Shown here one piece after another: positions 1 to 64,000 of a DNA stretch of 64,000 nucleotides (position 1 is its first letter; each line of letters starts with the position of its first letter). The notes beneath the pieces were generated by a model. The model made no database searches. It was not told the origin of the DNA and worked only from the letters and a program-made list of their open reading frames with translations. Both the position numbers and the translations under genes were made by a program. The stretch spans positions 3,743,001 through 3,807,000 of the forward strand of contig NZ_JAUTBJ010000002.1 of the NCBI RefSeq assembly GCF_030819175.1, read 5' to 3'. The stretch is from Sphingomonas sp. SORGH_AS_0879 (lineage in GTDB: Bacteria; Pseudomonadota; Alphaproteobacteria; Sphingomonadales; Sphingomonadaceae).

Positions 1-26
1 GGAACAAAATCACAGGCCATCCACAT

Positions 27-75
27 CCGTATTGGCCCCATAATACGGACCATTGCCCAGCCTTCGCGGCTGGGC
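27..75. other. Two hairpins before sppA
   Basis: Two perfect inverted repeats lie just before sppA. One has 7 bp arms (CCGTATT at 27-33 and AATACGG at 42-48). The other has 8 bp arms (GCCCAGCC at 55-62 and GGCTGGGC at 68-75) around a TTCGC loop. No T-run follows, so this is not a classical terminator. It may end an upstream transcript or fold in the sppA leader. Confidence 0.45.
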
Positions 76-87
76 TAGCCATGCCGG

Positions 88-2049
88 ATGACCGACGCTC
101 GCGCAGACGCTCTTCCGCCCGCCTCCCCGCTCGACCAGGATTTCAGTCGCCCGGGGCGCAAGCCCGGCAAGCGCAGCGGCTGGCGGATCGTCAAGGCGGC
201 TTGGCGGCTGCTGGTGGGGATCAAGGATTTCCTGGTCCTGGCGGCGATGCTGCTTTTCTTCGGGCTGATCTTCGCAGCGCTCAATGCGCGGCCGGGGACG
301 AAGGCGATCAGCGACGGCGCGCTCCTCCTCAAGCTCGACGGCCCGATCGTCGAACAGCCCGAGACGATCGCCCCTCTCGCGCTGCTGTCGGGCGGCGACA
401 CCCCGCGCCAATATCGCCTGCGCGACGTGGTGCGCGCGATCGACACCGCCAAGGGCGATGGCCGGGTCAAGCTGCTGGTCCTCGACCTCGACGCGTTCGG
501 CGGCGCCTATCCAGCGACGTTGCAGGAAGTCGGCGATGCGATCACCCGCTTCCGAAAGAGCGGCAAGCCGGTGCTGACCTATGCCACCGCCTATACCGAC
601 GGCGCCTATCGCCTGGCATCGAATGCCAGCGAGATCTGGGTCAATCCGCTGGGCGGCACGCTGTTCGCGGGGCCGGGCGGCAACCAGCTTTACTATAAGG
701 GGCTGATCGACAAGCTGGGCGTCAACACCCATGTCTATCGCGTCGGCAAGTTCAAATCCTTCGTCGAGCCCTATATCCGCACCGACCAGAGCCCCGATGC
801 GCGCGCCGCGTCGCAGGCCCTGTACGGCACGCTGTTCGCCCAGTGGCGCGAAGCCGTCGCCAAGGCACGGCCCAAGGCGCAGATCGACGCCTTCCTGTCG
901 CAGCCCGACCGCGCGGTGCTCGCTACCCACGGCAATATCGCCGAGGCCAATCTGAAGGCCGGGCTGGTCGACAAGCTGGGCGACCGCATGGCCTTCGGCA
1001 AGCGGGTGGCGGAGATCGCCGGGGTCGAGGCGAACAAGCCCGCGGGCAGCTTCCGCACCATCTCCTATGCCTCTTGGGTGCGTGCCAATCCGCTGCCCAC
1101 CAGCGGCGACGCGATCGGCGTGCTGACCGTCGCGGGCGATATCGTCGACGGCGAAGCGGGCCCCGGCACGGCGGCGGGCGAGACGGTGTCCAAGGCGCTG
1201 CTCGACGGGCTGGCTGCCAAGAAGCTGAAGGCGCTGGTCGTGCGCGTCGATTCGCCGGGCGGCTCGGTGCTGGCATCCGAACAGATCCGCCAGGCGATCC
1301 TGGAGGCCAAGCGGCAGAAGCTGCCGGTCGTCGTCTCGATGGGCGGTCTGGCCGCGTCGGGCGGTTACTGGGTCTCGACCCCGGCCGACATGATCTTCGC
1401 CGAACCCGGCACGATCACCGGGTCGATCGGCATTTTCGGCATCATCCCGACCTTCGAGAACACGCTGGCCAAGATCGGCGTGACCACCGACGGGGTGAAG
1501 ACCACGCCGCTGACCGGCCAGCCCGACGTGCTGGGCGGCACCACGCCGATGCTCGACACCATCCTTCAGGCGGGGATCGAGAATGGCTATCGCCAGTTCC
1601 TGACCCGCGTCGCCCAGTCACGCCACATGACGCCGGAAAAGGTCGACACCATCGCGCAGGGGCGGGTGTGGGACGGCGGCACCGCGCGTCAGATCGGTCT
1701 GGTCGACCGCTTCGGCAATCTGTCCGACGCCATCGCCGAAGCCGCGCGCCGCGCCAAGCTGGACCCCGCCAAGGTCCATGCCGAATATCTGGAGAAGAAG
1801 CCGGGCTTCGCCGCGATGCTGGCCGAAGGGTTCGACAGCGACGATGACAGCCAGCAGGGCGGCGACGTCTTCGCCATCGCCGCCGCCGAACGCCGCGCGA
1901 TCGTGGCGCGGGCGCTGGGCGACGTGACCCGGCTGGTGCGCGGCGGATCGGTGCAGGCGCGCTGCCTGGAATGCGGTGGCCTGGGGCCGATGGCCAGGCC
2001 GGGCGATCAGCGGTTGCTCGACATGGCGATCGCGAAGCTGGGGCTGTAA
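88..2049 (+). CDS. sppA: Signal peptide peptidase SppA, 67 kDa type
   Basis: The protein has 653 residues, the usual size of the long (67K) SppA class of membrane-bound peptidases that degrade cleaved signal peptides. A hydrophobic segment near residues 45-65 would anchor it in the inner membrane with the catalytic part in the periplasm. Two tandem ClpP-like domains are visible. The N-terminal one carries the GKFKS motif with the likely general-base lysine at K223. The C-terminal one has SPGGSV and ASGGYW with the likely nucleophile at S424. This Lys/Ser split across two domains is the known arrangement of the E. coli enzyme. The start is weakly marked by a ribosome binding site, but the N-terminus reads naturally. 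It stands alone and is followed by a repeat-containing gap. Confidence 0.95.
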   Translation: MTDARADALPPASPLDQDFSRPGRKPGKRSGWRIVKAAWRLLVGIKDFLVLAAMLLFFGLIFAALNARPGTKAISDGALLLKLDGPIVEQPETIAPLALLSGGDTPRQYRLRDVVRAIDTAKGDGRVKLLVLDLDAFGGAYPATLQEVGDAITRFRKSGKPVLTYATAYTDGAYRLASNASEIWVNPLGGTLFAGPGGNQLYYKGLIDKLGVNTHVYRVGKFKSFVEPYIRTDQSPDARAASQALYGTLFAQWREAVAKARPKAQIDAFLSQPDRAVLATHGNIAEANLKAGLVDKLGDRMAFGKRVAEIAGVEANKPAGSFRTISYASWVRANPLPTSGDAIGVLTVAGDIVDGEAGPGTAAGETVSKALLDGLAAKKLKALVVRVDSPGGSVLASEQIRQAILEAKRQKLPVVVSMGGLAASGGYWVSTPADMIFAEPGTITGSIGIFGIIPTFENTLAKIGVTTDGVKTTPLTGQPDVLGGTTPMLDTILQAGIENGYRQFLTRVAQSRHMTPEKVDTIAQGRVWDGGTARQIGLVDRFGNLSDAIAEAARRAKLDPAKVHAEYLEKKPGFAAMLAEGFDSDDDSQQGGDVFAIAAAERRAIVARALGDVTRLVRGGSVQARCLECGGLGPMARPGDQRLLDMAIAKLGL

Positions 2050-2063
2050 CGCCCCCTTCCCCA

Positions 2064-2156
2064 CCCCGGTTCAGCCTGAGCGAAGTCGAAGGCCACGCCC
2101 CGCCCGATCGGCAAGCGTTATCCCATGCACTTCGACTTCGCTCAGTGCGAACGGGG
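2064..2156. repeat. Long inverted repeat after sppA (family A)
   Basis: Arms at 2064-2091 and 2130-2156 are near-perfect inverted copies around the core CTGAGCGAAGTCGAAG / CTTCGACTTCGCTCAG, with GTTC and GAAC further out. The same unit recurs at 8676-8860. It would form a strong hairpin in RNA and probably ends or stabilises the sppA transcript. Such units recur between genes in sphingomonads (known); function here is inferred. Confidence 0.75.
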
Positions 2157-2230
2157 TGTGGGATTGGCACTTCCCGAACCGCCGCCCTTCACGCTAGGCA
2201 GGTCCATCACTTCCGGAGTCCCCGCCCAGC

Positions 2231-2827
2231 ATGATCGCCATCCGCGCCGCCCGCCCCGATGACGCCGCCGCCATCGCCGCCATCTATGCCCCGCATGTTC
2301 TGGCCGGTGTCGTGTCGTTCGAGACCCAGGCCCCGGATGCCGACACGATGCGCGCGCGGATGGAGGGGGCGGACGGCCTTTATCCCTGGATCGTCGCGAC
2401 CCTGGCGGACGAACAGGGGAATGAGGAGGGCGTGATCGGCTATGCCTATGCCGCCCGCTTCCGCGAGCGCGAAGCCTATCGCTGGGTGGTGGAGACGACC
2501 ATCTATGTCGCCGACGTGTCGCAGCGTTCGGGCATCGGACGGCTGCTTTACGAGGCTTTGGTCGACACGCTGACCGCGCAAGGATTCACCCAGGCGATGG
2601 GCGTGATCGCGCTGCCCAATGACGGTTCGATCAAGCTGCACGAAGCGGTCGGTTTCCGCCGCGCGGGCGTGTTCCGCGAGGTCGGGCACAAGCATGGCCG
2701 CTGGATCGACGTCGGCTATTGGCAACGCGAACTCGCCGAACCCGCCCCCCATCCCGCCGAACCCAAGCGCTTCGCCGATGTCGGCGTGGTCCGCGATCCG
2801 GTGTCGGCGAAGCATCGCCAGGGCTGA
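2231..2827 (+). CDS. GNAT family N-acetyltransferase (phosphinothricin acetyltransferase-like)
   Basis: This 198-residue protein reads as one GNAT domain. It starts IRAARPDDAAAIAAIYAPHV, contains the strand SFET and YRWVVETTIYVA, and has the acetyl-CoA loop RSGIGRLLYEAL near residue 100. It ends with the bar/pat-like stretch HEAVGFRRAGVFREVGHKHGRW. Relatives acetylate the amino group of small molecules such as phosphinothricin or methionine sulfoximine; the true substrate is not visible here. GGAG lies about a dozen bases before the ATG. The C-terminal tail is proline-rich and probably disordered. It stands alone, converging with the next gene. Confidence 0.85.
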   Translation: MIAIRAARPDDAAAIAAIYAPHVLAGVVSFETQAPDADTMRARMEGADGLYPWIVATLADEQGNEEGVIGYAYAARFREREAYRWVVETTIYVADVSQRSGIGRLLYEALVDTLTAQGFTQAMGVIALPNDGSIKLHEAVGFRRAGVFREVGHKHGRWIDVGYWQRELAEPAPHPAEPKRFADVGVVRDPVSAKHRQG

Positions 2828-2841
2828 TCGACCCTCACCCG

Positions 2842-3723
2842 TCAGCGGAATACAAAGAACGCCCCGCCGGGCTTCCAATCGATCCGCTTGATCCAGACCG
2901 AGGCGACGGGCTGGCCATCGGCGGCGATGGCGGGCCGAAACCTGGCTCGCTTCGTCGCCGCTTCGCAGGTCGCGTCCTGGAACGCCTTGTCGCCCCCGGC
3001 CTTGGCCACTTCGCATTTCTGGACATTGCCGTCCGTTCCGACCAGCAGGCGAATGATGACGGCGCCCCCCATGCCCATCTGGCTCAATCCCGCCGGATAA
3101 TCGTCGGGCCGGAACCAGCTGACAGGGCTCTCGACGGGCTCCGGCCCACTCTTCAACTGGCGTTGCTGAACCGGATCGAGCCCCCAGGAGGCGATCAGAT
3201 TGTCCGAACATTTGTCGAGCGCGGCGAGCGCGTTCGCCATCGCCCCCAAATCCAGCCGGATGGCGTAGCGTCGCACGAAATTGATGCCCAACATGGTCGG
3301 CTTCCCCGCCGCGACATCCCCGCGCAAAGCCTTGGGCAGATCGACATCGGGACTGAACCGAAGCGTGGCGGGCGTGTTACGCATCCCCGCAAAGCCCTGC
3401 GCCCGCATGCCGGGGACTTCGGCGACGGTCGATGTCGACACCGACACCGCCTGCTTTTCATCGGTCGCGGGAATATGCGGCCCGGCCAGCGCCATTTCCA
3501 ACCGGTCCAGGACATCATAGCGCGCGATCTGGAGCAGGATCTGCTCCTTGCCCTCACCGAACGTCCGCAACAGGCGGCATTCGGTCGGCGCGTAATCCAT
3601 GTTCCATTTGGACGTCGGCACCATGGGAGGCTTGGGCTCCGCAGCGAAGAGCATGGACGATGTCATCGTCCCCAACATCGCCGCGCCCCCGGCAAGTGCC
3701 AAAGCCATTCGACCGCGCATCAT
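2842..3723 (-). CDS. Exported TonB C-terminal domain protein
   Basis: The protein has about 293 residues and an N-terminal signal sequence (hydrophobic stretch ending near LFAAEP). Its last 90 residues resemble a TonB C-terminal domain: YPAGLSQMGMGGAVIIRLLV, VQKCEVAKAGGDKAFQDATC and the closing RARFRPA. The middle is unrecognised. Classical TonB has an N-terminal anchor and a proline-rich spacer; neither is obvious, so this is likely a periplasmic TonB-like protein and not the energy transducer. The start at the ATG pair 3723/3720 is chosen because GAGAGGGG lies just upstream. It is transcribed divergently from pgi, with about 200 bases between them that should hold both promoters. Confidence 0.75.
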   Translation of the reverse strand: MMRGRMALALAGGAAMLGTMTSSMLFAAEPKPPMVPTSKWNMDYAPTECRLLRTFGEGKEQILLQIARYDVLDRLEMALAGPHIPATDEKQAVSVSTSTVAEVPGMRAQGFAGMRNTPATLRFSPDVDLPKALRGDVAAGKPTMLGINFVRRYAIRLDLGAMANALAALDKCSDNLIASWGLDPVQQRQLKSGPEPVESPVSWFRPDDYPAGLSQMGMGGAVIIRLLVGTDGNVQKCEVAKAGGDKAFQDATCEAATKRARFRPAIAADGQPVASVWIKRIDWKPGGAFFVFR

Positions 3724-3930
3724 TCCCCTCTCCCTCGGTTCGACCGGACCGGCCGATCGCCCGGCAGGATGCCATGACCCGTCCCACGGCCCAACGATAT
3801 TGTGAAGCACTCGGCCTTTTCCTCTGCCGCCCTGTCCCCACCATACCAATCTAAGGCTTGGCTTTGCGCACCCGCTTTGGCTAACGCCGTGGGTGAACCC
3901 CGTTGGGGACGCATGAAAGGAACAAGCATC

Positions 3931-5424
3931 ATGGCTGCCGACTGGTCGACGATCGAATCGCTCCCGCAGACCCCGCTTCTCGATCTTTTCGCGAATGATC
4001 CCAATCGGCTGGCATCGCTCAGCCTGGACGTGGCGGGTATCCATTTCGACTGGTCCAAGACCCATCTGACGCCCGACGCGGTCGCCGCCTTCGCCGAACT
4101 GGCCAAGGCCAAGGGGCTGGCCGCCAAGCGCGACGCGCTGTTCGGTGGCGAGGTGGTCAACGTGACCGAAGGCCGCGCGGTCGAGCACACCGCCGAGCGT
4201 GGCGAGGGCAAGGCCGAGAGCGTCGCCACCGCCCGCCAGTCCCACGCCCGGATGCGCGCGCTGATCGACGCGATCGAGGCGGAAGCGCTGGGCCCGATCC
4301 GCCATGTCCTGCATATCGGCATCGGCGGCTCCGCACTCGGCCCCGACCTGCTGGTCGACGCGCTGGGGCGTGACAGCGACCGCTACGACGTGGCGATCGT
4401 GTCGAACGTCGACGGCGTCGCGCTGGAGGAGGTGTTCAAGCGCTTCGATCCCGCCGCCACGCTGCTGGTCGTCGCGTCCAAGACCTTCACCACCACCGAG
4501 ACGATGCTCAACGCCACCTCGGCGCTGCAATGGATGACCGAGCATGGGGTCGAGGATCCCTATGGCAAGGTGATCGCGCTGACCGCCAACCCCGACAAGG
4601 CGGTCGAATGGGGCGTGGACGAGACGCGCATCCTGTCCTTCGCCGAGTCGGTCGGCGGGCGTTATTCGCTCTGGTCGACCATCGGTTTCCCGGCCGCTTT
4701 GGGCCTGGGCTGGGACGCGTTCGAGGAATTGCTGGAGGGTGCGGCCGAGATGGACCGGCATTTCCGCCTGACCGACCTCAGCCAGAACGCCCCCGCGCTC
4801 GCCGCCTTTGCCGACCTTTATTACACCCAGGTCCGCCATGCCGAGACGCGCGCGCCCTTCGCCTATGACGAGCGGCTTCGCCTCCTGCCCTCCTATCTCC
4901 AGCAGTTGGAGATGGAATCGAACGGCAAGGGCGTGACGGTCGATGGCCAGCCGGTCGGCCGTCCCACCGCCGCGATCACCTGGGGCGGGGTCGGCACCGA
5001 TGCGCAGCATGCGGTGTTCCAGTTGCTCCATCAGGGCACCCACCTCGTCCCCGTCGAGTTCATCGCCGTCATCGAGCCCGGCGATGTGCTGAGCGAGGAT
5101 CATCATCGCCAGTTGCTGCTCAACGCCTTCGCGCAGGGGGCCGCGCTGATGAAGGGCAAGACGGTCGACGATCCCGCGCGCAGCTATTCGGGCGATCGTC
5201 CGTCCTCGACCATCCTGCTCGACACGCTCGACCCGCGCACGCTGGGGGCGCTGATCGCGTTCTATGAGCACCGTGTGTTCGTGAACGGCGTGCTGCTGGG
5301 CATCAACAGCTTCGACCAGTTCGGCGTCGAGCTGGGCAAGGAAATGGCCAAGGCGGCGGATCAGGGCGGGCAGGACTTCGACCCCTCGACCGAGGACCTG
5401 ATCCAGCGGGCGTTCGGCGAATAA
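3931..5424 (+). CDS. pgi: Glucose-6-phosphate isomerase
   Basis: This cytosolic enzyme interconverts glucose 6-phosphate and fructose 6-phosphate. The 497-residue protein shows both family signatures: GGRYSLWSTIGFPAALGLG in the middle, and the C-terminal block FYEHRVFVNGVLLGINSFD followed by QFGVELGK. The phosphate-binding stretches IGIGGSALGP and VASKTFTTTET are also present. The start is set at 3931 (MAADWST) because AAGGAA lies 8 bases before it; an in-frame ATG at 3913 overlaps that site. Sphingomonads mainly use the Entner-Doudoroff route, where Pgi recycles fructose 6-phosphate (known background). The gene is monocistronic and followed by a hairpin repeat. Confidence 0.96.
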   Translation: MAADWSTIESLPQTPLLDLFANDPNRLASLSLDVAGIHFDWSKTHLTPDAVAAFAELAKAKGLAAKRDALFGGEVVNVTEGRAVEHTAERGEGKAESVATARQSHARMRALIDAIEAEALGPIRHVLHIGIGGSALGPDLLVDALGRDSDRYDVAIVSNVDGVALEEVFKRFDPAATLLVVASKTFTTTETMLNATSALQWMTEHGVEDPYGKVIALTANPDKAVEWGVDETRILSFAESVGGRYSLWSTIGFPAALGLGWDAFEELLEGAAEMDRHFRLTDLSQNAPALAAFADLYYTQVRHAETRAPFAYDERLRLLPSYLQQLEMESNGKGVTVDGQPVGRPTAAITWGGVGTDAQHAVFQLLHQGTHLVPVEFIAVIEPGDVLSEDHHRQLLLNAFAQGAALMKGKTVDDPARSYSGDRPSSTILLDTLDPRTLGALIAFYEHRVFVNGVLLGINSFDQFGVELGKEMAKAADQGGQDFDPSTEDLIQRAFGE

Positions 5425-5560
5425 TCGTCATTCCTCTCCTTGCCAAGGGGAGGTGGCAGGGCGAAGCCCTGACGGAGGGGTGTCACCGTGCGCGATAATG
5501 CCCCTCCACCCCCGCTTCGCGGCGGTCCCCCTCCCCAAGCTTGCTTGGGGAGGACTAAGA
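5425..5560. repeat. Intergenic GC-rich repeat (family B) between pgi and gor
   Basis: The gap contains a run of short inverted repeats, including CAGGGCGAAGCCCTG and CTCCCCAAGCTTGCTTGGGGAG. The same building blocks occur at 10988-11043 and 17281-17411. In RNA this would fold into several hairpins in series and may end the pgi transcript. Confidence 0.7.
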
Positions 5561-5664
5561 ATGATTTCCGATCACTGTCAGGGGGACGCTGAACTTGGCT
5601 CGGCGTCCCCCGTTGTGCTTTTAGGGGGGCCTGTCGTCCCCAATTCCCCGGAGAAGTCTTTCCC

Positions 5665-7014
5665 ATGGCTGAGTATGACTATGACCTGTTCGTCATCGGG
5701 GCGGGCTCCGGCGGCACGCGGGCGTCGCGGGTCGCGGCGGCGCATGGCGCGCGCGTGGCGGTGGCCGAGGAATACCGCGTCGGCGGCACTTGCGTCATTC
5801 GCGGCTGCGTGCCGAAGAAGCTGCTCGTCTATGGCGCGCATTTCGCCGAGGACCTGAAGGACGCGCGCCGCTTCGGCTGGCAGGTGCCCAGTGACTGCGA
5901 ATTCTCTTGGGAGACGCTGCGCGACAACGTCCTGTCCGAAGTCGATCGGCTGAACGGCGCCTATAAGAAAACGCTGGAAAGCCACAATGTCGAGATCATC
6001 GATCAGCGCGCCACCGTCACCGGTCCGCACAGCGTCCGCCTGGCCGACGGGACCGAGAAGACCGCCGAGCGCATCCTGATCGCGGTCGGCGCGCACCCCG
6101 CCGTTCCCTCCTGCCCCGGCCACGAACATGGCATCACCTCCAACGAGGCGTTCCATCTCGACAGCATCCCGAAACGGGTGCTGATCGCGGGCGCGGGCTA
6201 TATCGCCAACGAATTTGCCGGCGTCTTCCATCAGTTCGGCGCGCATGTGACCCTGATCAACCGCAGCAAGGAGATCCTGCGCGGATACGACCTGACCATC
6301 CGCGACCGGCTGCTCCAGATTTCGATGATGAAGGGGATCGAGTTCCGCTTCGACGCGACGTTCGAGGGGATCGAGAAGCAGGCGGACGGCTCGCTCAAGG
6401 TCTCCATGTCGGGCCATGCCCCGATCGAGGTCGATCTGGTCATGTTCGCGACCGGTCGCGTCCCCAACACCCATGGCCTGGGGCTGGAGACGGCGGGGGT
6501 CGAACTGGACGATCACGGTGCGGTGAAGGTGGATGAGGACAACCGCTCGACCTGTCCCAGCATCTATGCGGTGGGCGATGTGACCAACCGGGTGCAACTG
6601 ACCCCCGTCGCGATCCGCGAGGGACAGGCCTTCGCCGACACCATCTTCGGCAACAAGCCGACCAGGGTCGATTATGAATGCATCCCCGCCGCGGTGTTCA
6701 GCCATCCGCCGATGGCGGGCGTCGGCCTGACCGAGGCGCAGGCCAAGCAGAAACTGGGGTCGGTCCGCGTCTACACCTCCGACTTCCGCCCGATGAAGAA
6801 TGTGCTGGCGGGCCGCGAGGAGCGCTCGCTCTACAAGATGGTATGCGACGGCGATACCGATCGGGTCGTCGGGCTGCACTTGATCGGCCCCGACGTGCCG
6901 GAAATCCTTCAGGCCGCCGCCGTCGCGGTCAAGGCGGGTCTGACCAAGGCGCAGTTCGACGCGACCGTCGCGCTGCACCCGACCATGGCCGAGGAACTGG
7001 TGCTGATGCGCTGA
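5665..7014 (+). CDS. gor: Glutathione-disulfide reductase
   Basis: This NADPH- and FAD-dependent enzyme keeps glutathione reduced in the cytosol. The 449-residue protein has the N-terminal FAD loop GAGSGGTRA and the redox-active disulfide in GGTCVIRGCVPKK (C43, C48). The second dinucleotide fold GAGYIANEFAGV is followed by INRSKEILRG, whose arginines fit NADPH preference. The FAD-contacting block is IYAVGDVTNRVQLTP. The dimer-interface catalytic pair sits in LHPTMAEE (H438, E443). That is the full set expected of glutathione reductase as opposed to lipoamide dehydrogenase or trypanothione reductase. GGAG lies before the ATG. It appears to be transcribed alone. Confidence 0.94.
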   Translation: MAEYDYDLFVIGAGSGGTRASRVAAAHGARVAVAEEYRVGGTCVIRGCVPKKLLVYGAHFAEDLKDARRFGWQVPSDCEFSWETLRDNVLSEVDRLNGAYKKTLESHNVEIIDQRATVTGPHSVRLADGTEKTAERILIAVGAHPAVPSCPGHEHGITSNEAFHLDSIPKRVLIAGAGYIANEFAGVFHQFGAHVTLINRSKEILRGYDLTIRDRLLQISMMKGIEFRFDATFEGIEKQADGSLKVSMSGHAPIEVDLVMFATGRVPNTHGLGLETAGVELDDHGAVKVDEDNRSTCPSIYAVGDVTNRVQLTPVAIREGQAFADTIFGNKPTRVDYECIPAAVFSHPPMAGVGLTEAQAKQKLGSVRVYTSDFRPMKNVLAGREERSLYKMVCDGDTDRVVGLHLIGPDVPEILQAAAVAVKAGLTKAQFDATVALHPTMAEELVLMR

Positions 7015-7021
7015 ACCCGCC

Positions 7022-7058
7022 TTGCGGGATGGAGCGGATGCCGCTCTGTCCCGCCAAG
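7022..7058 (+). other. Strong hairpin after gor
   Basis: Immediately after the gor stop, GCGGGA and GAGCGG pair with CCGCTC and TCCCGC to form a long stem. There is no T-run, so it may act as a transcript-end stabiliser or a factor-dependent stop. Confidence 0.5.
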
Positions 7059-7076
7059 GCACAAAGGGGCCGATAT

Positions 7077-7105
7077 GTGACAAATTATATATCGCGCTAT
7101 ATTTT
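7077..7105 (+). promoter_or_regulatory. Possible sigma-70 promoter in an AT-rich patch
   Basis: GTGACA at 7077-7082 and TATTTT at 7100-7105 are separated by 17 bases, inside an AT-rich patch (about 7080-7125) that stands out from the GC-rich surroundings. It points at the small gene at 7186. Confidence 0.35.
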
Positions 7106-7185
7106 ATCGCGGTTTAATATTCGGCCGGTATAAGCAAGGCCGACTCGAGGCGCGGGCTTTGGGCAGGATGGCCATGGAAAGCGGA

Positions 7186-7353
7186 ATGAACGATCAGACC
7201 ACCACGTTCGAACAGGTGATCGCACTCGCCATCGCGGCGATGGAGGGCGCGGATGCGCTGGGCCACAGGCTGGCGGGCAATCACATCGCGGCCGGTCTCG
7301 ACATGCTACGCGCCGCCCATCGAAAGCGGGAAGACGAGCGCCTTTCGGCCTGA
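7186..7353 (+). CDS. Small conserved-looking hypothetical protein (55 aa)
   Basis: A short protein of about 55 residues (MNDQTTTFEQVIALAIAAMEG start, charged KREDE tail), predicted largely helical and soluble. No family was recognised. Upstream in-frame starts exist at 7159 (TTG), 7168 and 7174; 7186 is chosen because GGAAAG precedes it. The AT-rich promoter-like patch upstream and sphingomonad-like codon use support a real gene, but it could be fortuitous. Confidence 0.5.
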   Translation: MNDQTTTFEQVIALAIAAMEGADALGHRLAGNHIAAGLDMLRAAHRKREDERLSA

Positions 7354-7378
7354 GCCCGGTCGGCCAAGGTCGGCTCGG

Positions 7379-7573
7379 TCAGACCGCCTCCTCCATCCCG
7401 TCGTCAGCGCGCTGGCGCGACGATAGGCGGGGTGGTCGTCCCATCGATCGATATAGGGCGTTCAGCCCACCGATGACCGCGACGGCCCGATCGAAATCGC
7501 CATAGCCCGCCATATGGCCTTGATCCGGCGTCACGGTCACGCCGAACGCGCGATTCGCCGCCTCCTCCAGCAT
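7379..7573 (-). CDS. Doubtful small hypothetical protein (64 aa)
   Basis: A 64-residue reading frame (MLEEAANRAFGVTV to DDGMEEAV) converges with the 55-residue gene. Its middle, GHMAGYGDFDRAVAVIGGLN, reads like a genuine protein segment and codon use is typical for the genome, but no family was recognised. It could be the remaining C-terminus of a degraded gene. The gap at 7574-7669 to the next gene holds nothing recognisable. Confidence 0.3.
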   Translation of the reverse strand: MLEEAANRAFGVTVTPDQGHMAGYGDFDRAVAVIGGLNALYRSMGRPPRLSSRQRADDGMEEAV

Positions 7574-7669
7574 TCAGTGAGCGATCCGGCCGCGTGACCG
7601 AGGGTTGGTATAGAGCATCAGGTCGGCGGCCGTTTCGTCTCTATTGCGATCACGATTGCGCTGGCGCGG

Positions 7670-8551
7670 TCATGCGCGATCCAGATGACGGTGCAAAAAG
7701 GCGATCGTGCGGTCCCAGGCCTGCTTCGCGGCAGCGGCATCATAGCGTTGGGCGGAGCCGTCATTGTTGAAGGCATGATCGACGCCCGGATAGGTGAAGG
7801 CCTCGACCGGCTTGCCCGCCGCCCGCAAGGCCGTGACCCAGGGTTCGCCGGTCGCGTTCACCCGCGCATCCTTGCCCGCATAATGGAGCATGAGGGGCGC
7901 TTGCACCCTGGCGGCCTCCGACGGGGCGGGAGCGGGTCCATAATAGGCGACGCCCGCCGCCAGGGCCGGCCCCGCCGCCACCGCCAGCCGGTTGACGAAC
8001 GCCCCGCCCCAGCAGAACCCCACGGCACCGACCCGGCCGGTGCCCGCCCTGTCACGGGCGGCATGCTCGATCATCGCCCGCGCCTGGGCGAGCGCCAGAT
8101 CATAGTCGAGCGAGCCGATCAGCGTTCGCGCGCGATCCTCATCGGCCGGGGTGCCGCCTTGCGGTGCGAGCAGATCGGGCGCGACGGCATGGAAGCCCGC
8201 CAGCGCCACACGCCGCGCGACATCCTCGATATGCGGGGTGAGCCCCCGATTCTCATGGATGACCAGCACGGTGCCCAGCCGCTTCTTCGCACCCTTGGGC
8301 ATCGCGATATAGGCCGCCGAGCGGGCGCCCGCCTCCATGCCCTCCCGCCGGTCGATGCGCAGGCGCGTGTCGTGCGGATCGACGATCGCGGCCGCGGCCG
8401 GGCTGGCGGCGATCCCCAGGATCAGCGCCTCTGCCGCCGCCACCGATCCCGCCAGCGCAGTCATCTGGCGAAGCAGGGTTCGCCGGTCGTGATGCTCATG
8501 GGTGAAGGCGTCGTAAATCCGGACGGCCTGGTCGTGCAGCGCATCGGTCAT
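7670..8551 (-). CDS. Dienelactone hydrolase family protein, probably exported
   Basis: An alpha/beta-hydrolase of 293 residues. The N-terminus has a pair of arginines (RRTLLRQ) before a hydrophobic stretch ending ASPAAAA, which resembles the Tat-like leader seen on many members of this subfamily. The catalytic triad is visible as the cysteine nucleophile in GFCWGG, the aspartate in YAGKDARVN and the histidine in GVDHAFNNDG. The HENRGL block also marks the dienelactone hydrolase fold. Known members hydrolyse cyclic or carboxymethylene lactones, but many have unknown substrates; none is implied by the neighbours. It appears monocistronic. Confidence 0.88.
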   Translation of the reverse strand: MTDALHDQAVRIYDAFTHEHHDRRTLLRQMTALAGSVAAAEALILGIAASPAAAAIVDPHDTRLRIDRREGMEAGARSAAYIAMPKGAKKRLGTVLVIHENRGLTPHIEDVARRVALAGFHAVAPDLLAPQGGTPADEDRARTLIGSLDYDLALAQARAMIEHAARDRAGTGRVGAVGFCWGGAFVNRLAVAAGPALAAGVAYYGPAPAPSEAARVQAPLMLHYAGKDARVNATGEPWVTALRAAGKPVEAFTYPGVDHAFNNDGSAQRYDAAAAKQAWDRTIAFLHRHLDRA

Positions 8552-8675
8552 GCGGACTTCCTCCCTTCGGCCTGGTCCGGTCGTTCGCTGGGACGCGGGT
8601 GATGGCCGTGAGAGGAGTGTAAACGGCGCGGGATCAGAGGGCTAGTGCGGGATTGGGGGACAGGGATTCCCGTGG

Positions 8676-8860
8676 CCTTCGACTTCGCTCAGGCCGAACG
8701 GACGTTGGGGGGGCAGGAAGATCTGGAGTCGATCCGAGCCCCTCCCCTTCAGGAGGGGGGCGGCTCGACCTGCTATCATCCCGATCCAGGATATCAGGCG
8801 AGGCGATTCAGAGACATGGCCCCCAACCACCGTTCAGCCTGAGCAAAGTCGAAGGCCACG
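8676..8860. repeat. Inverted repeat pair (family A) before ftsH terminator
   Basis: CCTTCGACTTCGCTCAGGCC at 8676-8695 is repeated in inverted, slightly altered form at about 8830-8856 (GCCTGAGCAAAGTCGAAGGC). These match the arms of the repeat at 2064-2156. Between them lies another short hairpin, CCCCTCC / GGAGGGG. The gap contains no gene. Confidence 0.7.
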
Positions 8861-8874
8861 CGACCACCCCAGAG

Positions 8875-8906
8875 AAAAAGGACCGCCCCCGTGTCAGGAA
8901 CGGCCC
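8875..8906 (-). terminator. Rho-independent terminator of ftsH
   Basis: Read on the minus strand, GGGCCG pairs with CGGTCC and is followed by TTTTT, about 20 bases after the ftsH stop codon. This is a textbook stem plus T-run. Confidence 0.75.
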
Positions 8907-8927
8907 TTTTCGCAACCGAAAAGCCAA

Positions 8928-10895
<1,968 letters not shown>

Positions 10896-10987
10896 CGGTG
10901 CCGGATACCTTTCAGCCACCAAGATAGGCATGGTGAGGTTAATGGCAATGGAACAACGCCGATCAATGTGATCGGTGGGACGGACTT

Positions 10988-11043
10988 CATTCCTCCCTGC
11001 GCGAAGCGCGGCGGTCCCCCTCCCCAAGCAAGCTTGGGGAGGA
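10988..11043. repeat. Intergenic repeat (family B) between tilS and ftsH
   Basis: Contains the same hairpin units as 5425-5560: CGCGAAGCGCGG and CTCCCCAAGCAAGCTTGGGGAG. It may reduce read-through from tilS into ftsH. Confidence 0.65.
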
Positions 11044-11052
11044 ATTGGAGGG

Positions 11053-12045
11053 TCAACCCGTTCGGCGCGGGGGTGCGGGGCGGAAGCGCCAGACGCCGGA
11101 GCGGACGCTGGCGATCACCCCCGCCTGGGTGGCGCGGCTGCCATGGTGCAGGGCTTCGAGCAGCTTCTCGATATTGCTGCCCTCGGTCCAGGCGGGCGAC
11201 TCGATCGCCCCGGCGGCACGGACCGTGCCGATCGCGCGGCGGGCCAGCCTGCGCCCCAGTTCGCGGGGCAGGTCGGCGGCCTGGATGCGGACATTGTCGC
11301 CGTCGATCTGAACCCGCTGATCCCATAGCCAGTCGACGGTCGCGCGAAGATCGGTGTCCGCCTCCGCCAGTTGCTGCGCCGCACGCGCCAGTTGCGCCAC
11401 GCCCAGCCATTCATGGCCATCGAGCAACTGGCGGAACCGGGTACGGTCGTGACGCGGATCGTGATTGGCGGGATCGTCCACGAACGGCGCTTCCGCCCTG
11501 CGCACGATCTGGCGCAGTTCGGCGCGACGCCAGTCGAGCAGCGGACGCAAGACCACCGCGCCCGCGATCACCGTCCGCGCACGCACGCCCGACAGGCCCG
11601 ACAGGCCCGCCCCGCGCGCCGCGCGCATCAGGAAGGTCTCCGCCTGGTCGTCGGCATGATGCGCGGTCAGGATCGCCGCCGCGCCGATGGCCCGCGCCTG
11701 TTCGGCGAGCAGCGCATAGCGGGCGTCACGCGCCTGCGCCTGGATGCTGGCCCCCGCGATCGCCTCCGGGGGGCGTAAGGCGTGATGCGACACGCCCAGC
11801 TTTGCGCAATGCTCCGCCACCATCCGCACCTCACCCGCCGCCTCGGGACGAAGGCCATGGTCCACCGTCGCCACCGCGATCCGTCCCGGCAGCGCCGCCG
11901 CCGCCAGCGTCAGCATTGCCATGCTGTCGGGACCGCCCGACACGGCCAGCAACAGGTGCGCCGCATCGGCGGACGGATCGTGAAGAAGCGTCAGATCGGC
12001 GGCAAAGCGCGCAATCTGATCGACGGCCGTGGCATCGGTGGCCAT
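11053..12045 (-). CDS. tilS: tRNA(Ile)-lysidine synthase
   Basis: TilS converts the wobble cytidine of the AUA-reading tRNA(Ile) to lysidine, an essential step. The 330-residue protein has the PP-loop SGGPDSM at residues 36-42. The family stretch [10 protein letters not shown] and the downstream [16 protein letters not shown] and RGAGLSGL motifs are all present. It lacks a long C-terminal extension, so it is one of the shorter forms. The start at 12045 (MATDATA) is chosen over one 20 codons upstream because the upstream extension does not resemble the family. It sits between ybgF and ftsH, all on the minus strand, as in related genomes. Confidence 0.93.
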
Positions 12046-12140
12046 GATGCTCTCAAATCTGGTCAGGGACGCGCGCGCTCTGGCCCTTCCGGAGGACGGG
12101 CGCAAGGGATTTTGCGTAGGATTTGGCGGTACCGCGAGAC

Positions 12141-12236
12141 CCTCACTCTTCTCACCCGCCTTCGGCGGCGGGGCCCCTTCCCTCTCCCGTCGGGAGAGGG
12201 AAGGAGACGCGAAGCGCCGGAAGGGTGAGGGTGGAG
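12141..12236. repeat. Intergenic hairpin repeat between ybgF and tilS
   Basis: Nested inverted repeats include CCCTTCCCTCTCCCG / CGGGAGAGGGAAGG and outer ACCCTCAC / GTGAGGGT arms. It is a different sequence from families A and B but has the same placement and form. Confidence 0.6.
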
Positions 12237-12256
12237 GAAGCCCCGGACCTAGCCGA

Positions 12257-13186
12257 TCACTGGCACTTGGCGGCGGTGCGTCCGGCGGTGATCTGCGACT
12301 TCATCGAAGCGGACAGCTTGGCGCCGTACACGTCGGACAGTTCGTCATAGACCTTGCAGGCGTCGGCGGCCTTGTTCAGCTTGGTCAGCGCCTGGCCCAG
12401 ATAGAGCAGGCTGTCGGGTGCGCGCTCGCCGTCCGGGAATTTCTTGTAATTCTCGTAGAACGCCATCGACGCCAGGCTGGGCTTGCCCGAGTCGAGATAG
12501 GTACGGCCCAACAGATTCTGGGCATAGCTGGCGCGGCGGCTCTTGGGATAATCCGCGACCACCTTCTTCAACTGCGTCTCCGCCTCGGCATAGCGCTTGG
12601 CCGTCCACAGGCGATAACCATAGAGATAGGCGTCCTCCGCCGCATCACCGGTCGAGGGCTTGTCCACCGCCGCGCCACCCGTCGCGGGCGCGGTGCTGGC
12701 GGTGTCGCCGGTCACGACCGAAGCCGCCGCCGGGCTCTTGCCGCCCGTGGACGCCGCCGGGGCCGAATCGAGCGGCGCGCTCTGCCCGGCGGGCGCGATC
12801 GGCGCGGGGCCGGACTCCAATGCCTTCAGCCGCGCCTCGGTGCCGCGCCTATAGGCGTCGAACTGGTCCTGAAGCTGGCGGGTGCGATAGCCATTCTGTT
12901 CGATCTGACCGGTCAGGCTCGCCATCTGCTCTTCCAGCGAGGTGACGCGCGCGGTCAGGTCGCTCAGCGCGCTCGACGCGGGAACGCCGGGGGCCTGCGC
13001 CTGGGTCTGCGGCGCGGTGATCTCGGGCTGGACATAGCCGCCCGCGCCGTTCGGAAACACCTTGCGCTGGACCGCGCGCATTTCGCTTTCCAGCTTGCCG
13101 ACGCGGCCCTCGACATTGGACTGCGCCATGGCGGCGGTCGGCAGGATCGTCAGGGCCGCAATCCCGGCCAGCAACAGATTACGCAT
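12257..13186 (-). CDS. ybgF: Tol-Pal system protein YbgF (CpoB)
   Basis: A periplasmic protein of about 309 residues that in other bacteria coordinates peptidoglycan synthesis and outer-membrane constriction with the Tol-Pal system. It has a signal peptide (MRNLLLAGIAALTILPTAAM then AQ). A coiled-coil region follows (about 25-60 and again about 90-140, VEGRVGKLESEM and LTARVTSLEEQMASLTGQI). The C-terminal TPR block contains AEDAYLYGYRLWTAKRYAEA, YAQNLLGRTYLDSGKPSLA and LLYLGQALTKLNKAADACKV. This order is that of CpoB. The start is set at 13186 by the signal peptide; GGGGGGTGAG precedes it. The tol/pal genes themselves are not in the window. Confidence 0.92.
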   Translation of the reverse strand: MRNLLLAGIAALTILPTAAMAQSNVEGRVGKLESEMRAVQRKVFPNGAGGYVQPEITAPQTQAQAPGVPASSALSDLTARVTSLEEQMASLTGQIEQNGYRTRQLQDQFDAYRRGTEARLKALESGPAPIAPAGQSAPLDSAPAASTGGKSPAAASVVTGDTASTAPATGGAAVDKPSTGDAAEDAYLYGYRLWTAKRYAEAETQLKKVVADYPKSRRASYAQNLLGRTYLDSGKPSLASMAFYENYKKFPDGERAPDSLLYLGQALTKLNKAADACKVYDELSDVYGAKLSASMKSQITAGRTAAKCQ

Positions 13187-13276
13187 CGGTCTCACCCCCC
13201 GCTGGGCATCATCAAGAACATAACGGACGCTATCCTGCTCCGTCACGGCTGTCTCCAGCCTGAAGGAGCCGGCCCC

Positions 13277-14221
13277 TTACAGATCCGCCGGGGCCGTGGT
13301 GGCGGTGGTCGGCGATGGCGCGGGGGCCGGAACCGTATCGCCCGCCTGCTCCGACGAGGGCCGTCGCGCAGACCGCTCGCGCGTCGTGCTGCGGCCCGTG
13401 CCGGTCGCCGCCGTCGTGGCGGACGGCACGGGCGCGCCGGACAGCCGCGCCGCGATCGAGGCGGGGTCGAGCCGCACATCCTTGATCGCCCGCGATCCGT
13501 CGCCCAGCGGCGCAAGCTCCTTGCCGTCCAGCGTCACGCCCAGCTTGTCGGGACGCCCGACATTGAGCAGCGGCCCCTTGGCATCGGCGGGCACTTCATA
13601 TTGTTCGCCGGGCTTCAGCGTGCCCATCTTCAGCGTGACATTGTCCGCATCATAGACGCGCAGCCAGACCTCGCCCTTGGCGGTCAGCACCACCTTGCCC
13701 GCCGTCACCGGGGTCGGGCTGGGCGCCGGGGCGGCTGCGGCCTCGGTCGCGTTGGTCAGCGGGGTGGCGGCGGGCACCTCCTGCGCGGTGCGGTCGCGGC
13801 GGAACAGGTCGGTGCCGTACCACAGCCCCGCGATGATCAGCAGCGCCAGCGCCAGCCCGACCCCGACGATCGCCAGCCCGCGCGAGGGAACGCGGGCGGG
13901 GTCGGCGATATCCTGCGGCACATATTCGGTGGTACGGCGACCCAGCCGGTCGACATCGGCGCGCACCGCCTGTGCGATCGCCACCTCGTCCGCGCCGACG
14001 GCACGGGCATAGGCCTTGGCGAAACCGACCGCATAGGTGGCCGATGGCAGGCTCTGATAATCGGATGCCTCGATCGCCGCGAGATGGCGACTGGGGATGC
14101 GGGTGCGAGCCCCGATATCGCCCAGCGAAAGCCCCTGCGCCTCACGCGCCGTGCGCAGGACGTCACCGGCGCGGGCAGGTGCCGCCGGTGCGGCATCGTG
14201 GCCGGGATTGACCTCGTCCAT
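13277..14221 (-). CDS. RodZ-like protein: cytosolic HTH, single membrane pass, DUF4115-type C-terminus
   Basis: The 314-residue protein opens with an HTH of the RodZ class (AGDVLRTAREAQGLSLGDIG, then TRIPSRHLAAIEASDYQSLP). One transmembrane segment follows near residues 120-140 (GLAIVGVGLALALLIIAGLW). The extracytoplasmic region has a DUF4115-like domain (LTAKGEVWLRVYDADNVTLK, LKPGEQYEVPADAKGPLLNVGRPDKLGV) and a disordered Ser/Thr/Ala tail. RodZ links MreB to the cell-wall machinery and sets rod shape (known). The start at 14221 is supported by GGAG 7 bases before it; longer in-frame starts would approach the end of ptsP. It lies between ptsP and ybgF in the same direction. Confidence 0.85.
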   Translation of the reverse strand: MDEVNPGHDAAPAAPARAGDVLRTAREAQGLSLGDIGARTRIPSRHLAAIEASDYQSLPSATYAVGFAKAYARAVGADEVAIAQAVRADVDRLGRRTTEYVPQDIADPARVPSRGLAIVGVGLALALLIIAGLWYGTDLFRRDRTAQEVPAATPLTNATEAAAAPAPSPTPVTAGKVVLTAKGEVWLRVYDADNVTLKMGTLKPGEQYEVPADAKGPLLNVGRPDKLGVTLDGKELAPLGDGSRAIKDVRLDPASIAARLSGAPVPSATTAATGTGRSTTRERSARRPSSEQAGDTVPAPAPSPTTATTAPADL

Positions 14222-14312
14222 TCTCAACTCCGAAGTGACCATGGCCCACCCCATGATCGCGGTCGTTCTTTCAGAGCCCCGTGCGCAAGTCAACGCGGGG
14301 CCCCGGCTTGAT

Positions 14313-16586
14313 TTAGGCCAATTCCACACCGTTCGTCGCAGCCCAGGCACCAAGCGCCCCGCGCATGTCGCGCACGGGATGGGCCAGCAGCCGCGCCATC
14401 TCCTTGGCGATCGCCGAACGGTCGAGCGAGCGGATCATCGCCTTGACCGGCCCCACCGCGGCGGGCGTGATCGACAGGCGTTCGATGCCCAGCCCGATCA
14501 GCGCCATCGCCTCCAGCGGACGCCCGCCCATCTCACCGCATACGCCGATCGGCACCCCCGCCGCGCGGGCGGGATCGACCACCCGGCGGAGGAAGCGCAG
14601 GATCGACGGGCTCAGCCAGTCGTAACGCTCGGCCAGCTTGGGATTGGCGCGATCGGCGGCGAACAGGAACTGGGTCAGGTCGTTGGTGCCGATCGACAGG
14701 AAATCGACGTTCGGCAGGATCAGGTCGAGCTGTTCGGCGAGCGCGGGCACCTCCAGCATCGCGCCGTAGCGCACGTCGATCGGCGGGCGACGCCCGCGCG
14801 CGCCCAGCCAGGCCCGCTGCGCCTCGAACAACGCCTTGGCCTCGTCGAACTCCCAGGCTTCCGACACCATCGGGAACATGATGTGGAGCGTGCGTCCCGC
14901 CCCCGCCTCGATCAGAGCGCGGGCCTGTGCCTTCATCAATCCTTCGCGTTCCAGCGCGAGGCGAAGCGCGCGCCAGCCCATCGCCGGATTCTCTTCATCC
15001 GCCGCATCGGTGTTCAGATAGGGCAGCGCCTTGTCCCCGCCGATATCGATGGTGCGGAAGATCACCGGCCGGTCGCCCGCCGCCTCCAGCACGTCGCGGT
15101 ACAGCCGCTGCTGCCGCTCGCGCTGTGGCAGGGTGGCCGATACCAGGAACTGGAATTCGGTGCGGAACAACCCGATCCCGTCCGCCCCCGTGGTGTCGAG
15201 CGCGGCGGCGTCGTCGCGAAGCCCGGCATTGACCATCAGCGTGATGCGGCGACCATCCTTCGTCACCGGCGGCACGTCGCGCAGCGCCGCGAAGGCCGCG
15301 CGCCGCTTCTGCCGGAGTTGCAGCTTCGCCTCGAACGCCTCCTCCATCGCGGCGGTCGGGCGGACCAGCACGCTGCCCTCGGTCACGTCGAGCAGCAACT
15401 GGTCGCCATCGGCGATCTGCCGCCGCATGTCGCGCACGCGGCCCAGCACCGGCACGCCCATCGCCCGCGCGACGATGATGACATGCGCGGTCAGCGACCC
15501 TTCCTCCAGAATCACGCCCTTCAATCGCCGCCGGTCATATTCCAGCAATTCGGCGGGCCCCAGATTGCGCGCGAGCAGGATCGTATCCTGCCGCAGCCCG
15601 AGTTGCGCCGCCGTGCCCATCTGGCCCGAGACGATGCGGAGCAGCCGGTTGGACAGATCCTCCAGATCGTGCATCCGGTCGGCGAGAAGCGGATCGTCGA
15701 TCTGGCGCATCCGCTGGCGGGTACGCTGCTGCACCCGCTCGATCGCGGCCTCGGCGGTCAGGCCGCTGTCGATCGCCTCGTTGATGCGGCGCGCCCAGCC
15801 CTCGTCATAGGCGAACATCTTATAGGTCTCGATGACCTCGACATGCTCGCCCGCGACGCCGAACTCGGCCTCGCGCGCCATGCGGTCGATCTGTTCGCGC
15901 ATCTTGTCGAACGCGGCATAGACGCGGCGGCGCTCGGCATCGATATCCTCGGCAACCGTATGCTCGATGACGATGCGCGGCTGGTGATAGACGGCGAAAC
16001 CGCTGCCCATGCCATCGACCAGCTTTTGTCCGCTCAAACGGACCGAAGCGGTCATCTGCGGCCGCGTGCCCGCCGCCCCCGCCGCATCGATCAGCCCGGC
16101 ATTGGCGATCAGTTCGGACAGCACCATCGCGACGGTCTGAAGCGCCTCGATCTCGACATCGGCATATTTGCGCGGTTCGCTATGCTGGACCGCCAATACG
16201 CCCACCGCCCGCTCGCGCCGGATGATCGGCACGCCTGCAAAGCTGTGGAACCGGTCCTCGCCCGTCTCGGGCTTATAGGCGAAGTCGGGGTGGCTGGCCG
16301 CTTCGTCGAGGTTCAGCACCTCGACATCCTCGGCGATGGTGCCGACCAGCCCCTCGCCCAGCGCCATCTTGGTGACGTGCACCGCCTCCTCGGCCAGCCC
16401 GCGCGTCGCGAACAGTTCCAGCACCCCTTCGCGCAGCAGATAGATGGAACACACCTCGCTGCCGATCGCCTCGCCGATGATCTGGACGACCTGGTTCAGC
16501 TTGGCTTGGGCGGTGGTGCGCGACGCCATGACGTCGTGCAGACGAACGAGGATCTCGCGGGCGGATGCGGCGGCCGAAACGGGCAT
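14313..16586 (-). CDS. ptsP: Phosphoenolpyruvate-protein phosphotransferase PtsP (EI-Ntr)
   Basis: The 757-residue enzyme feeds phosphate from PEP into the nitrogen PTS, a regulatory cascade and not a sugar transporter. The N-terminal GAF domain spans about 15-165 (QIIGEAIGSEVCSIYLL; HSFAGVPIIRRERAVGVL). The EI part has the phosphorylated histidine in LTAHVIIVARAMG (H368). It also has the PEP-binding blocks GIGLFRTEF and FPMV, and the C-terminal SIGTNDLTQF and GVCGEMGGRP with the conserved cysteine. It is full length. It heads the minus-strand run through ftsH, although the gaps suggest several transcripts. Confidence 0.95.
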   Translation of the reverse strand: MPVSAAASAREILVRLHDVMASRTTAQAKLNQVVQIIGEAIGSEVCSIYLLREGVLELFATRGLAEEAVHVTKMALGEGLVGTIAEDVEVLNLDEAASHPDFAYKPETGEDRFHSFAGVPIIRRERAVGVLAVQHSEPRKYADVEIEALQTVAMVLSELIANAGLIDAAGAAGTRPQMTASVRLSGQKLVDGMGSGFAVYHQPRIVIEHTVAEDIDAERRRVYAAFDKMREQIDRMAREAEFGVAGEHVEVIETYKMFAYDEGWARRINEAIDSGLTAEAAIERVQQRTRQRMRQIDDPLLADRMHDLEDLSNRLLRIVSGQMGTAAQLGLRQDTILLARNLGPAELLEYDRRRLKGVILEEGSLTAHVIIVARAMGVPVLGRVRDMRRQIADGDQLLLDVTEGSVLVRPTAAMEEAFEAKLQLRQKRRAAFAALRDVPPVTKDGRRITLMVNAGLRDDAAALDTTGADGIGLFRTEFQFLVSATLPQRERQQRLYRDVLEAAGDRPVIFRTIDIGGDKALPYLNTDAADEENPAMGWRALRLALEREGLMKAQARALIEAGAGRTLHIMFPMVSEAWEFDEAKALFEAQRAWLGARGRRPPIDVRYGAMLEVPALAEQLDLILPNVDFLSIGTNDLTQFLFAADRANPKLAERYDWLSPSILRFLRRVVDPARAAGVPIGVCGEMGGRPLEAMALIGLGIERLSITPAAVGPVKAMIRSLDRSAIAKEMARLLAHPVRDMRGALGAWAATNGVELA

Positions 16587-16709
16587 GGCTACAGGGCTAA
16601 CAGACGGGATGCGGGGGTGTCATGTCCTAATATCGCGGCACCGTGCCTTTTGGCCATCGGGCGACCCGAACAAAGTCGCTGATATGTATCATGTTTCAAA
16701 TATTTATCA

Positions 16710-16734
16710 GGAACAGCGGAGGAAACGACCGGTT
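16710..16734 (+). promoter_or_regulatory. EcfG-type general stress promoter for the DUF4142 gene
   Basis: GGAAC at 16710-16714, a 16-base spacer and GGTT at 16731-16734 match the alphaproteobacterial EcfG consensus (GGAAC, 16-17 bases, CGTT or similar). It ends about 28 bases before the ATG of the DUF4142 gene, a family often found in this regulon. Confidence 0.55.
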
Positions 16735-16762
16735 GCGTCAAGATCAGTCACGGGAGAGCATC

Positions 16763-17278
16763 ATGCCCAAATTCCTAACCCTCGCGCTTGTCCTCGGCGC
16801 CGCCGCCGCGCCCGCCATCGCACAGACCCCGCCGCCCCCTCCCCCCGCCGCCGCCAAGGCGCAGGCCGCCGCCTATGTGAAAGCCGCCGGGATGAGCGAT
16901 CTCTACGAGATCACGTCGAGCCGGATCGCGCTGCAAAAGTCGAAGAACGAGGACGTGCGGCGATTCGCCCAGATGATGATCGACCATCATATGCAGACGA
17001 CCGCCGCGACGGTCCGCGCCGCCAAGCAGGACGGGCTGTCCCCCATGCCGCCCAAGCTGGGTGGCGCAGAAGCGTCGATCGGCGAATTGCGCCGCGCTTC
17101 CGCTGCGGATTTCGACCGGCTGTATATCGGCCAGCAACTGCCCGCGCATCAGGCCGCGCTCGACCTGCATCAGAGCTTCGCGACGAACGGCGACAAACCC
17201 GCGCTGAAGACCAGCGCCCAGAGCGCGGTGCCGATCGTGCAGCAGCATATCCAGATGCTCGAGCAGATGCCGCGTTGA
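16763..17278 (+). CDS. Exported DUF4142 protein
   Basis: A 171-residue periplasmic protein with a signal peptide (MPKFLTLALVLGAAAAPAIA then Q) and a short proline run. A four-helix ferritin-like DUF4142 domain follows, with the family hallmarks SSRIALQKSKNEDVRRFAQM, IDHHMQTT and LPAHQAALDLHQSFA. The biochemical role of DUF4142 is unsettled; members are commonly stress-induced. GGGAGA lies 6 bases before the start and an EcfG-like promoter just upstream, so general stress control is likely. A hairpin repeat separates it from the convergent lldD. Confidence 0.9.
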   Translation: MPKFLTLALVLGAAAAPAIAQTPPPPPPAAAKAQAAAYVKAAGMSDLYEITSSRIALQKSKNEDVRRFAQMMIDHHMQTTAATVRAAKQDGLSPMPPKLGGAEASIGELRRASAADFDRLYIGQQLPAHQAALDLHQSFATNGDKPALKTSAQSAVPIVQQHIQMLEQMPR

Positions 17279-17280
17279 CC

Positions 17281-17411
17281 CTACTTCACTCCTCCCCAGG
17301 CCACGCTTGGGGAGGGGATCGCCGCGAAGCGGTGGTGGAGGGGCATTCCCACCAGCGGGGGCACCCCTCCGTCAGACCTTCGGTCTGCCACCTCCTCTTG
17401 CAGGGGAGGAT
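17281..17411. repeat. Intergenic repeat (family B) between convergent genes
   Basis: Contains CTCCCCAGGCCACGCTTGGGGAG, CCGCGAAGCGG and CAGACCTTCGGTCTG hairpins. Lying between two converging genes, it would serve as a transcript end in both directions. Confidence 0.7.
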
Positions 17412-18551
17412 TTACACCTCGCTCGCCAGCGCCGTGCGGTCGATCTCCGCGATCGATCGCACGCCGGTCAGGGTCATCGCCACGCGCATCTCCGCATCGA
17501 TCAGGCGCAGCAGGTTGGCGACCCCGGCCTCTCCATCGGCGGCGAGCGCATAGATGAACGCGCGACCCAGCATCACCGCGTCCGCGCCCAGCGCCAGCAT
17601 CCGCACCACGTCCAGCCCCGAGCGGACACCCGAGTCGGCCAGCACCTTCAACTCGCCCTTCACCGCATCGGCGATGGCGGGCAAGGCACGGGCGCTGGAG
17701 CGGACGCCGTCCAATTGCCGCCCGCCATGGTTGGACACGACAATCCCGTCCGCGCCGAACCGCACCGCGTCGCGCGCATCTTCGGGGTCGAGAATGCCCT
17801 TGATGACGATCGCGCCCTTCCAGACATCGCGAATCCATTCCAGGTCGCGCCAGGCGATCGACGGATCGAAATTGGCGGCGAGCCAGCCGATATAATCCTC
17901 CAGCGCTGTCGGCATGCCGCGATAGGCGGAGATATTGCCCAGATCATGCGGTCGCCCGCGAAGCCCCACGTCCCAGGCCCAGCGCGGATGCATCGCCGCC
18001 TGCACCATCCGGCGAAAGGCCGCGTTGGGCCCCGACATGCCCGCATGCGCATCCCGGTAGCGTGCGCCCGGCACCGGCATGTCGACGGTGAAGACCAGCG
18101 TCTTCACCCCCGCCGCCTGCGCCCGCTCCAGCGCATCGCGCATGAAGCCCCGGTCGCGCAGCACATAGAGCTGAAACCAGATCGGCGCGGAGGACGCCGC
18201 CTGAACCTCCTGAATCGCACAGACCGAGACGGTGGACAGAATGAAGGGCACCCCCTTCACCGCCGCCGCCCGCGCCGCCTGCACTTCGCCGCGCCTGGCA
18301 TACATGCCCGCCAGCCCGACCGGCGCGAGGATGACCGGCATCGCCATGCGGGTGCCGAACAACTCGGTTTCCAGCGACAGGCCGGCGACGTTGCGCAGCA
18401 CCCGCTGCCGGAGTTCGATGGCCGCCAGATCCGCGACATTGTGGCGCAGCGTATGCTCGGCATTCGCTCCCCCATCCAGATAATGGAACAGGAAGGGCGG
18501 CAAGCGCCGCCGCGCGGCTTCCCGATAATCGGAGGGGGCGGAAATAATCAT
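17412..18551 (-). CDS. lldD: FMN-dependent L-lactate dehydrogenase (alpha-hydroxy acid dehydrogenase)
   Basis: The 379-residue protein belongs to the FMN alpha-hydroxy acid oxidase family and resembles LldD, which oxidises L-lactate to pyruvate and passes electrons to quinone at the inner membrane. The active-site block [12 protein letters not shown] carries the catalytic His275 with Arg278. The N-terminal [11 protein letters not shown] and the C-terminal [27 protein letters not shown] match the family. The start at 18551 ([11 protein letters not shown]) fits the usual N-terminus; the Shine-Dalgarno is weak. Other 2-hydroxy acids cannot be excluded. About 250 gene-free bases lie upstream before the IS3 element. 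Confidence 0.9.
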
Positions 18552-18805
18552 CGGACGAAGGGTTCCAAATTCTTCCAGCTGGAGGCTGAGCGACGGGGCA
18601 CGCGCCTGTCCGTACAACGCCCTATCCCGCGATACAAAGGGAGGCGAACGGCCTGGAGGATCGCCATCGAGCACCCCGGACCACATCCGCGCCACCCGAG
18701 CCTATCGCGGGCACGTCAAAGCCCAGCCAATCAGACCCCGAGCGAGAGATTCGGCAAGAGGCCGAACCAATGTTTTGGGTGACTCACCGGCAACAGCGGC
18801 CCGCC
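18552..18805. other. Gene-free stretch between lldD and the IS3 element
   Basis: No convincing gene. An ATG at 18770 with AAGAGG before it opens a 12-codon frame that runs to the IS3 left end. It may be a disrupted gene start, but it does not join in frame to the gene beyond the IS. The 9 bp word CACCGGCAA (18785-18793) recurs directly after the IS at 20055. Confidence 0.4.
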
Positions 18806-18870
18806 TGACGTGACCCCCGTTTCTTCATCCAACTGGAAGTAGAGACCGTCTCCTTAAAGGGACGGACGGA

Positions 18871-19137
18871 ATGAAGCGGAAGCAGTTTTCGGAAGAGCAG
18901 ATCATCGGCATCCTGAAGGAGGCCGAGGCGGGTGCGGTGGTGACGGAGCTGTGCCGCAAGCACGGGATGTCGAGCGCGACTTACTATGCGTGGAAGGCGA
19001 AGTTCGGCGGCCTGGAGGTATCCGACGCAAAGCGCCTGCGGTCGCTCGAAGAGGAGAACGCCCGGCTCAAACGGCTACTGGCGGACACGATGCTGGACAA
19101 TGCGGGGTTGAAAGACCTGCTGTCAAAAAAGTGGTGA
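18871..19137 (+). CDS. IS3-family transposase OrfA
   Basis: An 88-residue DNA-binding subunit with an HTH ([36 protein letters not shown]) and a C-terminal leucine zipper ([20 protein letters not shown]). It ends KKW at the frameshift site. A -1 slip at AAAAAAG joins it to OrfB to make the active OrfAB transposase. Confidence 0.93.
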
Positions 19138-20036
19138 CGCCCGCCGCGAAGCGGCAAGCGGTCGCGCATCTCCAGGCGACGTTGGGGATGAGCGAGCGGC
19201 GGGCATGCACGGTCGTTGGGGCAGACCGCACGAGCATGCGGTATCGCTCGTGCCGGGCGGATGATGGCGACCTGCGGTCGCGGCTGCGCGAGCTGGCGCA
19301 GCAACGCCGACGGTTCGGCTATCGGCGTCTGCACATCCTGCTGCGCCGGGACGGCATCACGATCAACCGCAAGAAGACCCAGCGGCTCTATCGTGAGGAG
19401 GGTTTGACGGTCAGGCGCCGGAAGGGACGAAGGCGCGCCACAGGCAGCCGTGCGCCCGCGTCAGTGCTGGCGCTTCCCAACCAGCGCTGGAGTCTGGACT
19501 TCGTCCACGACCAGCTCGTGACCGGCCGTCGGTTCCGCGTGCTCAACATCGTCGATGACGTCACGCGCGAATGCCTTCGGGCGGTGGTGGACACGTCGAT
19601 CTCGGGCCGGCGGGTCGTGCGCGAGCTGGCCGATCTGATCGCCGAGCGTGGCAGGCCGAAGATGATCGTCAGCGACAACGGGACCGAACTGACGTCGAAC
19701 GCGGTGCTCGCCTGGTCCGGCGATGCCCGCATCGAGTGGCATTACATCGCGCCGGGCAAGCCCACGCAGAACGGGTTCGTCGAGAGCTTTAACGGTCGCA
19801 TGCGCGACGAGCTGCTCAACGAGACGCTGTTCTTCACCATCGGTCAGGCCCGCTCGATTCTGGCCCGCTGGGTCGACGACTACAACAACGAGCGTCCGCA
19901 CTCCTCGCTCGGCTACGCCACTCCGGCAGCCTTCGCTGCCGGGCTCGAACAGCAACGGGCGGGGTTAACCCCGCCCGTTGCTTCACCTGCGCTTATGCGC
20001 GAAAACCACGGTCGGTCTCTGGTTGCCGCTGGATGA
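19125..20036 (+). CDS. IS3-family transposase OrfB (read by -1 frameshift)
   Basis: The catalytic part begins in the frame entered at the slippery site. It contains an HTH_21-like region ([32 protein letters not shown]) and an rve integrase core. The first catalytic aspartate is in [10 protein letters not shown], the second in [10 protein letters not shown], and the glutamate in [17 protein letters not shown]. The usual tail [19 protein letters not shown] is intact. All three DDE residues are present and no stop interrupts it, so the element is probably active. Confidence 0.92.
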
Positions 20037-20650
20037 AAGACCGGGGTCACGTCACACCGGCAAAAGTTAACGCATCGCCCCAAGCAGCACCTGCACCTGC
20101 GCTCCAGGCATGGGACGCTGCAATGGCGCGGCTTCTAAATGCACAACATGAGGAAGCCCTTGAGGATGCGCGGTTCGATCTCGTACGTGCCGCATGGAAA
20201 CGCACCGCGCCCGATGAAACTGCGGTCGACTGGGCTAAGCTGACGTTTGCCGATCGCCGCGATCTGATGAAGCTCGATATCGATGCATATCGCGCAACAC
20301 TCATGGCCCCGCATTGGGAAAGACCTATCGTTGCCGACCGTATATCCCAGCGCCTCGCCGCCTTGGAGCAATTACGCGCCTACCGAGAGGCAATTCGAGC
20401 CAATGACGAGCGTCACGCTTATTCTCGTGCCGTCGAACGATGTGAATTGGCGATAGAGCGTACCTGCGAGGCAGAAGCCACGCTGATGAACATGCCTGCG
20501 CCACATTGCCAAGCCCTCTTGTGGAAGCTGCAAACCATTCTGGTGATCGATGCTGATGGCTCGACCTCCAGTTGGAGCGGTTCGTATGTCGAGCAGACGA
20601 TAGCCGACATGAGTCGGCTTCTCGGCACCGATGCGCAATTCCACCCTTAG
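20033..20650 (+). CDS. Hypothetical island protein whose 5' end is IS3 sequence
   Basis: This frame of 205 residues begins inside the right end of the IS3 element (first 7 codons or so). The native start has therefore been lost, or the gene starts later. The body is soluble and helix-rich ([39 protein letters not shown]), ending with a glycine/serine-containing segment. Codon use is less GC-biased than the chromosomal core. No family was recognised. It lies upstream of the regulator and recombinase genes in the same direction, which suggests a cargo or maintenance role in that small island. Confidence 0.6.
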
Positions 20651-20748
20651 AAGGCCGAATGAAACGTTTATGCGTTCTCGGCGAACACATATTTGACAAG
20701 CCTGCCTGCCGGTGTCATGTTCATCAAGAACATAAAACGGGGTTCAGT

Positions 20749-21207
20749 ATGAAACTTGGGATACTTTTGCACTTGGTGGGCCTGAACCGGAACACCTTCA
20801 ACACCATGAACCGGCGCACGCCGCTGCGCTTCATGGAACGCAACCTTCTGGATGACCGATCCTACGACCGATACACGTTCACCCATGCAGTAGCGGTTGG
20901 ATGCGTCGTTGAGTTGATGAACGCGGGCCTGCCAGCCAACAGAGCATCAAGCGTTGTCGACGCCACGTTCGACTTCATCGACGCGGCCGTTGATGAATTT
21001 TCCAAAAATATATCAAGCAACAATTGGTGGCTGACTGTCACAAATTTTGCCGATGGAAGCTATGGATGGGCTGGCGGCCAAGAAGACGCACGCCCCCTTG
21101 GCGATCAAATGGTCCTGAGCAAGTTGACCATTAACATTGAAGCCGTTTGGCAGTCGATGTCTCAGCGGATTGGAACGACGCGCGATCCAAGCAATAAGGA
21201 TGACTGA
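20749..21207 (+). CDS. MerR-like HTH regulator of the integrase module
   Basis: A 152-residue protein whose N-terminus (MKLGILLHLVGLNRNTFNTMNRR, then FMERNLLDDRSYDRYTFTHAV) reads like a winged-helix DNA-binding domain of the MerR/excisionase type. A region without recognised motifs follows. The start at 20749 is preferred over longer in-frame starts because the domain begins there. It is less GC-rich than the core genes. It stops 2 bases before the 57-residue gene, which itself overlaps the recombinase gene, so the three form one transcription unit. It likely controls integration or excision (inference). Confidence 0.6.
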   Translation: MKLGILLHLVGLNRNTFNTMNRRTPLRFMERNLLDDRSYDRYTFTHAVAVGCVVELMNAGLPANRASSVVDATFDFIDAAVDEFSKNISSNNWWLTVTNFADGSYGWAGGQEDARPLGDQMVLSKLTINIEAVWQSMSQRIGTTRDPSNKDD

Positions 21208-21208
21208 C

Positions 21209-21382
21209 ATGAGCGATCGAGCCGTCGCCAAGCAGGCGGACCTTGAACGCACGCTGAAAGCTATGCGCAAGGCGGGCTACCCATCCGCGCGGGTTATCAT
21301 GGAGCCGGGTCGGCTTACCATTGTTGCTGGTCCATCCGAAAACCCGCCCCAAACCAACACCTGTGACGCGCTGTTCGGATGA
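21209..21382 (+). CDS. Small protein (57 aa) coupled to the recombinase
   Basis: MSDRAVAKQADLERTLKAMR is the start of a 57-residue protein ending PQTNTCDALFG. An AAGGA site lies at 21196-21200. Its stop TGA overlaps the recombinase ATG (ATGA at 21379-21382), so translation is probably coupled. Similar tiny proteins often sit directly before phage-type integrases; the function is unknown. Confidence 0.6.
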   Translation: MSDRAVAKQADLERTLKAMRKAGYPSARVIMEPGRLTIVAGPSENPPQTNTCDALFG

Positions 21383-22485
21383 AATCGAAAAAGTGGCTTC
21401 CCGCTAATGTCGGCTCCTACCCAGATCGGCACGGAAAAATCCGTTACCGCTGGCGCAAGAAGGGCTTCAAATCCTACGCGTTCAAAAGTGCGCCAGGGAC
21501 CGAAGCCTTCTTGCAGGAACTTCGCGCCTGCGAGGACGGGAGCGCAGCGCCTGCGATAGAGCCGGGTGCCGGTCGTATCAAGACGGGCACTTTTGACGAT
21601 CTTCTTTGCCGCTACTATCGCTCACCCGATTTCCTTGATCCCGGCCCTCGAACTCAGACCGTCTATCGGGGCGTTCTGGAACGCTGGCGCGCGCGGGTGG
21701 GCAAAAGTGGCAAGCGCTATGGCGAAGCCCTGGTTCGTGACCTCCATGCCCGGCATGTCGAGAAAATGCTCGCAGAGTTACTGCCACATCGAACGGCGGC
21801 AAATATGCTGCGCAAGCGTCTGTCTGCCCTGATGAAATTCGCCGTCCGGATCGATATGGCATCGACTAACCCGGTTGCGGCCACACGCCCATTTAAGGTT
21901 GAAGGCAAAGGCTTTTACACTTGGTCCGAAGAGGACATCGCGGCATACGAAGCGCGACACCCGCTCGGCACAACGGCTCGACTGGCGTTCGACCTGATGC
22001 TGTGGACCGGACAGCGTGGCGGAGACGCCCGCGTTATGGGGCCCGGCCACATACGCGAACGCCGATTGGTGGTGACGCAGGAAAAGACCGGCGTCGTGGT
22101 GTCGCTGCCGATCCTCGCACCGCTTGCCGAATCGATCCTCGCCACGCCGCTTCGCGGCCTCGTTTTCGTAATGAGTGAACACAGCCGCCCCTACACGCCC
22201 AAAGGCTTCGGCAACAAAGTGCGCCAATGGTGCGACGAAGCGGGCCTCCCCCGCTGTTCGGCCCATGGCCTGCGCAAAGCCGCCGCGCGTCGTTTCGCGG
22301 AAGCCGGTTGCTCCAATCAGCAAATCAAGGCGTGGACCGGCCATACCACCGACAGCGAGGTTGCGCGTTACACGGCTGCGGCCAATCAGCAGGTTCTTTC
22401 GGACGCCGCAGGCGAGCAGCTATTGGCTAACCTTCGCGAAAGGTTAGCCACCACAACGGATAAACCGTTGAAAGGCGGTGCATAA
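21379..22485 (+). CDS. int: Phage-type tyrosine recombinase (integrase)
   Basis: The 368-residue protein has an N-terminal arm-binding-like region, a core-binding region (about 70-165) and a C-terminal catalytic domain. The catalytic set can be placed: Arg213 in WTGQRGGD, His296 and Arg299 in HGLRK, His322 in GHTTDSEVA and the nucleophile Tyr331 in ARYT. It is complete. Such integrases mobilise genomic islands and prophages. A ~60 bp sequence beginning 10 bases after its stop recurs at 30098, which could be an attachment-site relation. The gene is translationally coupled to the preceding small gene. Confidence 0.92.
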   Translation: MKSKKWLPANVGSYPDRHGKIRYRWRKKGFKSYAFKSAPGTEAFLQELRACEDGSAAPAIEPGAGRIKTGTFDDLLCRYYRSPDFLDPGPRTQTVYRGVLERWRARVGKSGKRYGEALVRDLHARHVEKMLAELLPHRTAANMLRKRLSALMKFAVRIDMASTNPVAATRPFKVEGKGFYTWSEEDIAAYEARHPLGTTARLAFDLMLWTGQRGGDARVMGPGHIRERRLVVTQEKTGVVVSLPILAPLAESILATPLRGLVFVMSEHSRPYTPKGFGNKVRQWCDEAGLPRCSAHGLRKAAARRFAEAGCSNQQIKAWTGHTTDSEVARYTAAANQQVLSDAAGEQLLANLRERLATTTDKPLKGGA

Positions 22486-22495
22486 ATGGAAAAGC

Positions 22496-22556
22496 TGGCG
22501 CGCCCGAGATGAAAGCGATGGGCACTCAGATTGTTGGGAAATTTGGGTGGCGAGGG
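22496..22556 (+). repeat. Copy 1 of a ~60 bp direct repeat (other copy 30098-30159)
   Basis: TGGCGCGCCCGAG, then TGAAAGCGATGGGCACTC and TTGGGAAATTT, occur here just after the integrase stop. They recur in the same orientation about 7.6 kb away with roughly 88 percent identity. It is either an attachment-site duplicate or a remnant of an unidentified element. Confidence 0.65.
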
Positions 22557-22816
22557 CGGCGTGACAGCGGGCAATTGATGAGCATGGTCGGCAGGCCGCC
22601 GTCAATTACGCCCAATCCCTCAGGCATTCGCATATGATCGCTCCCGGCTAGACAGGCGCGCTGGGACAGCCGGTCTGCGCCACTCGGCTTGTTCGGGCTG
22701 AGAGACCCGATGATCCTAACCCAATAGCGTGGCGTGGGGGCTGGGTGATGCATGTCGCCCATGATGGCGCACAAAGCTGGAGCCGGCCGCTGCCATTTTC
22801 CCACCAGTGGATCAGC
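22557..22816. other. Gene-free stretch between island and GH97 gene
   Basis: Short frames exist on both strands but none has a ribosome binding site or protein-like composition. No recognisable element beyond the direct repeat at its left edge. The region follows the end of the minus-strand GH97 gene. Confidence 0.5.
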
Positions 22817-24827
22817 CTAAAGCCGTCGAAACCGGATGGCCTGCCCACCGCCGGACGCAAGATCGAGCGACAACTGGTCTCCGGCAGTCACCACCTGCTG
22901 CCGGATTGCCAGTTTTTCCGGGGCGGTGCGCCAGTCGGCGCCCGGACCGTCGGCATAGATGGTCGCCTCGTACCGCGCGCCCTTGTCCAGAAAGTCGAGC
23001 GGCACCGTCAGCGTGCGCCGCCGTGTCGCTGGTGATCGCGCCCAGATACCAGTCGGGGCTGTTCCGGTCATGCCGTGCGACGACCGCATATTCTCCGATC
23101 CGGCCCTGAAGCGTGCGACTTTGCTCCCAGTCGGTCGGAACGTCGCGGATGAAGCCGAAGGCGTCGGCATGGTCGTCATAATGTTCGGGCAGGTCGACCG
23201 CCATCTGCACCGGGCTGTACAGCACGACATACAGTGCCAACTGGTTGGCGATGGTCGAGGGCACGCGATTGTCGGGCCGCGTCGCGCGATAGTCGAAATG
23301 GACGACACCGGGCGTATAGTCGAACGGCCCCGACAACAGCCGGGTGAAGGGCAGGATGGTCATATGATCGACCGAATTGCCGCCATCGGGGCTGCCGCCA
23401 TTATATTCCTGCCCCCGCGCGCCTTCGCGGCTCATCAGGTTGGGCCAGGTACGGCGTAGGCCCGTATCCTTGACGGGCTCGTGCGGGAAGATGGCGATAT
23501 GGTGCCGCGCCGCCGCCTCGACGACCTTTTGCAGGCTCTGCACGGCATATTGGCCGTCGGGCCATTCGGTTTCGTCCAGTCGCGTGCCGACATAGCCCAG
23601 CTTGATCGAACGCACGCCGTAGCGGTCGTAATAATCCAGCGCGGGTTCCAACTGGCGGAGATAGTCCGTCACCTGTCCGCCGGTTTCGTGATGGCCGATC
23701 AGGTCCACGCCCTTGGCGCGGGCGTGGGCGGACACTTCGCCCATGTCGAAGGCGGGTTGGGCGCGGTCGAAGACGAAGCGCGAATGGCCGTTCTTCCACC
23801 ATTGGGGCACGTCCCACCCGACATTCCACCCTTCGACCAGCACGCCGGGAATGTCGTGCTTTGCTGCCCAGTCGATATAGGATTTGGCACGCGCGGTGGT
23901 CGCGCCCAGCTTCGGCCCCGGCTCCCAGGTCAGGAGGCCGGTGTGCATCGCCCAGAAGATGCCGATATATTTTTCGGGCTTCACCCAGGACACGTCGCCC
24001 AGCCGATTGGGCTCGTTGAGGTTCAGGACAATGGTCGAGTCCGCCAGATGCGCGGCGTCGGGCGCGACCATGACCACGCGCCACGGCGTCACCGCCCCGC
24101 CATGCGTCCGCGCCCGGTCGCCATTGGACCAGGGCGACAGATCGGCCTTGAGCGTCCGGCTGTTCTCCTCGGGCATCCGCAGGTTCATCGACGGGAAGTC
24201 GACCAGCGCCGCCTCATGCACCGCCATCGCCACGCCGTCCCCCTCCAGCGTCAGCGGGGTCTGCGCGGTCTGGATCGCCGACAGCGCCGAGCGGCTATAT
24301 TCATATTCGCTATATTTCTCGCGATAGGCGGGGATCGACCAGGCGCGGTAGTTCTGCGCGAAGTGGAACTCGGTTGCCTCATCGGTCACGACCAGCGGCT
24401 GCTCCGCCGCGCCGGGCAGCGTGTAGCGAAAGCCGAAGCCGTCATCGAACACGCGGAACTCGATACCCAGCTTGCGGCCGTCCGGCGCGGCGAGCGTCGC
24501 GACCAGCCCGCGATAGTTTTCGCGCATCCGTCGCCGCTCGCCCCAGGGTTGTGTCCAGGCCCGGTCGAGCGCGGTCGGGCGGCTGGAAACCAGCGTCAGC
24601 TCGTGGTCGATCGGCGCGGCATCCTTGAACCGGAAGCCCAGCCGCGACCGGTCGAGGATCGGCCTGCCGTCATAGCGGGCGCGGTACACCGCCTCGCCAT
24701 GATCCACCGCCAGATCGACCGCGATGCGGCCATCGGGCGAGGTGACCGTCTGCCACGCCTGTCCCAAGACCGGGGTCGCCGCGACCAGCGCCGCGAGCCC
24801 GACGATCATGCCCAGCCGCTTTTGCAT
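22817..24827 (-). pseudogene. GH97 family alpha-glucosidase with an apparent frameshift near its 3' end
   Basis: Glycoside hydrolase family 97 (SusB-like) releases glucose from alpha-glucans in the periplasm. A signal peptide (MQKRLGMIVGLAALVAATPV, then LGQAW) is followed by the N-terminal beta-sandwich and the catalytic barrel. Glutamates at HHETGG, FPHEPVKDTG and REGARGQEYN sit where inverting members carry calcium ligands and acid/base residues. After WYLGAITSD the frame runs into unrelated sequence. The expected C-terminal domain (LTVPLDFLDKGARYEATIYA to FRRL) continues in another frame, ending at 22817. One extra base at about 23014-23024, in a GCGCCGCCG run, explains this. The start overlaps the receptor gene's stop (TGATG). 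Real mutation and sequencing error are both possible. Confidence 0.8.
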
Positions 24828-27310
24828 CAGAAGCTGTAGGTCAGGCTGGCGCGGACACGGCGGCCGAAGATCGGGCGGCCCTGGAACGCGGTTTCCTGCA
24901 CCCCGATGATCGAGCCCGCGCGCGGATTGCCCTCGGTCAGGCCCACCTCGTTGAACAGGTTGGTCGCGACCACCTGCGCCTGGAGCGCATCGGTGACCTT
25001 CCAGTTCGCGCCCAACCGCACCTCGGTATAGCTGGGCAGGACGATGGTGTTCGCCACATCGACATAGCGCTTGCCGGTATAGGCCGCCTCGCCGAAGATG
25101 TTCACCCGGTCGGCCAGCAGGTGCAGCGTCGGGCGGATCGAGGCCTGGACCTGCGGCTGGCGGACGATCTGGTTGCCGCTGAAGTCGAACGGTCCGCTCG
25201 CATCCTGTCCGGCGAAGCTCGTATAACTGATCTTCTGGTAATTGCCGCTCGCCGCCAGTTCGAAAAAGTCGACCGGGCGCAGCGAGACTTCGACCTCGAC
25301 CCCCTTGGACTCCGCCGCCGCCGTCTGGTTGATCGTCTGCGCTTGGCCGTTCGGCCCCGCCACGATCGTCTGGAAAGCGATGTTCGGGAATTTGTTGTAG
25401 AACAAGGTGACGAAAGCCGAGAAGGGCCGGGTCGCATATTTCAGTCCGCCCTCGACCAGGTCGATGCGGTTCTCGACCGGCACGCCGCCGAACCACTGGA
25501 CGAATTCCGGCGTGACGCGGAAGCTGCGGCTGTAGCGGGCGAAGGCGGCGACGCGCTGGCTGAACTCGTAATTCGCGCCCGCCGAAAAGGCCCATTGGCC
25601 GGTCTTGAACCGATAGGGCGTATTCGCGCCGGTGAAGACCAGCACATTGTCGTCGGCGACCGTCGTCGCATCGCCCAGATTGGCGCGGGCCGTCTGCGCG
25701 ATCGTGCCTTCTTTCGCCACATGGTGATAGCGTGCGCCCAGATCGATGCGAAGCGCCTCGGTCACCTGCCACGCATCGGTCATGTAGAAGGCGTTGATCG
25801 TCACCTTGTCACGAAAACGCTGGAGGTTGCTGTGCAGGTTGAGCAGGCCGTTCTTGGTCAAGGCCGCCGTCTGCTGCCCCGCCGCGTTCAGTCCGACCAC
25901 ATCGAAATAGCGCGGGCGGTTGATCGCCTCGACCAGGATGTCGTTCCAGTTCCAGTTCTGCGTCTGCTTGAAATGGCTGAAATAATAGCCTGCGGTCAGG
26001 GTATGGCGACCGATGCCGGTGTCGAGCTTCTTGGTGACGCTCAGGTCGTTGATCACATTCTCGACATTGACGACCGTGTTGAAGATGCTCTGCGTCAGCG
26101 CCAGCTGATTGCCGAGCGCAGAGGCGGCAACGGTCTGGCCGTTACTGGCGTCGCGATAGACGGCGGACACGGTGTCGGGCCGCGCGGCCTGCAACCGGGT
26201 CAGGGCGCTTGTCAGAAAGCCCTGCGACGTCGTGATACCCGAGCTGAACAGCCCGTTAAAGTCCACCGTGCCGGTCGTGTAACGCGCGCGGTCGTTGATC
26301 TCCCAGCCATCGCCCAGCGGCTTGTTGAAGATCGCGGTGAAGGTATCGGTGTCGGTATGGATGCCCTGGGTCAGGTCCACCCGCTTGTTGAACGCCCCGC
26401 TGCCATCGGGCACGGTCAGCCGCGCGAACGCCGTGTTGACCAGCGTGCCGGTGCCCGCGTCCAGGCCGGGCAGGCCCTGGGACGGGCTGGCCAGCGGGAT
26501 GGCGGTGTAGAAGATGTTCTTGTCGTCCAACTTGCGATAGCTGACGAACAGCGAGCCGGTGTCGGCAAAGTCATATTGCAGGCCGACGCGGAACTGCCCG
26601 CCCTGGTTGCCGGTGAAGCCGGGGTTCCGCAGGCCGTTATCCTCGCGGTAGAAGCCGCCGATCACAAAGGACAGCCGATCGCTCAGCGGGCCGGAGACGT
26701 TGGCGTCCATCCGGTAATGATCCCAGTCGCCGACCTCGCCCTTCACCATGCCCTGCAACGTGCGGGTCGGCCGCTTGGTCAGGACATTGACGACGCCGCC
26801 CGGCGCGTTGGACGCGGTGATCGACGCCGAGCCGCCGCGAACGATCTGGAGCGAGTCGATGGTGCCGTCGACGCGGAAGAATTCGTCGGCATTGGTGAAG
26901 GCGCCCGCACCCTCCTCCCAGACCGGCAGGCCGTCCTCCAGTAGCGGGAGATAGCGGTAATTGTCCGCCGGAAGTCCGCGCGAATAGACATTGTTGCCGA
27001 CCTCGCCGCCCGAACTTTCGACATAGATGCCCGGTGTCGAGGCGATCAGGTCGGCAATGCCCAGCGGGGCCTTTTGCGCGATCGCCTGCGGATCGATGGT
27101 GGTGATGGCGTAGGACGTCTCGAACTTGCGGGTCCCGGTGCGGGTGCCGGTGACGATGATCTCGTTCAGGCCCAGGTCATCGGCCTGCGCCGCCTCGGTC
27201 GCGGGATCGGCCTTTGCCTCGGCGGCCGGTGGGGCGGATTGCGCCAGCAGGGGGGCGACGGGCACCATCCCTGCAACCGAAGCCATCAACGCCAAGCGAC
27301 ATCCACGCAT
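24827..27310 (-). CDS. TonB-dependent receptor of the alpha-glucan locus
   Basis: An outer-membrane receptor of 827 residues. The signal peptide ends near LLAQ and is followed by the TonB-box-like NEIIVTGTRTGT. The plug domain contains IADLIASTPGIYVESSGGEV and the conserved RGGSASITASNAPGGVVNVL. The long beta-barrel finishes with FGRRVRASLTYSF, with the terminal phenylalanine required for barrel assembly. GGAGGGG precedes the ATG. It is the first gene after a LacI-type operator and is translationally coupled to GH97. Its probable substrate is therefore a maltodextrin or other alpha-glucoside (inference from context). Confidence 0.92.
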   Translation of the reverse strand: MRGCRLALMASVAGMVPVAPLLAQSAPPAAEAKADPATEAAQADDLGLNEIIVTGTRTGTRKFETSYAITTIDPQAIAQKAPLGIADLIASTPGIYVESSGGEVGNNVYSRGLPADNYRYLPLLEDGLPVWEEGAGAFTNADEFFRVDGTIDSLQIVRGGSASITASNAPGGVVNVLTKRPTRTLQGMVKGEVGDWDHYRMDANVSGPLSDRLSFVIGGFYREDNGLRNPGFTGNQGGQFRVGLQYDFADTGSLFVSYRKLDDKNIFYTAIPLASPSQGLPGLDAGTGTLVNTAFARLTVPDGSGAFNKRVDLTQGIHTDTDTFTAIFNKPLGDGWEINDRARYTTGTVDFNGLFSSGITTSQGFLTSALTRLQAARPDTVSAVYRDASNGQTVAASALGNQLALTQSIFNTVVNVENVINDLSVTKKLDTGIGRHTLTAGYYFSHFKQTQNWNWNDILVEAINRPRYFDVVGLNAAGQQTAALTKNGLLNLHSNLQRFRDKVTINAFYMTDAWQVTEALRIDLGARYHHVAKEGTIAQTARANLGDATTVADDNVLVFTGANTPYRFKTGQWAFSAGANYEFSQRVAAFARYSRSFRVTPEFVQWFGGVPVENRIDLVEGGLKYATRPFSAFVTLFYNKFPNIAFQTIVAGPNGQAQTINQTAAAESKGVEVEVSLRPVDFFELAASGNYQKISYTSFAGQDASGPFDFSGNQIVRQPQVQASIRPTLHLLADRVNIFGEAAYTGKRYVDVANTIVLPSYTEVRLGANWKVTDALQAQVVATNLFNEVGLTEGNPRAGSIIGVQETAFQGRPIFGRRVRASLTYSF

Positions 27311-27395
27311 GATAATCCCCTCCAAGACGCCTCTGACGGGCGGTCCACCTGATGAGGGAAAAATGAGGTCGCGCGCAAAATTATGCAATGCGTAT

Positions 27396-27411
27396 TTGCA
27401 AACGATTGCAA
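27396..27411. promoter_or_regulatory. LacI-family operator before the TonB receptor gene
   Basis: TTGCAAACGATTGCAA is a 16 bp near-palindrome about a central CG with one mismatched pair, the form typical of LacI/GalR operators. It sits about 85 bases before the receptor start, and a lacI gene lies next door on the same strand. Another TGCAATGCG half-site-like word is nearby at about 27384. Confidence 0.7.
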
Positions 27412-27507
27412 TTTACATGAAATTGCTGGGCGTCATGTAGATAAGTTGCTTTTTTTCTGTGCCTTGCTGAACCCGCTGGACATTATTTTGCACGAGATCG
27501 GCGCCTT

Positions 27508-28557
27508 TTAGCGGCCGCAGGATTCGCGAATCACAAGGTCGGTCGGCAACCGCTCCGACTTGGCGCGATGGCCGTCGATGATGCGCAGCAGCTTTGAGAC
27601 CAGGAGATTGCCCGCCTTGATGACATCCTGCCGGATGGTCGTCAGCCCCGGCGTCGACAGCGCCGCCGCGTCGATATCGTCATAGCCGATCACCGCCACA
27701 TCCTCGGGCACGCGCAGGCCGCGCTGGCGCAGCGTCTGGATCGCGCCGAGCGCCACCAGGTCGGAGGCCGCGACGATCGCGTCGAACGCGATGCCCCGCT
27801 CCAGCAGATTGTCGACCGCCTCCGCCCCCTCGAACCGCCCGGCGGTCGGCGTCTGGACCATGGCGGGATCGAACGCCACGCCGTGTGCCGCCAGCGCTGC
27901 GCGATAGCCGTCCAACCGGATCGCGATCTGCGAAAAGGGCGTGCGGGCCGCCGCAATCGGCGGCATCGCGCCGATAAAGGCAATGCGCCGCCGCCCTTTG
28001 CGCAGCAGATGCGCGGTCGCCTGGAATCCGCCCTCAAGATTGTCGCTGCCGATTGAGCAATAGCTTTGCCCCGCCACCTCGACCCCCCAGGCGACCAGCG
28101 GCTTGCCCATATCCGCATAGCGGTTGAGCGTGTCGTGGAACTGCGATTGGCCCAGGAAAATCGTACCCGCATAAGCGCTCTGGTCCAGGAACTGACCCAG
28201 CGTCGCATCGTCATAGGGCGTCTGCCACACGATCGACACGTCGCGCCGCCGCTCGCGCAAGGCGGTGCCGATCCCGCCGATCAGCGCCAGTTCGAACGGA
28301 TTGGCAAGCTGGCTGCCATGCGCGGTCGCGACCGGCACGACGAGGCAGATCTGCTCCGACAGCGACGGCACGGCGCGGCGTATCTTTTGCGGCACATGAA
28401 CATAACCCAGCCTTTCGGCGGTGCTCAGCACCCGCTCGCGCGTCTCCTCGCTGATCGCGCTATGCCCGGTCAGCACCCGCGATACGGTCGCGACCGACAC
28501 GCCGGTTTCCGCCGCGATCCCGCCCAGCGTCGGCCCACCCCGTTTCACCCGCGCCAT
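27508..28557 (-). CDS. LacI family transcriptional regulator
   Basis: The 349-residue repressor has the LacI HTH and hinge (PTLGGIAAETGVSVATVSRV, LTGHSAISEETRERVLSTAERLGY). A periplasmic-binding-like effector domain follows (IAFIGAMPPI; FDAIVAASDLVALGAIQTLR; VAVIGYDDIDAAALSTPGLTTIR). The start at 28557 begins MARVKRGG. It lies between the receptor and transporter genes, all on the minus strand. The operator at 27396 is its likely target, and a maltose-type sugar the likely inducer (inference). Confidence 0.92.
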   Translation of the reverse strand: MARVKRGGPTLGGIAAETGVSVATVSRVLTGHSAISEETRERVLSTAERLGYVHVPQKIRRAVPSLSEQICLVVPVATAHGSQLANPFELALIGGIGTALRERRRDVSIVWQTPYDDATLGQFLDQSAYAGTIFLGQSQFHDTLNRYADMGKPLVAWGVEVAGQSYCSIGSDNLEGGFQATAHLLRKGRRRIAFIGAMPPIAAARTPFSQIAIRLDGYRAALAAHGVAFDPAMVQTPTAGRFEGAEAVDNLLERGIAFDAIVAASDLVALGAIQTLRQRGLRVPEDVAVIGYDDIDAAALSTPGLTTIRQDVIKAGNLLVSKLLRIIDGHRAKSERLPTDLVIRESCGR

Positions 28558-28586
28558 GATCGACCCGATATTTGCATTACCTTGCA

Positions 28587-29867
28587 CTAGGCCAAGGCGG
28601 TGTCCGCGTCCATGGTCGACAGACATAGACTCAGCACCGCCCCGATCGCCATCAACCCGCCCGCCAGGGGCAGGACGGGCCAGGCCATGCCGCACAGTCC
28701 GTGCGCGATGACCCATCCCATGCTCAGCCCCGCAACCAGCTGTGGCACGACGATGAAGATGTTCATGACGCCGATGAACATGCCCGCCGTCGCGCTGGGC
28801 ACCGCTCGCCCGGCCAGCACGAAGGGCGCGCTCAGGATCGAGGCATAGGCGATGCCGATCAGCACCGCACAACCGACCAGTCCGGCGGGATGCGCGACCA
28901 GCGCCACGCCCGCCAGCCCGAGCGCGCCCGCCGCCAGCGCCGCCGCATGGACCCGCGTCACCCCGAACCGCCGGAACAGCCCCGGCAGCAGAAAGGCGAA
29001 CAGCCCGGCCACCCCGTTATAGGTCCCGAACAGAATTCCGACAAAATCCGCCCCCCGCGCATAGGCGGCATCAAAGGGCGAGGTCGCGCCGTAAAGCTGC
29101 GCCGCGACCACCGGCGTGGCGTAGACCCAGAGCAGATACAGCCCGAACCAGCTGAGAAACTGGATGGCCGCCACCGGACGCAGCGCCTGCCGGAGTGTGG
29201 CGAATTCGGCCCGGCGGCCAGGCCTCGCCGACGGATCATGCTGCGGCGCTTTGGTGGCGGCCGGTTCGCGCACCCGCGCCACCGTCCAGCCGACTGCCAG
29301 CGCCACTGCCAGCGCCGCCGCCAGGAACGCCACCCGGATCGACGGCGCGGTCTGGCCCGGCTGGGCGACGTTCGACCAGCCGCCCCAGGCGAGCAGGATC
29401 GGCGCACAGGCCCCGGCCAGCGCCCCCAGCCCGATAAAGACGGTCTGCATGGCGTAGCCGCCCGCCTGATCCTCGGGCGACAATGTGTCGGCGACCAGCG
29501 CGCGATAGGGTGCGTGGAGTGCATTCATCGCGGCCTCCAGTCCCCAGACCGCCGCCACGGCCACCACCAGCGACGTCGCCATCGGCAAGGCGGCCAGCGC
29601 GGCGATCACCAGCAGGGCCGATACCAGGATATAGGGCCGCCGCCGCCCGAACCGACCGCCATGACGATCGCTGATCGCGCCGACGACCGGCTGCACCAGC
29701 AAGCCCGTCACCGGCCCGGCCAGCCACAGGATCGCGAGTTGATCGACCGAGGCCCCAAGCCCCTGGAACACCCGGCTCAGGCTGGCGCTCTGGATACCAA
29801 ATGCGATCTGCAACCCGAGATAGCCGACGCTGAGGTCTAGTCCCTTGATGCGCTTCGATGATCCCAT
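28587..29867 (-). CDS. MFS sugar transporter (GPH/sucrose-maltose symporter type)
   Basis: The 426-residue inner-membrane protein has about twelve hydrophobic segments. It shows the MFS loop 2-3 signature (GAISDRHGGRFGRRRPYIL) and the conserved PYRALVADTLSPEDQ motif typical of the plant-sucrose / bacterial maltose transporter branch. It begins MGSSKRIKGLDLSVGYLGLQ. Together with GH97, the TonB receptor and LacI it forms a plausible uptake route for maltose or maltooligosaccharides: outer-membrane import, periplasmic hydrolysis, inner-membrane symport. The Shine-Dalgarno is weak, so the start could be slightly different. Confidence 0.88.
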   Translation of the reverse strand: MGSSKRIKGLDLSVGYLGLQIAFGIQSASLSRVFQGLGASVDQLAILWLAGPVTGLLVQPVVGAISDRHGGRFGRRRPYILVSALLVIAALAALPMATSLVVAVAAVWGLEAAMNALHAPYRALVADTLSPEDQAGGYAMQTVFIGLGALAGACAPILLAWGGWSNVAQPGQTAPSIRVAFLAAALAVALAVGWTVARVREPAATKAPQHDPSARPGRRAEFATLRQALRPVAAIQFLSWFGLYLLWVYATPVVAAQLYGATSPFDAAYARGADFVGILFGTYNGVAGLFAFLLPGLFRRFGVTRVHAAALAAGALGLAGVALVAHPAGLVGCAVLIGIAYASILSAPFVLAGRAVPSATAGMFIGVMNIFIVVPQLVAGLSMGWVIAHGLCGMAWPVLPLAGGLMAIGAVLSLCLSTMDADTALA

Positions 29868-30097
29868 TATTCAGGCCATCCACGACTTCGCCTGCCAGCT
29901 CAAGGCGTTCGGCGATCGCATGCTCTGCGAATCCATGGTCGAAATCCGGCCATCAGGGTCAGGCCGCTTCATCCACAAGCCGATCCAACAGCCTGCGGGA
30001 CTGAAGACCTGGCGTCCAATACTGTCACGATGTCGGGTGCCCATCGCTATCCGGCGGACCGCGATGCAACACACGCATATCCGGCGCTTTTTCAAAA

Positions 30098-30159
30098 TGG
30101 CGCGCCCGAGGTGAAAGCGATGGGCACTCCGATCATTGGGAAATTTTGGTGCCGAGGGG
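30098..30159 (+). repeat. Copy 2 of the ~60 bp direct repeat
   Basis: Same orientation as 22496-22556. It shares TGGCGCGCCCGAG and TGAAAGCGATGGGCACTC exactly, with scattered substitutions after that (GATCATTGGGAAATTTTGG here, GATTGTTGGGAAATTTGGG there). The two copies bracket the alpha-glucan locus. Confidence 0.65.
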
Positions 30160-30260
30160 AGGTTAGCGGTAATTTTGCGCCATAGTTTCAGTCGATCGGG
30201 CGCTGATGATGCGACGTCAAAATCCTTGGCTCGTTCATGTTACTGGGTATCAAGGCGAGG

Positions 30261-30278
30261 ATGACCGAATTCGGTCAT
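30261..30278. promoter_or_regulatory. Perfect 18 bp palindrome, possible operator
   Basis: ATGACCGAATTCGGTCAT is a perfect palindrome in a gene-free region about 390 bases upstream of the MFS start. It has the size of a dimeric repressor site, but no regulator can be assigned. Confidence 0.35.
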
Positions 30279-30557
30279 TCCCGGCCTTCGTATCCAAGAT
30301 TCCGAGCGGCAGCCCTTGCCAGAAGCCGACGTTCAACTTTCGGCTGAACGGTGCCGTAGAACGCTAAAAACTGGGCCGATTGCGGACTAACCGCCTTTGC
30401 CCAGCGCCCATCAAAGCTGACTTACTATAGTACAGTCCTGTACCGCAAACGCGTTCAACAGGCTGCTGAAAAATGGCTTGGCGGGGGCGGCGGGAGGTGA
30501 TTCATCGCGAATAAAGCGATGAGGGTGAATGGATACGGGGCGGCGACGCGCGGTCGG

Positions 30558-30760
30558 GAACCGACGATGCTCGTTGGCGATCTCGCGCATTCGCTCGCGG
30601 ACAGCATCGTCCTTCCCTCGAAGCGGCTCATATTGCCATGCCGACCGGTTGACCCCGAGCAGCCTGCAGGCACGACGCTCCGAGAAGCCGTGGTCGGCCA
30701 TCAGCTTGCCCACCGCAGCATAGCGATCGACAGACCGGGTCAGTATTTTCCCAGCAGATC
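30558..30760 (-). pseudogene. IS3-family OrfB, 5' fragment
   Basis: Residues ILTRSVDRYAAVGKLMADHG, FSERRACRLLGVNRSAWQYE and the end at NEHRRF match the N-terminal, HTH-containing part of IS3 OrfB. The whole integrase core is missing, so the fragment is dead. Confidence 0.75.
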
Positions 30761-31003
30761 CTTCAGCGCCGACACGTCCAGCATCGACTCCGCCAGCAGA
30801 TTCTTCAGTCGCCGGTTCTCGTCTTCCAACGTCCGTAAGCGCGCCGCCTCTGACACGGTCATGCCGCCGTATCTCGCCTTCCCGTTGTAGAACGTCGCAT
30901 CGCTGATGCAATGCTTTCGGCACAGTTCGGCGGTCTTCACGCTAGCCTCATGCTCGCGCAGCACGGCAATGATTTGATTCTCGGTAAAACGGCCTCGCCG
31001 CAT
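30740..31003 (-). CDS. IS3-family transposase OrfA (from a truncated element)
   Basis: An 87-residue OrfA: RFTENQIIAVLREHEASVKT, ELCRKHCISDATFY and the leucine zipper LRTLEDENRRLKNLLAESML. It ends LLGKY next to the -1 frameshift region. Without OrfB it cannot transpose but could still bind its IS ends. Confidence 0.8.
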   Translation of the reverse strand: MRRGRFTENQIIAVLREHEASVKTAELCRKHCISDATFYNGKARYGGMTVSEAARLRTLEDENRRLKNLLAESMLDVSALKDLLGKY

Positions 31004-31079
31004 CGCTCGTCTCCATCTGACGAGCTAACCTACCAATGGCATGATTTCCGGGGGAGCAGGTCGAATCCGCACGCATCAG

Positions 31080-31109
31080 CCGACAGAACATAATCTGTTA
31101 TCGTATAAT
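31080..31109 (+). promoter_or_regulatory. Candidate promoter for the GlcNAc-glycan operon
   Basis: A consensus TATAAT box (31104-31109) lies 18 bases after CCGACA (31080-31085, four of six -35 matches). It lies just beyond the IS3 relic and would give a leader of about 270 bases. Confidence 0.35.
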
Positions 31110-31279
31110 GCCAATCTGGTTCTGCGTGCTTCCGATTGAATGCCAGCCAGCCTGACCTGTCGCCTGCAGCAGATGACCGATACCAGAAAAACCGTCTCTC
31201 ATCCGTCCATATATCCTCGCTTTTCAATCACTTGCTTCGACCGAGATTCGACAATTTATGTCATAAAAACCGTGCCAAA

Positions 31280-31298
31280 AATTGGATTCTAATTGGAT
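31280..31298. promoter_or_regulatory. Tandem AATTGGAT repeats in the operon leader
   Basis: AATTGGAT occurs at 31280-31287 and 31291-31298, 11 bases apart, i.e. on the same face of the helix. A related inverted half (TATACCAG) follows at about 31320. The spacing suggests a regulator site upstream of the TonB receptor gene; GntR-family GlcNAc regulators in other bacteria use ATTGG-type half-sites, but the match is loose. Confidence 0.3.
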
Positions 31299-31386
31299 AT
31301 GGACAAACCGCGCACATTTATACCAGATTAGCTCCAATCAACCAACCTGTCGGATGGGGCGACGGTTGATAAAGGGGGGCTTCCAT

Positions 31387-34119
31387 ATGTCTTTGTCGAG
31401 ATTCGCACGGCGCAACTGGCTGGTGACGACGATGCTGTGTCCGGCAACCGCCGTGGCGGGATTGGTTCTGCCAAGCAGCGCCCTTGCGGCGCAGGCATCT
31501 CCCCCTTCCTTCGCTGCCGAACCGGCGACGCAGGACACCGGGGACGCCGGCAGCAAAGGGGACGAAATCGTCGTCACCGGCATTCGGGCCGGACTCATCC
31601 GGGCGATCGATGCCAAGCGCAGTTCCAATGAAATCGTCGAAGTCGTCAGCGCGGAAGATATCGGCAAGCTGCCCGGGATCAGCATCGCGGAGTCGCTGGC
31701 CCGCCTGCCCGGCGTAGCGGCGCAACGTGTCGACGGCCGTGCGCAGGTGCTGTCGATACGGGGGATGGCGCCGAAGTTCGGGATGACGTTGTTCAACGGC
31801 CAGGAGATGGTGTCGACCGGCGACGACCGCAGTTTCGAATATGACCAGTTCCCCGGCGAGCTGGTCAGTTCCGCCACTTTGTACAAGACGCCCGACGCAT
31901 CGCTGGGCGCGATGGGCCTGTCGGGGACGATCGACATCCACACATTGCAGCCGCTGGATTTCCACGAGCGCAAGATCAACGCCAGCGCGCGCTTCAACGG
32001 CAATGCGATGGGATCGGTGCTGCCCGGCACCAGCGGCCATGGCAGCCGCGTCAGCATATCCTATGTCGATCAGTTCGCCGACGACCGCATCGGCGTCGCG
32101 GTCGGCTATGCCCGGCTCGATTCCCCCAACAAGAAGAAGTATTTCAACCTGTGGGACTATGGCACCGGCACGCAACTGGGCGTCGACGGGCTGGGCGACA
32201 GCTATACGTTCAACGGGTTCGAAACCGGGGTCGCATCGACCCAGACGGTCCGCGATGGCGTGCTGGGCGTGCTGCAGTTCAAGCCCGACGATCATTTTTC
32301 GAGCAAGATCGACCTGTTCCATTCGCGCTTCAAGCAGCGGATGCAGGGTGACGAGCTGATCGGCGTGCTCGCCAACTGGGCATCGGGGAGCATCCCGGTC
32401 GTCAGCATGGGCAACGGCACGATCCGCGTCGACAATGCCAGCCCGATCCTGACCATGCGCCAGAACGACCGCAACGACGAGTTGAACGCGCTGAGCTGGA
32501 CCAACAGCTATGCCACCGGCGCCTGGACCTTCAGCGCCAATCTGGGCCTGTCCAAGGCCAAGCGGCGCGAATGGGTCGGCGAAGCCTATCTGATGTCGCG
32601 GGCGCCGATGACGCTGAACGTCGTCCTGCCGACGACCTATGACCGATTCGGCCAGGTATCGTCGAGCGTCGACCTCAACAGCACCAGCGCGATGTCGCTG
32701 GCCAGCGTGTGGGGCGACAATCTGGGTGGGTTGGTCGCGCTGGCCAATGTCACCGACAAGGTGGAGACTGGCCGGGTCGCGGCGCGGCGCGACATGGACT
32801 TCGGCCCGTTCCGCGCGATCGAGCTGGGCGTGCTCTATAGCCACCGGACCAAGTCGCTGGTCTATGACCAGACCAGCTATTCGCTGACCGATCCAACGCC
32901 GTGCCTGAATGGCCTGACCTGTCGCCCGATCCCGGCCAGCCTGAAGACGGCATCGGTCGACATGGGCTTTATCGGCCTGCCCGGCGCGCTGTTTTTCCGG
33001 CCCGACGCCGCGCTGTACGGCGATGCCTATGACCCCGCGCCCAACCCGAAGGACCCGTCGTGGAACTGGGGCGTCGGGGAAAAGGTGACGACCGGCTTCA
33101 TCAAGCTGGACATCGACGACAGCCACCTCCTGCCGATCCGCGGCAATATCGGGGTACAGGTGATCCATACGCGCCAGAGCGCAAGCGGCCTGTATGTCGA
33201 TGCCGAGGGCGCGATCTCGCCGGTCGCGGGCGGCACCAGCTACACCGACATCCTGCCCAGCCTGAACCTCAATGCCGAGATCACGCCATCGACCCGGCTG
33301 CGCTTCGGTGCGGCGCGGGCGCAGGCGCGGCCGGAAATGGCGGACATGCGCGCTGGCATCACCGCCGCCGTGTCGCAGGCCGACCGGCGATGGTACGGCG
33401 ATGGCGGCAACCCCAAGCTGAAGCCGTGGCAGTCATGGGATTTCGACCTGTCGCTGGAACATTATATCGGCCGGTCGTCCTATGTCGCGGCGGCGGCGTT
33501 CTACAAGGATATCACGCGCGGCATCGTGACCAAGGACGTGCTGTACGACTTTTCGGGCTACACCAATTCGTCCAACGTCACGCCGATCAGCCAGACCGGC
33601 ACGCTGACCACGCCGACCAATACCGCTGGCGGCATCCTGAAAGGACTGGAGTTCAGTGGCACGCTGGAGGGTAACCTGCTGACCGACCTGCTCGACGGGT
33701 TCGGGATCACCGGCAGTTATTCGAAGACATGGCTCAGCCCGAAGACCGACAAGGACGGCTATTTCCTCAACACCCTGCTCGAAGGATTCTCGGGCGATGT
33801 GTGGTCGGGTGCGGTCTATTATGAAAAGGACGGCTATCAGCTGCGCGTGGGACAGCGTTACCGGTCGGGATATTCGGCCCGGCGGCACAACGCCTTCCGC
33901 TTCGTGACCGAGAATATCCGGTCCGAACGGATCGTCGATGCCCAGGCAGGCTATACGCTGCAATCCGGCCCAATGAAGGGGCTGGCGATCATGGCGCAGG
34001 CGAACAACATCAACAACGAACCCTATGTCACCAGCCAGACGGTGGAGGGGCGTACGGCACCGCAGCAATATCACAAGTTCGGGACCGAGTATCTGCTCGG
34101 CCTGTCCTATGCGTTCTGA
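31387..34119 (+). CDS. TonB-dependent receptor of the GlcNAc-glycan operon
   Basis: The 910-residue outer-membrane receptor is of the large type common for oligosaccharides in Caulobacter, Xanthomonas and Sphingomonas. After the signal peptide come the TonB box GDEIVVTGIRAGLIRAIDAK, the plug (KLPGISIAESLARLPGVAAQ; LSIRGMAPKFGMTLFNGQEM) and a barrel ending YLLGLSYAF with the terminal phenylalanine. AAGGGGGG lies before the ATG. The GH20 gene starts 3 bases after its stop, so one operon is clear. The likely cargo is chitooligosaccharide or another GlcNAc-containing glycan (inference). Confidence 0.93.
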   Translation: MSLSRFARRNWLVTTMLCPATAVAGLVLPSSALAAQASPPSFAAEPATQDTGDAGSKGDEIVVTGIRAGLIRAIDAKRSSNEIVEVVSAEDIGKLPGISIAESLARLPGVAAQRVDGRAQVLSIRGMAPKFGMTLFNGQEMVSTGDDRSFEYDQFPGELVSSATLYKTPDASLGAMGLSGTIDIHTLQPLDFHERKINASARFNGNAMGSVLPGTSGHGSRVSISYVDQFADDRIGVAVGYARLDSPNKKKYFNLWDYGTGTQLGVDGLGDSYTFNGFETGVASTQTVRDGVLGVLQFKPDDHFSSKIDLFHSRFKQRMQGDELIGVLANWASGSIPVVSMGNGTIRVDNASPILTMRQNDRNDELNALSWTNSYATGAWTFSANLGLSKAKRREWVGEAYLMSRAPMTLNVVLPTTYDRFGQVSSSVDLNSTSAMSLASVWGDNLGGLVALANVTDKVETGRVAARRDMDFGPFRAIELGVLYSHRTKSLVYDQTSYSLTDPTPCLNGLTCRPIPASLKTASVDMGFIGLPGALFFRPDAALYGDAYDPAPNPKDPSWNWGVGEKVTTGFIKLDIDDSHLLPIRGNIGVQVIHTRQSASGLYVDAEGAISPVAGGTSYTDILPSLNLNAEITPSTRLRFGAARAQARPEMADMRAGITAAVSQADRRWYGDGGNPKLKPWQSWDFDLSLEHYIGRSSYVAAAAFYKDITRGIVTKDVLYDFSGYTNSSNVTPISQTGTLTTPTNTAGGILKGLEFSGTLEGNLLTDLLDGFGITGSYSKTWLSPKTDKDGYFLNTLLEGFSGDVWSGAVYYEKDGYQLRVGQRYRSGYSARRHNAFRFVTENIRSERIVDAQAGYTLQSGPMKGLAIMAQANNINNEPYVTSQTVEGRTAPQQYHKFGTEYLLGLSYAF

Positions 34120-34122
34120 CCG

Positions 34123-36702
34123 ATGACGCGGTCGGGGCGGGAGCGGCGCAGGACCATGCGCGCGGGAAAACTGGTGTCGCTGCTGGCACTGACGGCGGGG
34201 CTGATCGCGGCGGCCCCGCCGCCCGGATCGCCGCCCCGGCCATCATCACCGGCGGCAACACGGGGAAAGACACCGCCGATCGCGTTGCGCTGGACCGCCC
34301 GCACGGTCGAGAAACAGCACACGGTCGCCACGCTGACGCTGCGCAACGACGGGACGGTGCCGTTTCCGCTGCGGGGCTGGTGGATCCATGTCAGCGCGCT
34401 GTCGCCGATCGACCCTCCATGGCCCGGCGACGGGGTGGAGGTCGCGCCGATCGCCGGTCCGCTGGTACGGCTGCGTCCCGTCGGCGGGGCGGAGATGCTG
34501 GCCCCCGGCGCGACGCTGTCGCTGACGCTACGCCATGCCGATATCATGATCCTGCCCGACAAGGCACCGGTCGGCCCCTATATGGTACGCGATGACGATC
34601 CAGGGCGCGGCGTGGCGCTGACCGATTACCACATCGAACCCCTGCCTGCCGCCGCGCAGATACCCGGCGCTCCGGTCGGCGTCGGATCGGTCGTCGCGCC
34701 GGAGGGTCGCTATGCCGCCAATGCCCGGATCGCAGCGGTGCCGGTCGATACGCTGTCGCCGGTCTTCCCGACCCCGAAGCGGATCGACCGTCGCAACGGA
34801 ACCTTGCCGGTTGCCGCCTGGTCGGTGCGTGCGCCAGCGACGCTGCGCAACGAGGCCAGATTCGTTCCCACGCCGACCGAAGGACCCGCCGCGACCGGGC
34901 CGGTCGTACCGTTGTCGCTGGCGATCGGCGCGGTCGCGGGGGAAGCGTCGGACGAAGCCTATCGCCTGACGATCCGCCGCGACGGCGTCGCCATCACCGG
35001 CGCATCCGCCGCCGGGGTGTTCCGCGCCCTGCAGTCATTACGCCAGATCGTCGATGCCGCGCCCGCGACCGGGCGGGGACGCGCCTTGCCGTTGCTCGCA
35101 ATCACCGACGCGCCGCGCTTTGGCTATCGCGGGCTGATGCTGGACGTCGCGCGCAATTTCCAGAGCCGCGACCAGGTGCTGCGCGCCATCGACCTGATGG
35201 CGGTCGCGAAGCTGAACCGCCTGCATCTGCACCTGACCGACGATGAAGGCTGGCGGATCGCGATCCCGGCCTTGCCCGAACTGACCGAGGTGGGTGGGCG
35301 CCGCAGCCAGGATTTCGCGAGCGGCGCGACGCTTCCCCCCGCCTATGGATCGGGGCCGGAGGCCGACGATCCGCATGGCAGCGGCTTCTACACCGCCGCC
35401 GATTATATCGCGATCCTGACCTATGCCCGTGCGCGCCATATCGAGGTGATCCCGGAGATCGAGATGCCCGGCCATGCCCGCGCCGCTGTGCAGGCGATGG
35501 CCACCCGCGCGGCGCGATGGCGCGCGGCGGGGCGGCCGGATGCCGACCGCTGGCGGTTGCGCGATCCGGCCGACCGGTCGATCTATCATTCCGCCCAGGG
35601 CTATTCGGACAATGTGATCGATCCGGGAGCACCCGGCACCTATCGCTTCATCGAGACGGTGGTCGCCCATCTGGTGGCCCTGCACCGGCAGGCTGGCGTG
35701 CGGCTGCGCGTCCTGCATGTCGGCGGAGACGAACTGGCCGATGGCGCGTGGGAGAAATCGCCCGCCGCCGCGCGCGCCATCGCCGCGCTGCCCGACGGAG
35801 CGGTCGAGGGCACGGCCGGGTTGTGGGACCATTTCTACGATCGGATCACCGCGATCCTGGCGGCGCACGGTGTCGCCGCCGCGGGATGGGAGGAACTGGG
35901 GATGCGCAAGGTGGCCGCCCCCGCCGGCGGGGGACCGGTGGTCAACCCGCACTTCCTGAACCGGCCGGTCGCGCTGCACGTCTGGAACAACCAGGGGGCG
36001 GCCACGGGGCTGGCGAACCGGTTGGCCAATGCGGGCTATCCGGTGGTGATGTCGCCCGCGACCGCGCTGTATTTCGACATGGCCCATGCCCGCGACCGCA
36101 GCGAGCCGGGGCATAACTGGTCGGGCTATAGCGACCTTGAGACGGTGTACCGGTTCGAACCCTTTGCGCTGGTCGATGGCGTGGATGCGGCGTCGGGCGG
36201 CCAGTCTCCGGCGGACGGACTATCGGAGACTGGCCGATCGCGGGTGATGGGGATCGAGGCGACGCTGTTCAGCGAAACCGTGCGCGAACCGTGGCGGATC
36301 GGCCATATGCTGTTGCCCAGGCTGTTCGCGGTGGCGGAGCGAGGGTGGAGCATGGCGCCCGACTGGACCAGCCTGCGGGGACCGGCGCGTGACGCCGCCT
36401 ATGCCGCCGGCTGGTCGCGCTTTGCGACGCAACTGGGCCGGCGCGTGCTGCCACAGCTGGAACGCGACCTGCCGGGCTTTGCCTATCGCATCGCGCCGCC
36501 GGGGCTGGTGGTCCGCGATGGGCGGATTCTCGCCAATGCCGCGCTGCCGGGGTTCGTGCTGCGCTACACGATCGACGGATCGGAACCCGATCGCGACAGC
36601 CCGGTGGTGAGCGGACCGATCGCTGCGCACGGCACGATCACCGTCGCGGCGTTCTCCCCCGCCGGGCGGCCGGGGCCATCGGCACGGATCGTCCAGCCGT
36701 GA
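34123..36702 (+). CDS. GH20 beta-N-acetylhexosaminidase (chitobiase type)
   Basis: An exported enzyme of 859 residues that removes terminal beta-linked GlcNAc or GalNAc. In order: signal peptide, CHB_HEX-type carbohydrate-binding domain (about 40-190, ALRWTARTVEKQHTVATLTL), the GH20b domain (YRLTIRRDGVAITGASAAGV) and the (beta/alpha)8 catalytic domain. This begins GYRGLMLDVARNF and contains HLHLTDDEGWRI, EIEMPGHARAA and the catalytic pair Asp536-Glu537 in HVGGDEL. A C-terminal CHB_HEX_C-like domain (VLRYTIDGSEPDRDSPVV) closes it. This is the layout of bacterial chitobiases. The start could be 34123 or the ATG at 34156. It overlaps the esterase gene by 4 bases (GTGA). Confidence 0.94.
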   Translation: MTRSGRERRRTMRAGKLVSLLALTAGLIAAAPPPGSPPRPSSPAATRGKTPPIALRWTARTVEKQHTVATLTLRNDGTVPFPLRGWWIHVSALSPIDPPWPGDGVEVAPIAGPLVRLRPVGGAEMLAPGATLSLTLRHADIMILPDKAPVGPYMVRDDDPGRGVALTDYHIEPLPAAAQIPGAPVGVGSVVAPEGRYAANARIAAVPVDTLSPVFPTPKRIDRRNGTLPVAAWSVRAPATLRNEARFVPTPTEGPAATGPVVPLSLAIGAVAGEASDEAYRLTIRRDGVAITGASAAGVFRALQSLRQIVDAAPATGRGRALPLLAITDAPRFGYRGLMLDVARNFQSRDQVLRAIDLMAVAKLNRLHLHLTDDEGWRIAIPALPELTEVGGRRSQDFASGATLPPAYGSGPEADDPHGSGFYTAADYIAILTYARARHIEVIPEIEMPGHARAAVQAMATRAARWRAAGRPDADRWRLRDPADRSIYHSAQGYSDNVIDPGAPGTYRFIETVVAHLVALHRQAGVRLRVLHVGGDELADGAWEKSPAAARAIAALPDGAVEGTAGLWDHFYDRITAILAAHGVAAAGWEELGMRKVAAPAGGGPVVNPHFLNRPVALHVWNNQGAATGLANRLANAGYPVVMSPATALYFDMAHARDRSEPGHNWSGYSDLETVYRFEPFALVDGVDAASGGQSPADGLSETGRSRVMGIEATLFSETVREPWRIGHMLLPRLFAVAERGWSMAPDWTSLRGPARDAAYAAGWSRFATQLGRRVLPQLERDLPGFAYRIAPPGLVVRDGRILANAALPGFVLRYTIDGSEPDRDSPVVSGPIAAHGTITVAAFSPAGRPGPSARIVQP

Positions 36703-37409
36703 CCGTCCGGTCATATTGTCGCCTCGCCCTGCTGGTCGGAGCGCTCCTCTCCGCCGGCCCCGTGCCGGCACAGGAAACGGGCGGCGACTGGGCGGCGCTG
36801 GCCACTTATCGCCAGCGCGACACCGACCTGATCGCGGGGGGGGCCGTCGCGCACCGCGTGGTGTTCATGGGCGATTCCATCACCGAAGGATGGGACCGTG
36901 ACCATCAGTCGGTCTTTGCCGACCCGCTCCATATCAATCGCGGGATCAGCGGTCAGACGACCGCCCAGATGCTGGTGCGGTTCCGGCAGGACGTCGTCGC
37001 GCTGCACCCCGAAACCGTCATCCTGCTGGGCGGCACCAACGACATTGCCGGCAATGGCGGCGAGGTCGACGACGCGACGATCCGCGGCCATGTCCGATGG
37101 ATGGTCGAACTGGCACGGGCCAACGGCATCCGCGTCGTGCTGGTGTCGATCCTGCCGACCAATCATTATTGGTGGGCGCCGCAGGTCGCGCCGGCGGCGC
37201 GGATCGCGGACCATAATCGGTGGCTGCGCGACTATGCAGCCCGGATGGGCCTCACCTTTGTCGATGCGTACGCCGCGATGCTGGCGGAAGCGGGAGCGAT
37301 CGACCCGGGGCTCAGCGGCGACGGGGTGCATCCCAACGCGGCGGGCTATGCGGTGATGGAGCGCGTGCTGCGTCCGGTGCTGGGGCAGGGAAGGAGGGGA
37401 AGCCGATGA
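36699..37409 (+). CDS. Exported SGNH/GDSL-family esterase or deacetylase
   Basis: A 236-residue protein with a signal peptide (ending VPAQE) and the four SGNH blocks. Block I is FMGDSITEGW (Ser60), block II NRGISGQTT, block III GGTNDIAGN, and block V DGVHPN (Asp208, His211). Close relatives act as carbohydrate O-acetyl esterases or lipases. Within this operon, removal of acetyl or other acyl groups from the incoming glycan is most likely (inference). The start is a GTG that overlaps the GH20 stop, and its own stop overlaps the next ATG. Confidence 0.88.
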   Translation: MTVRSYCRLALLVGALLSAGPVPAQETGGDWAALATYRQRDTDLIAGGAVAHRVVFMGDSITEGWDRDHQSVFADPLHINRGISGQTTAQMLVRFRQDVVALHPETVILLGGTNDIAGNGGEVDDATIRGHVRWMVELARANGIRVVLVSILPTNHYWWAPQVAPAARIADHNRWLRDYAARMGLTFVDAYAAMLAEAGAIDPGLSGDGVHPNAAGYAVMERVLRPVLGQGRRGSR

Positions 37410-38536
37410 GCGATGCGACAGGAACCAACGGACGCTATCTGGCGATCGACGTGATGCGTGGGGCGACCGTGGCTCTGATGATCGTCGTCAACATGGCGAT
37501 CAGCGAGGCACTGTCCTTCGGGCAGATGCTGCACAGCAGCTGGGACGGGTTCACGCTGACGGACGCTGTCTTTCCGACATTCCTGTTCGTGACGGGCGCG
37601 TCGCTCGCCTTCACCGCCGAACGTTATGCGTGCGGTGGCTCGGGGACGTATTTCCGCCGGATCGCGAGCCGGTCGCTGCGCATCTTCCTGTGCGGTGTAT
37701 TCGTGTCCAACTTCCCGTTCCTGTCGATCGTGCAGGGGCAGGTCGCGTGGCATTCGATCGATACGCTGCGGATCATGGGCGTGCTGCAACGGATCGCGCT
37801 GACCTATTTCCTCGCCGCCTCGCTGCTGTATTTCGTGCGCTGGCGCGGTGCGTTGCTGGGGGCGGTCGTCCTGCTGGCGATCGGTGGGGGGATCGCGCTC
37901 GGCTTCGGCGATCACAGCCTGACGGGCAGTGCGGTGGTGCGGATCGACACCGCAATGCTCGGCGCGCGGCACCTCTATCAGCTCGAAGGCGCACCGTTCG
38001 ATCCGGAAGGGCTGCTCGGCACCTTGCCCGCGACGGCCAATGTGCTGGCCGGCTATCTGGCGGTCACTTTTCTCCGCCATCGCGCGGCGAAGGGGCGACT
38101 GGCGGGACGCGACCTGGCGGCGATGGCGGCGACCGGCGGCGGGCTGGTGCTGCTCGCGCTGGCGCTGCATCCGGTGGACCCGATCAACAAGAAATTGTGG
38201 ACGACCGCCTATACGCTGCTGACGATCGGCATCGATGTCGTCGTGTTGGCGATGCTGGTTCAGCTAGTCGATCGCTGGCGGGCGACGCGCGGGACCGGGT
38301 ATTTCGCGACGTTCGGCAAGAACGCGCTGGCGATCTATATCGTCGCCGACCTGACCATGGCGATCGCCTGGACCCTGCCGGTCGGCCATGTCGCGCTGTT
38401 CCGCTGGGTGTACGATCACGGCTTTGCATGGATTGGCGGGAAATGGGCATCGCTCGTCATGGCGCTCGCCTTTGCGCAAATCTGCTGGGCGTTGGCCTGG
38501 CTGCTCGACCGACAGCGGATCTATGTCAAGCTCTGA
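37406..38536 (+). CDS. NagX/HGSNAT-like membrane acyltransferase family protein
   Basis: The 376-residue inner-membrane protein has about ten transmembrane segments. The N-terminus RYLAIDVMRGATVALMIVVN belongs to the heparan-alpha-glucosaminide N-acetyltransferase / DUF5009 family, with the internal motifs VFPTFLFVTGASLAF, MGVLQRIALTYF and FGKNALAIYI. In Xanthomonas and Caulobacter relatives named NagX sit in GlcNAc loci; acetylation or transport of amino sugars has been proposed. Its start overlaps the esterase stop (ATGA). It ends the operon about 80 bases before an IS3 fragment. Confidence 0.85.
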   Translation: MSDATGTNGRYLAIDVMRGATVALMIVVNMAISEALSFGQMLHSSWDGFTLTDAVFPTFLFVTGASLAFTAERYACGGSGTYFRRIASRSLRIFLCGVFVSNFPFLSIVQGQVAWHSIDTLRIMGVLQRIALTYFLAASLLYFVRWRGALLGAVVLLAIGGGIALGFGDHSLTGSAVVRIDTAMLGARHLYQLEGAPFDPEGLLGTLPATANVLAGYLAVTFLRHRAAKGRLAGRDLAAMAATGGGLVLLALALHPVDPINKKLWTTAYTLLTIGIDVVVLAMLVQLVDRWRATRGTGYFATFGKNALAIYIVADLTMAIAWTLPVGHVALFRWVYDHGFAWIGGKWASLVMALAFAQICWALAWLLDRQRIYVKL

Positions 38537-38617
38537 CCACACGGACGCGTTTCCGGTTGGCCTGTTTCAAGCCCGCGCGCTACCCACAGCTTAACAACGC
38601 TTGCTGCCAAGTCGGAT

Positions 38618-38774
38618 TGAGGTGGTGCCGCCTTGCCGGACAGTTTGGCGGCTGAGCTAAGCTATGCCCCCGGTTGTTTTACGCCGCCATGCTGGTGTTC
38701 GCCCGCCGAAGCGGGAGTGAGGCCGGTGCTCGTTGTAATAGCCGATCCACCGGCTGAGGCGCGCTGCGCAGCTA
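38618..38774 (-). pseudogene. IS3-family OrfB, 3' fragment with right end
   Basis: The minus strand encodes the typical IS3 tail LSRWIGYYNEHRPHSRFGGR, stopping at 38657. The sequence then runs to a TG-bounded end near 38618 (GTGGTGCCGCCTTGCCGG, part of the terminal repeat). The rest of the gene is cut off by the IS630 copy that starts at 38775, and no continuation is seen beyond 42316. Confidence 0.7.
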
Positions 38775-38787
38775 GAGCAAATTCCGA

Positions 38788-39551
38788 TCAGTCTGCATCG
38801 TAACCGGCAGCAGCGAAGTAGTTGGCGCACTCGGCCGGCGTGAACGTGTCGATGGCGGCACCGATGGCGCGGTACAAGTCGTCGCGGGTGCGGGCGGCGG
38901 CTTTGCGCAGGAGCGCCTTGAGCTTGGCGAAGGCGTTTTCGATCGGGTTGAAGTCGGGCGAGTAAGGCGGAAGGAAAAGCAGCCGGCCCCCCCTTGCCTC
39001 GATCGCCATGCGTGCCACGACGCTCTTGTGGGCGGGCAGGTTGTCGAGGATGACGACGTCGCCGGGCTTCAGCGTCGGGGCGAGCGCGCGGGCGACCCAA
39101 GCCGCGAACCACGCCCCGGTCATGGGTCCGTCGATGACGAGCGGCGCGGTCATGCCCGAGAGCCGCAAGCCCCCGACGAACGTTGTCGTTTTCCAGTGAC
39201 CGTGCGGCACGGCCATGCGCAGCCGCTGCCCGCGCGGCGCACGTCCGTAGCGGCGCGCCATCTTCGTGCTGGCACCGGTCTCGTCGACGAAGACCAGCGT
39301 TTCCGGATCGAGGTCGGGCTGGCCATCGAACCAGGCCTCGCGCGCGCTCAGGACGTCGGAGCGATCCTGCTCCTGCGCGTGGCCGGTCTTTTTTTGCGCG
39401 TATGCCCGTGGCGCGCGAAGAACCGCCACAGCGTCGATACCGCCACCGCGTTCCCCTCGGCGGCCAGTGCCGCGCGCAACTCGGCAAGGGTGATGTCGGG
39501 TGCCGCCTCGTACAGCGCCCATATGCGCGCCGCCTTGGCCTCCGTCGCAGC
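38788..39551 (-). pseudogene. IS630 transposase, C-terminal portion (copy A)
   Basis: Contains the DDE domain of the IS630 transposase: LVFVDETGASTKMARRYGRA, VVILDNLPAHKS and YSPDFNPIENAFAKLKALLR. The OrfA-OrfB frameshift run of seven A residues (read on the minus strand) lies near 39390. The OrfA part is cut at 39551 by the IS66 insertion and resumes at 42033. It is non-functional in this arrangement. Confidence 0.85.
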
Positions 39552-39673
39552 GTAAGCGTGGTCAGCAGGCCGCCTTGCGGTAGCGCTGGCGGTCAGGATG
39601 CTTGTCGCCTTTGACGAGGGCGCGGGCGGTGCGGGAAGTTTTCGGTTATACGACAGGTCATACGAGCACTCGT

Positions 39674-40048
39674 ATGACTGGTCGGATGGAGGTGGTCGGC
39701 CGTGTGTCGGGTCGACGGCGATGGTCGGACGCGGAGAAGCTGGAGATCCTGGCGGAGGCGTTCCGGCCGGGGGTGCGGGTTTGCGACGTCATCGCCCGGC
39801 GTGAGGTGTCGAGCAGCCTGATCTACACGTGGCGCAAGCAGTTGCGGGAGGGCAAGCTGGCGAGTGCCGTGCCGTCGTTGCCGGTATTCGCCGAAGTGCA
39901 GGTGGCGGAACCGGTCGTGCGGACACCGCAGCCGGCACCATGTCCACCGGGGTTCATCCATATCGAACTGCCGGGTGGCGTGCGGGTGAGCGTGGATGCT
40001 GCCGTGGATGCAGGGGCGCTGGCACGGGTGCTGTCGGTGCTGCGATGA
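39674..40048 (+). CDS. tnpA: IS66 accessory protein TnpA
   Basis: About 124 residues from MTGRMEVVGRVSGRRRWSDA, with a transposase_8-like HTH (EKLEILAEAFRPGVRVCDVI, REVSSSLIYTWRKQL). A proline-rich linker and the IS66-specific tail IHIELPGGVRVSVDA follow. An in-frame ATG also exists at 39602. Its stop overlaps the tnpB start (ATGA). Confidence 0.88.
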   Translation: MTGRMEVVGRVSGRRRWSDAEKLEILAEAFRPGVRVCDVIARREVSSSLIYTWRKQLREGKLASAVPSLPVFAEVQVAEPVVRTPQPAPCPPGFIHIELPGGVRVSVDAAVDAGALARVLSVLR

Positions 40049-40392
40049 GCCCGGTGCCGTTGCCGACGCGGGTGTTCCTGGCATGCGGCGTGACCGACAT
40101 GCGCAAGGGGTTCGATGGTTTGGCGGTGCTGGTGCAGCAGGTGCTGGTGCAGAACCCGCATTCCGGAGCGTTGTTCGCGTTCCGCGGCAAGCGGGGTCAT
40201 CTGGTCAAGTTGTTGTGGTTCGATGGGCAAGGCCTGTGCCTGTTTTCCAAGCGGCTCGACCGTGGCCGCTTCGTCTGGCCGGTGACCGCGACCGGCACGG
40301 TGGTGCTGACGCCGGCGCAATTGTCGATGCTGCTGGAGGGCATCGACTGGCGTCGGCCCGAGCGGACGTTTACGCCGACGCTGGCGGGGTGA
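40045..40392 (+). CDS. tnpB: IS66 accessory protein TnpB
   Basis: The 115-residue protein matches IS66 Orf2: RVFLACGVTDMRKGFDGLAV, LFAFRGKRGHLVKLLWFDG and GLCLFSKRLDRGRFVWP are all family hallmarks. It is needed for efficient IS66 transposition; mechanism unclear. Coupled to tnpA by ATGA. Confidence 0.93.
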   Translation: MSPVPLPTRVFLACGVTDMRKGFDGLAVLVQQVLVQNPHSGALFAFRGKRGHLVKLLWFDGQGLCLFSKRLDRGRFVWPVTATGTVVLTPAQLSMLLEGIDWRRPERTFTPTLAG

Positions 40393-40453
40393 GAACGGCG
40401 GTTTTACGCCGCTTTTGCTCGCTCGCCGACCTGCAATCTGCTACGAAGACAGC

Positions 40454-42007
40454 GTGTCGGAAGCGCCTGTTTCCCCTGCTGATGCCACCGCGCGGATCGC
40501 CGCGCTGGAGGCCTTACTCGCCCGGGCCAATGCCGCGCTCGCCGCCCGCGATCTGCTCATCGATACCCTGCGCGGACAGATCGCCCGGCTGCGGCGGATG
40601 CAGTTCGGTGCCTCGTCCGAAAAGCTCGGCCGCGAGATCGAGCAGCTCGAACTGGCGCTGGAGGAACTGGAGACGGAGCGCAACGCGCCTGGGGCTGAGA
40701 TGGCCGACAGCGGCGTGGCGGTTCGGCCGGTGCCCGTCCGCAGTCTGCCCGCACATCTGCCACGCGAGGACGTCATCCATGAGCCGGCATCGGGTGCCTG
40801 CACCTGCCCGGACTGTGGCGGCGCGTTGCGCCCGCTCGGCTCGGACGCACACGAGATGCTCGACATCGTGCCGGTGCGCTGGCGGGTCGTGCGCAACGTC
40901 CGCCCCAAATACAGCTGCCGTTCCTGCGACAAGATCGTCCAGGCTCCCGTCCCGGTCAGGGCCGTGGCGCGTGGCAAGGCCACCTTCGCCACGCTGGCGC
41001 ACGTCGTCGTCTCAAAGTTCGACCACCATTTGCCGCTTTACCGCCAGGCCGAGATGATGGCCGCGCAAGGGCTCGACATCGACCGCTCGACGCTGGCGGG
41101 CTGGACTGGACAGGCCGCGGTGCTCCTCGACCCCATCGTCAGCCGCATCCGTGACGAGGTGCTCAAGGCCGACAAGATCCATGCCGACGACACGCCCGTG
41201 CCGGTGCTCGACCCCGGCCGGGGGAAGACCGCGACCGGGCGGCTATGGGTGTACGCAGCCGACGACCAGGCGTCCGGCGGCACGGCGCCGCGCGCGACCT
41301 GGTATCGCTTCACGCCCGACCGCACGGCCGCGCACCCGATGGCCCATCTCGCCGGCTTCCGCGGTTTCCTTCAGGCCGATGCCTATGCCGGTTATGACGG
41401 ACTGTATCGTGGTGGCGTGACCGAAGTCGCGTGCTGGGCACACTTCCGGCGCAAGGTCTTCGATCTGCACGAGCGGTCGCCCACGCCGCTGACCACCGAC
41501 ATTCTCGAGCGGATCGGAGCGATCTATGCCGTCGAGGCCGAGGTGCGCGGCCAGCCGCCCGACATACGGTGTTGTGTCAGGCAGGAGCGGAGCAAACCGC
41601 TGGTCGAGGCCCTGCGCGAGGTGCTCGACGCCGCCCTTCGCCATCTGTCGCCCAGGTCCGACATGGCCAAAGCCATCGCCTACGGCACCAAGCGCTGGCA
41701 GGCACTGTCGCGCTTCCTGGGTGAGGGTCGTCTGGAAATCGACAACAATATCGCGGAGCGTGCACTGCGCGGTGTTGCCATTGGACGCCGCAACTGGCTG
41801 TTCGCCGGTTCGCGCGCAGGTGGCGAACGGGCCGCTGCCATCTACACCGTCATCCAGACCTGCAAGGCGAACGGCGTCGACCCGCAGGCCTATATCGCTG
41901 ACGTTATCGCCAAGGTCGCGGGCGACTGGCCTGCCAGCCGATGGGACGAACTCATGCCCTGGAATTGGATGCCGCAGGTAGATCAGTCGACCGCACAAGC
42001 AGCATAA
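40454..42007 (+). CDS. tnpC: IS66 transposase TnpC
   Basis: About 517 residues. It has an N-terminal leucine zipper (RIAALEALLARANAALAARD), an HTH/zinc-finger region (CTCPDCGGALRPLG, YSCRSCDKIVQAP) and the IS66 DDE domain. Features are VLKADKIHADDTPVPVLDPG, QADAYAGYDGLYRGG and the C-terminal LEIDNNIAERALRGVAIGRR with NWLFAGSRAGGERAA. The GTG at 40454 (MSEAPVSPADA) is favoured; a TTG at 40415 is in frame. Apparently intact. Confidence 0.94.
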   Translation: MSEAPVSPADATARIAALEALLARANAALAARDLLIDTLRGQIARLRRMQFGASSEKLGREIEQLELALEELETERNAPGAEMADSGVAVRPVPVRSLPAHLPREDVIHEPASGACTCPDCGGALRPLGSDAHEMLDIVPVRWRVVRNVRPKYSCRSCDKIVQAPVPVRAVARGKATFATLAHVVVSKFDHHLPLYRQAEMMAAQGLDIDRSTLAGWTGQAAVLLDPIVSRIRDEVLKADKIHADDTPVPVLDPGRGKTATGRLWVYAADDQASGGTAPRATWYRFTPDRTAAHPMAHLAGFRGFLQADAYAGYDGLYRGGVTEVACWAHFRRKVFDLHERSPTPLTTDILERIGAIYAVEAEVRGQPPDIRCCVRQERSKPLVEALREVLDAALRHLSPRSDMAKAIAYGTKRWQALSRFLGEGRLEIDNNIAERALRGVAIGRRNWLFAGSRAGGERAAAIYTVIQTCKANGVDPQAYIADVIAKVAGDWPASRWDELMPWNWMPQVDQSTAQAA

Positions 42008-42040
42008 TCTGCGGCCTCCACGCCACGCTTACGTCGCAGC

Positions 42041-42223
42041 CGAGCGCATGTCACCTCCTTGCGGCTTGGCCACCGGCTTTCCCTGATCGCGCTGAAGCGC
42101 CGCCCACCGCACCGCACTGGCCGCGCTCACCCCGAACCGTGCTGCCGCCGCACGGCGCGACATACCTCCCGAAATCGCACCAACCACCCGCTCGCGCAGG
42201 TCCATCGACAACGGCTTGCCCAT
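42041..42223 (-). pseudogene. IS630 transposase OrfA, N-terminal portion (copy A)
   Basis: MGKPLSMDLRERVVGAISGG and the HTH RRAAAARFGVSAASAVRWAA match the start of the intact IS630 OrfA at 43547 almost exactly. The frame is broken by the IS66 right end at 42032. Confidence 0.88.
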
Positions 42224-42333
42224 CTGACCGGCCTCCCGTCACCGGTGGCAATCATGAATCAGACTTCAAGCCGCTTGGGAATCCCTCATCGATTCACGAC
42301 GCTCGGAATTTGCTCTAACTTCCACCGGCCACC

Positions 42334-43452
42334 TCATAGTACAGCTGCAGCTAAGCCATACTCGGGCGCATAATCAAGCAGCTGCGCCAAGTATACTCCC
42401 GACGTCGTGACACGTCGATCCAACTCACGGAGCGAATCGCGTATCGTGCCAATCTGCTCGCAAGCGCGATCGACAACCAATATGCGCGTCTCGACGACCC
42501 AACTCCACCTACAAGCCGTAGGCGGTGGCGGCGTTTCGCATCATAGCATCTACGCCCGCGTTAATCTGCGCTTCGACCGCGTCTTTTTCGCCGAGGACGA
42601 ACTCGTGGCCAGCACTATCTTCAAGCGCGCCTGGGCCGCCCCTGACCCCATTCAGTCCACGCGGCCATCGACTGCCCTCCAAGCCGACGAGGCCAAGCTT
42701 TACGTGTATTGCGCCTGCCCCGCCCAACGCGCGACACAATCGGTAATGGTACGTCAGCCAAGCAGCCCAGCGCTCTGCAGCATACTCAGTGGCGAAGATT
42801 GACTCCTCGGAGTTCGACCCCACGAAGCGTCCATCGATGCCCCAAAACTCGCCCGTATCCCGAAACCAGCGCGTTGCCGTGGTGCTCACCTGCTCCTGTT
42901 CAATCTTCTCGTTCCAGCGGGTCACAAGAAAGCCCCCCGTTGCCGCTCCCCAGCTCATCCCGCCCACGCGACCAAGCGGAAATGGATGGGTGCCGCTGCG
43001 CGTAAGCCGTGCAAGGGCATCTGGCGAGCACGTCCATTTCGAAGGCAGGATGCGGGCATAACCGGCGGGGTTGCTGTCGAACGCGATGCCCTTCCTGATC
43101 GCGAACCCGACGGCCTGACGGATAAATTGCTGCTCAGGGTGCTTGCCCCCGCAACTGCCTGACGCAGCACCCGGGCGCTTTTCCATCACGATCGTGTAGC
43201 GCTTCGGATCGAACACCCGCGCCGCCGCCGCCTCATTCTCCGCTTCTTGGAAAGCGATCACGTCGGCATCAAGCGTGTCGACGATCTGGCGCATGGCCGT
43301 ATAATCGGCATCGGTTCGCGGCTCGCACCCCGCGCCGTCTTTCTCGGCCAGAAACTCCAAGTTCCACGACGCAACCTTCAGCGGGCGGGTCGAAAGATTA
43401 TCCGCCGCGACCTGTCGGGGAAGGGCTTGGGGGACGGTGCAGGACGCAAGGC
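42334..43452 (-). pseudogene. Chimeric, decayed gene: endonuclease/exonuclease/phosphatase N-terminus joined to an unknown C-terminus
   Basis: The minus strand, read from the IS630 end, encodes LKVASWNLEFLAEKDGAGCE, VIAFQEAENEAAAARVF and FIRQAVGFAIRKGIAF. That is the first third of an exported endonuclease/exonuclease/phosphatase protein. From about 43075 the homology is lost. A different sequence follows (ILPSKWTCSPDALARL; WAAWLTYHYRLCRALGGAG) to a stop at 42509, and further coding-like sequence (RILVVDRACEQIGTIRDSLR) continues out of frame to 42334. The natural start was removed by the IS630 copy at 43455; the first 20 codons of the present frame are IS sequence. The catalytic half of the nuclease is missing, so no activity is expected. 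Confidence 0.6.
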
Positions 43453-43546
43453 TAGAGCAAAATCCGATCAGCGTGAATCGTTGAGGGATTCCCAAAGGGA
43501 TTGAAGTCTGATTCATGCTCGTCTCCGGCGAGGGGAGGCCGGTCAG

Positions 43547-43933
43547 ATGGGCAAGCCGTTATCGATGGACCTGCGCGAGCGAGTTGTTGGTGCCATTTCG
43601 CAGGTCATGTCACACCGGGCGGCCGCGGCGCGGTTTGGGGTCAGCGCAGCCAGTGCAGTGAGGTGGGCGGCACTTCAGCGCGATCAGGGAAAGCCAGCGG
43701 CCAAGCCACAGGGCGGTGACACGCGCTCGGCCACGACCGAGGCCAAGGCGGCGCGCATCTGGGCGCTGTACGAGGCTGCTCCGGACATCACTCTTGCCGA
43801 GCTGCGCGAGGGGCTGGCCGCCGAAGGGATCGCGGTTGCAGTATCGACCCTGTGGCGCTTTTTCGCCCGCCACGGGCATACGCGCAAAAAAAGACCGGCC
43901 ATGCAAGCGAGCAGGACCGCGCCGACATCCTGA
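43547..43933 (+). CDS. IS630 transposase OrfA
   Basis: A 128-residue protein with paired HTH motifs (MDLRERVVGAISQVMSHRAA; TLAELREGLAAEGIAVAVST). It reads through the A7 run at 43886-43892 (HTRKKRPAMQ). A -1 slip there gives the full OrfAB transposase. Confidence 0.9.
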   Translation: MGKPLSMDLRERVVGAISQVMSHRAAAARFGVSAASAVRWAALQRDQGKPAAKPQGGDTRSATTEAKAARIWALYEAAPDITLAELREGLAAEGIAVAVSTLWRFFARHGHTRKKRPAMQASRTAPTS

Positions 43934-44493
43934 GCGCGCGTGAAGCCTGGTTCGATGGTCAGCTCGACCTCGATCCGGAAACGCTGATCTTCGTCGATGA
44001 GACGGGTGCGAGTACGAAGATGGCACGCCGCTATGGACGCGCTCCACGCGGCGAACGGCTGCGCATGGCTGTACCGCACGGACACTGGATGACGACCACG
44101 TTCGTCGGTGGCTTGCGGCTCTCGGGCATGACCGCACCGCTCGTCATCGACGGACCGATGACCGGGGCGTGGTTCGAGGCCTGGGTTGCCCGGGTACTCG
44201 CTCCAACGCTGAAACGGGGCGACGTTGTGATCCTGGACAACCTGCCCGCCCACAAAAGCGTCGCGGCGCGGGAGGCGATCGAGGCAAGGGGCGCCCGGCT
44301 GCTCTTCCTTCCGCCTTACTCGCCCGACTTCAATCCGATCGAAAACGCCTTCGCCAAGCTGAAAGCACTCCTGCGCAAAGCCGCTGCACGCACCGTCGAC
44401 GATCTGTCCCGCACCATCGGTGCCGCCATCGATACCTTCACGCCCGCCGAATGCGCCAACTACTTCGCCGCTGCCGGATACGATGCATACTGA
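43885..44493 (+). CDS. IS630 transposase OrfB (DDE domain, read by -1 frameshift)
   Basis: Enters from OrfA at the A7 run (QKKTGHASEQDRAD). The DDE catalytic set is visible: D in LIFVDETGAS, D in VVILDNLPAHKS, and E in YSPDFNPIENAFAKL. It ends AAAGYDAY. No internal stops, so the element is probably active. Confidence 0.9.
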   Translation, partial: QKKTGHASEQDRADILSAREAWFDGQLDLDPETLIFVDETGASTKMARRYGRAPRGERLRMAVPHGHWMTTTFVGGLRLSGMTAPLVIDGPMTGAWFEAWVARVLAPTLKRGDVVILDNLPAHKSVAAREAIEARGARLLFLPPYSPDFNPIENAFAKLKALLRKAAARTVDDLSRTIGAAIDTFTPAECANYFAAAGYDAY

Positions 44494-44688
44494 TCGGAAT
44501 CTGCTCTAGCTAGCAGCAACGCGGCGATAACAGATCGGAATGCCATGCTCGACATGTGCCGAGTCACACTTGCTGGCACAATAGCCATCCCGCCCTCCAC
44601 GCAATCACTACGAATTTGGTCAGGCCCGAAAGACGGGCAAAGATGACGCCACCGAACAGGTACAAATCCTCCATAACGGAGGTTTACC

Positions 44689-45201
44689 ATGAATGATCGT
44701 CAATATGAGTCGCTTACCCCTACCGAGCGCCGCGTTCTCCGGCTGGTTCACCACACCCGCAAATCGGACGTCGTGGCGTCGATGGCTGGCATGAGCCGAC
44801 ATACGGTCGACCAGCATATCAAATCGGCGCGCGCGAAGCTGGGCAACGTCGGGCGATATGTTGCGGCCGACATGCTTCGAGCTTTCGAGGCAACGCATCC
44901 CTTATCGTTGGGGAACCCAGCACAGGGGATGGTTCAACCGATCAATCAGGCTCCACCGATGCTCCGACCCGCCGGGCCGGCCGAGCCAATGGTTGCCGAG
45001 GAGCGAACCGCTTTCGAGGGACTGGTGTCGATCAACCCGTCGGGTCAGGCCGATCATCTGGAAGAATGGTTGCAGGAAAGGTCGATGCTGTCGCGCTTCG
45101 TACTGGTGCTCGCAGCCGCGTTCCTTTTGCTGCTGCTTATAATTTCAGCCCCGCTGCTGGCAGAACGGATGGGGAGGATCGGTCACCTTCTCTATGGCTA
45201 G
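44689..45201 (+). CDS. LuxR-type HTH protein with a C-terminal membrane anchor
   Basis: A 170-residue protein with an N-terminal GerE/LuxR HTH (LTPTERRVLRLVHHTRKSDV, then MAGMSRHTVDQHIKSARAKL) at about residues 9-65. A linker rich in proline and glycine follows, and one strong hydrophobic segment near the C-terminus (about 133-158, SRFVLVLAAAFLLLLLIISA). A DNA-binding domain tethered to the inner membrane from its C-terminus is unusual for the LuxR class, which normally has an N-terminal receiver or ligand domain. CGGAGG lies before the ATG. It is followed 8 bases later by a small soluble gene and then by a multi-pass membrane protein, all in one direction. Confidence 0.8.
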   Translation: MNDRQYESLTPTERRVLRLVHHTRKSDVVASMAGMSRHTVDQHIKSARAKLGNVGRYVAADMLRAFEATHPLSLGNPAQGMVQPINQAPPMLRPAGPAEPMVAEERTAFEGLVSINPSGQADHLEEWLQERSMLSRFVLVLAAAFLLLLLIISAPLLAERMGRIGHLLYG

Positions 45202-45209
45202 GAAAACCT

Positions 45210-45551
45210 ATGAAGCTCTACAATCAGTCCATCGATCATGTGGCCGCAACCATCAATCCGGCGGAAGTTTCGGCAGATGCCGCCGCATTGGATGCATCTC
45301 GAGCGCTGACTGCTCTGCTCGAATCCCGCCAGCAGATGGGTCTCCCGATCTCCACCGCCCTCGCCGCGATCAACAAGGTTGCTCAGGCTACCATCATGGC
45401 CGTGAATGCCCGCGAGGAACTGATCCGCGCGCACGGCATGCTTAACCGGGTGGGTGCCGATCTGGGCGTCCGGATGGAGGATTACGGCAAGGATGTTCCA
45501 CCTCAGACCGCCACCGATCGGACCTTCGGAAATACGACCGCTCCGGCTTGA
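45210..45551 (+). CDS. Small helical protein (113 aa) next to the membrane-anchored HTH protein
   Basis: The protein begins MKLYNQSIDHVAATINPAEV and is mostly amphipathic helix (ALDASRALTALLESRQQMGL; AALAAINKVAQATIMAVNAR). It has no signal or membrane segment. AGGAAA precedes the ATG. It resembles no family known to me; the length and composition suggest a partner or chaperone-like helical bundle. The tight spacing to the HTH gene implies co-transcription. Confidence 0.65.
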   Translation: MKLYNQSIDHVAATINPAEVSADAAALDASRALTALLESRQQMGLPISTALAAINKVAQATIMAVNAREELIRAHGMLNRVGADLGVRMEDYGKDVPPQTATDRTFGNTTAPA

Positions 45552-45582
45552 TCGTGTTAAGCTTCCATGCTCCTAGCGGGGC

Positions 45583-46059
45583 ATGTGGTACGCCGTATAC
45601 GGTTTCTGGCTGTTCGTTGTTCTGACATCGCTCGCCGCTTGGCGATGGGGCAGTCGGATCGAGCGCGGCGTCGCGGGATCATATCTCGCTGCCGCGCTCG
45701 CAACCGTCGCACTTCGCCTCCCCGGGTCGTCTGACTATGCCACCGTAAACGCGGGCGTTTTCTTGATCGACCTGACGCTTTTGATGGGCTTGGTGTGGAC
45801 CGCTCTGAAACATGCTCAATGGTGGTTGATCGCGTCAGCCGCGCTACAGCTCGTCACCGTGCTCGGTCATGTCGCGATGTTCGACGCTCAGCGGACTGGC
45901 CCATTCTCGTATTTCGCAGCAGTCGTGGGATCGAGCTATCCCTCACAGATCCTGCTGGCCTATGCGATCGCCCGACGTGTCATGCGAGCCAAGACCGGCC
46001 GGGGGTTTCGCTATTCCCAATCGCGGAGCCCGAACGTGTCGAGCTTGCACGAATCCTGA
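45583..46059 (+). CDS. Small integral membrane protein, about four segments (158 aa)
   Basis: Hydrophobic segments fall near residues 2-20, 32-50, 57-78 and 82-100, with perhaps a fifth at 108-128 (PFSYFAAVVGSSYPSQILLA). The tail is basic (RRVMRAKTGRGFRYSQSRS). No family was recognised. It follows the 113-residue gene by about 30 bases and completes a three-gene unit with the membrane-anchored LuxR-type protein. A role in sensing for, or anchoring of, that regulator is possible but only inferred. Confidence 0.65.
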   Translation: MWYAVYGFWLFVVLTSLAAWRWGSRIERGVAGSYLAAALATVALRLPGSSDYATVNAGVFLIDLTLLMGLVWTALKHAQWWLIASAALQLVTVLGHVAMFDAQRTGPFSYFAAVVGSSYPSQILLAYAIARRVMRAKTGRGFRYSQSRSPNVSSLHES

Positions 46060-46166
46060 ACGGAACCGAAGCGCGCGTTGTGTCGGTCGGGCGTTCGACG
46101 ATCATTCAGTTGCTCAGGGTCCTGGAAGCGCAAGACGGTTTTGATCCGACGCGAATTGATCCCTAA
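46005..46166 (+). other. Coding-like tail in a shifted frame after the membrane protein gene
   Basis: Overlapping the 3' end of the membrane protein gene in another frame, FPIAEPERVELARILNGTEA and STIIQLLRVLEAQDGFDPTR read like real protein up to a TAA at 46166. It may be a short gene with an unusual start, or the original C-terminus displaced by a frameshift. Confidence 0.3.
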
Positions 46167-46218
46167 GATTTTACCGACATGACGGTCAGGGATCGCATAC
46201 GCTTGGCGAACAACGCTT

Positions 46219-46617
46219 CTACTTGTTGATCGGCCTTAGACGATCCCCTCGTATACCGACTTCAAAGCAGCCGCTGGTCATCGTCCGGGTTGTGGTGTCA
46301 AGGACAGGCCACAAAGTCAGAATCCTTGCCGCCATTCCATGGAATGGCAGGCCCATCACTGCCGGAAGCGGGAAAAAGCCGATTAGTCCGGACCTGAGAA
46401 ACAACTCGCGAGAGGGTTTCTTTGTCGCAATGCGTCGATCCCCAGACAGAACGGCCCACCCGCCTTCCCTGCCCAATTCCACGATCCATTCCTCATCAGG
46501 CAGGCTACCGGTCCCAAACTTGTCCTTGATGTGCTCCACATGGTGACGGCCATCAAACAACACGGCCAATCCTCGACCCAGTCGCGGCGGCAGATTGTTG
46601 TCGACAAGCAGCTTCAC
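46219..46617 (-). CDS. PIN-like toxin of a type II toxin-antitoxin pair (DUF5615-like)
   Basis: A 132-residue protein beginning (V/M)KLLVDNNLPPRLGRGLAV, the hallmark start of DUF5615/PIN-like proteins with the first acidic residue in VDNNLP. The second acidic cluster is LPDEEWIVELG, and WAVLSGDRRIATKKP holds a third. Such proteins are thought to be VapC-like RNases. The start is a GTG overlapping the stop of the upstream gene (GTGA), so translation is coupled to the antitoxin. Confidence 0.78.
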   Translation of the reverse strand: MKLLVDNNLPPRLGRGLAVLFDGRHHVEHIKDKFGTGSLPDEEWIVELGREGGWAVLSGDRRIATKKPSRELFLRSGLIGFFPLPAVMGLPFHGMAARILTLWPVLDTTTRTMTSGCFEVGIRGDRLRPINK

Positions 46618-47300
46618 GCCGCTTTGCGCCGCTCAATCATTTGCTCGTAAGCCAACGCATCACGGATGAGGCGTGGCTTCAATTCGTACAGTTTGGCCAC
46701 TTCCTCAACGGACCCTTCGGCCTCGACAGCCTCTGCTATCCTTGCGGTGGTGATACCAGTCGCCGCAATGATCGGTTGCCCGAATGCACGCTCTGGATCA
46801 GCTACGATTGTCCTCTTACCGTGCAACAGCCACCAGCGTTCGGCGCCATCCTTACCAAACTCAAGGTCGGCCAGACTTGGGGCCACCACGCGATTGAATA
46901 CGCCCTGACTCTTTTTGAGATCGTACAGCTGGGGCTCATCCAATCCTCTTGTGATTTGCAAGAAGATCGACTTGCCGTCGGTCTTGAATTGCGAAGTCGA
47001 AAAGGGGCGGTCTTGACCAACAATCTCTCGCGCCCGCTCCATGCAGACCCGGATTGTCGGGAGTCCTATGCGTTTGGCCCGAAGCGCGTGAACGATACGC
47101 GCTTCGATTAAATCACGGAACCCAAGCAGGACACCGTCGTCGTCGTTGACCTCGTATTGCGGCTGCCATAGCGGACGCTCATGCTTGGCATCATGGTCGT
47201 ACCCGAGCAACCAACGACGAAGGGTCGCTGGCCGCATGCCGACCATCCGCGCCGCTTCGGGGGCGGTGTAAATCCCAATGCCGAAAAGCGCTTCGTCCAT
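46614..47300 (-). CDS. DUF433-containing antitoxin with MerR-like N-terminus
   Basis: From MDEALFGIGIYTAPEAARMV the protein has about 228 residues. The N-terminal MerR-like HTH (AARMVGMRPATLRRWLLGYD) would bind the operator. The middle includes FRDLIEARIVHALRAKRIGL. The C-terminal DUF433-type antitoxin region ends GSVEEVAKLYELKPRLIRDA, LAYEQMIERRKAA. An in-frame ATG 20 codons upstream (47360) is less likely. Gene order antitoxin then toxin, with a 4-base overlap, is classical for such modules. Confidence 0.78.
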   Translation of the reverse strand: MDEALFGIGIYTAPEAARMVGMRPATLRRWLLGYDHDAKHERPLWQPQYEVNDDDGVLLGFRDLIEARIVHALRAKRIGLPTIRVCMERAREIVGQDRPFSTSQFKTDGKSIFLQITRGLDEPQLYDLKKSQGVFNRVVAPSLADLEFGKDGAERWWLLHGKRTIVADPERAFGQPIIAATGITTARIAEAVEAEGSVEEVAKLYELKPRLIRDALAYEQMIERRKAA

Positions 47301-48090
47301 ACCTGTAGCTATAGCTTCATCACGCATTCTGCATATACGAAATGTATTAACGCCGAGCACGTCGATCAGTCTCAGGCTGCCTCATCTGATACTACGATCC
47401 GTTAAGCATCCCACGCCATTGTGGAGCGATGCCCGACCTTCTCGCCCTCCCCAGCCTGAGCGTCATCGGTTCCGAAGCCACACAGGTTGATCTGCGCATT
47501 GATGCCGACCTGATCGCAATTCCGTCCTGCAACGCTCAAGGTCGAATTCGAACTGGGGTGTACGGCGCTCTGTCGGTGTGCGCTCCACCTACAATCGTCA
47601 GTCGCGCTGAACGACCGCCTCAGCCACCGCCCTTTGGCTGTTGGACCGCCAGCATTGCTTCAGTTTTGTGGGCGCCGGTCGGCATGACGATGGTCGCAGG
47701 CTGCTTGTTGATGCCATAGTGAGTGCCGATAGCGTGCAGAGCGCGCAGGTGAATTTGTTGTCGCCCTTTCGTTGACGTCTAGCAGGCCCGTAGAATGGCC
47801 GGTGATGTCATAAGCCGACTTCCCGGCGCTGCGTCGGAAGGGCGTGATCTGGTCGCCTGCTGCCGGAAGCAATCGCCAGATCGTGGGACAAAGCGGCGTT
47901 ACCGTTGGGGAGCTCGAACGTCCGGTCCTCCCAGGCCTGCCAATCAATGCCCCAATTGGGGCGGACCCGTTACCTGAAACCGGTCACATCTGTATCTGCG
48001 AAAATGACGTCGACGATGGCCGTAAAATGGGCCGTTAGCAGACAGGCAGCTGTGAAGAGCGCCACCGACCAAAGCCGCCTATGAGCTCGG
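47301..48090. other. Gene-free stretch, possible transposon debris
   Basis: About 790 bases without a credible complete gene. At 47429 a frame opens MPDLLALPSLSVIGSEATQV and continues DLRIDADLIAIPSC. This resembles the N-terminus of ISL3-type transposases but degenerates within 40 codons. The rest has coding-like patches on both strands without continuity, and no terminal repeats were found. Confidence 0.4.
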
Positions 48091-48705
48091 CTATTCGCCA
48101 ACGGGCCTCCCTGTCCCCAGGTCGCAACAGATCAGCGCGATCGCTTGATCCACCAGCTGCTCGATGCGCGCATCCTCGAGATCGATGCGCATCAGCGCGA
48201 TATGATAGATGATGCTGCCGACCAGAGTCTGGCTGGCGAAATTCAGATCCGCCAGCGTCGCGCCCGGCGCGATGCGGCGCAGCTCGCGGCGATAATAGTC
48301 GATCTCATAGTCCATCTGGCGCGCGGTGGACGCGCCCAGCTCGGTGTTCGCGCGCAGCACCGAATCGAGCCGCATCAACGCGCGCCCCTGGTTGCCCGAC
48401 ATCAGCGCGCGACACGCAAGCGCATGGGCGATCAGCGCCGCGCGGGGCGTGGTCTCGGGCAGGATCACCGGCTCCACCGCGCGCGACGATTCGTCGAGGA
48501 TCGTCGCCAGCAGCGCATCCTTCGACGCGAAGCGGCGGTACAGGGTCGCGCGGCTGCACCCGGTGAGCTGCGCCAGCGCCTCGAATGTCAGCCCTTCATA
48601 GCCATGGTCGGCAAGCAGCGCCCAGGCCGCGTCGCGGATGCCGGCATCGATCGCTTCGTCGCGCGGTCTGCCCCTGCCGCGCAGCACTTCGTTCTCGGCG
48701 GTCAA
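48091..48705 (-). CDS. TetR family transcriptional regulator
   Basis: The 204-residue protein starts at a TTG (AGGAG 9 bases upstream) and reads LTAENEVLRGRGRPRDEAID. The TetR HTH follows: AAWALLADHGYEGLTFEALA and LTGCSRATLYRRFASKDALL. The C-terminal part is an unspecialised ligand domain with TLVGSIIYHIALM. It is divergent from the TonB receptor gene, with a palindrome in the shared promoter, so it likely represses both the receptor operon and itself. The inducer is unknown. Confidence 0.88.
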   Translation of the reverse strand: MTAENEVLRGRGRPRDEAIDAGIRDAAWALLADHGYEGLTFEALAQLTGCSRATLYRRFASKDALLATILDESSRAVEPVILPETTPRAALIAHALACRALMSGNQGRALMRLDSVLRANTELGASTARQMDYEIDYYRRELRRIAPGATLADLNFASQTLVGSIIYHIALMRIDLEDARIEQLVDQAIALICCDLGTGRPVGE

Positions 48706-48730
48706 AATTCTTCGCTCCTGCAGCAATTGT

Positions 48731-48753
48731 GTCACGGAATATCGATACGTGAC
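48731..48753. promoter_or_regulatory. Probable TetR operator between divergent genes
   Basis: GTCACG (48731-48736) and CGTGAC (48748-48753) are perfect inverted half-sites separated by 11 bases. The site lies 26 bases upstream of the tetR start and 29 bases before the receptor start, where it can block both promoters. Confidence 0.6.
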
Positions 48754-48782
48754 CGTCTCACAAATAACCGGGGGTTGGAACC

Positions 48783-51152
48783 ATGTATAGATTTCTTTTC
48801 TGTTCCAGTATGTTGATCCTTGGCGCCGCCCAGGCGCACGCCCAGACGGCCGACACTTCGGTGCACCATGATTCCGCGCCGACCGTGGCACAGGATCGCG
48901 CGCCGGCCCAGTCGGCCGCTCAGAATGACGAGGCGGCGATGGGCAACGACATCGTCGTCACCGCGCAGAAGCGCGAGCAGCGGATCAGCGATGTTCCGAT
49001 GTCGATCACCGCGCTCAACGCCGAAAATCTCGAGCTGATCGGCGGCACCGAACTGAGCAAGGTCTCCGCGATCACGCCGGGCTTCGTCATCCAGCTCCAA
49101 GACAAGTTCGCGCCGGGCTTCTCGATCCGCGGCATCACCTCGAACGACTTCCAGCCCCAGGCCGAGCTGCGCGTCGCGCTGTTCCAGGACGGCGTGCCGG
49201 TGACGCAGGCGACCGCGTCCTATACCGAGCTGTTCGATATCGACCGGATCGAAGTCGAGCGCGGCCCGCAGTCGACGCTGCACGGTCGCTCGGCGCTGAA
49301 CGGCGGCGTCTCGATATACCAGAAGCGGGCTGGCGACACGCTCGGCTTCGAGGGCAAGATCGCCGGCGGGAATTACAACTACTGGTCGGCGCAGGGCGTG
49401 GTGAACCTGCCGCTCAGCGACACGCTGGCGATCCGCGTCGGCGCGCTGGCACGCAAGCGCGACGGCTTCGTGTCGGACGCCCAGTTCGACCGGACGTACA
49501 ACGCGGTGAACGCGCAGGCCTATCGCTTCGCCGCGCGCTGGACGCCCGCGGACGATTTCGAGATGAACCTGATCGCCACCTATGACCGCGACGATACGCG
49601 CGGCGGCGTCCCCTTCAAGTCGCGCACCTTCCTGCCGCTCAACCAGACGACCGGCGCGATCATCGGCGACCTGAACTTCTGGACCCCCACCCATCTCGAC
49701 ACCTTCGGGACGTTTCGCGAGCCGCTGTTCACCCGCGACATCGTCAACATCAGCAGCACGATGGACTGGCGGCTGAGCGACAAGTTCAGCATCACCTCGA
49801 TCAGCGGCTTTCGCTGGGCCGACGCGCTGCAGACCGGCGACAATGACGGCACGCCGACCAACATGATCGCCTATGAGCAGAATAATTTCGGCTATCAGGT
49901 GTCGGAGGAGCTGCGCCTCAATTTCAGCGATGTCGGCCCGTTCCAGGGCTTTGTCGGCGCCAGCTTCTTCCGTGCCGACAACGGCATGGACTTCGATCTA
50001 GGCTATGACGAGCGCGCGATGGCGCTTCTCCTCGGCGGCACGCTGCAGACGCTCGCGCCGCGCGGGCTGACCAACGCCCAGATCAACGCGATCCTGGGGC
50101 CGGCCGCGGCGGCGCTCAAGCCGTTCCACATCGATCGCCAGATCACCCGCGCCAAGATCAACACCTATGACATTTTCGGCGACGTCACCGCCGATGTGAC
50201 GGCCAGGCTCCAGGTCTTCGCGGGCGGGCGCGTGACCTTCGACAAGAAGGAAGCGTCGACCCAGGGCCTGCTCCCGCTCGGCCCCAGCCGCCTCACCGGG
50301 CGCGGGCTGCTGCTCCAGCCGACCCCGAACGGCGCGGTGCTGACCGGCGAGAATGATTCGACCACCGTCACCGGCCGCGCCGGCCTTCGCTACACGCTGG
50401 CGCGCGACGTCAACGTCTATGCCGTGTACGGCTTGGGCAAGCGCCCCGAGGTCGTGCAGGTACTCAACACCGGCGCGCAGATCATTCCGGCGGAATCGCT
50501 CGAATCGGCCGAAGCGGGCATCAAGGCCCGTGCGCTGGGCGGACGCCTGAGCGGCGATCTCTCGGTCTATCACTACAAGTACAGCAATTTTCAGACGCTC
50601 GGCACGGTCAACGGCACGATCGGCACGATCAACGCGGGCAAGGCGAAGGCCACCGGCGTCGAGGCGCAGCTTAGCTACACGCCGGTCAACGGCATCCGGC
50701 TGTTCGGCAGCTATGGCTGGAACAAGGCGCGGTTCGAGAACGGCATCTATGACGGCAATCGCTTCCGCAACAGCCCGGACAACAAATACGCGATCGGCGC
50801 CGATTTCTATGCCGATCTCGGCAGCGGCCGGGTGAGCTTCGCGCCGCTCTACAGCTGGCAGTCGAAGATGTTCTTCGACGACAATAACGACCGTTCCGAC
50901 CTGCAGGTCCGCACGCCCGCGAGCTTCTCCGACAAGGTGGTCGACGAGTATCAGGGCGCCTTCGGCCTGCTGAGCGCACGCCTCTCCTTCACCGGCGATC
51001 GCGACCGCTGGAGCTTCGCGCTGGTGGGCGACAACCTCACCGACGAGAAGTTCATTGTCGATGCCGGCAACACCGGCGACAATTTCGGCATCCCGACCTT
51101 CATCGCCGGCACCCGCCGCACCTATCGCGCCGAATTCGGCGTCAAGTTCTGA
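48783..51152 (+). CDS. TonB-dependent receptor paired with a phosphoesterase
   Basis: A 789-residue outer-membrane receptor. The signal peptide ends near AHAQ, and the TonB box is NDIVVTAQKREQRISDVPMS. The plug has SAITPGFVIQLQDKFAPGFS, SIRGITSNDF and IDRIEVERGPQSTLHGRSAL. The barrel ends RRTYRAEFGVKF with the terminal phenylalanine. The next gene encodes a secreted metallophosphoesterase 23 bases downstream, and the divergent TetR gene controls both. Uptake of a phosphorylated compound or its product is the likely role (inference). Confidence 0.92.
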   Translation: MYRFLFCSSMLILGAAQAHAQTADTSVHHDSAPTVAQDRAPAQSAAQNDEAAMGNDIVVTAQKREQRISDVPMSITALNAENLELIGGTELSKVSAITPGFVIQLQDKFAPGFSIRGITSNDFQPQAELRVALFQDGVPVTQATASYTELFDIDRIEVERGPQSTLHGRSALNGGVSIYQKRAGDTLGFEGKIAGGNYNYWSAQGVVNLPLSDTLAIRVGALARKRDGFVSDAQFDRTYNAVNAQAYRFAARWTPADDFEMNLIATYDRDDTRGGVPFKSRTFLPLNQTTGAIIGDLNFWTPTHLDTFGTFREPLFTRDIVNISSTMDWRLSDKFSITSISGFRWADALQTGDNDGTPTNMIAYEQNNFGYQVSEELRLNFSDVGPFQGFVGASFFRADNGMDFDLGYDERAMALLLGGTLQTLAPRGLTNAQINAILGPAAAALKPFHIDRQITRAKINTYDIFGDVTADVTARLQVFAGGRVTFDKKEASTQGLLPLGPSRLTGRGLLLQPTPNGAVLTGENDSTTVTGRAGLRYTLARDVNVYAVYGLGKRPEVVQVLNTGAQIIPAESLESAEAGIKARALGGRLSGDLSVYHYKYSNFQTLGTVNGTIGTINAGKAKATGVEAQLSYTPVNGIRLFGSYGWNKARFENGIYDGNRFRNSPDNKYAIGADFYADLGSGRVSFAPLYSWQSKMFFDDNNDRSDLQVRTPASFSDKVVDEYQGAFGLLSARLSFTGDRDRWSFALVGDNLTDEKFIVDAGNTGDNFGIPTFIAGTRRTYRAEFGVKF

Positions 51153-51175
51153 TCCCCCCGCTCAGGAGTAAGACC

Positions 51176-52441
51176 ATGCGCAAGACCGCAACGCTGCTCG
51201 CCGCCGCCGCCCTGTTCGCAGGCGCGGTGCCGGCACTCGCCCAGGACCGCAGCTTCACGATCGCCGCGATCCCCGACACCCAGAACTATACCGACTATAC
51301 CCACCAGACCGCCGAGGGCTTCAAGTTCGACGCGGACAAGATGTTCCTCGACCAGATGGCCTATATCGCCGCGAACCTGCGCGCGAACGGCGGCGACATC
51401 GACTTCGTCACCGCGCTTGGCGATGTATGGCAGCACCAGACGCTGCAGATGGACCCGGGCCATGCCGCGCGCGGCTTCAAGCGCGTCGCCAACCCGATCC
51501 TCGACGCCCATTTCGCGCCGACGCCCAAGGTGACGACGGTGGAAATCGCCACCGCGCGCAAGGGCTATGAGATGATCGCGGGCAAGGTGCCCTTCTCGGT
51601 CGTGCCGGGCAATCACGACTATGACGCGATGTGGACCGACTCCAATCATCCGCCCGCGGCCAAGTTCACCGACATGGCGAGCCTCGGCATGCTGCATCCG
51701 GGCGGGCTGAACAATTTCCGCTCGCTGTTCGGCGCCGACAAGTCCTTCTTCAAGGACAAGAGCTGGTATGTCGCCAGCCATGACGGCGGCGCCGACAGCG
51801 CGCAGGTCTTCACCGCGGGCGGCTACACCTTCCTGCACATCGGGCTGCAATTCGACGCGCCCAACGCCTCGCTCGAATGGGCCGCGAGGATCATCGCCCA
51901 GCATCCCGGGCTGCCGACGATCGTCTCGACGCACGACTACATGACCAAGGAAGGCGAGCGCGTCGCCAATCCGATGATCGACGGCCACGCCGCCGATCCC
52001 GAGGACAACAACCCGCAAATGGTGTGGGACAAGTTCATCAGCCAGCACGACCAGATCTTCCTGGTGCTGTGCGGGCATGAGCATGGCCAGGCGATGCGCG
52101 TCGACAACAACCGCGCCGGGCATCCGGTGTGGCAGGTGCTCGCCGACTATCAGGACCGCAAGCAGAGCGCGATCGACGCGGGCGCTAAGATGGGCCCGGG
52201 CGAAGGTATCGGCGATGGCTGGCTGCGCCTGATGCGCTTCGACATGGGCAGCGCGACGCCGACGATCCGCGTGCGCACCTATTCGACGCACTACAAGAAG
52301 CAGAGCAGCGACACGCCCGATTATGCCACCTGGTACAAGGCGGCGGAAAAGCCCAAGCTGAGCGACGAGGCCTTCCACGGCGAGGACGATTTCAAGATCG
52401 ACCTGACCGGCTTCCGCGCCCGCTTCGGCAATCCGCGCTGA
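51176..52441 (+). CDS. Secreted metallophosphoesterase
   Basis: A 421-residue protein with a signal peptide (MRKTATLLAAAALFAGAVPA then LAQ). It carries the dimetal calcineurin-like motifs in order: IPDTQNY, ALGDVWQ, VPGNHDYD, STHDY and CGHEHGQ. These bind two metal ions and hydrolyse phosphomonoesters or diesters. CAGGAG lies before the ATG. Being periplasmic and co-transcribed with a TonB receptor, it probably liberates phosphate or a nutrient from an imported phosphoester. The precise substrate is unknown. Confidence 0.92.
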   Translation: MRKTATLLAAAALFAGAVPALAQDRSFTIAAIPDTQNYTDYTHQTAEGFKFDADKMFLDQMAYIAANLRANGGDIDFVTALGDVWQHQTLQMDPGHAARGFKRVANPILDAHFAPTPKVTTVEIATARKGYEMIAGKVPFSVVPGNHDYDAMWTDSNHPPAAKFTDMASLGMLHPGGLNNFRSLFGADKSFFKDKSWYVASHDGGADSAQVFTAGGYTFLHIGLQFDAPNASLEWAARIIAQHPGLPTIVSTHDYMTKEGERVANPMIDGHAADPEDNNPQMVWDKFISQHDQIFLVLCGHEHGQAMRVDNNRAGHPVWQVLADYQDRKQSAIDAGAKMGPGEGIGDGWLRLMRFDMGSATPTIRVRTYSTHYKKQSSDTPDYATWYKAAEKPKLSDEAFHGEDDFKIDLTGFRARFGNPR

Positions 52442-52898
52442 CGCATAGGGGGCCGCTCCGGCGGATCGGCCCCCAACACCCGGCTCCGGACGGTCGCCTT
52501 TGCGGGATTTGACGGGCTCAGCCGGCGGGTTGTGCGGTGTTCCAAGTAGCTCCGGGGCCCTGCCGACTGGAAAATCCATTCGAGAAGACAATGGGCTCGC
52601 ACTCGACAACGCTCCGAACATGCGCCCCGCAAACCAACGGCAGGTTTGAGGATTCTCGATCAGGCTAGGAACGACTGGGACTGGGGCGCACTGCGGCCGG
52701 TCTGCTCAATGAGGTTGGAATGGCGGGTTTCGGCGTGAGCAGCCGCCCAATGCGCGCGTTGGAACGGCTTGAGCTGGTCGAAAGTGGACTGGCTGGCGGT
52801 CGATTGAACGCTGTCGTCCCGTCGACCGCCAGCGATGTGCTAGCCCTGTCAGCGTTGATGGTACGCACACCTTACGCACCAATGAGGCTGACGACGCC
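52442..52898. other. Gene-free stretch between phosphoesterase and the 52.9-55.8 kb genes
   Basis: About 455 bases. Short frames exist on both strands (for example 52720-52944) but none has a ribosome binding site or recognisable sequence. It probably marks the edge of the mobilisable element further right. Confidence 0.4.
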
Positions 52899-53438
52899 TC
52901 ACGCTGCCGCCCGCACCACGTCCGTCGGTATCGCGTCGGCGTAGCTGCCCCCGGCGGGGATGAAGAGGGAACCGTGCAATTCGATGCCGCGCATCTGATC
53001 CGCGGCTTCCCGCCAGCGCCGGTGCGCGCGTTCGATGCCGCGTTTGATCCGGCTGCGGGACGGCAGCGGCGACGCGGTCAGGATGGCGCGTGGCCCGACC
53101 GACCAGCGATGCGTGTCGCTGAGCAGTTCGATGACCCCGTCGTCGCTGGCGAGGTAGGGCTGCACGTCCGCGTGCCAGTCGACAAGGATGTTGCCGCGGG
53201 TGGCGAGCGAGATGCCGACCGGCCCGTCGGCGATGGGCAGGTCGAATTGAACCAGCACGAAGTCGCGGTTGGTCTGCTCGACGATGGCGGCGATCTCGAG
53301 CGCCTCGGCGAAGTTCTTGCGCCCGCCCGAGGCGTAGCTGATCGGATTGCCGATGGGCGCATATTGCGGATAGCCCATGGCGAGGCGCAGGCCGACGGTC
53401 CAGGCCTGCATCGTGTCCATCGATTCAATGACGCTCAT
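52899..53438 (-). CDS. Hypothetical protein (179 aa), last gene of the DEDD-like cluster
   Basis: Begins MSVIESMDTMQAWTVGLRLA and is soluble, with a beta-rich middle (DFVLVQFDLPIADGPVGISL, GNILVDWHADVQPYL). A basic segment follows (SRIKRGIERAHRRWREAADQ). No family was recognised. It follows the exonuclease-like gene by about 50 bases and is probably co-transcribed with the three genes upstream. Confidence 0.65.
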   Translation of the reverse strand: MSVIESMDTMQAWTVGLRLAMGYPQYAPIGNPISYASGGRKNFAEALEIAAIVEQTNRDFVLVQFDLPIADGPVGISLATRGNILVDWHADVQPYLASDDGVIELLSDTHRWSVGPRAILTASPLPSRSRIKRGIERAHRRWREAADQMRGIELHGSLFIPAGGSYADAIPTDVVRAAA

Positions 53439-53490
53439 ATCGTTGATCCTTCTTTCTTTTCCGCCCCTTCGAAGAGGCCATCATCACGGC

Positions 53491-54354
53491 TCAGTTGCAG
53501 GCCGAGGCTCCCAGGGTTTCCAGTTTGCGGGCTTCCGCCGCGAAGGTCGCGGCGAGCAGGTCGTCGGCGTAGCGCTGCCAGTCGGATGCGTAGGGGCGGT
53601 GGGCGCAATGCTCGGCGACGAAGCCGGTCAGCCGCCGCATTGCCTCCAGGACGGAGGCGGTGCCGCCGGATAAGTGGCGCCAGCGCATCAGCAGTGCCGC
53701 CGTGCTCAGTACGTCCCCCTCCGCGACCGAGCGGACCGCCGACCACTTGCCCTGCTGCATCAATTGCGAGACGAGGTCCGGCCGACAGGTCAGCTTGCCC
53801 GGGATGCCCAGCCGGGCGGCGATCTCGGCAAGGTGCGCGGGTGCGGCCCCGCCGCACATTTCGCTGCAAAGGTCGAGATGGCCCGATGCGTCGCGTCGCC
53901 ACGGCGACAACAGGCCGGTGAGGCAAGACGGCAGCTGCAACCCGGCGTCGATCGCCCCGATCAGGATTTGCGGCAGGTCGGAATGGAATCCGCCCCAGGT
54001 GACGAGCTGGACATGGCCAAGCTGTTCCATGTCGGCGAAGAAGGCCTTCAGGACAGCGGCTTCGTCCTGTTCCGGCAGGCCGCGCGTTTCCAGCCGCACC
54101 GGGCGCAGGCCGTCTTCCGCCTCGATCATCACCAGCCACGACAGGGTGGTGATCCGATGGCACGGCCAGCGCGGCGTCACGCGTGGGTCGGTACGCAGTT
54201 CGCGCGGCGACAGATGCGCGGCATCGGCGGGCAGGAAACGCTCGCTCGCCTGATAGCGGGCGTGCGCTTCATGGTCATAGGCGAGTTCGGCATCAAGGAC
54301 GACGACGAAGCGCGGCGTGTTGCTCTTCCAGAGCGAGGTCAGGTCGTGGTGCAT
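53491..54354 (-). CDS. DEDD-type 3'-5' exonuclease-like protein (PolB exonuclease-related)
   Basis: The 287-residue protein resembles the predicted 3'-5' exonucleases related to the exonuclease domain of family B polymerases. ExoI is seen as FVVVLDAELAYD (D-x-E), ExoII as LVTWGGFHSDLPQIL with its aspartate, and ExoIII as VAEGDVLSTAALLMRWRHL with its aspartate. The start MHHDLTSLW at 54354 is supported by GGAG 9 bases upstream. It is likely cytosolic and may act on DNA or RNA ends in element maintenance (inference). Two genes just upstream may be diverged relatives. Confidence 0.7.
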   Translation of the reverse strand: MHHDLTSLWKSNTPRFVVVLDAELAYDHEAHARYQASERFLPADAAHLSPRELRTDPRVTPRWPCHRITTLSWLVMIEAEDGLRPVRLETRGLPEQDEAAVLKAFFADMEQLGHVQLVTWGGFHSDLPQILIGAIDAGLQLPSCLTGLLSPWRRDASGHLDLCSEMCGGAAPAHLAEIAARLGIPGKLTCRPDLVSQLMQQGKWSAVRSVAEGDVLSTAALLMRWRHLSGGTASVLEAMRRLTGFVAEHCAHRPYASDWQRYADDLLAATFAAEARKLETLGASACN

Positions 54355-54403
54355 GGTGGTTCTCCGGCGGGCGCGCGCGCGGCCGCATGTCGATGGGGAT
54401 TGG

Positions 54404-55060
54404 TCAGCGGGTGGCGGGCTGCTCGCCGCGCCAGCGATCCAGCGCCTTGAGCGCGACTTGTGCGGGGTGGTCGGAGTCGTCGAAATCGCCGAATAGTCGT
54501 GCCCAGCACTGCCATCCGGCGATGGCCTCGCCGACCAGTTCGACTGCGGTGGTCGCCGGGTCCGGCAGCAGCGCGGTCGGCGTGGCCGCGTCGCATTCGT
54601 CGACGGGAGTGCCGGGGCGGCAGATGCACGGCATGAGATGCGCACGTGCCTGATGCATATGCCACGTGTGCCCGCGCGGCATGTCACGCCATCGCCCGGC
54701 CGTGTCGCCAGCGGCGGTGATGATGCGCGGATGACGCGCAGGATCGGCGAGCGCCAGCAGTCGGTGGGGGACGCGGCCCCAATTGTCCCAGCTTATTGCG
54801 GCGCCGGTCGCGGGGATGCGCTGCTCCAGCCAGTCGAGCAGATCGCCGACGGTGTCCCCTTCACCCAGGCAGCGGGCATCGGCGGAGAACTGGTAACCGC
54901 CACCATCATCCGCCACGACGGTGAGGATGCCGACGCCGCAGAGGATGCGGGCGTCCGGTCGGTGGCGGGCGGCGGGACAGGCGCCGATGGTGCGCACGGC
55001 GAGCGCGATCGACGCGGGCGCGAAACCGCGCTCCTCGATCGATAGATCAATGAGAGACAT
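54404..55060 (-). CDS. Hypothetical protein (218 aa), possible non-catalytic DEDD-fold relative
   Basis: Starts MSLIDLSIEERGFAPASIAL with AGGAAA before the ATG. The block GDLLDWLEQRIPATGAAISW, DNWGRVPHRLLALA aligns by eye with the ExoII region of the exonuclease-like neighbour, but the ExoII aspartate is replaced and no ExoI D-x-E is visible. If the relation is real, the protein has lost catalysis. The C-terminal half, with MPCICRPGTPVDECD, is unrecognised. Confidence 0.6.
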   Translation of the reverse strand: MSLIDLSIEERGFAPASIALAVRTIGACPAARHRPDARILCGVGILTVVADDGGGYQFSADARCLGEGDTVGDLLDWLEQRIPATGAAISWDNWGRVPHRLLALADPARHPRIITAAGDTAGRWRDMPRGHTWHMHQARAHLMPCICRPGTPVDECDAATPTALLPDPATTAVELVGEAIAGWQCWARLFGDFDDSDHPAQVALKALDRWRGEQPATR

Positions 55061-55100
55061 AGTTTTTCCTGGAGGTTGGCCGCGATGCGGCCGGGTTCGA

Positions 55101-55754
55101 TCAGTCGGCGGCGGACAGCAGGTCCGCGACATGGAGCCGGGTGGCGGCGCAATCGGCTTCGCCCAGCCATTCGGCGAAGTGGCTGCTTATGGCCGTAGCG
55201 ATGCTGCGGCCGACCGGATTCACCTTGGCGAGACGGCGTATGACCAGTCTGAACGTGGCGATCGCGTCGACCTGTGCGTCCTGCTCGATCTCGGCGACAT
55301 TGGACTGCACCCAGTCAGCGAAGCGCCGGTTCGGATCGACCGGCGCACACAGGATCTGCGAATGGACGCAGGCTTCCTGGAGGGTCAGCGGCCCATCGTC
55401 GACGCTGGCCGACAGATCGAGCAGATATTGCTGGCCGCAGCCCGCCAGCGCGCGGAGGGCGGGCGACCATTCGGCGCCGGGCAGCCGATCGAGCAGTGCG
55501 ATGGCGTCCTTCATGCGATAGCCGGTAATCGTCGCGCCTTCGGTCGTCAGGCGTTGGTCGAGCCACGCCAGCAGCGCGTCGGCGGGGTCCGATGGTCGCA
55601 AGATGTAGCTGTCGAGCGAGAAGTGGACTGTCGGACCTTGCAGGCGGGCGGTCAGGACGGCAGCGCCGATGGGTATCTGCCGATCAAGGCCGAGCCGATG
55701 GCCGACGTCGAGGGCCGCGACGTTCACGGTGGTGATGGTTGGTGTGGGAAGCAT
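55101..55754 (-). CDS. Hypothetical protein (217 aa), possible second DEDD-fold relative
   Basis: Starts MLPTPTITTVNVAALDVGHR with GGAG 9 bases upstream. ALLAWLDQRLTTEGATITGY, RMKDAIALLDRL parallels the ExoII region of the downstream exonuclease-like protein, and QVDAIATFRLVIRRLAKV its ExoIII region, each keeping an aspartate. The ExoI pair is degenerate (LDVGH). It heads the four-gene run and is preceded by a 10 bp inverted repeat. The family is otherwise unknown to me. Confidence 0.6.
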   Translation of the reverse strand: MLPTPTITTVNVAALDVGHRLGLDRQIPIGAAVLTARLQGPTVHFSLDSYILRPSDPADALLAWLDQRLTTEGATITGYRMKDAIALLDRLPGAEWSPALRALAGCGQQYLLDLSASVDDGPLTLQEACVHSQILCAPVDPNRRFADWVQSNVAEIEQDAQVDAIATFRLVIRRLAKVNPVGRSIATAISSHFAEWLGEADCAATRLHVADLLSAAD

Positions 55755-55775
55755 AGGGCAGTGCTCCATGCGCGC

Positions 55776-55816
55776 ATCCTCGCCCCCATGCCGCGCGAAG
55801 CGGCTAGGGCGAGGAT
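55776..55816. promoter_or_regulatory. Perfect 10 bp inverted repeat upstream of the DEDD-like cluster
   Basis: ATCCTCGCCC (55776-55785) and GGGCGAGGAT (55807-55816) are exact inverted copies 21 bases apart, 22 bases before the first gene's start. It may be an operator or a leader hairpin. Confidence 0.4.
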
Positions 55817-56057
55817 ATGCGGACGGTGAGGATGACCGGCAGGGCCGATCGACGACGAAAATTCTGACGAGGGCCGAGCCGACGGATGCCGACCCTGTTT
55901 TTCCCTTCTTTCAGAACCTTCGCATCGTCCGTCCGTTAGGATCAGCGCCCGCAGCGCCGTTTTCTATGCCGCTAGCATGGCGGTGCCGTCCGAAAGCCTT
56001 CCAGACTGTCGCAATCCGTTAAGGATTGGGCTATAGCTTGAGATGGCCTGTGGGAGT

Positions 56058-56263
56058 CTGTCCTGTGGGCCGGGGCGTGGAAACCCCGCAAACAGAGCCG
56101 GCCGAAAGGCCAAGGTTTACAGGACCTAGTTCTGTGACCGGGTGGCGGACGCGTATGTCCAGAGCCGCCCGGCTTAAAGGCGTTCGCGCCTGTCTGTTTG
56201 CAGGTTTCCAACATTCCGGTCTCCAGAAGGCCGGCACCCTGGGTTCAACGGGGTGCCGCCGGC
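56058..56263 (+). ncRNA. Densely structured leader or small RNA upstream of the subtilase gene
   Basis: At least five strong hairpins fit in about 205 bases. An outer stem GTCCTGT / ACAGGAC (56060-56066 with 56119-56125) encloses CGGGG-loop-CCCCG (56071-56088) and GGCC-GAAA-GGCC (56100-56111), the latter closed further by AAAC/GTTT. Next is a 13 bp stem (CCGGGTGGC at 56138-56146 with GCCGCCCGG at 56164-56172, plus inner GGAC/GTCC). GGCG-TTCG-CGCC follows (56179-56190), and finally GGCACCC / GGGTGCC (56233-56257) with a GCC/GGC extension. GNRA and UUCG tetraloops and a multibranch closing stem suggest a folded RNA and not coding sequence. It ends about 33 bases before the protease start. No known riboswitch consensus was recognised. 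Confidence 0.55.
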
Positions 56264-56295
56264 TGTCCAGCGCGCATCCCCATCGAGGAATGAAG

Positions 56296-58692
56296 ATGGT
56301 CGGGATACGGGGGATCAGAGCGGCGTCAGCGAGCATGTTGGCGTTGACGATCGCCGCCTGCGGGGGCGGCGGCGGGATCAGCAGTGCGGGCAGCGTAGCG
56401 ACGCCACCGCCGACTGGCGGCTCGACGCCGACGCCCAGTCCATCACCAACGCCGACGCCTGCGCCAAGTCCGACACCGTCGCCGAGCCCCACGCCGTCGC
56501 CGAGTCCGTCACCGACGCCGTCACCTACGCCCACGCCGACACCGGCTCCCACGCCAACGCCAACGCCAACGCCAACGCCAACGCCAACGCCAACGCCAAC
56601 GCCGCCGGTCTATTCGGCGCCGGTGCCGCCGCCGGCGGGATACGTAATTACCCCATCGGACAAGCAGCCGGTCCGCTCGGTCAACGACACGCCTGAGTTC
56701 CGCCGCAACTACGGCGCTAACGAGTTCATGAACGCCCTCTATGCGCTCGACAGCGGGCACATGGGCCAGGGTGTCACCGTCGCCGTGGTCGACGACGGCG
56801 TCATGAACGTGAACGGCGAGCTCGACGGCCGCATCGACCAGACGCTGTCGAAGGACTTCGGCTATGTCGTGGCCGCCGACGGCACGCGGACGAAGCGGAG
56901 CGAGTTGGGCAGCGCGGCGTCCGACCACGGGACGGCGGTCGCCAACATCATTGCCGCTAGGGTCAATGGCAACGCGACTGCCGGCTACGCCCCGTCCGCG
57001 ACGATCGTCGCGCTGCGGGTCGCCGACTGGGACGAGAAAACGCAAGGCGAGATTCTGTCGCACACCGATGAGGCCATCCGCTATGCGGCGGACAAGGGCA
57101 TCAAGATCGTCAGCAGCTCGCTGGTCGGCGGCAGCGCGGGCTGGACCTCAGCGACCGAACGGCTGGCGACGACGGGTGGCCTGCTCGTCAACTCGACCGG
57201 CAATTTCGGTGGCGCTGACCCCTATAATGCGCAGTGGATCACCACCGATAACCGCAAGGCGGTCCTGTTCGTCGGCGCACTCAGCCCGGCGCTGAACAAG
57301 TACGAGATCGAGGCCTATTCCAACAAGGCGGGCACGATGAAGGACCGCACCGTCGTCGCGGTCGGCGCCAATGTGACGACGCTGGTCGACGGCACGGTCG
57401 GCGTCTTCTCCGGCACCAGCTCGGCGGCGCCGGTGGTGGCAGGACTCGCCGCCGACATCCTGTCGAAATGGCCGCAGCTGTCCGGCCAGCAGGCGGGTGA
57501 CGTCATCCTTCAGACCGCCAAGGACATCGGCGCGCCGGGGCCGGACGAGGTGTTCGGCATGGGGCTGGTCGACTTCCAGGCGGCGCTGTCGCCGGTCAAT
57601 CCGAAACTTTCGAACGGCAGCACCCAGACCAGCATCGCCAAGTCCGTGATGGTGGTGCCGGGTGCCGTCGGCACCGCTGCGATCCAGACAGCGCTGTCCC
57701 ATGTCACTGTGCTCGACGCCTTTGGCCGTGACTTCACCGGCTCGATCGCCGCGCTGGTCGTCCAGCCGCAGGTCATGGCGGACCGCCGGATCGAACGTCG
57801 CGTCCGGCAGATGGGGCAGCAGGCGAGCCTAGCGTTCGGCGGCTTCAGCGGCACCATGGGCTATACCAGCGTCCGCTTCGGTCCCGGCCAGGATCAGGTC
57901 CGGTCCGCAGCGACGGCGGGGACCTTCGGCTATACCGACGGGACGACCGGGGTGCATGCGGCGTGGAATGCCGGCGATATGCTCCAAGCGGACGTGATGG
58001 GGCTGGCGCCTTTCGCCGATGGTGTGCTCGCCTATGTCCCGCAGGCCGGGACCAGCCTCAGCATCGATCGGGCGGTCGGTGGCGGGCGGCTCGGGCTGAC
58101 CATGGCGGCGGGTCGTGCCGCCGGTAGCGCCGCGCAGGCGATGACGCTGGCCTGGAGTCGTGGTGACCTCGATCTGCGCGCCTCGTACATCGACGAGGAC
58201 GGCACGCTGATGGGCATGCCGACCGGCAGTGGCGCGCTGCGGCTGGGACGCGGTGCCCGCACGGTGATGGTCGAGATGCATCACCGGATCGGCGTGACCG
58301 ATGGCTGGTCGCTGGAGGGCTATGGCTCGCTGGGCATGACCCGGCTGAAGATCGACGCCGCCTCGCTCGTCACCGGCGCCACCCCGATCCTCGGCAGCCG
58401 GGTCGGCGTGCAGGCGAGCGGCGTGGTGCCTGGCGGCCTGCTGACGCTGGGGATCGCGCAGCCGCTCGCCATCGAGGCGGGGGCGGCAGAGCTGACGCTG
58501 GGCACCGGCTACGACCTTGCGACCCGCTCGGTCATGTACGGCGTCACCCGCGCCAGCCTTGCCGGAGCCCGCCGCGTCCAGCTGACCGCCGGGTACGTCA
58601 CCCGCACCGCCATGCCGCTCCGCCTAGGCGTCATGCACGACGTCACCGACGGCTCCGTCGCCGCGCTCGTCGGCTGGCACACCGGCTTCTGA
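56296..58692 (+). CDS. Lipoprotein-type S8 subtilase with PT-repeat linker and C-terminal beta-rich domain
   Basis: The 798-residue protein starts [20 protein letters not shown] and has a lipobox (IAAC, then a glycine run), so it is probably anchored in the outer membrane. A Pro/Thr/Ser repeat linker spans about residues 30-110. The subtilisin domain has Asp166 (AVVDDGV), His211 (SDHGTAVAN), the oxyanion asparagine in STGNFGG and Ser375 ([11 protein letters not shown]). The last 250 residues are beta-rich and end in GWHTGF with a terminal phenylalanine, like an autotransporter barrel or a reduced version of one. The start at 56296 has GAGGA 6-7 bases before it; the ATG at 56290 is too close. 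A structured leader precedes the gene. Confidence 0.88.
56551..56603 (+). repeat. Hexanucleotide microsatellite (ACGCCA)n in the subtilase linker
   Basis: Nearly nine perfect ACGCCA units in a row encode (Pro-Thr)n in the linker. Because the unit is six bases, slippage changes linker length without breaking the frame. Confidence 0.9.
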
Positions 58693-58721
58693 TCCGACCG
58701 ATATCACAGGGAGAGAACCAC

Positions 58722-59465
58722 ATGCGTTTGACCATTGCGCTCGTCATCGGGCTGGCCGCCGTGCCCGCTGCCGCACAGCGGGCACCGATCACCAAGTTGC
58801 TCGATAAAATACCATCCGTCTTCGGCAGTAGACCGACGCAACCCGTCATCACCATGCCGGCCACACCCGTCATTCTCGGTCTGACGCGCGCTGCCGAACG
58901 CAGCGTTGCGGGTGATCCGGTGACCTTCGATCTCGGCGGCTTCCGCCTCGGCATGAGCGAGGCGGAGGTGTCCGAAGTCGCGATGTCCCGTAAGTTGATC
59001 ACCAAGGGCGCTACTCGTTTCGTCGACTTCGAAGGCCAGGTTCGCAGTGCGATCAATATCGCGGGTGGCGCTGGTGGAGCCCCGATTCGACGCAGCGTCC
59101 TCGGCGAGGCGACGCTTCAGGACGATGCGGGCGGGCGATATATGCTGCGGATGCTCGTCTGGCCGGATGGATCGCACCTGTCCGGGATCACCTATATCGC
59201 GCCACAAGGTACGGCGGCCGCCGAATGGCGGCAGATGCTCGTCACCAAATGGGGTGCGCCCCATCAGGAGAGCGGCCGTGACACCTTCTCCGCGCGCTGG
59301 GGAAAGGCCGGGCTGGATGGCTACCACGCCGACGCCGACGTCGGACTTCGTGGTGGTACGGTCGGCATTGGTTCCCCCGATGGATCATCCCAACGGCCAG
59401 CCGCGCTGGTGGCACAAGCGACTGATGCCTTCATCGCTGCCCGCGCCAGGAAGCCGACGCTGTGA
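58722..59465 (+). CDS. Exported hypothetical protein (247 aa)
   Basis: A signal peptide (MRLTIALVIGLAAVPAAA then Q) and a mature domain containing FDLGGFRLGMSEAEVSEVAM suggest a periplasmic protein. The phrase resembles the start of small periplasmic repeat proteins that read LGMSEAEV, but no family can be named with confidence. GGGAGAG lies before the ATG. It follows the subtilase by about 30 bases and overlaps the lipoprotein gene, so the three may be one operon. Confidence 0.75.
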   Translation: MRLTIALVIGLAAVPAAAQRAPITKLLDKIPSVFGSRPTQPVITMPATPVILGLTRAAERSVAGDPVTFDLGGFRLGMSEAEVSEVAMSRKLITKGATRFVDFEGQVRSAINIAGGAGGAPIRRSVLGEATLQDDAGGRYMLRMLVWPDGSHLSGITYIAPQGTAAAEWRQMLVTKWGAPHQESGRDTFSARWGKAGLDGYHADADVGLRGGTVGIGSPDGSSQRPAALVAQATDAFIAARARKPTL

Positions 59466-59860
59466 TGCCCGCTGCAATGAGGATGTCGTTGATGAATCGC
59501 TTCGTTATCCTGGCGATCGGCTGCGTCAGCGTGGGTGCCTGCTCGAAGACCGAAAAGCCTGAGGATGTCGCCCGCGCGTTCATCGTCGACAATGCGGCCG
59601 GGCGAGGTGCCGAGGTGCTGGAGCGGATCGACCCCGCTGTTCGCCCTCTCGCGGGGATGATGGTGGCGGCCGCGCCCAAGACGGCCACATCCGGTCCACC
59701 GCCTCATGGCGGCATCAAGACGGTAGAAGTGCTCGACACCAAGACCGTCGATCCCGATTATGCTATCGTTGAGACGGTATCGCATTTCGGTGACGGCACC
59801 GAGGTGAGCCGGACCGCGAAGCTGCGTCGTGTCGATGGCAAGTGGTACATCACCATGTGA
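59465..59860 (+). CDS. Small lipoprotein with DUF4878-like fold
   Basis: The protein has a short signal with lipobox (FVILAIGCVSVGAC then SK). The mature part, EDVARAFIVDNAAGRGAEVL then VETVSHFGDGTEVSRTAKLR and VDGKWYITM, looks like the NTF2-like domain of DUF4878 lipoproteins. Starts at 59462 (GTG), 59465 and 59492 (MNRFVILAIG) are in frame; the ATG at 59465 overlaps the preceding stop (TGATG). It converges with the relaxase gene. Confidence 0.7.
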   Translation: MPAAMRMSLMNRFVILAIGCVSVGACSKTEKPEDVARAFIVDNAAGRGAEVLERIDPAVRPLAGMMVAAAPKTATSGPPPHGGIKTVEVLDTKTVDPDYAIVETVSHFGDGTEVSRTAKLRRVDGKWYITM

Positions 59861-59929
59861 TGGACCGCTCAGCGTGACATCGTGCCCGGATCATCGATGA
59901 TCGGCGTCCGGCGTGTCGCCCCACCTCCG

Positions 59930-62518
59930 TTACCATCCGCATGACGCGGAGAGGTTTCGGGAGATGCGGGCGGCGCGGCGGGTTGAACGCCGTTTCTCGA
60001 CGATGGCGGGCGGGCTGTTTGATGCCGGCGCATCCTGCACCCCGGTTTGCCGCGCTTCCCCCGTCGGCGTGTCGGTCATCGTCAACACCGGCTTCGCCGC
60101 GGTCACAACGTCGGTCCCCGTCCGCTCGGCGAGCATCCCAAGGATGCGTTGAACCTTATCGTCATGCCGCCACGCCTCGACCAGTTCCCGCATGACGGCC
60201 GGGGCGGCCGGGACCAGCGACCAGCCCGCATCGCTCCGCACCAGCTGATCGGGGTGCGCCGTGGCATAGCTCGCGATCATGCCGTGCTCGCCGAGTTGCT
60301 GTGCCGCGATATCTTCGAGTTGGCGCTGCACCCGTTCGGTCTGAACATCGTCGTCACGCAGGCCGAAGGTCGCCAGCGTGTGCGCATCGACCTGTCGGCG
60401 ACCGTCGATCGTCGGCACAGGACGGCGTTCCCTTTCGATCGTATCCAGCATCGCGGTGGTCCGGTCGGCACGGTCGTCGTGCCGGACGCGTTCGAGGAGG
60501 GCGCGACGCAGGTCATCGTCGCCGATGCCGACCGCCGTCACCGTGTCACGCTCACGCGGAGGCAGGACGGACCAGTCGGGTTCGATCCGCTTGCCGTTCC
60601 GGCGATAGGGGCGCGGTTCCGCGTCGCGCAGGATGCGGCAGGCTTCCTCGACCAGTGTACGTCGAGCGGCTTCGGCGGCGTGTTCGGCTTCCACGCGTTT
60701 CGCCGCTGCGTCGGCGGCCTTGCGTTGTTCGGCTGCACGCTGCTGGTCGAGACGATGACGCTCGCGCAGGGCGCGGCCGAGATCATCGTGCGGCAGGCTT
60801 TCGATCATTTGCCGCGCCGCCATGGGCATGGCGGACAGATCGAGGATCAGGCGGTTGTGCTCCCGCCGATAGGGCGTCGGTTCGGCGGTGAGGATCAGGC
60901 GGCGAGCCTGTTCGTGCGCGTGTTGCCGGTCACGCGCAACGAGGCGCTGGTGGATCGCTGCGGCTGCGGCGCGCTGCTCGGTTAGTTTTTGATGCAGTAC
61001 CGCCGACGTGGTCCGACCTGCCACGATCGTCGCGACGCGCCGGGGCTGCATCAGCGCGGTCCGGGACGGTATGATCGGTGCCGGTACTGTGCCGATCCGC
61101 TCCGCGACCGTTCGAGCCGTGACCGCCAATGTCATCGCCGTGTTCCGCACCGCGGGCGACGGCCGATGCACGACCCGTCGCTGCTGGATACGCCGCAGGA
61201 TCGCCTGGGCGTGATCGCGGATCTTAAGAACGGCTTGTGGAGCGACGGGTCGCGCGACAGCCTTTGCTCGGCGGACTCGTTCGATCATCTCGCGGGCTGA
61301 CGTCGCGATGACCTTCGTGCGGGCAGTGATCGCAGCGGCGTGGGCCCGCAGGTCAGCCACCTGTATCTGCCGTTCGAGCAGACCTGTCAGCCGTGCATGG
61401 GCCTGCACCTCCCGTTCAACCCGTACCTTTTCGATCGCGAGCTCGTTGCTCTCGGCGATGACGGCATTGCGGGCGATGGCATGGACATGCTCGCCGCGTT
61501 CATGCGCCGCCATCGCAGCGGCACCGACATGCGCCTGCCGCTGGGCGTCGATGCCGCGCTCCTTGTACGTCTGATGGGTGAAGCGCTCGCGCCGCCCGGC
61601 CGCGCGGCAGGCGCGGTTCATGTGCGCGGCGGCTAGCGCCCGCATCAGCTTCAGGCCGTCCGGGTCGGTCAGGCCATTCACCTTCTCCTGCGCGATCGAC
61701 CATTCATGGTCGCCGGTGCGCTCGCACGGGCGCACCGAGAAGCAGATATGCGCGTGAAAGTTGCGCTGATCGCCCTTAGCGTCCGGCGTGTGGATCGCGG
61801 CGACCCACGGCAGGCCGAGTCGGCCGAAAGTCCGCTGGCAGAAATCCTCGACCAGCGCGCGGCGCTCGACCGCGGTCAGGTCATGCGGCAGGTTCCAGAT
61901 GATGCGATGCTGGACGATGGCATTGGCGCGATAGCCTTCCTCGACCGCCTCCAGCGCGCGCCAGCCTGCCGCGATCTCCTGCGCGTCCTTGCCCATGTTC
62001 GACATCGGCACGGAATCGATCGCGTCATCGCCGATCCGCTCGAGCGCGTCCTCGCGCAGAATATAGAGCGCGTGATCGGCGGGCAGGCCCGCGCGCCATT
62101 TCTTCGATTTGAAGCCGACGTAGCGAATGCGGAAGTACAAGGAGACGCGGCCGCGTTCGTCGACCATCGGCACTTGGTAGGTGCGGATGGCGCGTTTCGA
62201 CACGCCGGTGAGCATCGCCATCTTACGGGACGGTGCGGCGCTGCCCGTTTCCCGTCTGTCGGCCCAGGCCATGCGGACGCGCAGCGGATGGCCCCAGGCG
62301 CGCGCGAGTTCCTGATCGAGTCGGCGGTTGGCTGCCGCCTGTTCACGCGCTGCGTCAGCGTGCCGACGCTGGCGCAGCGCCGCGACGCGGCGGAAGGCGG
62401 CGGCGACCGTGCGCTCCGCCGCCTGGATACGGCGCTCGGTCCGCCCTCCGTCCATGAGCAGGCGGAAAACACGCGCGTCCGCCCGCGCCCATATCCCTTC
62501 CTCGGTCTCCAGCAGCAT
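59930..62518 (-). CDS. mobA: MobA/MobL family relaxase (MOBQ-type)
   Basis: An 862-residue mobilisation protein that nicks oriT and leads the transferred strand. The N-terminus is a helical extension (about 1-100). The relaxase domain follows: IVQHRIIWNLPHDLTAVERR, His243 in AAIHTPDAKGD and the metal-binding pair in NFHAHICFSV (His255, His257). QTYKERGIDAQRQAHVG is also typical of MobA/MobL. The C-terminal 500 residues are long, arginine-rich and helical, with two similar PYRR-containing repeats (ILTAEPTPYRREHNRLILDL; ILRDAEPRPYRRNGKRIEPD) of unknown function. No primase motif was recognised. It is divergent from the accessory genes across the oriT-like region. Confidence 0.88.
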   Translation of the reverse strand: MLLETEEGIWARADARVFRLLMDGGRTERRIQAAERTVAAAFRRVAALRQRRHADAAREQAAANRRLDQELARAWGHPLRVRMAWADRRETGSAAPSRKMAMLTGVSKRAIRTYQVPMVDERGRVSLYFRIRYVGFKSKKWRAGLPADHALYILREDALERIGDDAIDSVPMSNMGKDAQEIAAGWRALEAVEEGYRANAIVQHRIIWNLPHDLTAVERRALVEDFCQRTFGRLGLPWVAAIHTPDAKGDQRNFHAHICFSVRPCERTGDHEWSIAQEKVNGLTDPDGLKLMRALAAAHMNRACRAAGRRERFTHQTYKERGIDAQRQAHVGAAAMAAHERGEHVHAIARNAVIAESNELAIEKVRVEREVQAHARLTGLLERQIQVADLRAHAAAITARTKVIATSAREMIERVRRAKAVARPVAPQAVLKIRDHAQAILRRIQQRRVVHRPSPAVRNTAMTLAVTARTVAERIGTVPAPIIPSRTALMQPRRVATIVAGRTTSAVLHQKLTEQRAAAAAIHQRLVARDRQHAHEQARRLILTAEPTPYRREHNRLILDLSAMPMAARQMIESLPHDDLGRALRERHRLDQQRAAEQRKAADAAAKRVEAEHAAEAARRTLVEEACRILRDAEPRPYRRNGKRIEPDWSVLPPRERDTVTAVGIGDDDLRRALLERVRHDDRADRTTAMLDTIERERRPVPTIDGRRQVDAHTLATFGLRDDDVQTERVQRQLEDIAAQQLGEHGMIASYATAHPDQLVRSDAGWSLVPAAPAVMRELVEAWRHDDKVQRILGMLAERTGTDVVTAAKPVLTMTDTPTGEARQTGVQDAPASNSPPAIVEKRRSTRRAARISRNLSASCGW

Positions 62519-62645
62519 TGCGCGCCCTCGATCGTGACGCCGCAGGCTGGGGGGTGGGATCAGGAGCGGATGCGCCGTTGACCGGGGTCAACATTTCTTT
62601 CGCATCCCACCCCCCAATCCCTTCCTCGACTGCGGCCTTTCGCTT

Positions 62646-62823
62646 CGTAGGGACCGCTGCTCACCGCCGTTGCGGGGGGCGCTCCATTTGATCGATGCGG
62701 AACCGCGCGCCGAACGCGGGTTCCGGTCCGGCGTTGCGACCGGCGGTCAATCGCACACCCACGCATCCATCTTCAGCGAAAGTGGAGCGCCCCCCGCAAC
62801 GACCGGAATCGGAGGTCCGTATC
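62646..62823. other. oriT: Candidate origin of transfer with a perfect 19 bp inverted repeat
   Basis: CGTTGCGGGGGGCGCTCCA (62668-62686) is exactly inverted at 62783-62801, 96 bases away. The similarity extends outward imperfectly (GTAGGGACC against GGTCCGTA) to arms of about 41 bases. The stretch AGTGGAGCGCCCCCCG at the right arm resembles nick regions of MOBQ plasmids, which contain AGTGCGCCCT-like sequence. It lies between the relaxase and the divergent small genes, as oriT usually does. Confidence 0.55.
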
Positions 62824-62857
62824 GTCAGCCCGTCCATCACGGACGAGGAGAAGACCC

Positions 62858-63592
62858 ATGGAATATGACGCCATCGAAGCCCGCCGCCGCCGCGAATATG
62901 AGGCGGCCATCGCGGTAGAACGCAGGGCTGAGGAACGGCTGGCCGAGATCAAGCGAAGGGCGCGCAATGCCAAGGGGCGATTATTGTCGACCACGCGATC
63001 GGAGCAGTGGCACCGCATGGCCCTCGCGTGGCTCGAACGCGATGTGGGATACACGGGCGAAATGGCGGCGGCACGCGTCTGGCTGCGCCACCAGCCGCTC
63101 GACGCTTATATCGAGCTGGTCGCACCCTTCGCCGCCGCGATGCCGGGCGCCACGATCATCGCGGCCGAGGTTGCGGCGGTCCGTGCCCATCTCGACGAGT
63201 GGACGAAGCGCGGCGAGGCGCTACTGCTCGATCGCGCCAGCCGCGCCTATGCGGAGGACGTCGCGGGCTTTCGCGTCTGGCAGCGTGATCATCCGGACAG
63301 CAATGCATGGCGGCGCAAGGCGATGACGAAATCGCAGGGATTCCTGATCGGACGGATGGTGGCCGCGCTCGATCTCGAGCCGCCCGCCCGGATGAATCGC
63401 GGTGAGGCGCACGACTGGATCGAACGGCATGGCGGAAATCCACGGCTCGCCGGCCCGCCGGTCGATCCCGATACCCCGCACGGGCCGCCGCCCGCCTCGG
63501 CCGACGTCGCAGCCGCGTCGACCGGCCAGGTGATCAGCGCAACCGATCGACCCTTGCTCGACGACACGAGCACCGTGGGGAACGCGGCATGA
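62858..63592 (+). CDS. Hypothetical mobilisation-region protein (244 aa)
   Basis: Starts MEYDAIEARRRREYEAAIAV with GAGGAGAAG upstream. The N-terminal 45 residues are a charged coiled coil (AEERLAEIKRRARNAKGRLL). The middle is helical and includes VWLRHQPLDAYIELVAPFAA and VWQRDHPDSNAWRRKAMTKS. The tail is proline/alanine-rich. No family was recognised. As the first gene divergent from the relaxase it could be an oriT-binding or coupling accessory protein. Its stop overlaps the next start (ATGA). Confidence 0.65.
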   Translation: MEYDAIEARRRREYEAAIAVERRAEERLAEIKRRARNAKGRLLSTTRSEQWHRMALAWLERDVGYTGEMAAARVWLRHQPLDAYIELVAPFAAAMPGATIIAAEVAAVRAHLDEWTKRGEALLLDRASRAYAEDVAGFRVWQRDHPDSNAWRRKAMTKSQGFLIGRMVAALDLEPPARMNRGEAHDWIERHGGNPRLAGPPVDPDTPHGPPPASADVAAASTGQVISATDRPLLDDTSTVGNAA

Positions 63593-63921
63593 CCGACATC
63601 CTCGACGAAATCCGCTCGGTCGTCGTCGGCGACCGCGTCGAGCGCTTCCAGGGGTACGACGCGCTGGCGCGTCGTGCCGAAGGCCTGATCGGCCGGATGC
63701 AGCAGATCGAAAGCGCGCTGGGTGCGAACCCGCGCGACGCGGAAGAGGAGTGGCACGATCTGGCGACCGCCGCCGAAGCGCTCGTCGCCATCACGGCGGC
63801 GCAGGAAGCGTGGCTTGCGGATTACGACGCGGCGTTGGCCCGCACGGTCGAGCAAGCGCGCGGCGACATACGATCCCTCAACATCCAGCAAGGTAACGTG
63901 AACGCGGGAGACGATTCATGA
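63589..63921 (+). CDS. Small helical protein (110 aa)
   Basis: MTDILDEIRSVVVGDRVERF opens a mostly alpha-helical, acidic protein with two possible coiled-coil stretches (ALARRAEGLIGRMQQIESAL; ATAAEALVAITAAQEAWLAD). It is coupled at both ends by ATGA overlaps. Function unknown; same unit as the gene before and after. Confidence 0.65.
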   Translation: MTDILDEIRSVVVGDRVERFQGYDALARRAEGLIGRMQQIESALGANPRDAEEEWHDLATAAEALVAITAAQEAWLADYDAALARTVEQARGDIRSLNIQQGNVNAGDDS

Positions 63922-64000
63922 GCATCATCGACGAAATCGCCGCAGCGGTCGCGCAAGCCGACCTTGACGACGGCATCGATCCGTCGGTCGGTCTGCGGCG
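63918..64000 (+). CDS. Partial gene running off the window
   Basis: MSIIDEIAAAVAQADLDDGI opens at an ATGA overlap with the preceding stop. The first residues (M-x-I-x-D-E-I) resemble the start of the previous protein, so the two may share a short N-terminal motif. Only 27 codons are visible. Confidence 0.55.
   Translation, partial: MSIIDEIAAAVAQADLDDGIDPSVGLR

Follow-up and report, generated by a model that had tools for sequence, protein, structure and literature searches.

The window analysed here, a stretch of 64,000 nucleotides from Sphingomonas sp. SORGH_AS_0879, contains a conserved noncoding RNA of approximately 195 nt in the leader of a subtilase gene (Table 1). The start codon of this gene is likely the ATG at 56296, or that at 56290. 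Within the gene, a long Pro/Thr/Ser repeat linker (approximately 56417-56610), whose length differs among paralogs, joins a lipoprotein-like signal to the protease domain. A promoter scan found no consensus sigma-70 promoter. Terminator-like sites were found at 56178-56191 (+) and 56098-56113 (-), and the scan gave none on the + strand between strand b1 and the core. The Rfam scan of the window returned no family at threshold; the original prediction, made from the sequence alone, had recognised no known class. In 40 related loci nothing reached threshold on the RNA, tRNA and cobalamin matches lying elsewhere in those loci.

Table 1. Features of the RNA and of the gene behind it, in window positions.
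Feature	Position	Strand	Basis or remark
Whole conserved RNA	56069..56265	+	Model extent (R1, 168.7 bits; R2, 147.6 bits); equals L001:1530-1726
5' hairpin A (CGGGG / CCCCG), displays loop a1	56071..56088	+	Helix A pairing in alignments
Loop a1, TGGAAA	56078-56083	+	Within hairpin A
Strand b1, GCAAACAGA, hypervariable, pairs with b'	56088..56096	+	Exact complement of b' in the window
Variable linker with GAAA hairpin	56097..56136	+	Alignments
C4-like antisense core	56137..56220	+	Covariation of E, F and H
Outer stem E of core	56137-56144 / 56212-56220	+	Covariation; 5' strand ACCGGGTG
Helix F of core, long-range, GCGGACGC with GCGTTCGC	56145-56152 / 56180-56187	+	Covariation
Conserved ATGTCCA in core	56155-56161	+	
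TAAAG in core	56175-56179	+	
Hairpin H of core	56189-56192 / 56201-56204	+	Covariation
Loop strand b', TCTGTTTGC, in hairpin H	56193..56201	+	Complementary to b1
Strand a', TTTCCA, pairs with loop a1	56205..56210	+	Pseudoknot B
Terminal hairpin T, least uniform helix	56231..56263	+	Pairing in alignments
SD-like GAGGA before subtilase	56285-56289	+	
Downstream subtilase (Peptidase_S8) gene	56296..58692	+	PF00082, E = 3e-32

The region 56040-56295 had been predicted to be highly structured, and this was confirmed. Its minimum free energy on the + strand was -135.1 kcal/mol, compared with a mean of -105 (sd 5.4) for dinucleotide shuffles (z = -5.59, 0/200 shuffles as good). The opposite strand gave a weaker signal (z = -4.17, 0/200), and the core folded alone (56137-56220) was less remarkable (z = -1.83, 9/200). 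The minimum-energy fold does hold the GGCC-GAAA-GGCC hairpin, the UUCG-loop hairpin and the 13-pair stem that the original prediction had named.

The structure obtained from alignments of relatives differs from this minimum-energy fold. It consists of helices A (carrying loop a1), B (a1:a'), C (b1:b'), E, F, a small P2 hairpin, H (with loop b') and T, and is pseudoknotted, with E crossing B and C, and H crossing C. Covariation is strong. In alignment A3 (44 sequences) 96.5% of 2175 cells were paired, both sides had changed in 38 of the 51 pairs, and the covariation score was 0.547, against 0.171 when shuffled and 0.04-0.08 when slid. A further set, A9 (82 matches, 75 distinct), which may overlap the earlier species and has some rows near-identical to earlier plasmid copies, gave 94.9% of cells paired and a score of 0.556 against 0.165 (0/500 shuffles). 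It was drawn from 81 sources (78 of the 80 listed contig loci plus three viral ones, two loci being omitted for a match at the locus end) and was picked without using the a1, b1, b', a' or H strands; the search pattern fixes parts of E and F, and the alignment was fitted to R2 helices A, C, F, P2 and T, not to B, E or H. In A5, with 98 matches from wider taxa, 94.5% of cells were paired (covariation 0.621).

Pairing was high for most helices: pseudoknot B reached 99.1-99.2% of cells in A3 and the further set, E 99.0-99.7%, F 98.3-98.9% and H 95.2-100% across the same two, and the b1:b' helix 95.5%. Helices B, E, F and H are absent from the structure of R1, yet 98.9-99.7% of their cells are paired in A3. 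Helix A was paired in 97.7% of cells in A3, with both-side changes in four of its five pairs, and in 92.5% in the further set. The weakest helix is T, whose parts were 97.4, 94.1 and 63.3% paired in A3 (84.6% in the further set). Mean entropy was 1.87 bits for b1 and 1.83 for b', compared with 0.11 for ATGTCCA, 0.18 for UAAAG and 0.14 for E. In five relatives (L034, L040, L043, L045 and L051) the terminal-hairpin loop is GGACATA-like and could, judged by its letters, pair with the TATGTCC that is conserved in the core; a kissing contact is therefore possible in this subgroup.

Compensatory changes in homologues, which the original prediction had named as support for its case, are thus abundant in both A3 and the further set, and they bear out its proposal of a structured noncoding RNA in the subtilase leader, possibly also functioning as a small RNA in its own right. 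Its individual hairpins fared less well. The UUCG and 13-pair hairpins are contradicted as conserved structure by the long-range F and E pairing, and the GAAA hairpin, part of the variable linker, is not shared by the whole family. Because F pairs elsewhere and b' varies, we rejected both the UUCG hairpin and the site at 56178-56191 that resembles a terminator. The absence of a protein-like reading, also predicted, needs qualifying, as the subtilase frame is open in the window copy back to a TTG at 56026; however, it is closed in copies 3 and 4 (see below), and what is conserved is base pairing. Protein-coding conservation was rejected.

Of the Rfam families that fell short of threshold, sRNA-Xcc1 (RF02221) matched the window RNA best, over the full length and at 22.8 bits (E = 0.14), below the gathering score of 53 bits. 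No match to C4 (RF01695) at its gathering score of 45 bits was found in the own genome or in the window scan. Among 20 more distant relatives, selected from the wider class and phylum matches, RF02221 matched the RNA in six (29.6-37.2 bits). Conversely, with E values up to 1 allowed, R2 matched 7 of the 45 RF02221 and RF01695 loci. The match in L149 lies off the Rfam site, and the best two are in RF02221 loci (E = 0.0013 and 0.0022). Because R2 matches so few of these loci, the kinship rests largely on a shared layout, namely a hairpin with loop a1 and a strand b1, followed by a three-stem core whose b' loop is complementary to b1 and whose a' strand is complementary to a1. Read by eye, RF02221 and RF01695 loci have an a1 hairpin, b1, often a T-rich hairpin, the core, and often a second a/b before the start codon.

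The C4 antisense RNA of phages P1 and P7, of the kind with which phages silence antirepressor genes, has an upstream a1/b1. PMC5320573 describes C4 as three stem-loops processed by RNase P, with a b' loop over the ribosome-binding site and an a' loop for specificity, and a table in PMC2864571 contains both the c4 antisense RNA and a c4-a1b1 motif. The window RNA shares the three-stem core, and in it too the b' loop and the a' strand find their complements in a hairpin loop and a strand upstream; by covariation, E, the F/P2 hairpin and H form the C4 arrangement of an outer stem around two stem-loops, the second with the recognition loop. It differs from C4 in scoring below the Rfam threshold and in lacking a terminator-like site on the + strand between b1 and the core. 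In addition, phage relatives have a downstream target, whereas the window RNA has no a2/b2 before its gene, and C4 precedes an antirepressor, whereas the window RNA leads a cellular protease gene. With sRNA-Xcc1, an integron-cassette small RNA of Xanthomonas, it shares the order of outer stem, P2 and P3 and the upstream a1b1. It may also be likened, by description and not by sequence, to the CI RNA of phage P4, both having an antisense layout with complementary sites; PMC4825925 presents P4 CI with seqA/seqC as an antisense RNA that is processed from its own leader and pairs with up- and downstream sites, leading to transcription termination.

In phage APSE-7 a BRO-N gene is preceded by isrK and C4, annotated in tandem. 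Around TCCTTGTTAG, the core strand there has one match upstream, GCTAACAAGG, and one downstream, CTAACAAGGA, which directly precedes the start codon; GTCTCAA has TTGAGAC as its match on both sides (in that record the a' label precedes the b' label, opposite to our usage). RF02221 itself looks like a C4-type RNA, given its upstream a1/b1, its group-level downstream match and its position partly before antirepressor-type genes (L114-L143). Taken together, this layout makes kinship of the window RNA with phage C4 and sRNA-Xcc1 likely. It does not support a riboswitch or ribozyme, two of the kinds for which the original prediction had called such organisation typical, so that the interpretation given there is as a whole partly supported. 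Among the papers listed in searches on C4 antisense RNA, c4-a1b1 and Sphingomonadaceae, none appeared from its title to describe the RNA.

Complementarity between core and flanks was assessed by permuting loci within groups, since the single-locus test has low power (of 96 loci, 40 reached p≤0.05 on the upstream side and 9 on the downstream side). The groups were Sphingomonadaceae plus plasmids (n = 52), other Alphaproteobacteria (37), other Pseudomonadota (9), RF02221 (22, after 8 of 30 loci were dropped for short contigs) and RF01695 (13, after 2 of 15 were dropped likewise). Upstream, none of 2000 permutations was as good in any of the five groups. Downstream, 1873 of 2000 were as good in the Sphingomonadaceae group, the own locus ranking in the top tenth for 2 of 52, compared with 1/2000 in other Alphaproteobacteria, 83/2000 in other Pseudomonadota and 0/2000 in RF02221. 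For RF01695 the downstream count was 797/2000 with the first probe and 0/2000 after the core probe was widened and the target narrowed. Therefore a1/b1 is retained in the window subfamily but, in contrast to RF02221, no a2/b2 is seen at group level. Many phage-type relatives have this second target at the ribosome-binding site of the next gene, and relatives with a downstream match stand in part before phage antirepressor-type genes. Pairing of b' with the SD in the window was considered and rejected, there being no match.

A DNA search found seven copies of the RNA in the own genome (100, 94, 79 and 79% identity, plus three shorter), and R1 finds the same seven. Peptidase_S8 is encoded downstream of all seven. 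Comparison of the copies shows where they diverge. Copies 1 (the window) and 2 differ at eight RNA positions, 4/7 in b1 and 4/8 in b', which compensate so that complementarity is kept; no further RNA position differs, and flanking 60-nt bins carry 3 to 24 differences, mostly 3 to 9. Copies 3 and 4 differ at 6/7 positions of b1 and 6/8 of b', in one compensating pair in H and at 7/43 linker positions. Copies 5 and 6 differ at 4/8 and 3/8 positions of b1 and b', and elsewhere too, as do seven paralog pairs in other assemblies, all of which differ in b1/b'. The element thus combines a target copy (loop a1 and strand b1) with a 3' antisense core, the pairing being conserved as the letters of b1 and b' turn over. 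That the copies carry different b1/b' pairs suggests that every gene would respond to the RNA of its own leader. Simple duplex energies between copies did not bring out a clear preference for self, which was the best partner in only three of six rows.

These data bear on two other explanations. One is a purely cis-acting, riboswitch-like leader, in which pairing of a1b1 with the core is one of two exclusive folds, shifted by a ligand, protein or temperature, and the ribosome-binding site is opened or closed by the terminal hairpin. The strong conservation of ATGTCCA and UAAAG would suit it, and in L038, L042 and L049 the 3' strand of the terminal hairpin, by reading, has SD-like sequence directly before the start codon. 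However, a fixed aptamer needs no hypervariable b1 and b' that differ between near-identical paralogs, the layout and complementarity fit antisense RNAs, and the terminal hairpin in the window excludes the SD; we consider this explanation unlikely. The other, a trans-acting small RNA with remote targets for which the position before the subtilase is incidental, appears more doubtful still. When the own genome was searched, by exact pattern and for copies 1-4, for places where an a site and a b site lie no more than 30 nt apart, only the RNA's own sites came up, and the subtilase gene stands behind 7/7 copies; this is set against the core adjoining many unrelated genes, also on plasmids, and against sRNA-Xcc1, of the same layout, appearing in a table of PMC2996969 as a mapped 88-nt RNA.

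In copy 7 (L007) the RNA is reduced to its 3' part, a remnant reaching 1582 that is abutted by an IS110-type transposase gene (PF01548, PF02371; 411-1472, -). In L031 two RNA pieces (1-221 and 1501-1612) are split by a stretch 81.9% identical to that of L007 over 1062 nt. Since the 3' pieces of L007 and L031 start at the same conserved place before F', IS110 elements may use the RNA gene as a target site. The copy-6 subtilase gene (L006 1-1472, -) is apparently frameshifted: its reading is divided between two overlapping frames, and S8 falls in the second.

Relatives of the RNA are spread through Sphingomonadaceae and are sparser in other Pseudomonadota. R1 matched 65 of 199 genomes drawn from Sphingomonadaceae, in 48 of 96 genera. 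R2 matched 30/147 genomes at the level of the order, 29/289 of the class and 33/398 of the phylum, draws that overlap and all include the own genome. The core was found in 26 plasmid records at E = 0.01. A pattern of parts of E and F, ATGTCCA and YAAAGGCG occurred in at least 120 contig stretches; the 80 matches listed are, by title, mostly from Sphingomonadales genera, with exceptions such as a Phenylobacterium MAG. DNA similarity searches of a phage collection gave no relatives of the window RNA, and similarity searches of the same collection with two phage-type copies gave nothing or one short weak match.

The gene behind the RNA was scanned as one long ORF per locus, a mechanical choice in which some picks must be wrong. 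Among 50 such ORFs from Sphingomonadaceae and the plasmid set, six of them from the own genome, 13 encode sigma-70 region 4, seven a subtilase (S8) and four GGDEF. In other taxa (42 ORFs of 45 loci) the domains were HTH_3 (4), Phage_pRha (3), Bro-N (2), AntA (2), P22_AR_N (1) and ORF6N (1), and at RF02221 and RF01695 loci (31 ORFs) Bro-N (6), Phage_pRha (4), AntA (2), KilA-N (1) and P22_AR_N (1). A plasmid oriT was considered because two plasmid copies lie near relaxase genes, and was rejected because the remaining neighbours speak against it. Other RNA-like elements lie near some relatives. A Type II hammerhead ribozyme (L100 2924-2988, -; 66.4 bits) is approximately 1.2 kb from one, evenly spaced sub-threshold CRISPR-DR9 matches (L105 2803-3163, -), possibly a CRISPR array, are near a phage-type copy, and a cobalamin riboswitch match that ends at the locus end (L026 3086-3173, 40.5 bits) is downstream of another copy.

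The window RNA is part of a 6.7-kb unit (52774-59467) that occurs four times in the genome, the other copies being 88.7-91.5% identical. It contains an exonuclease-like gene (PF10108), genes without a Pfam match, the RNA, the subtilase and two small genes, and one match extends to 64000, past a MobA/MobL relaxase gene. The RNA might accordingly be seen as an immunity or decoy remnant of a mobile element, travelling with the duplicated module and protecting copies mutually or from related phages without regulating the subtilase. The fourfold unit, its extension past the relaxase gene, the relatives before phage-type genes and three IMG/VR contigs with the same core pattern are in line with such a role. 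Nevertheless, the three remaining RNA copies, which gave no match to the unit at E = 1e-10, have kept both RNA and subtilase, and the next ORFs in Sphingomonadaceae and plasmids include those of sigma factors, S8 proteases and GGDEF proteins; we regard this explanation as very improbable.

Our preferred reading, probable in our view though held with some reserve, is that the RNA represents a new subfamily of C4-type antisense RNAs, found mainly in Sphingomonadaceae, and is a cellular descendant of the phage type that forms the leader of a cellular gene and acts on its own leader with copy-specific recognition. By analogy with phage C4, in which RNase P does the processing, the core would be released as a small RNA of approximately 85-95 nt. 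Pairing with a1/b1 of the leader would follow, either in cis or by a core that stems from a separate transcript of that gene. We infer the regulatory outcome from the antisense RNAs of phages P1/P7 (C4) and P4 (CI), on which lowered expression is modelled: the pairing would reduce protease expression, probably through premature termination or reduced translation. Counting against this reading are the scores below both Rfam gathering values, the few RF02221 and RF01695 loci matched by R2, the lack of a2/b2, the duplex energies and the outcome of the promoter and terminator scan. A broader reading, which we offer more tentatively, is that of a domesticated phage immunity RNA. A target-plus-antisense leader lacking the phage target site would control surface proteases, sigma factors and diguanylate cyclases across Sphingomonadaceae, and divergence of b1/b' among paralogs would leave each gene regulated only by its own RNA.

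One layout now joins phage C4, Xanthomonas sRNA-Xcc1 and an unannotated alphaproteobacterial leader RNA, which were formerly kept apart. Moreover, the copies provide a natural series of RNAs in which paired recognition strands diverge and the remainder stays fixed. The sRNA-Xcc1 found beside symE is left as a divergent regulatory mechanism in a 2025 paper (PMC12444791); if regulation by the window RNA is confirmed, it would suggest, by analogy, how sRNA-Xcc1 acts there. It would also mean that a lysogeny switch of phages has found a second use in the control of cell-surface and signalling genes.
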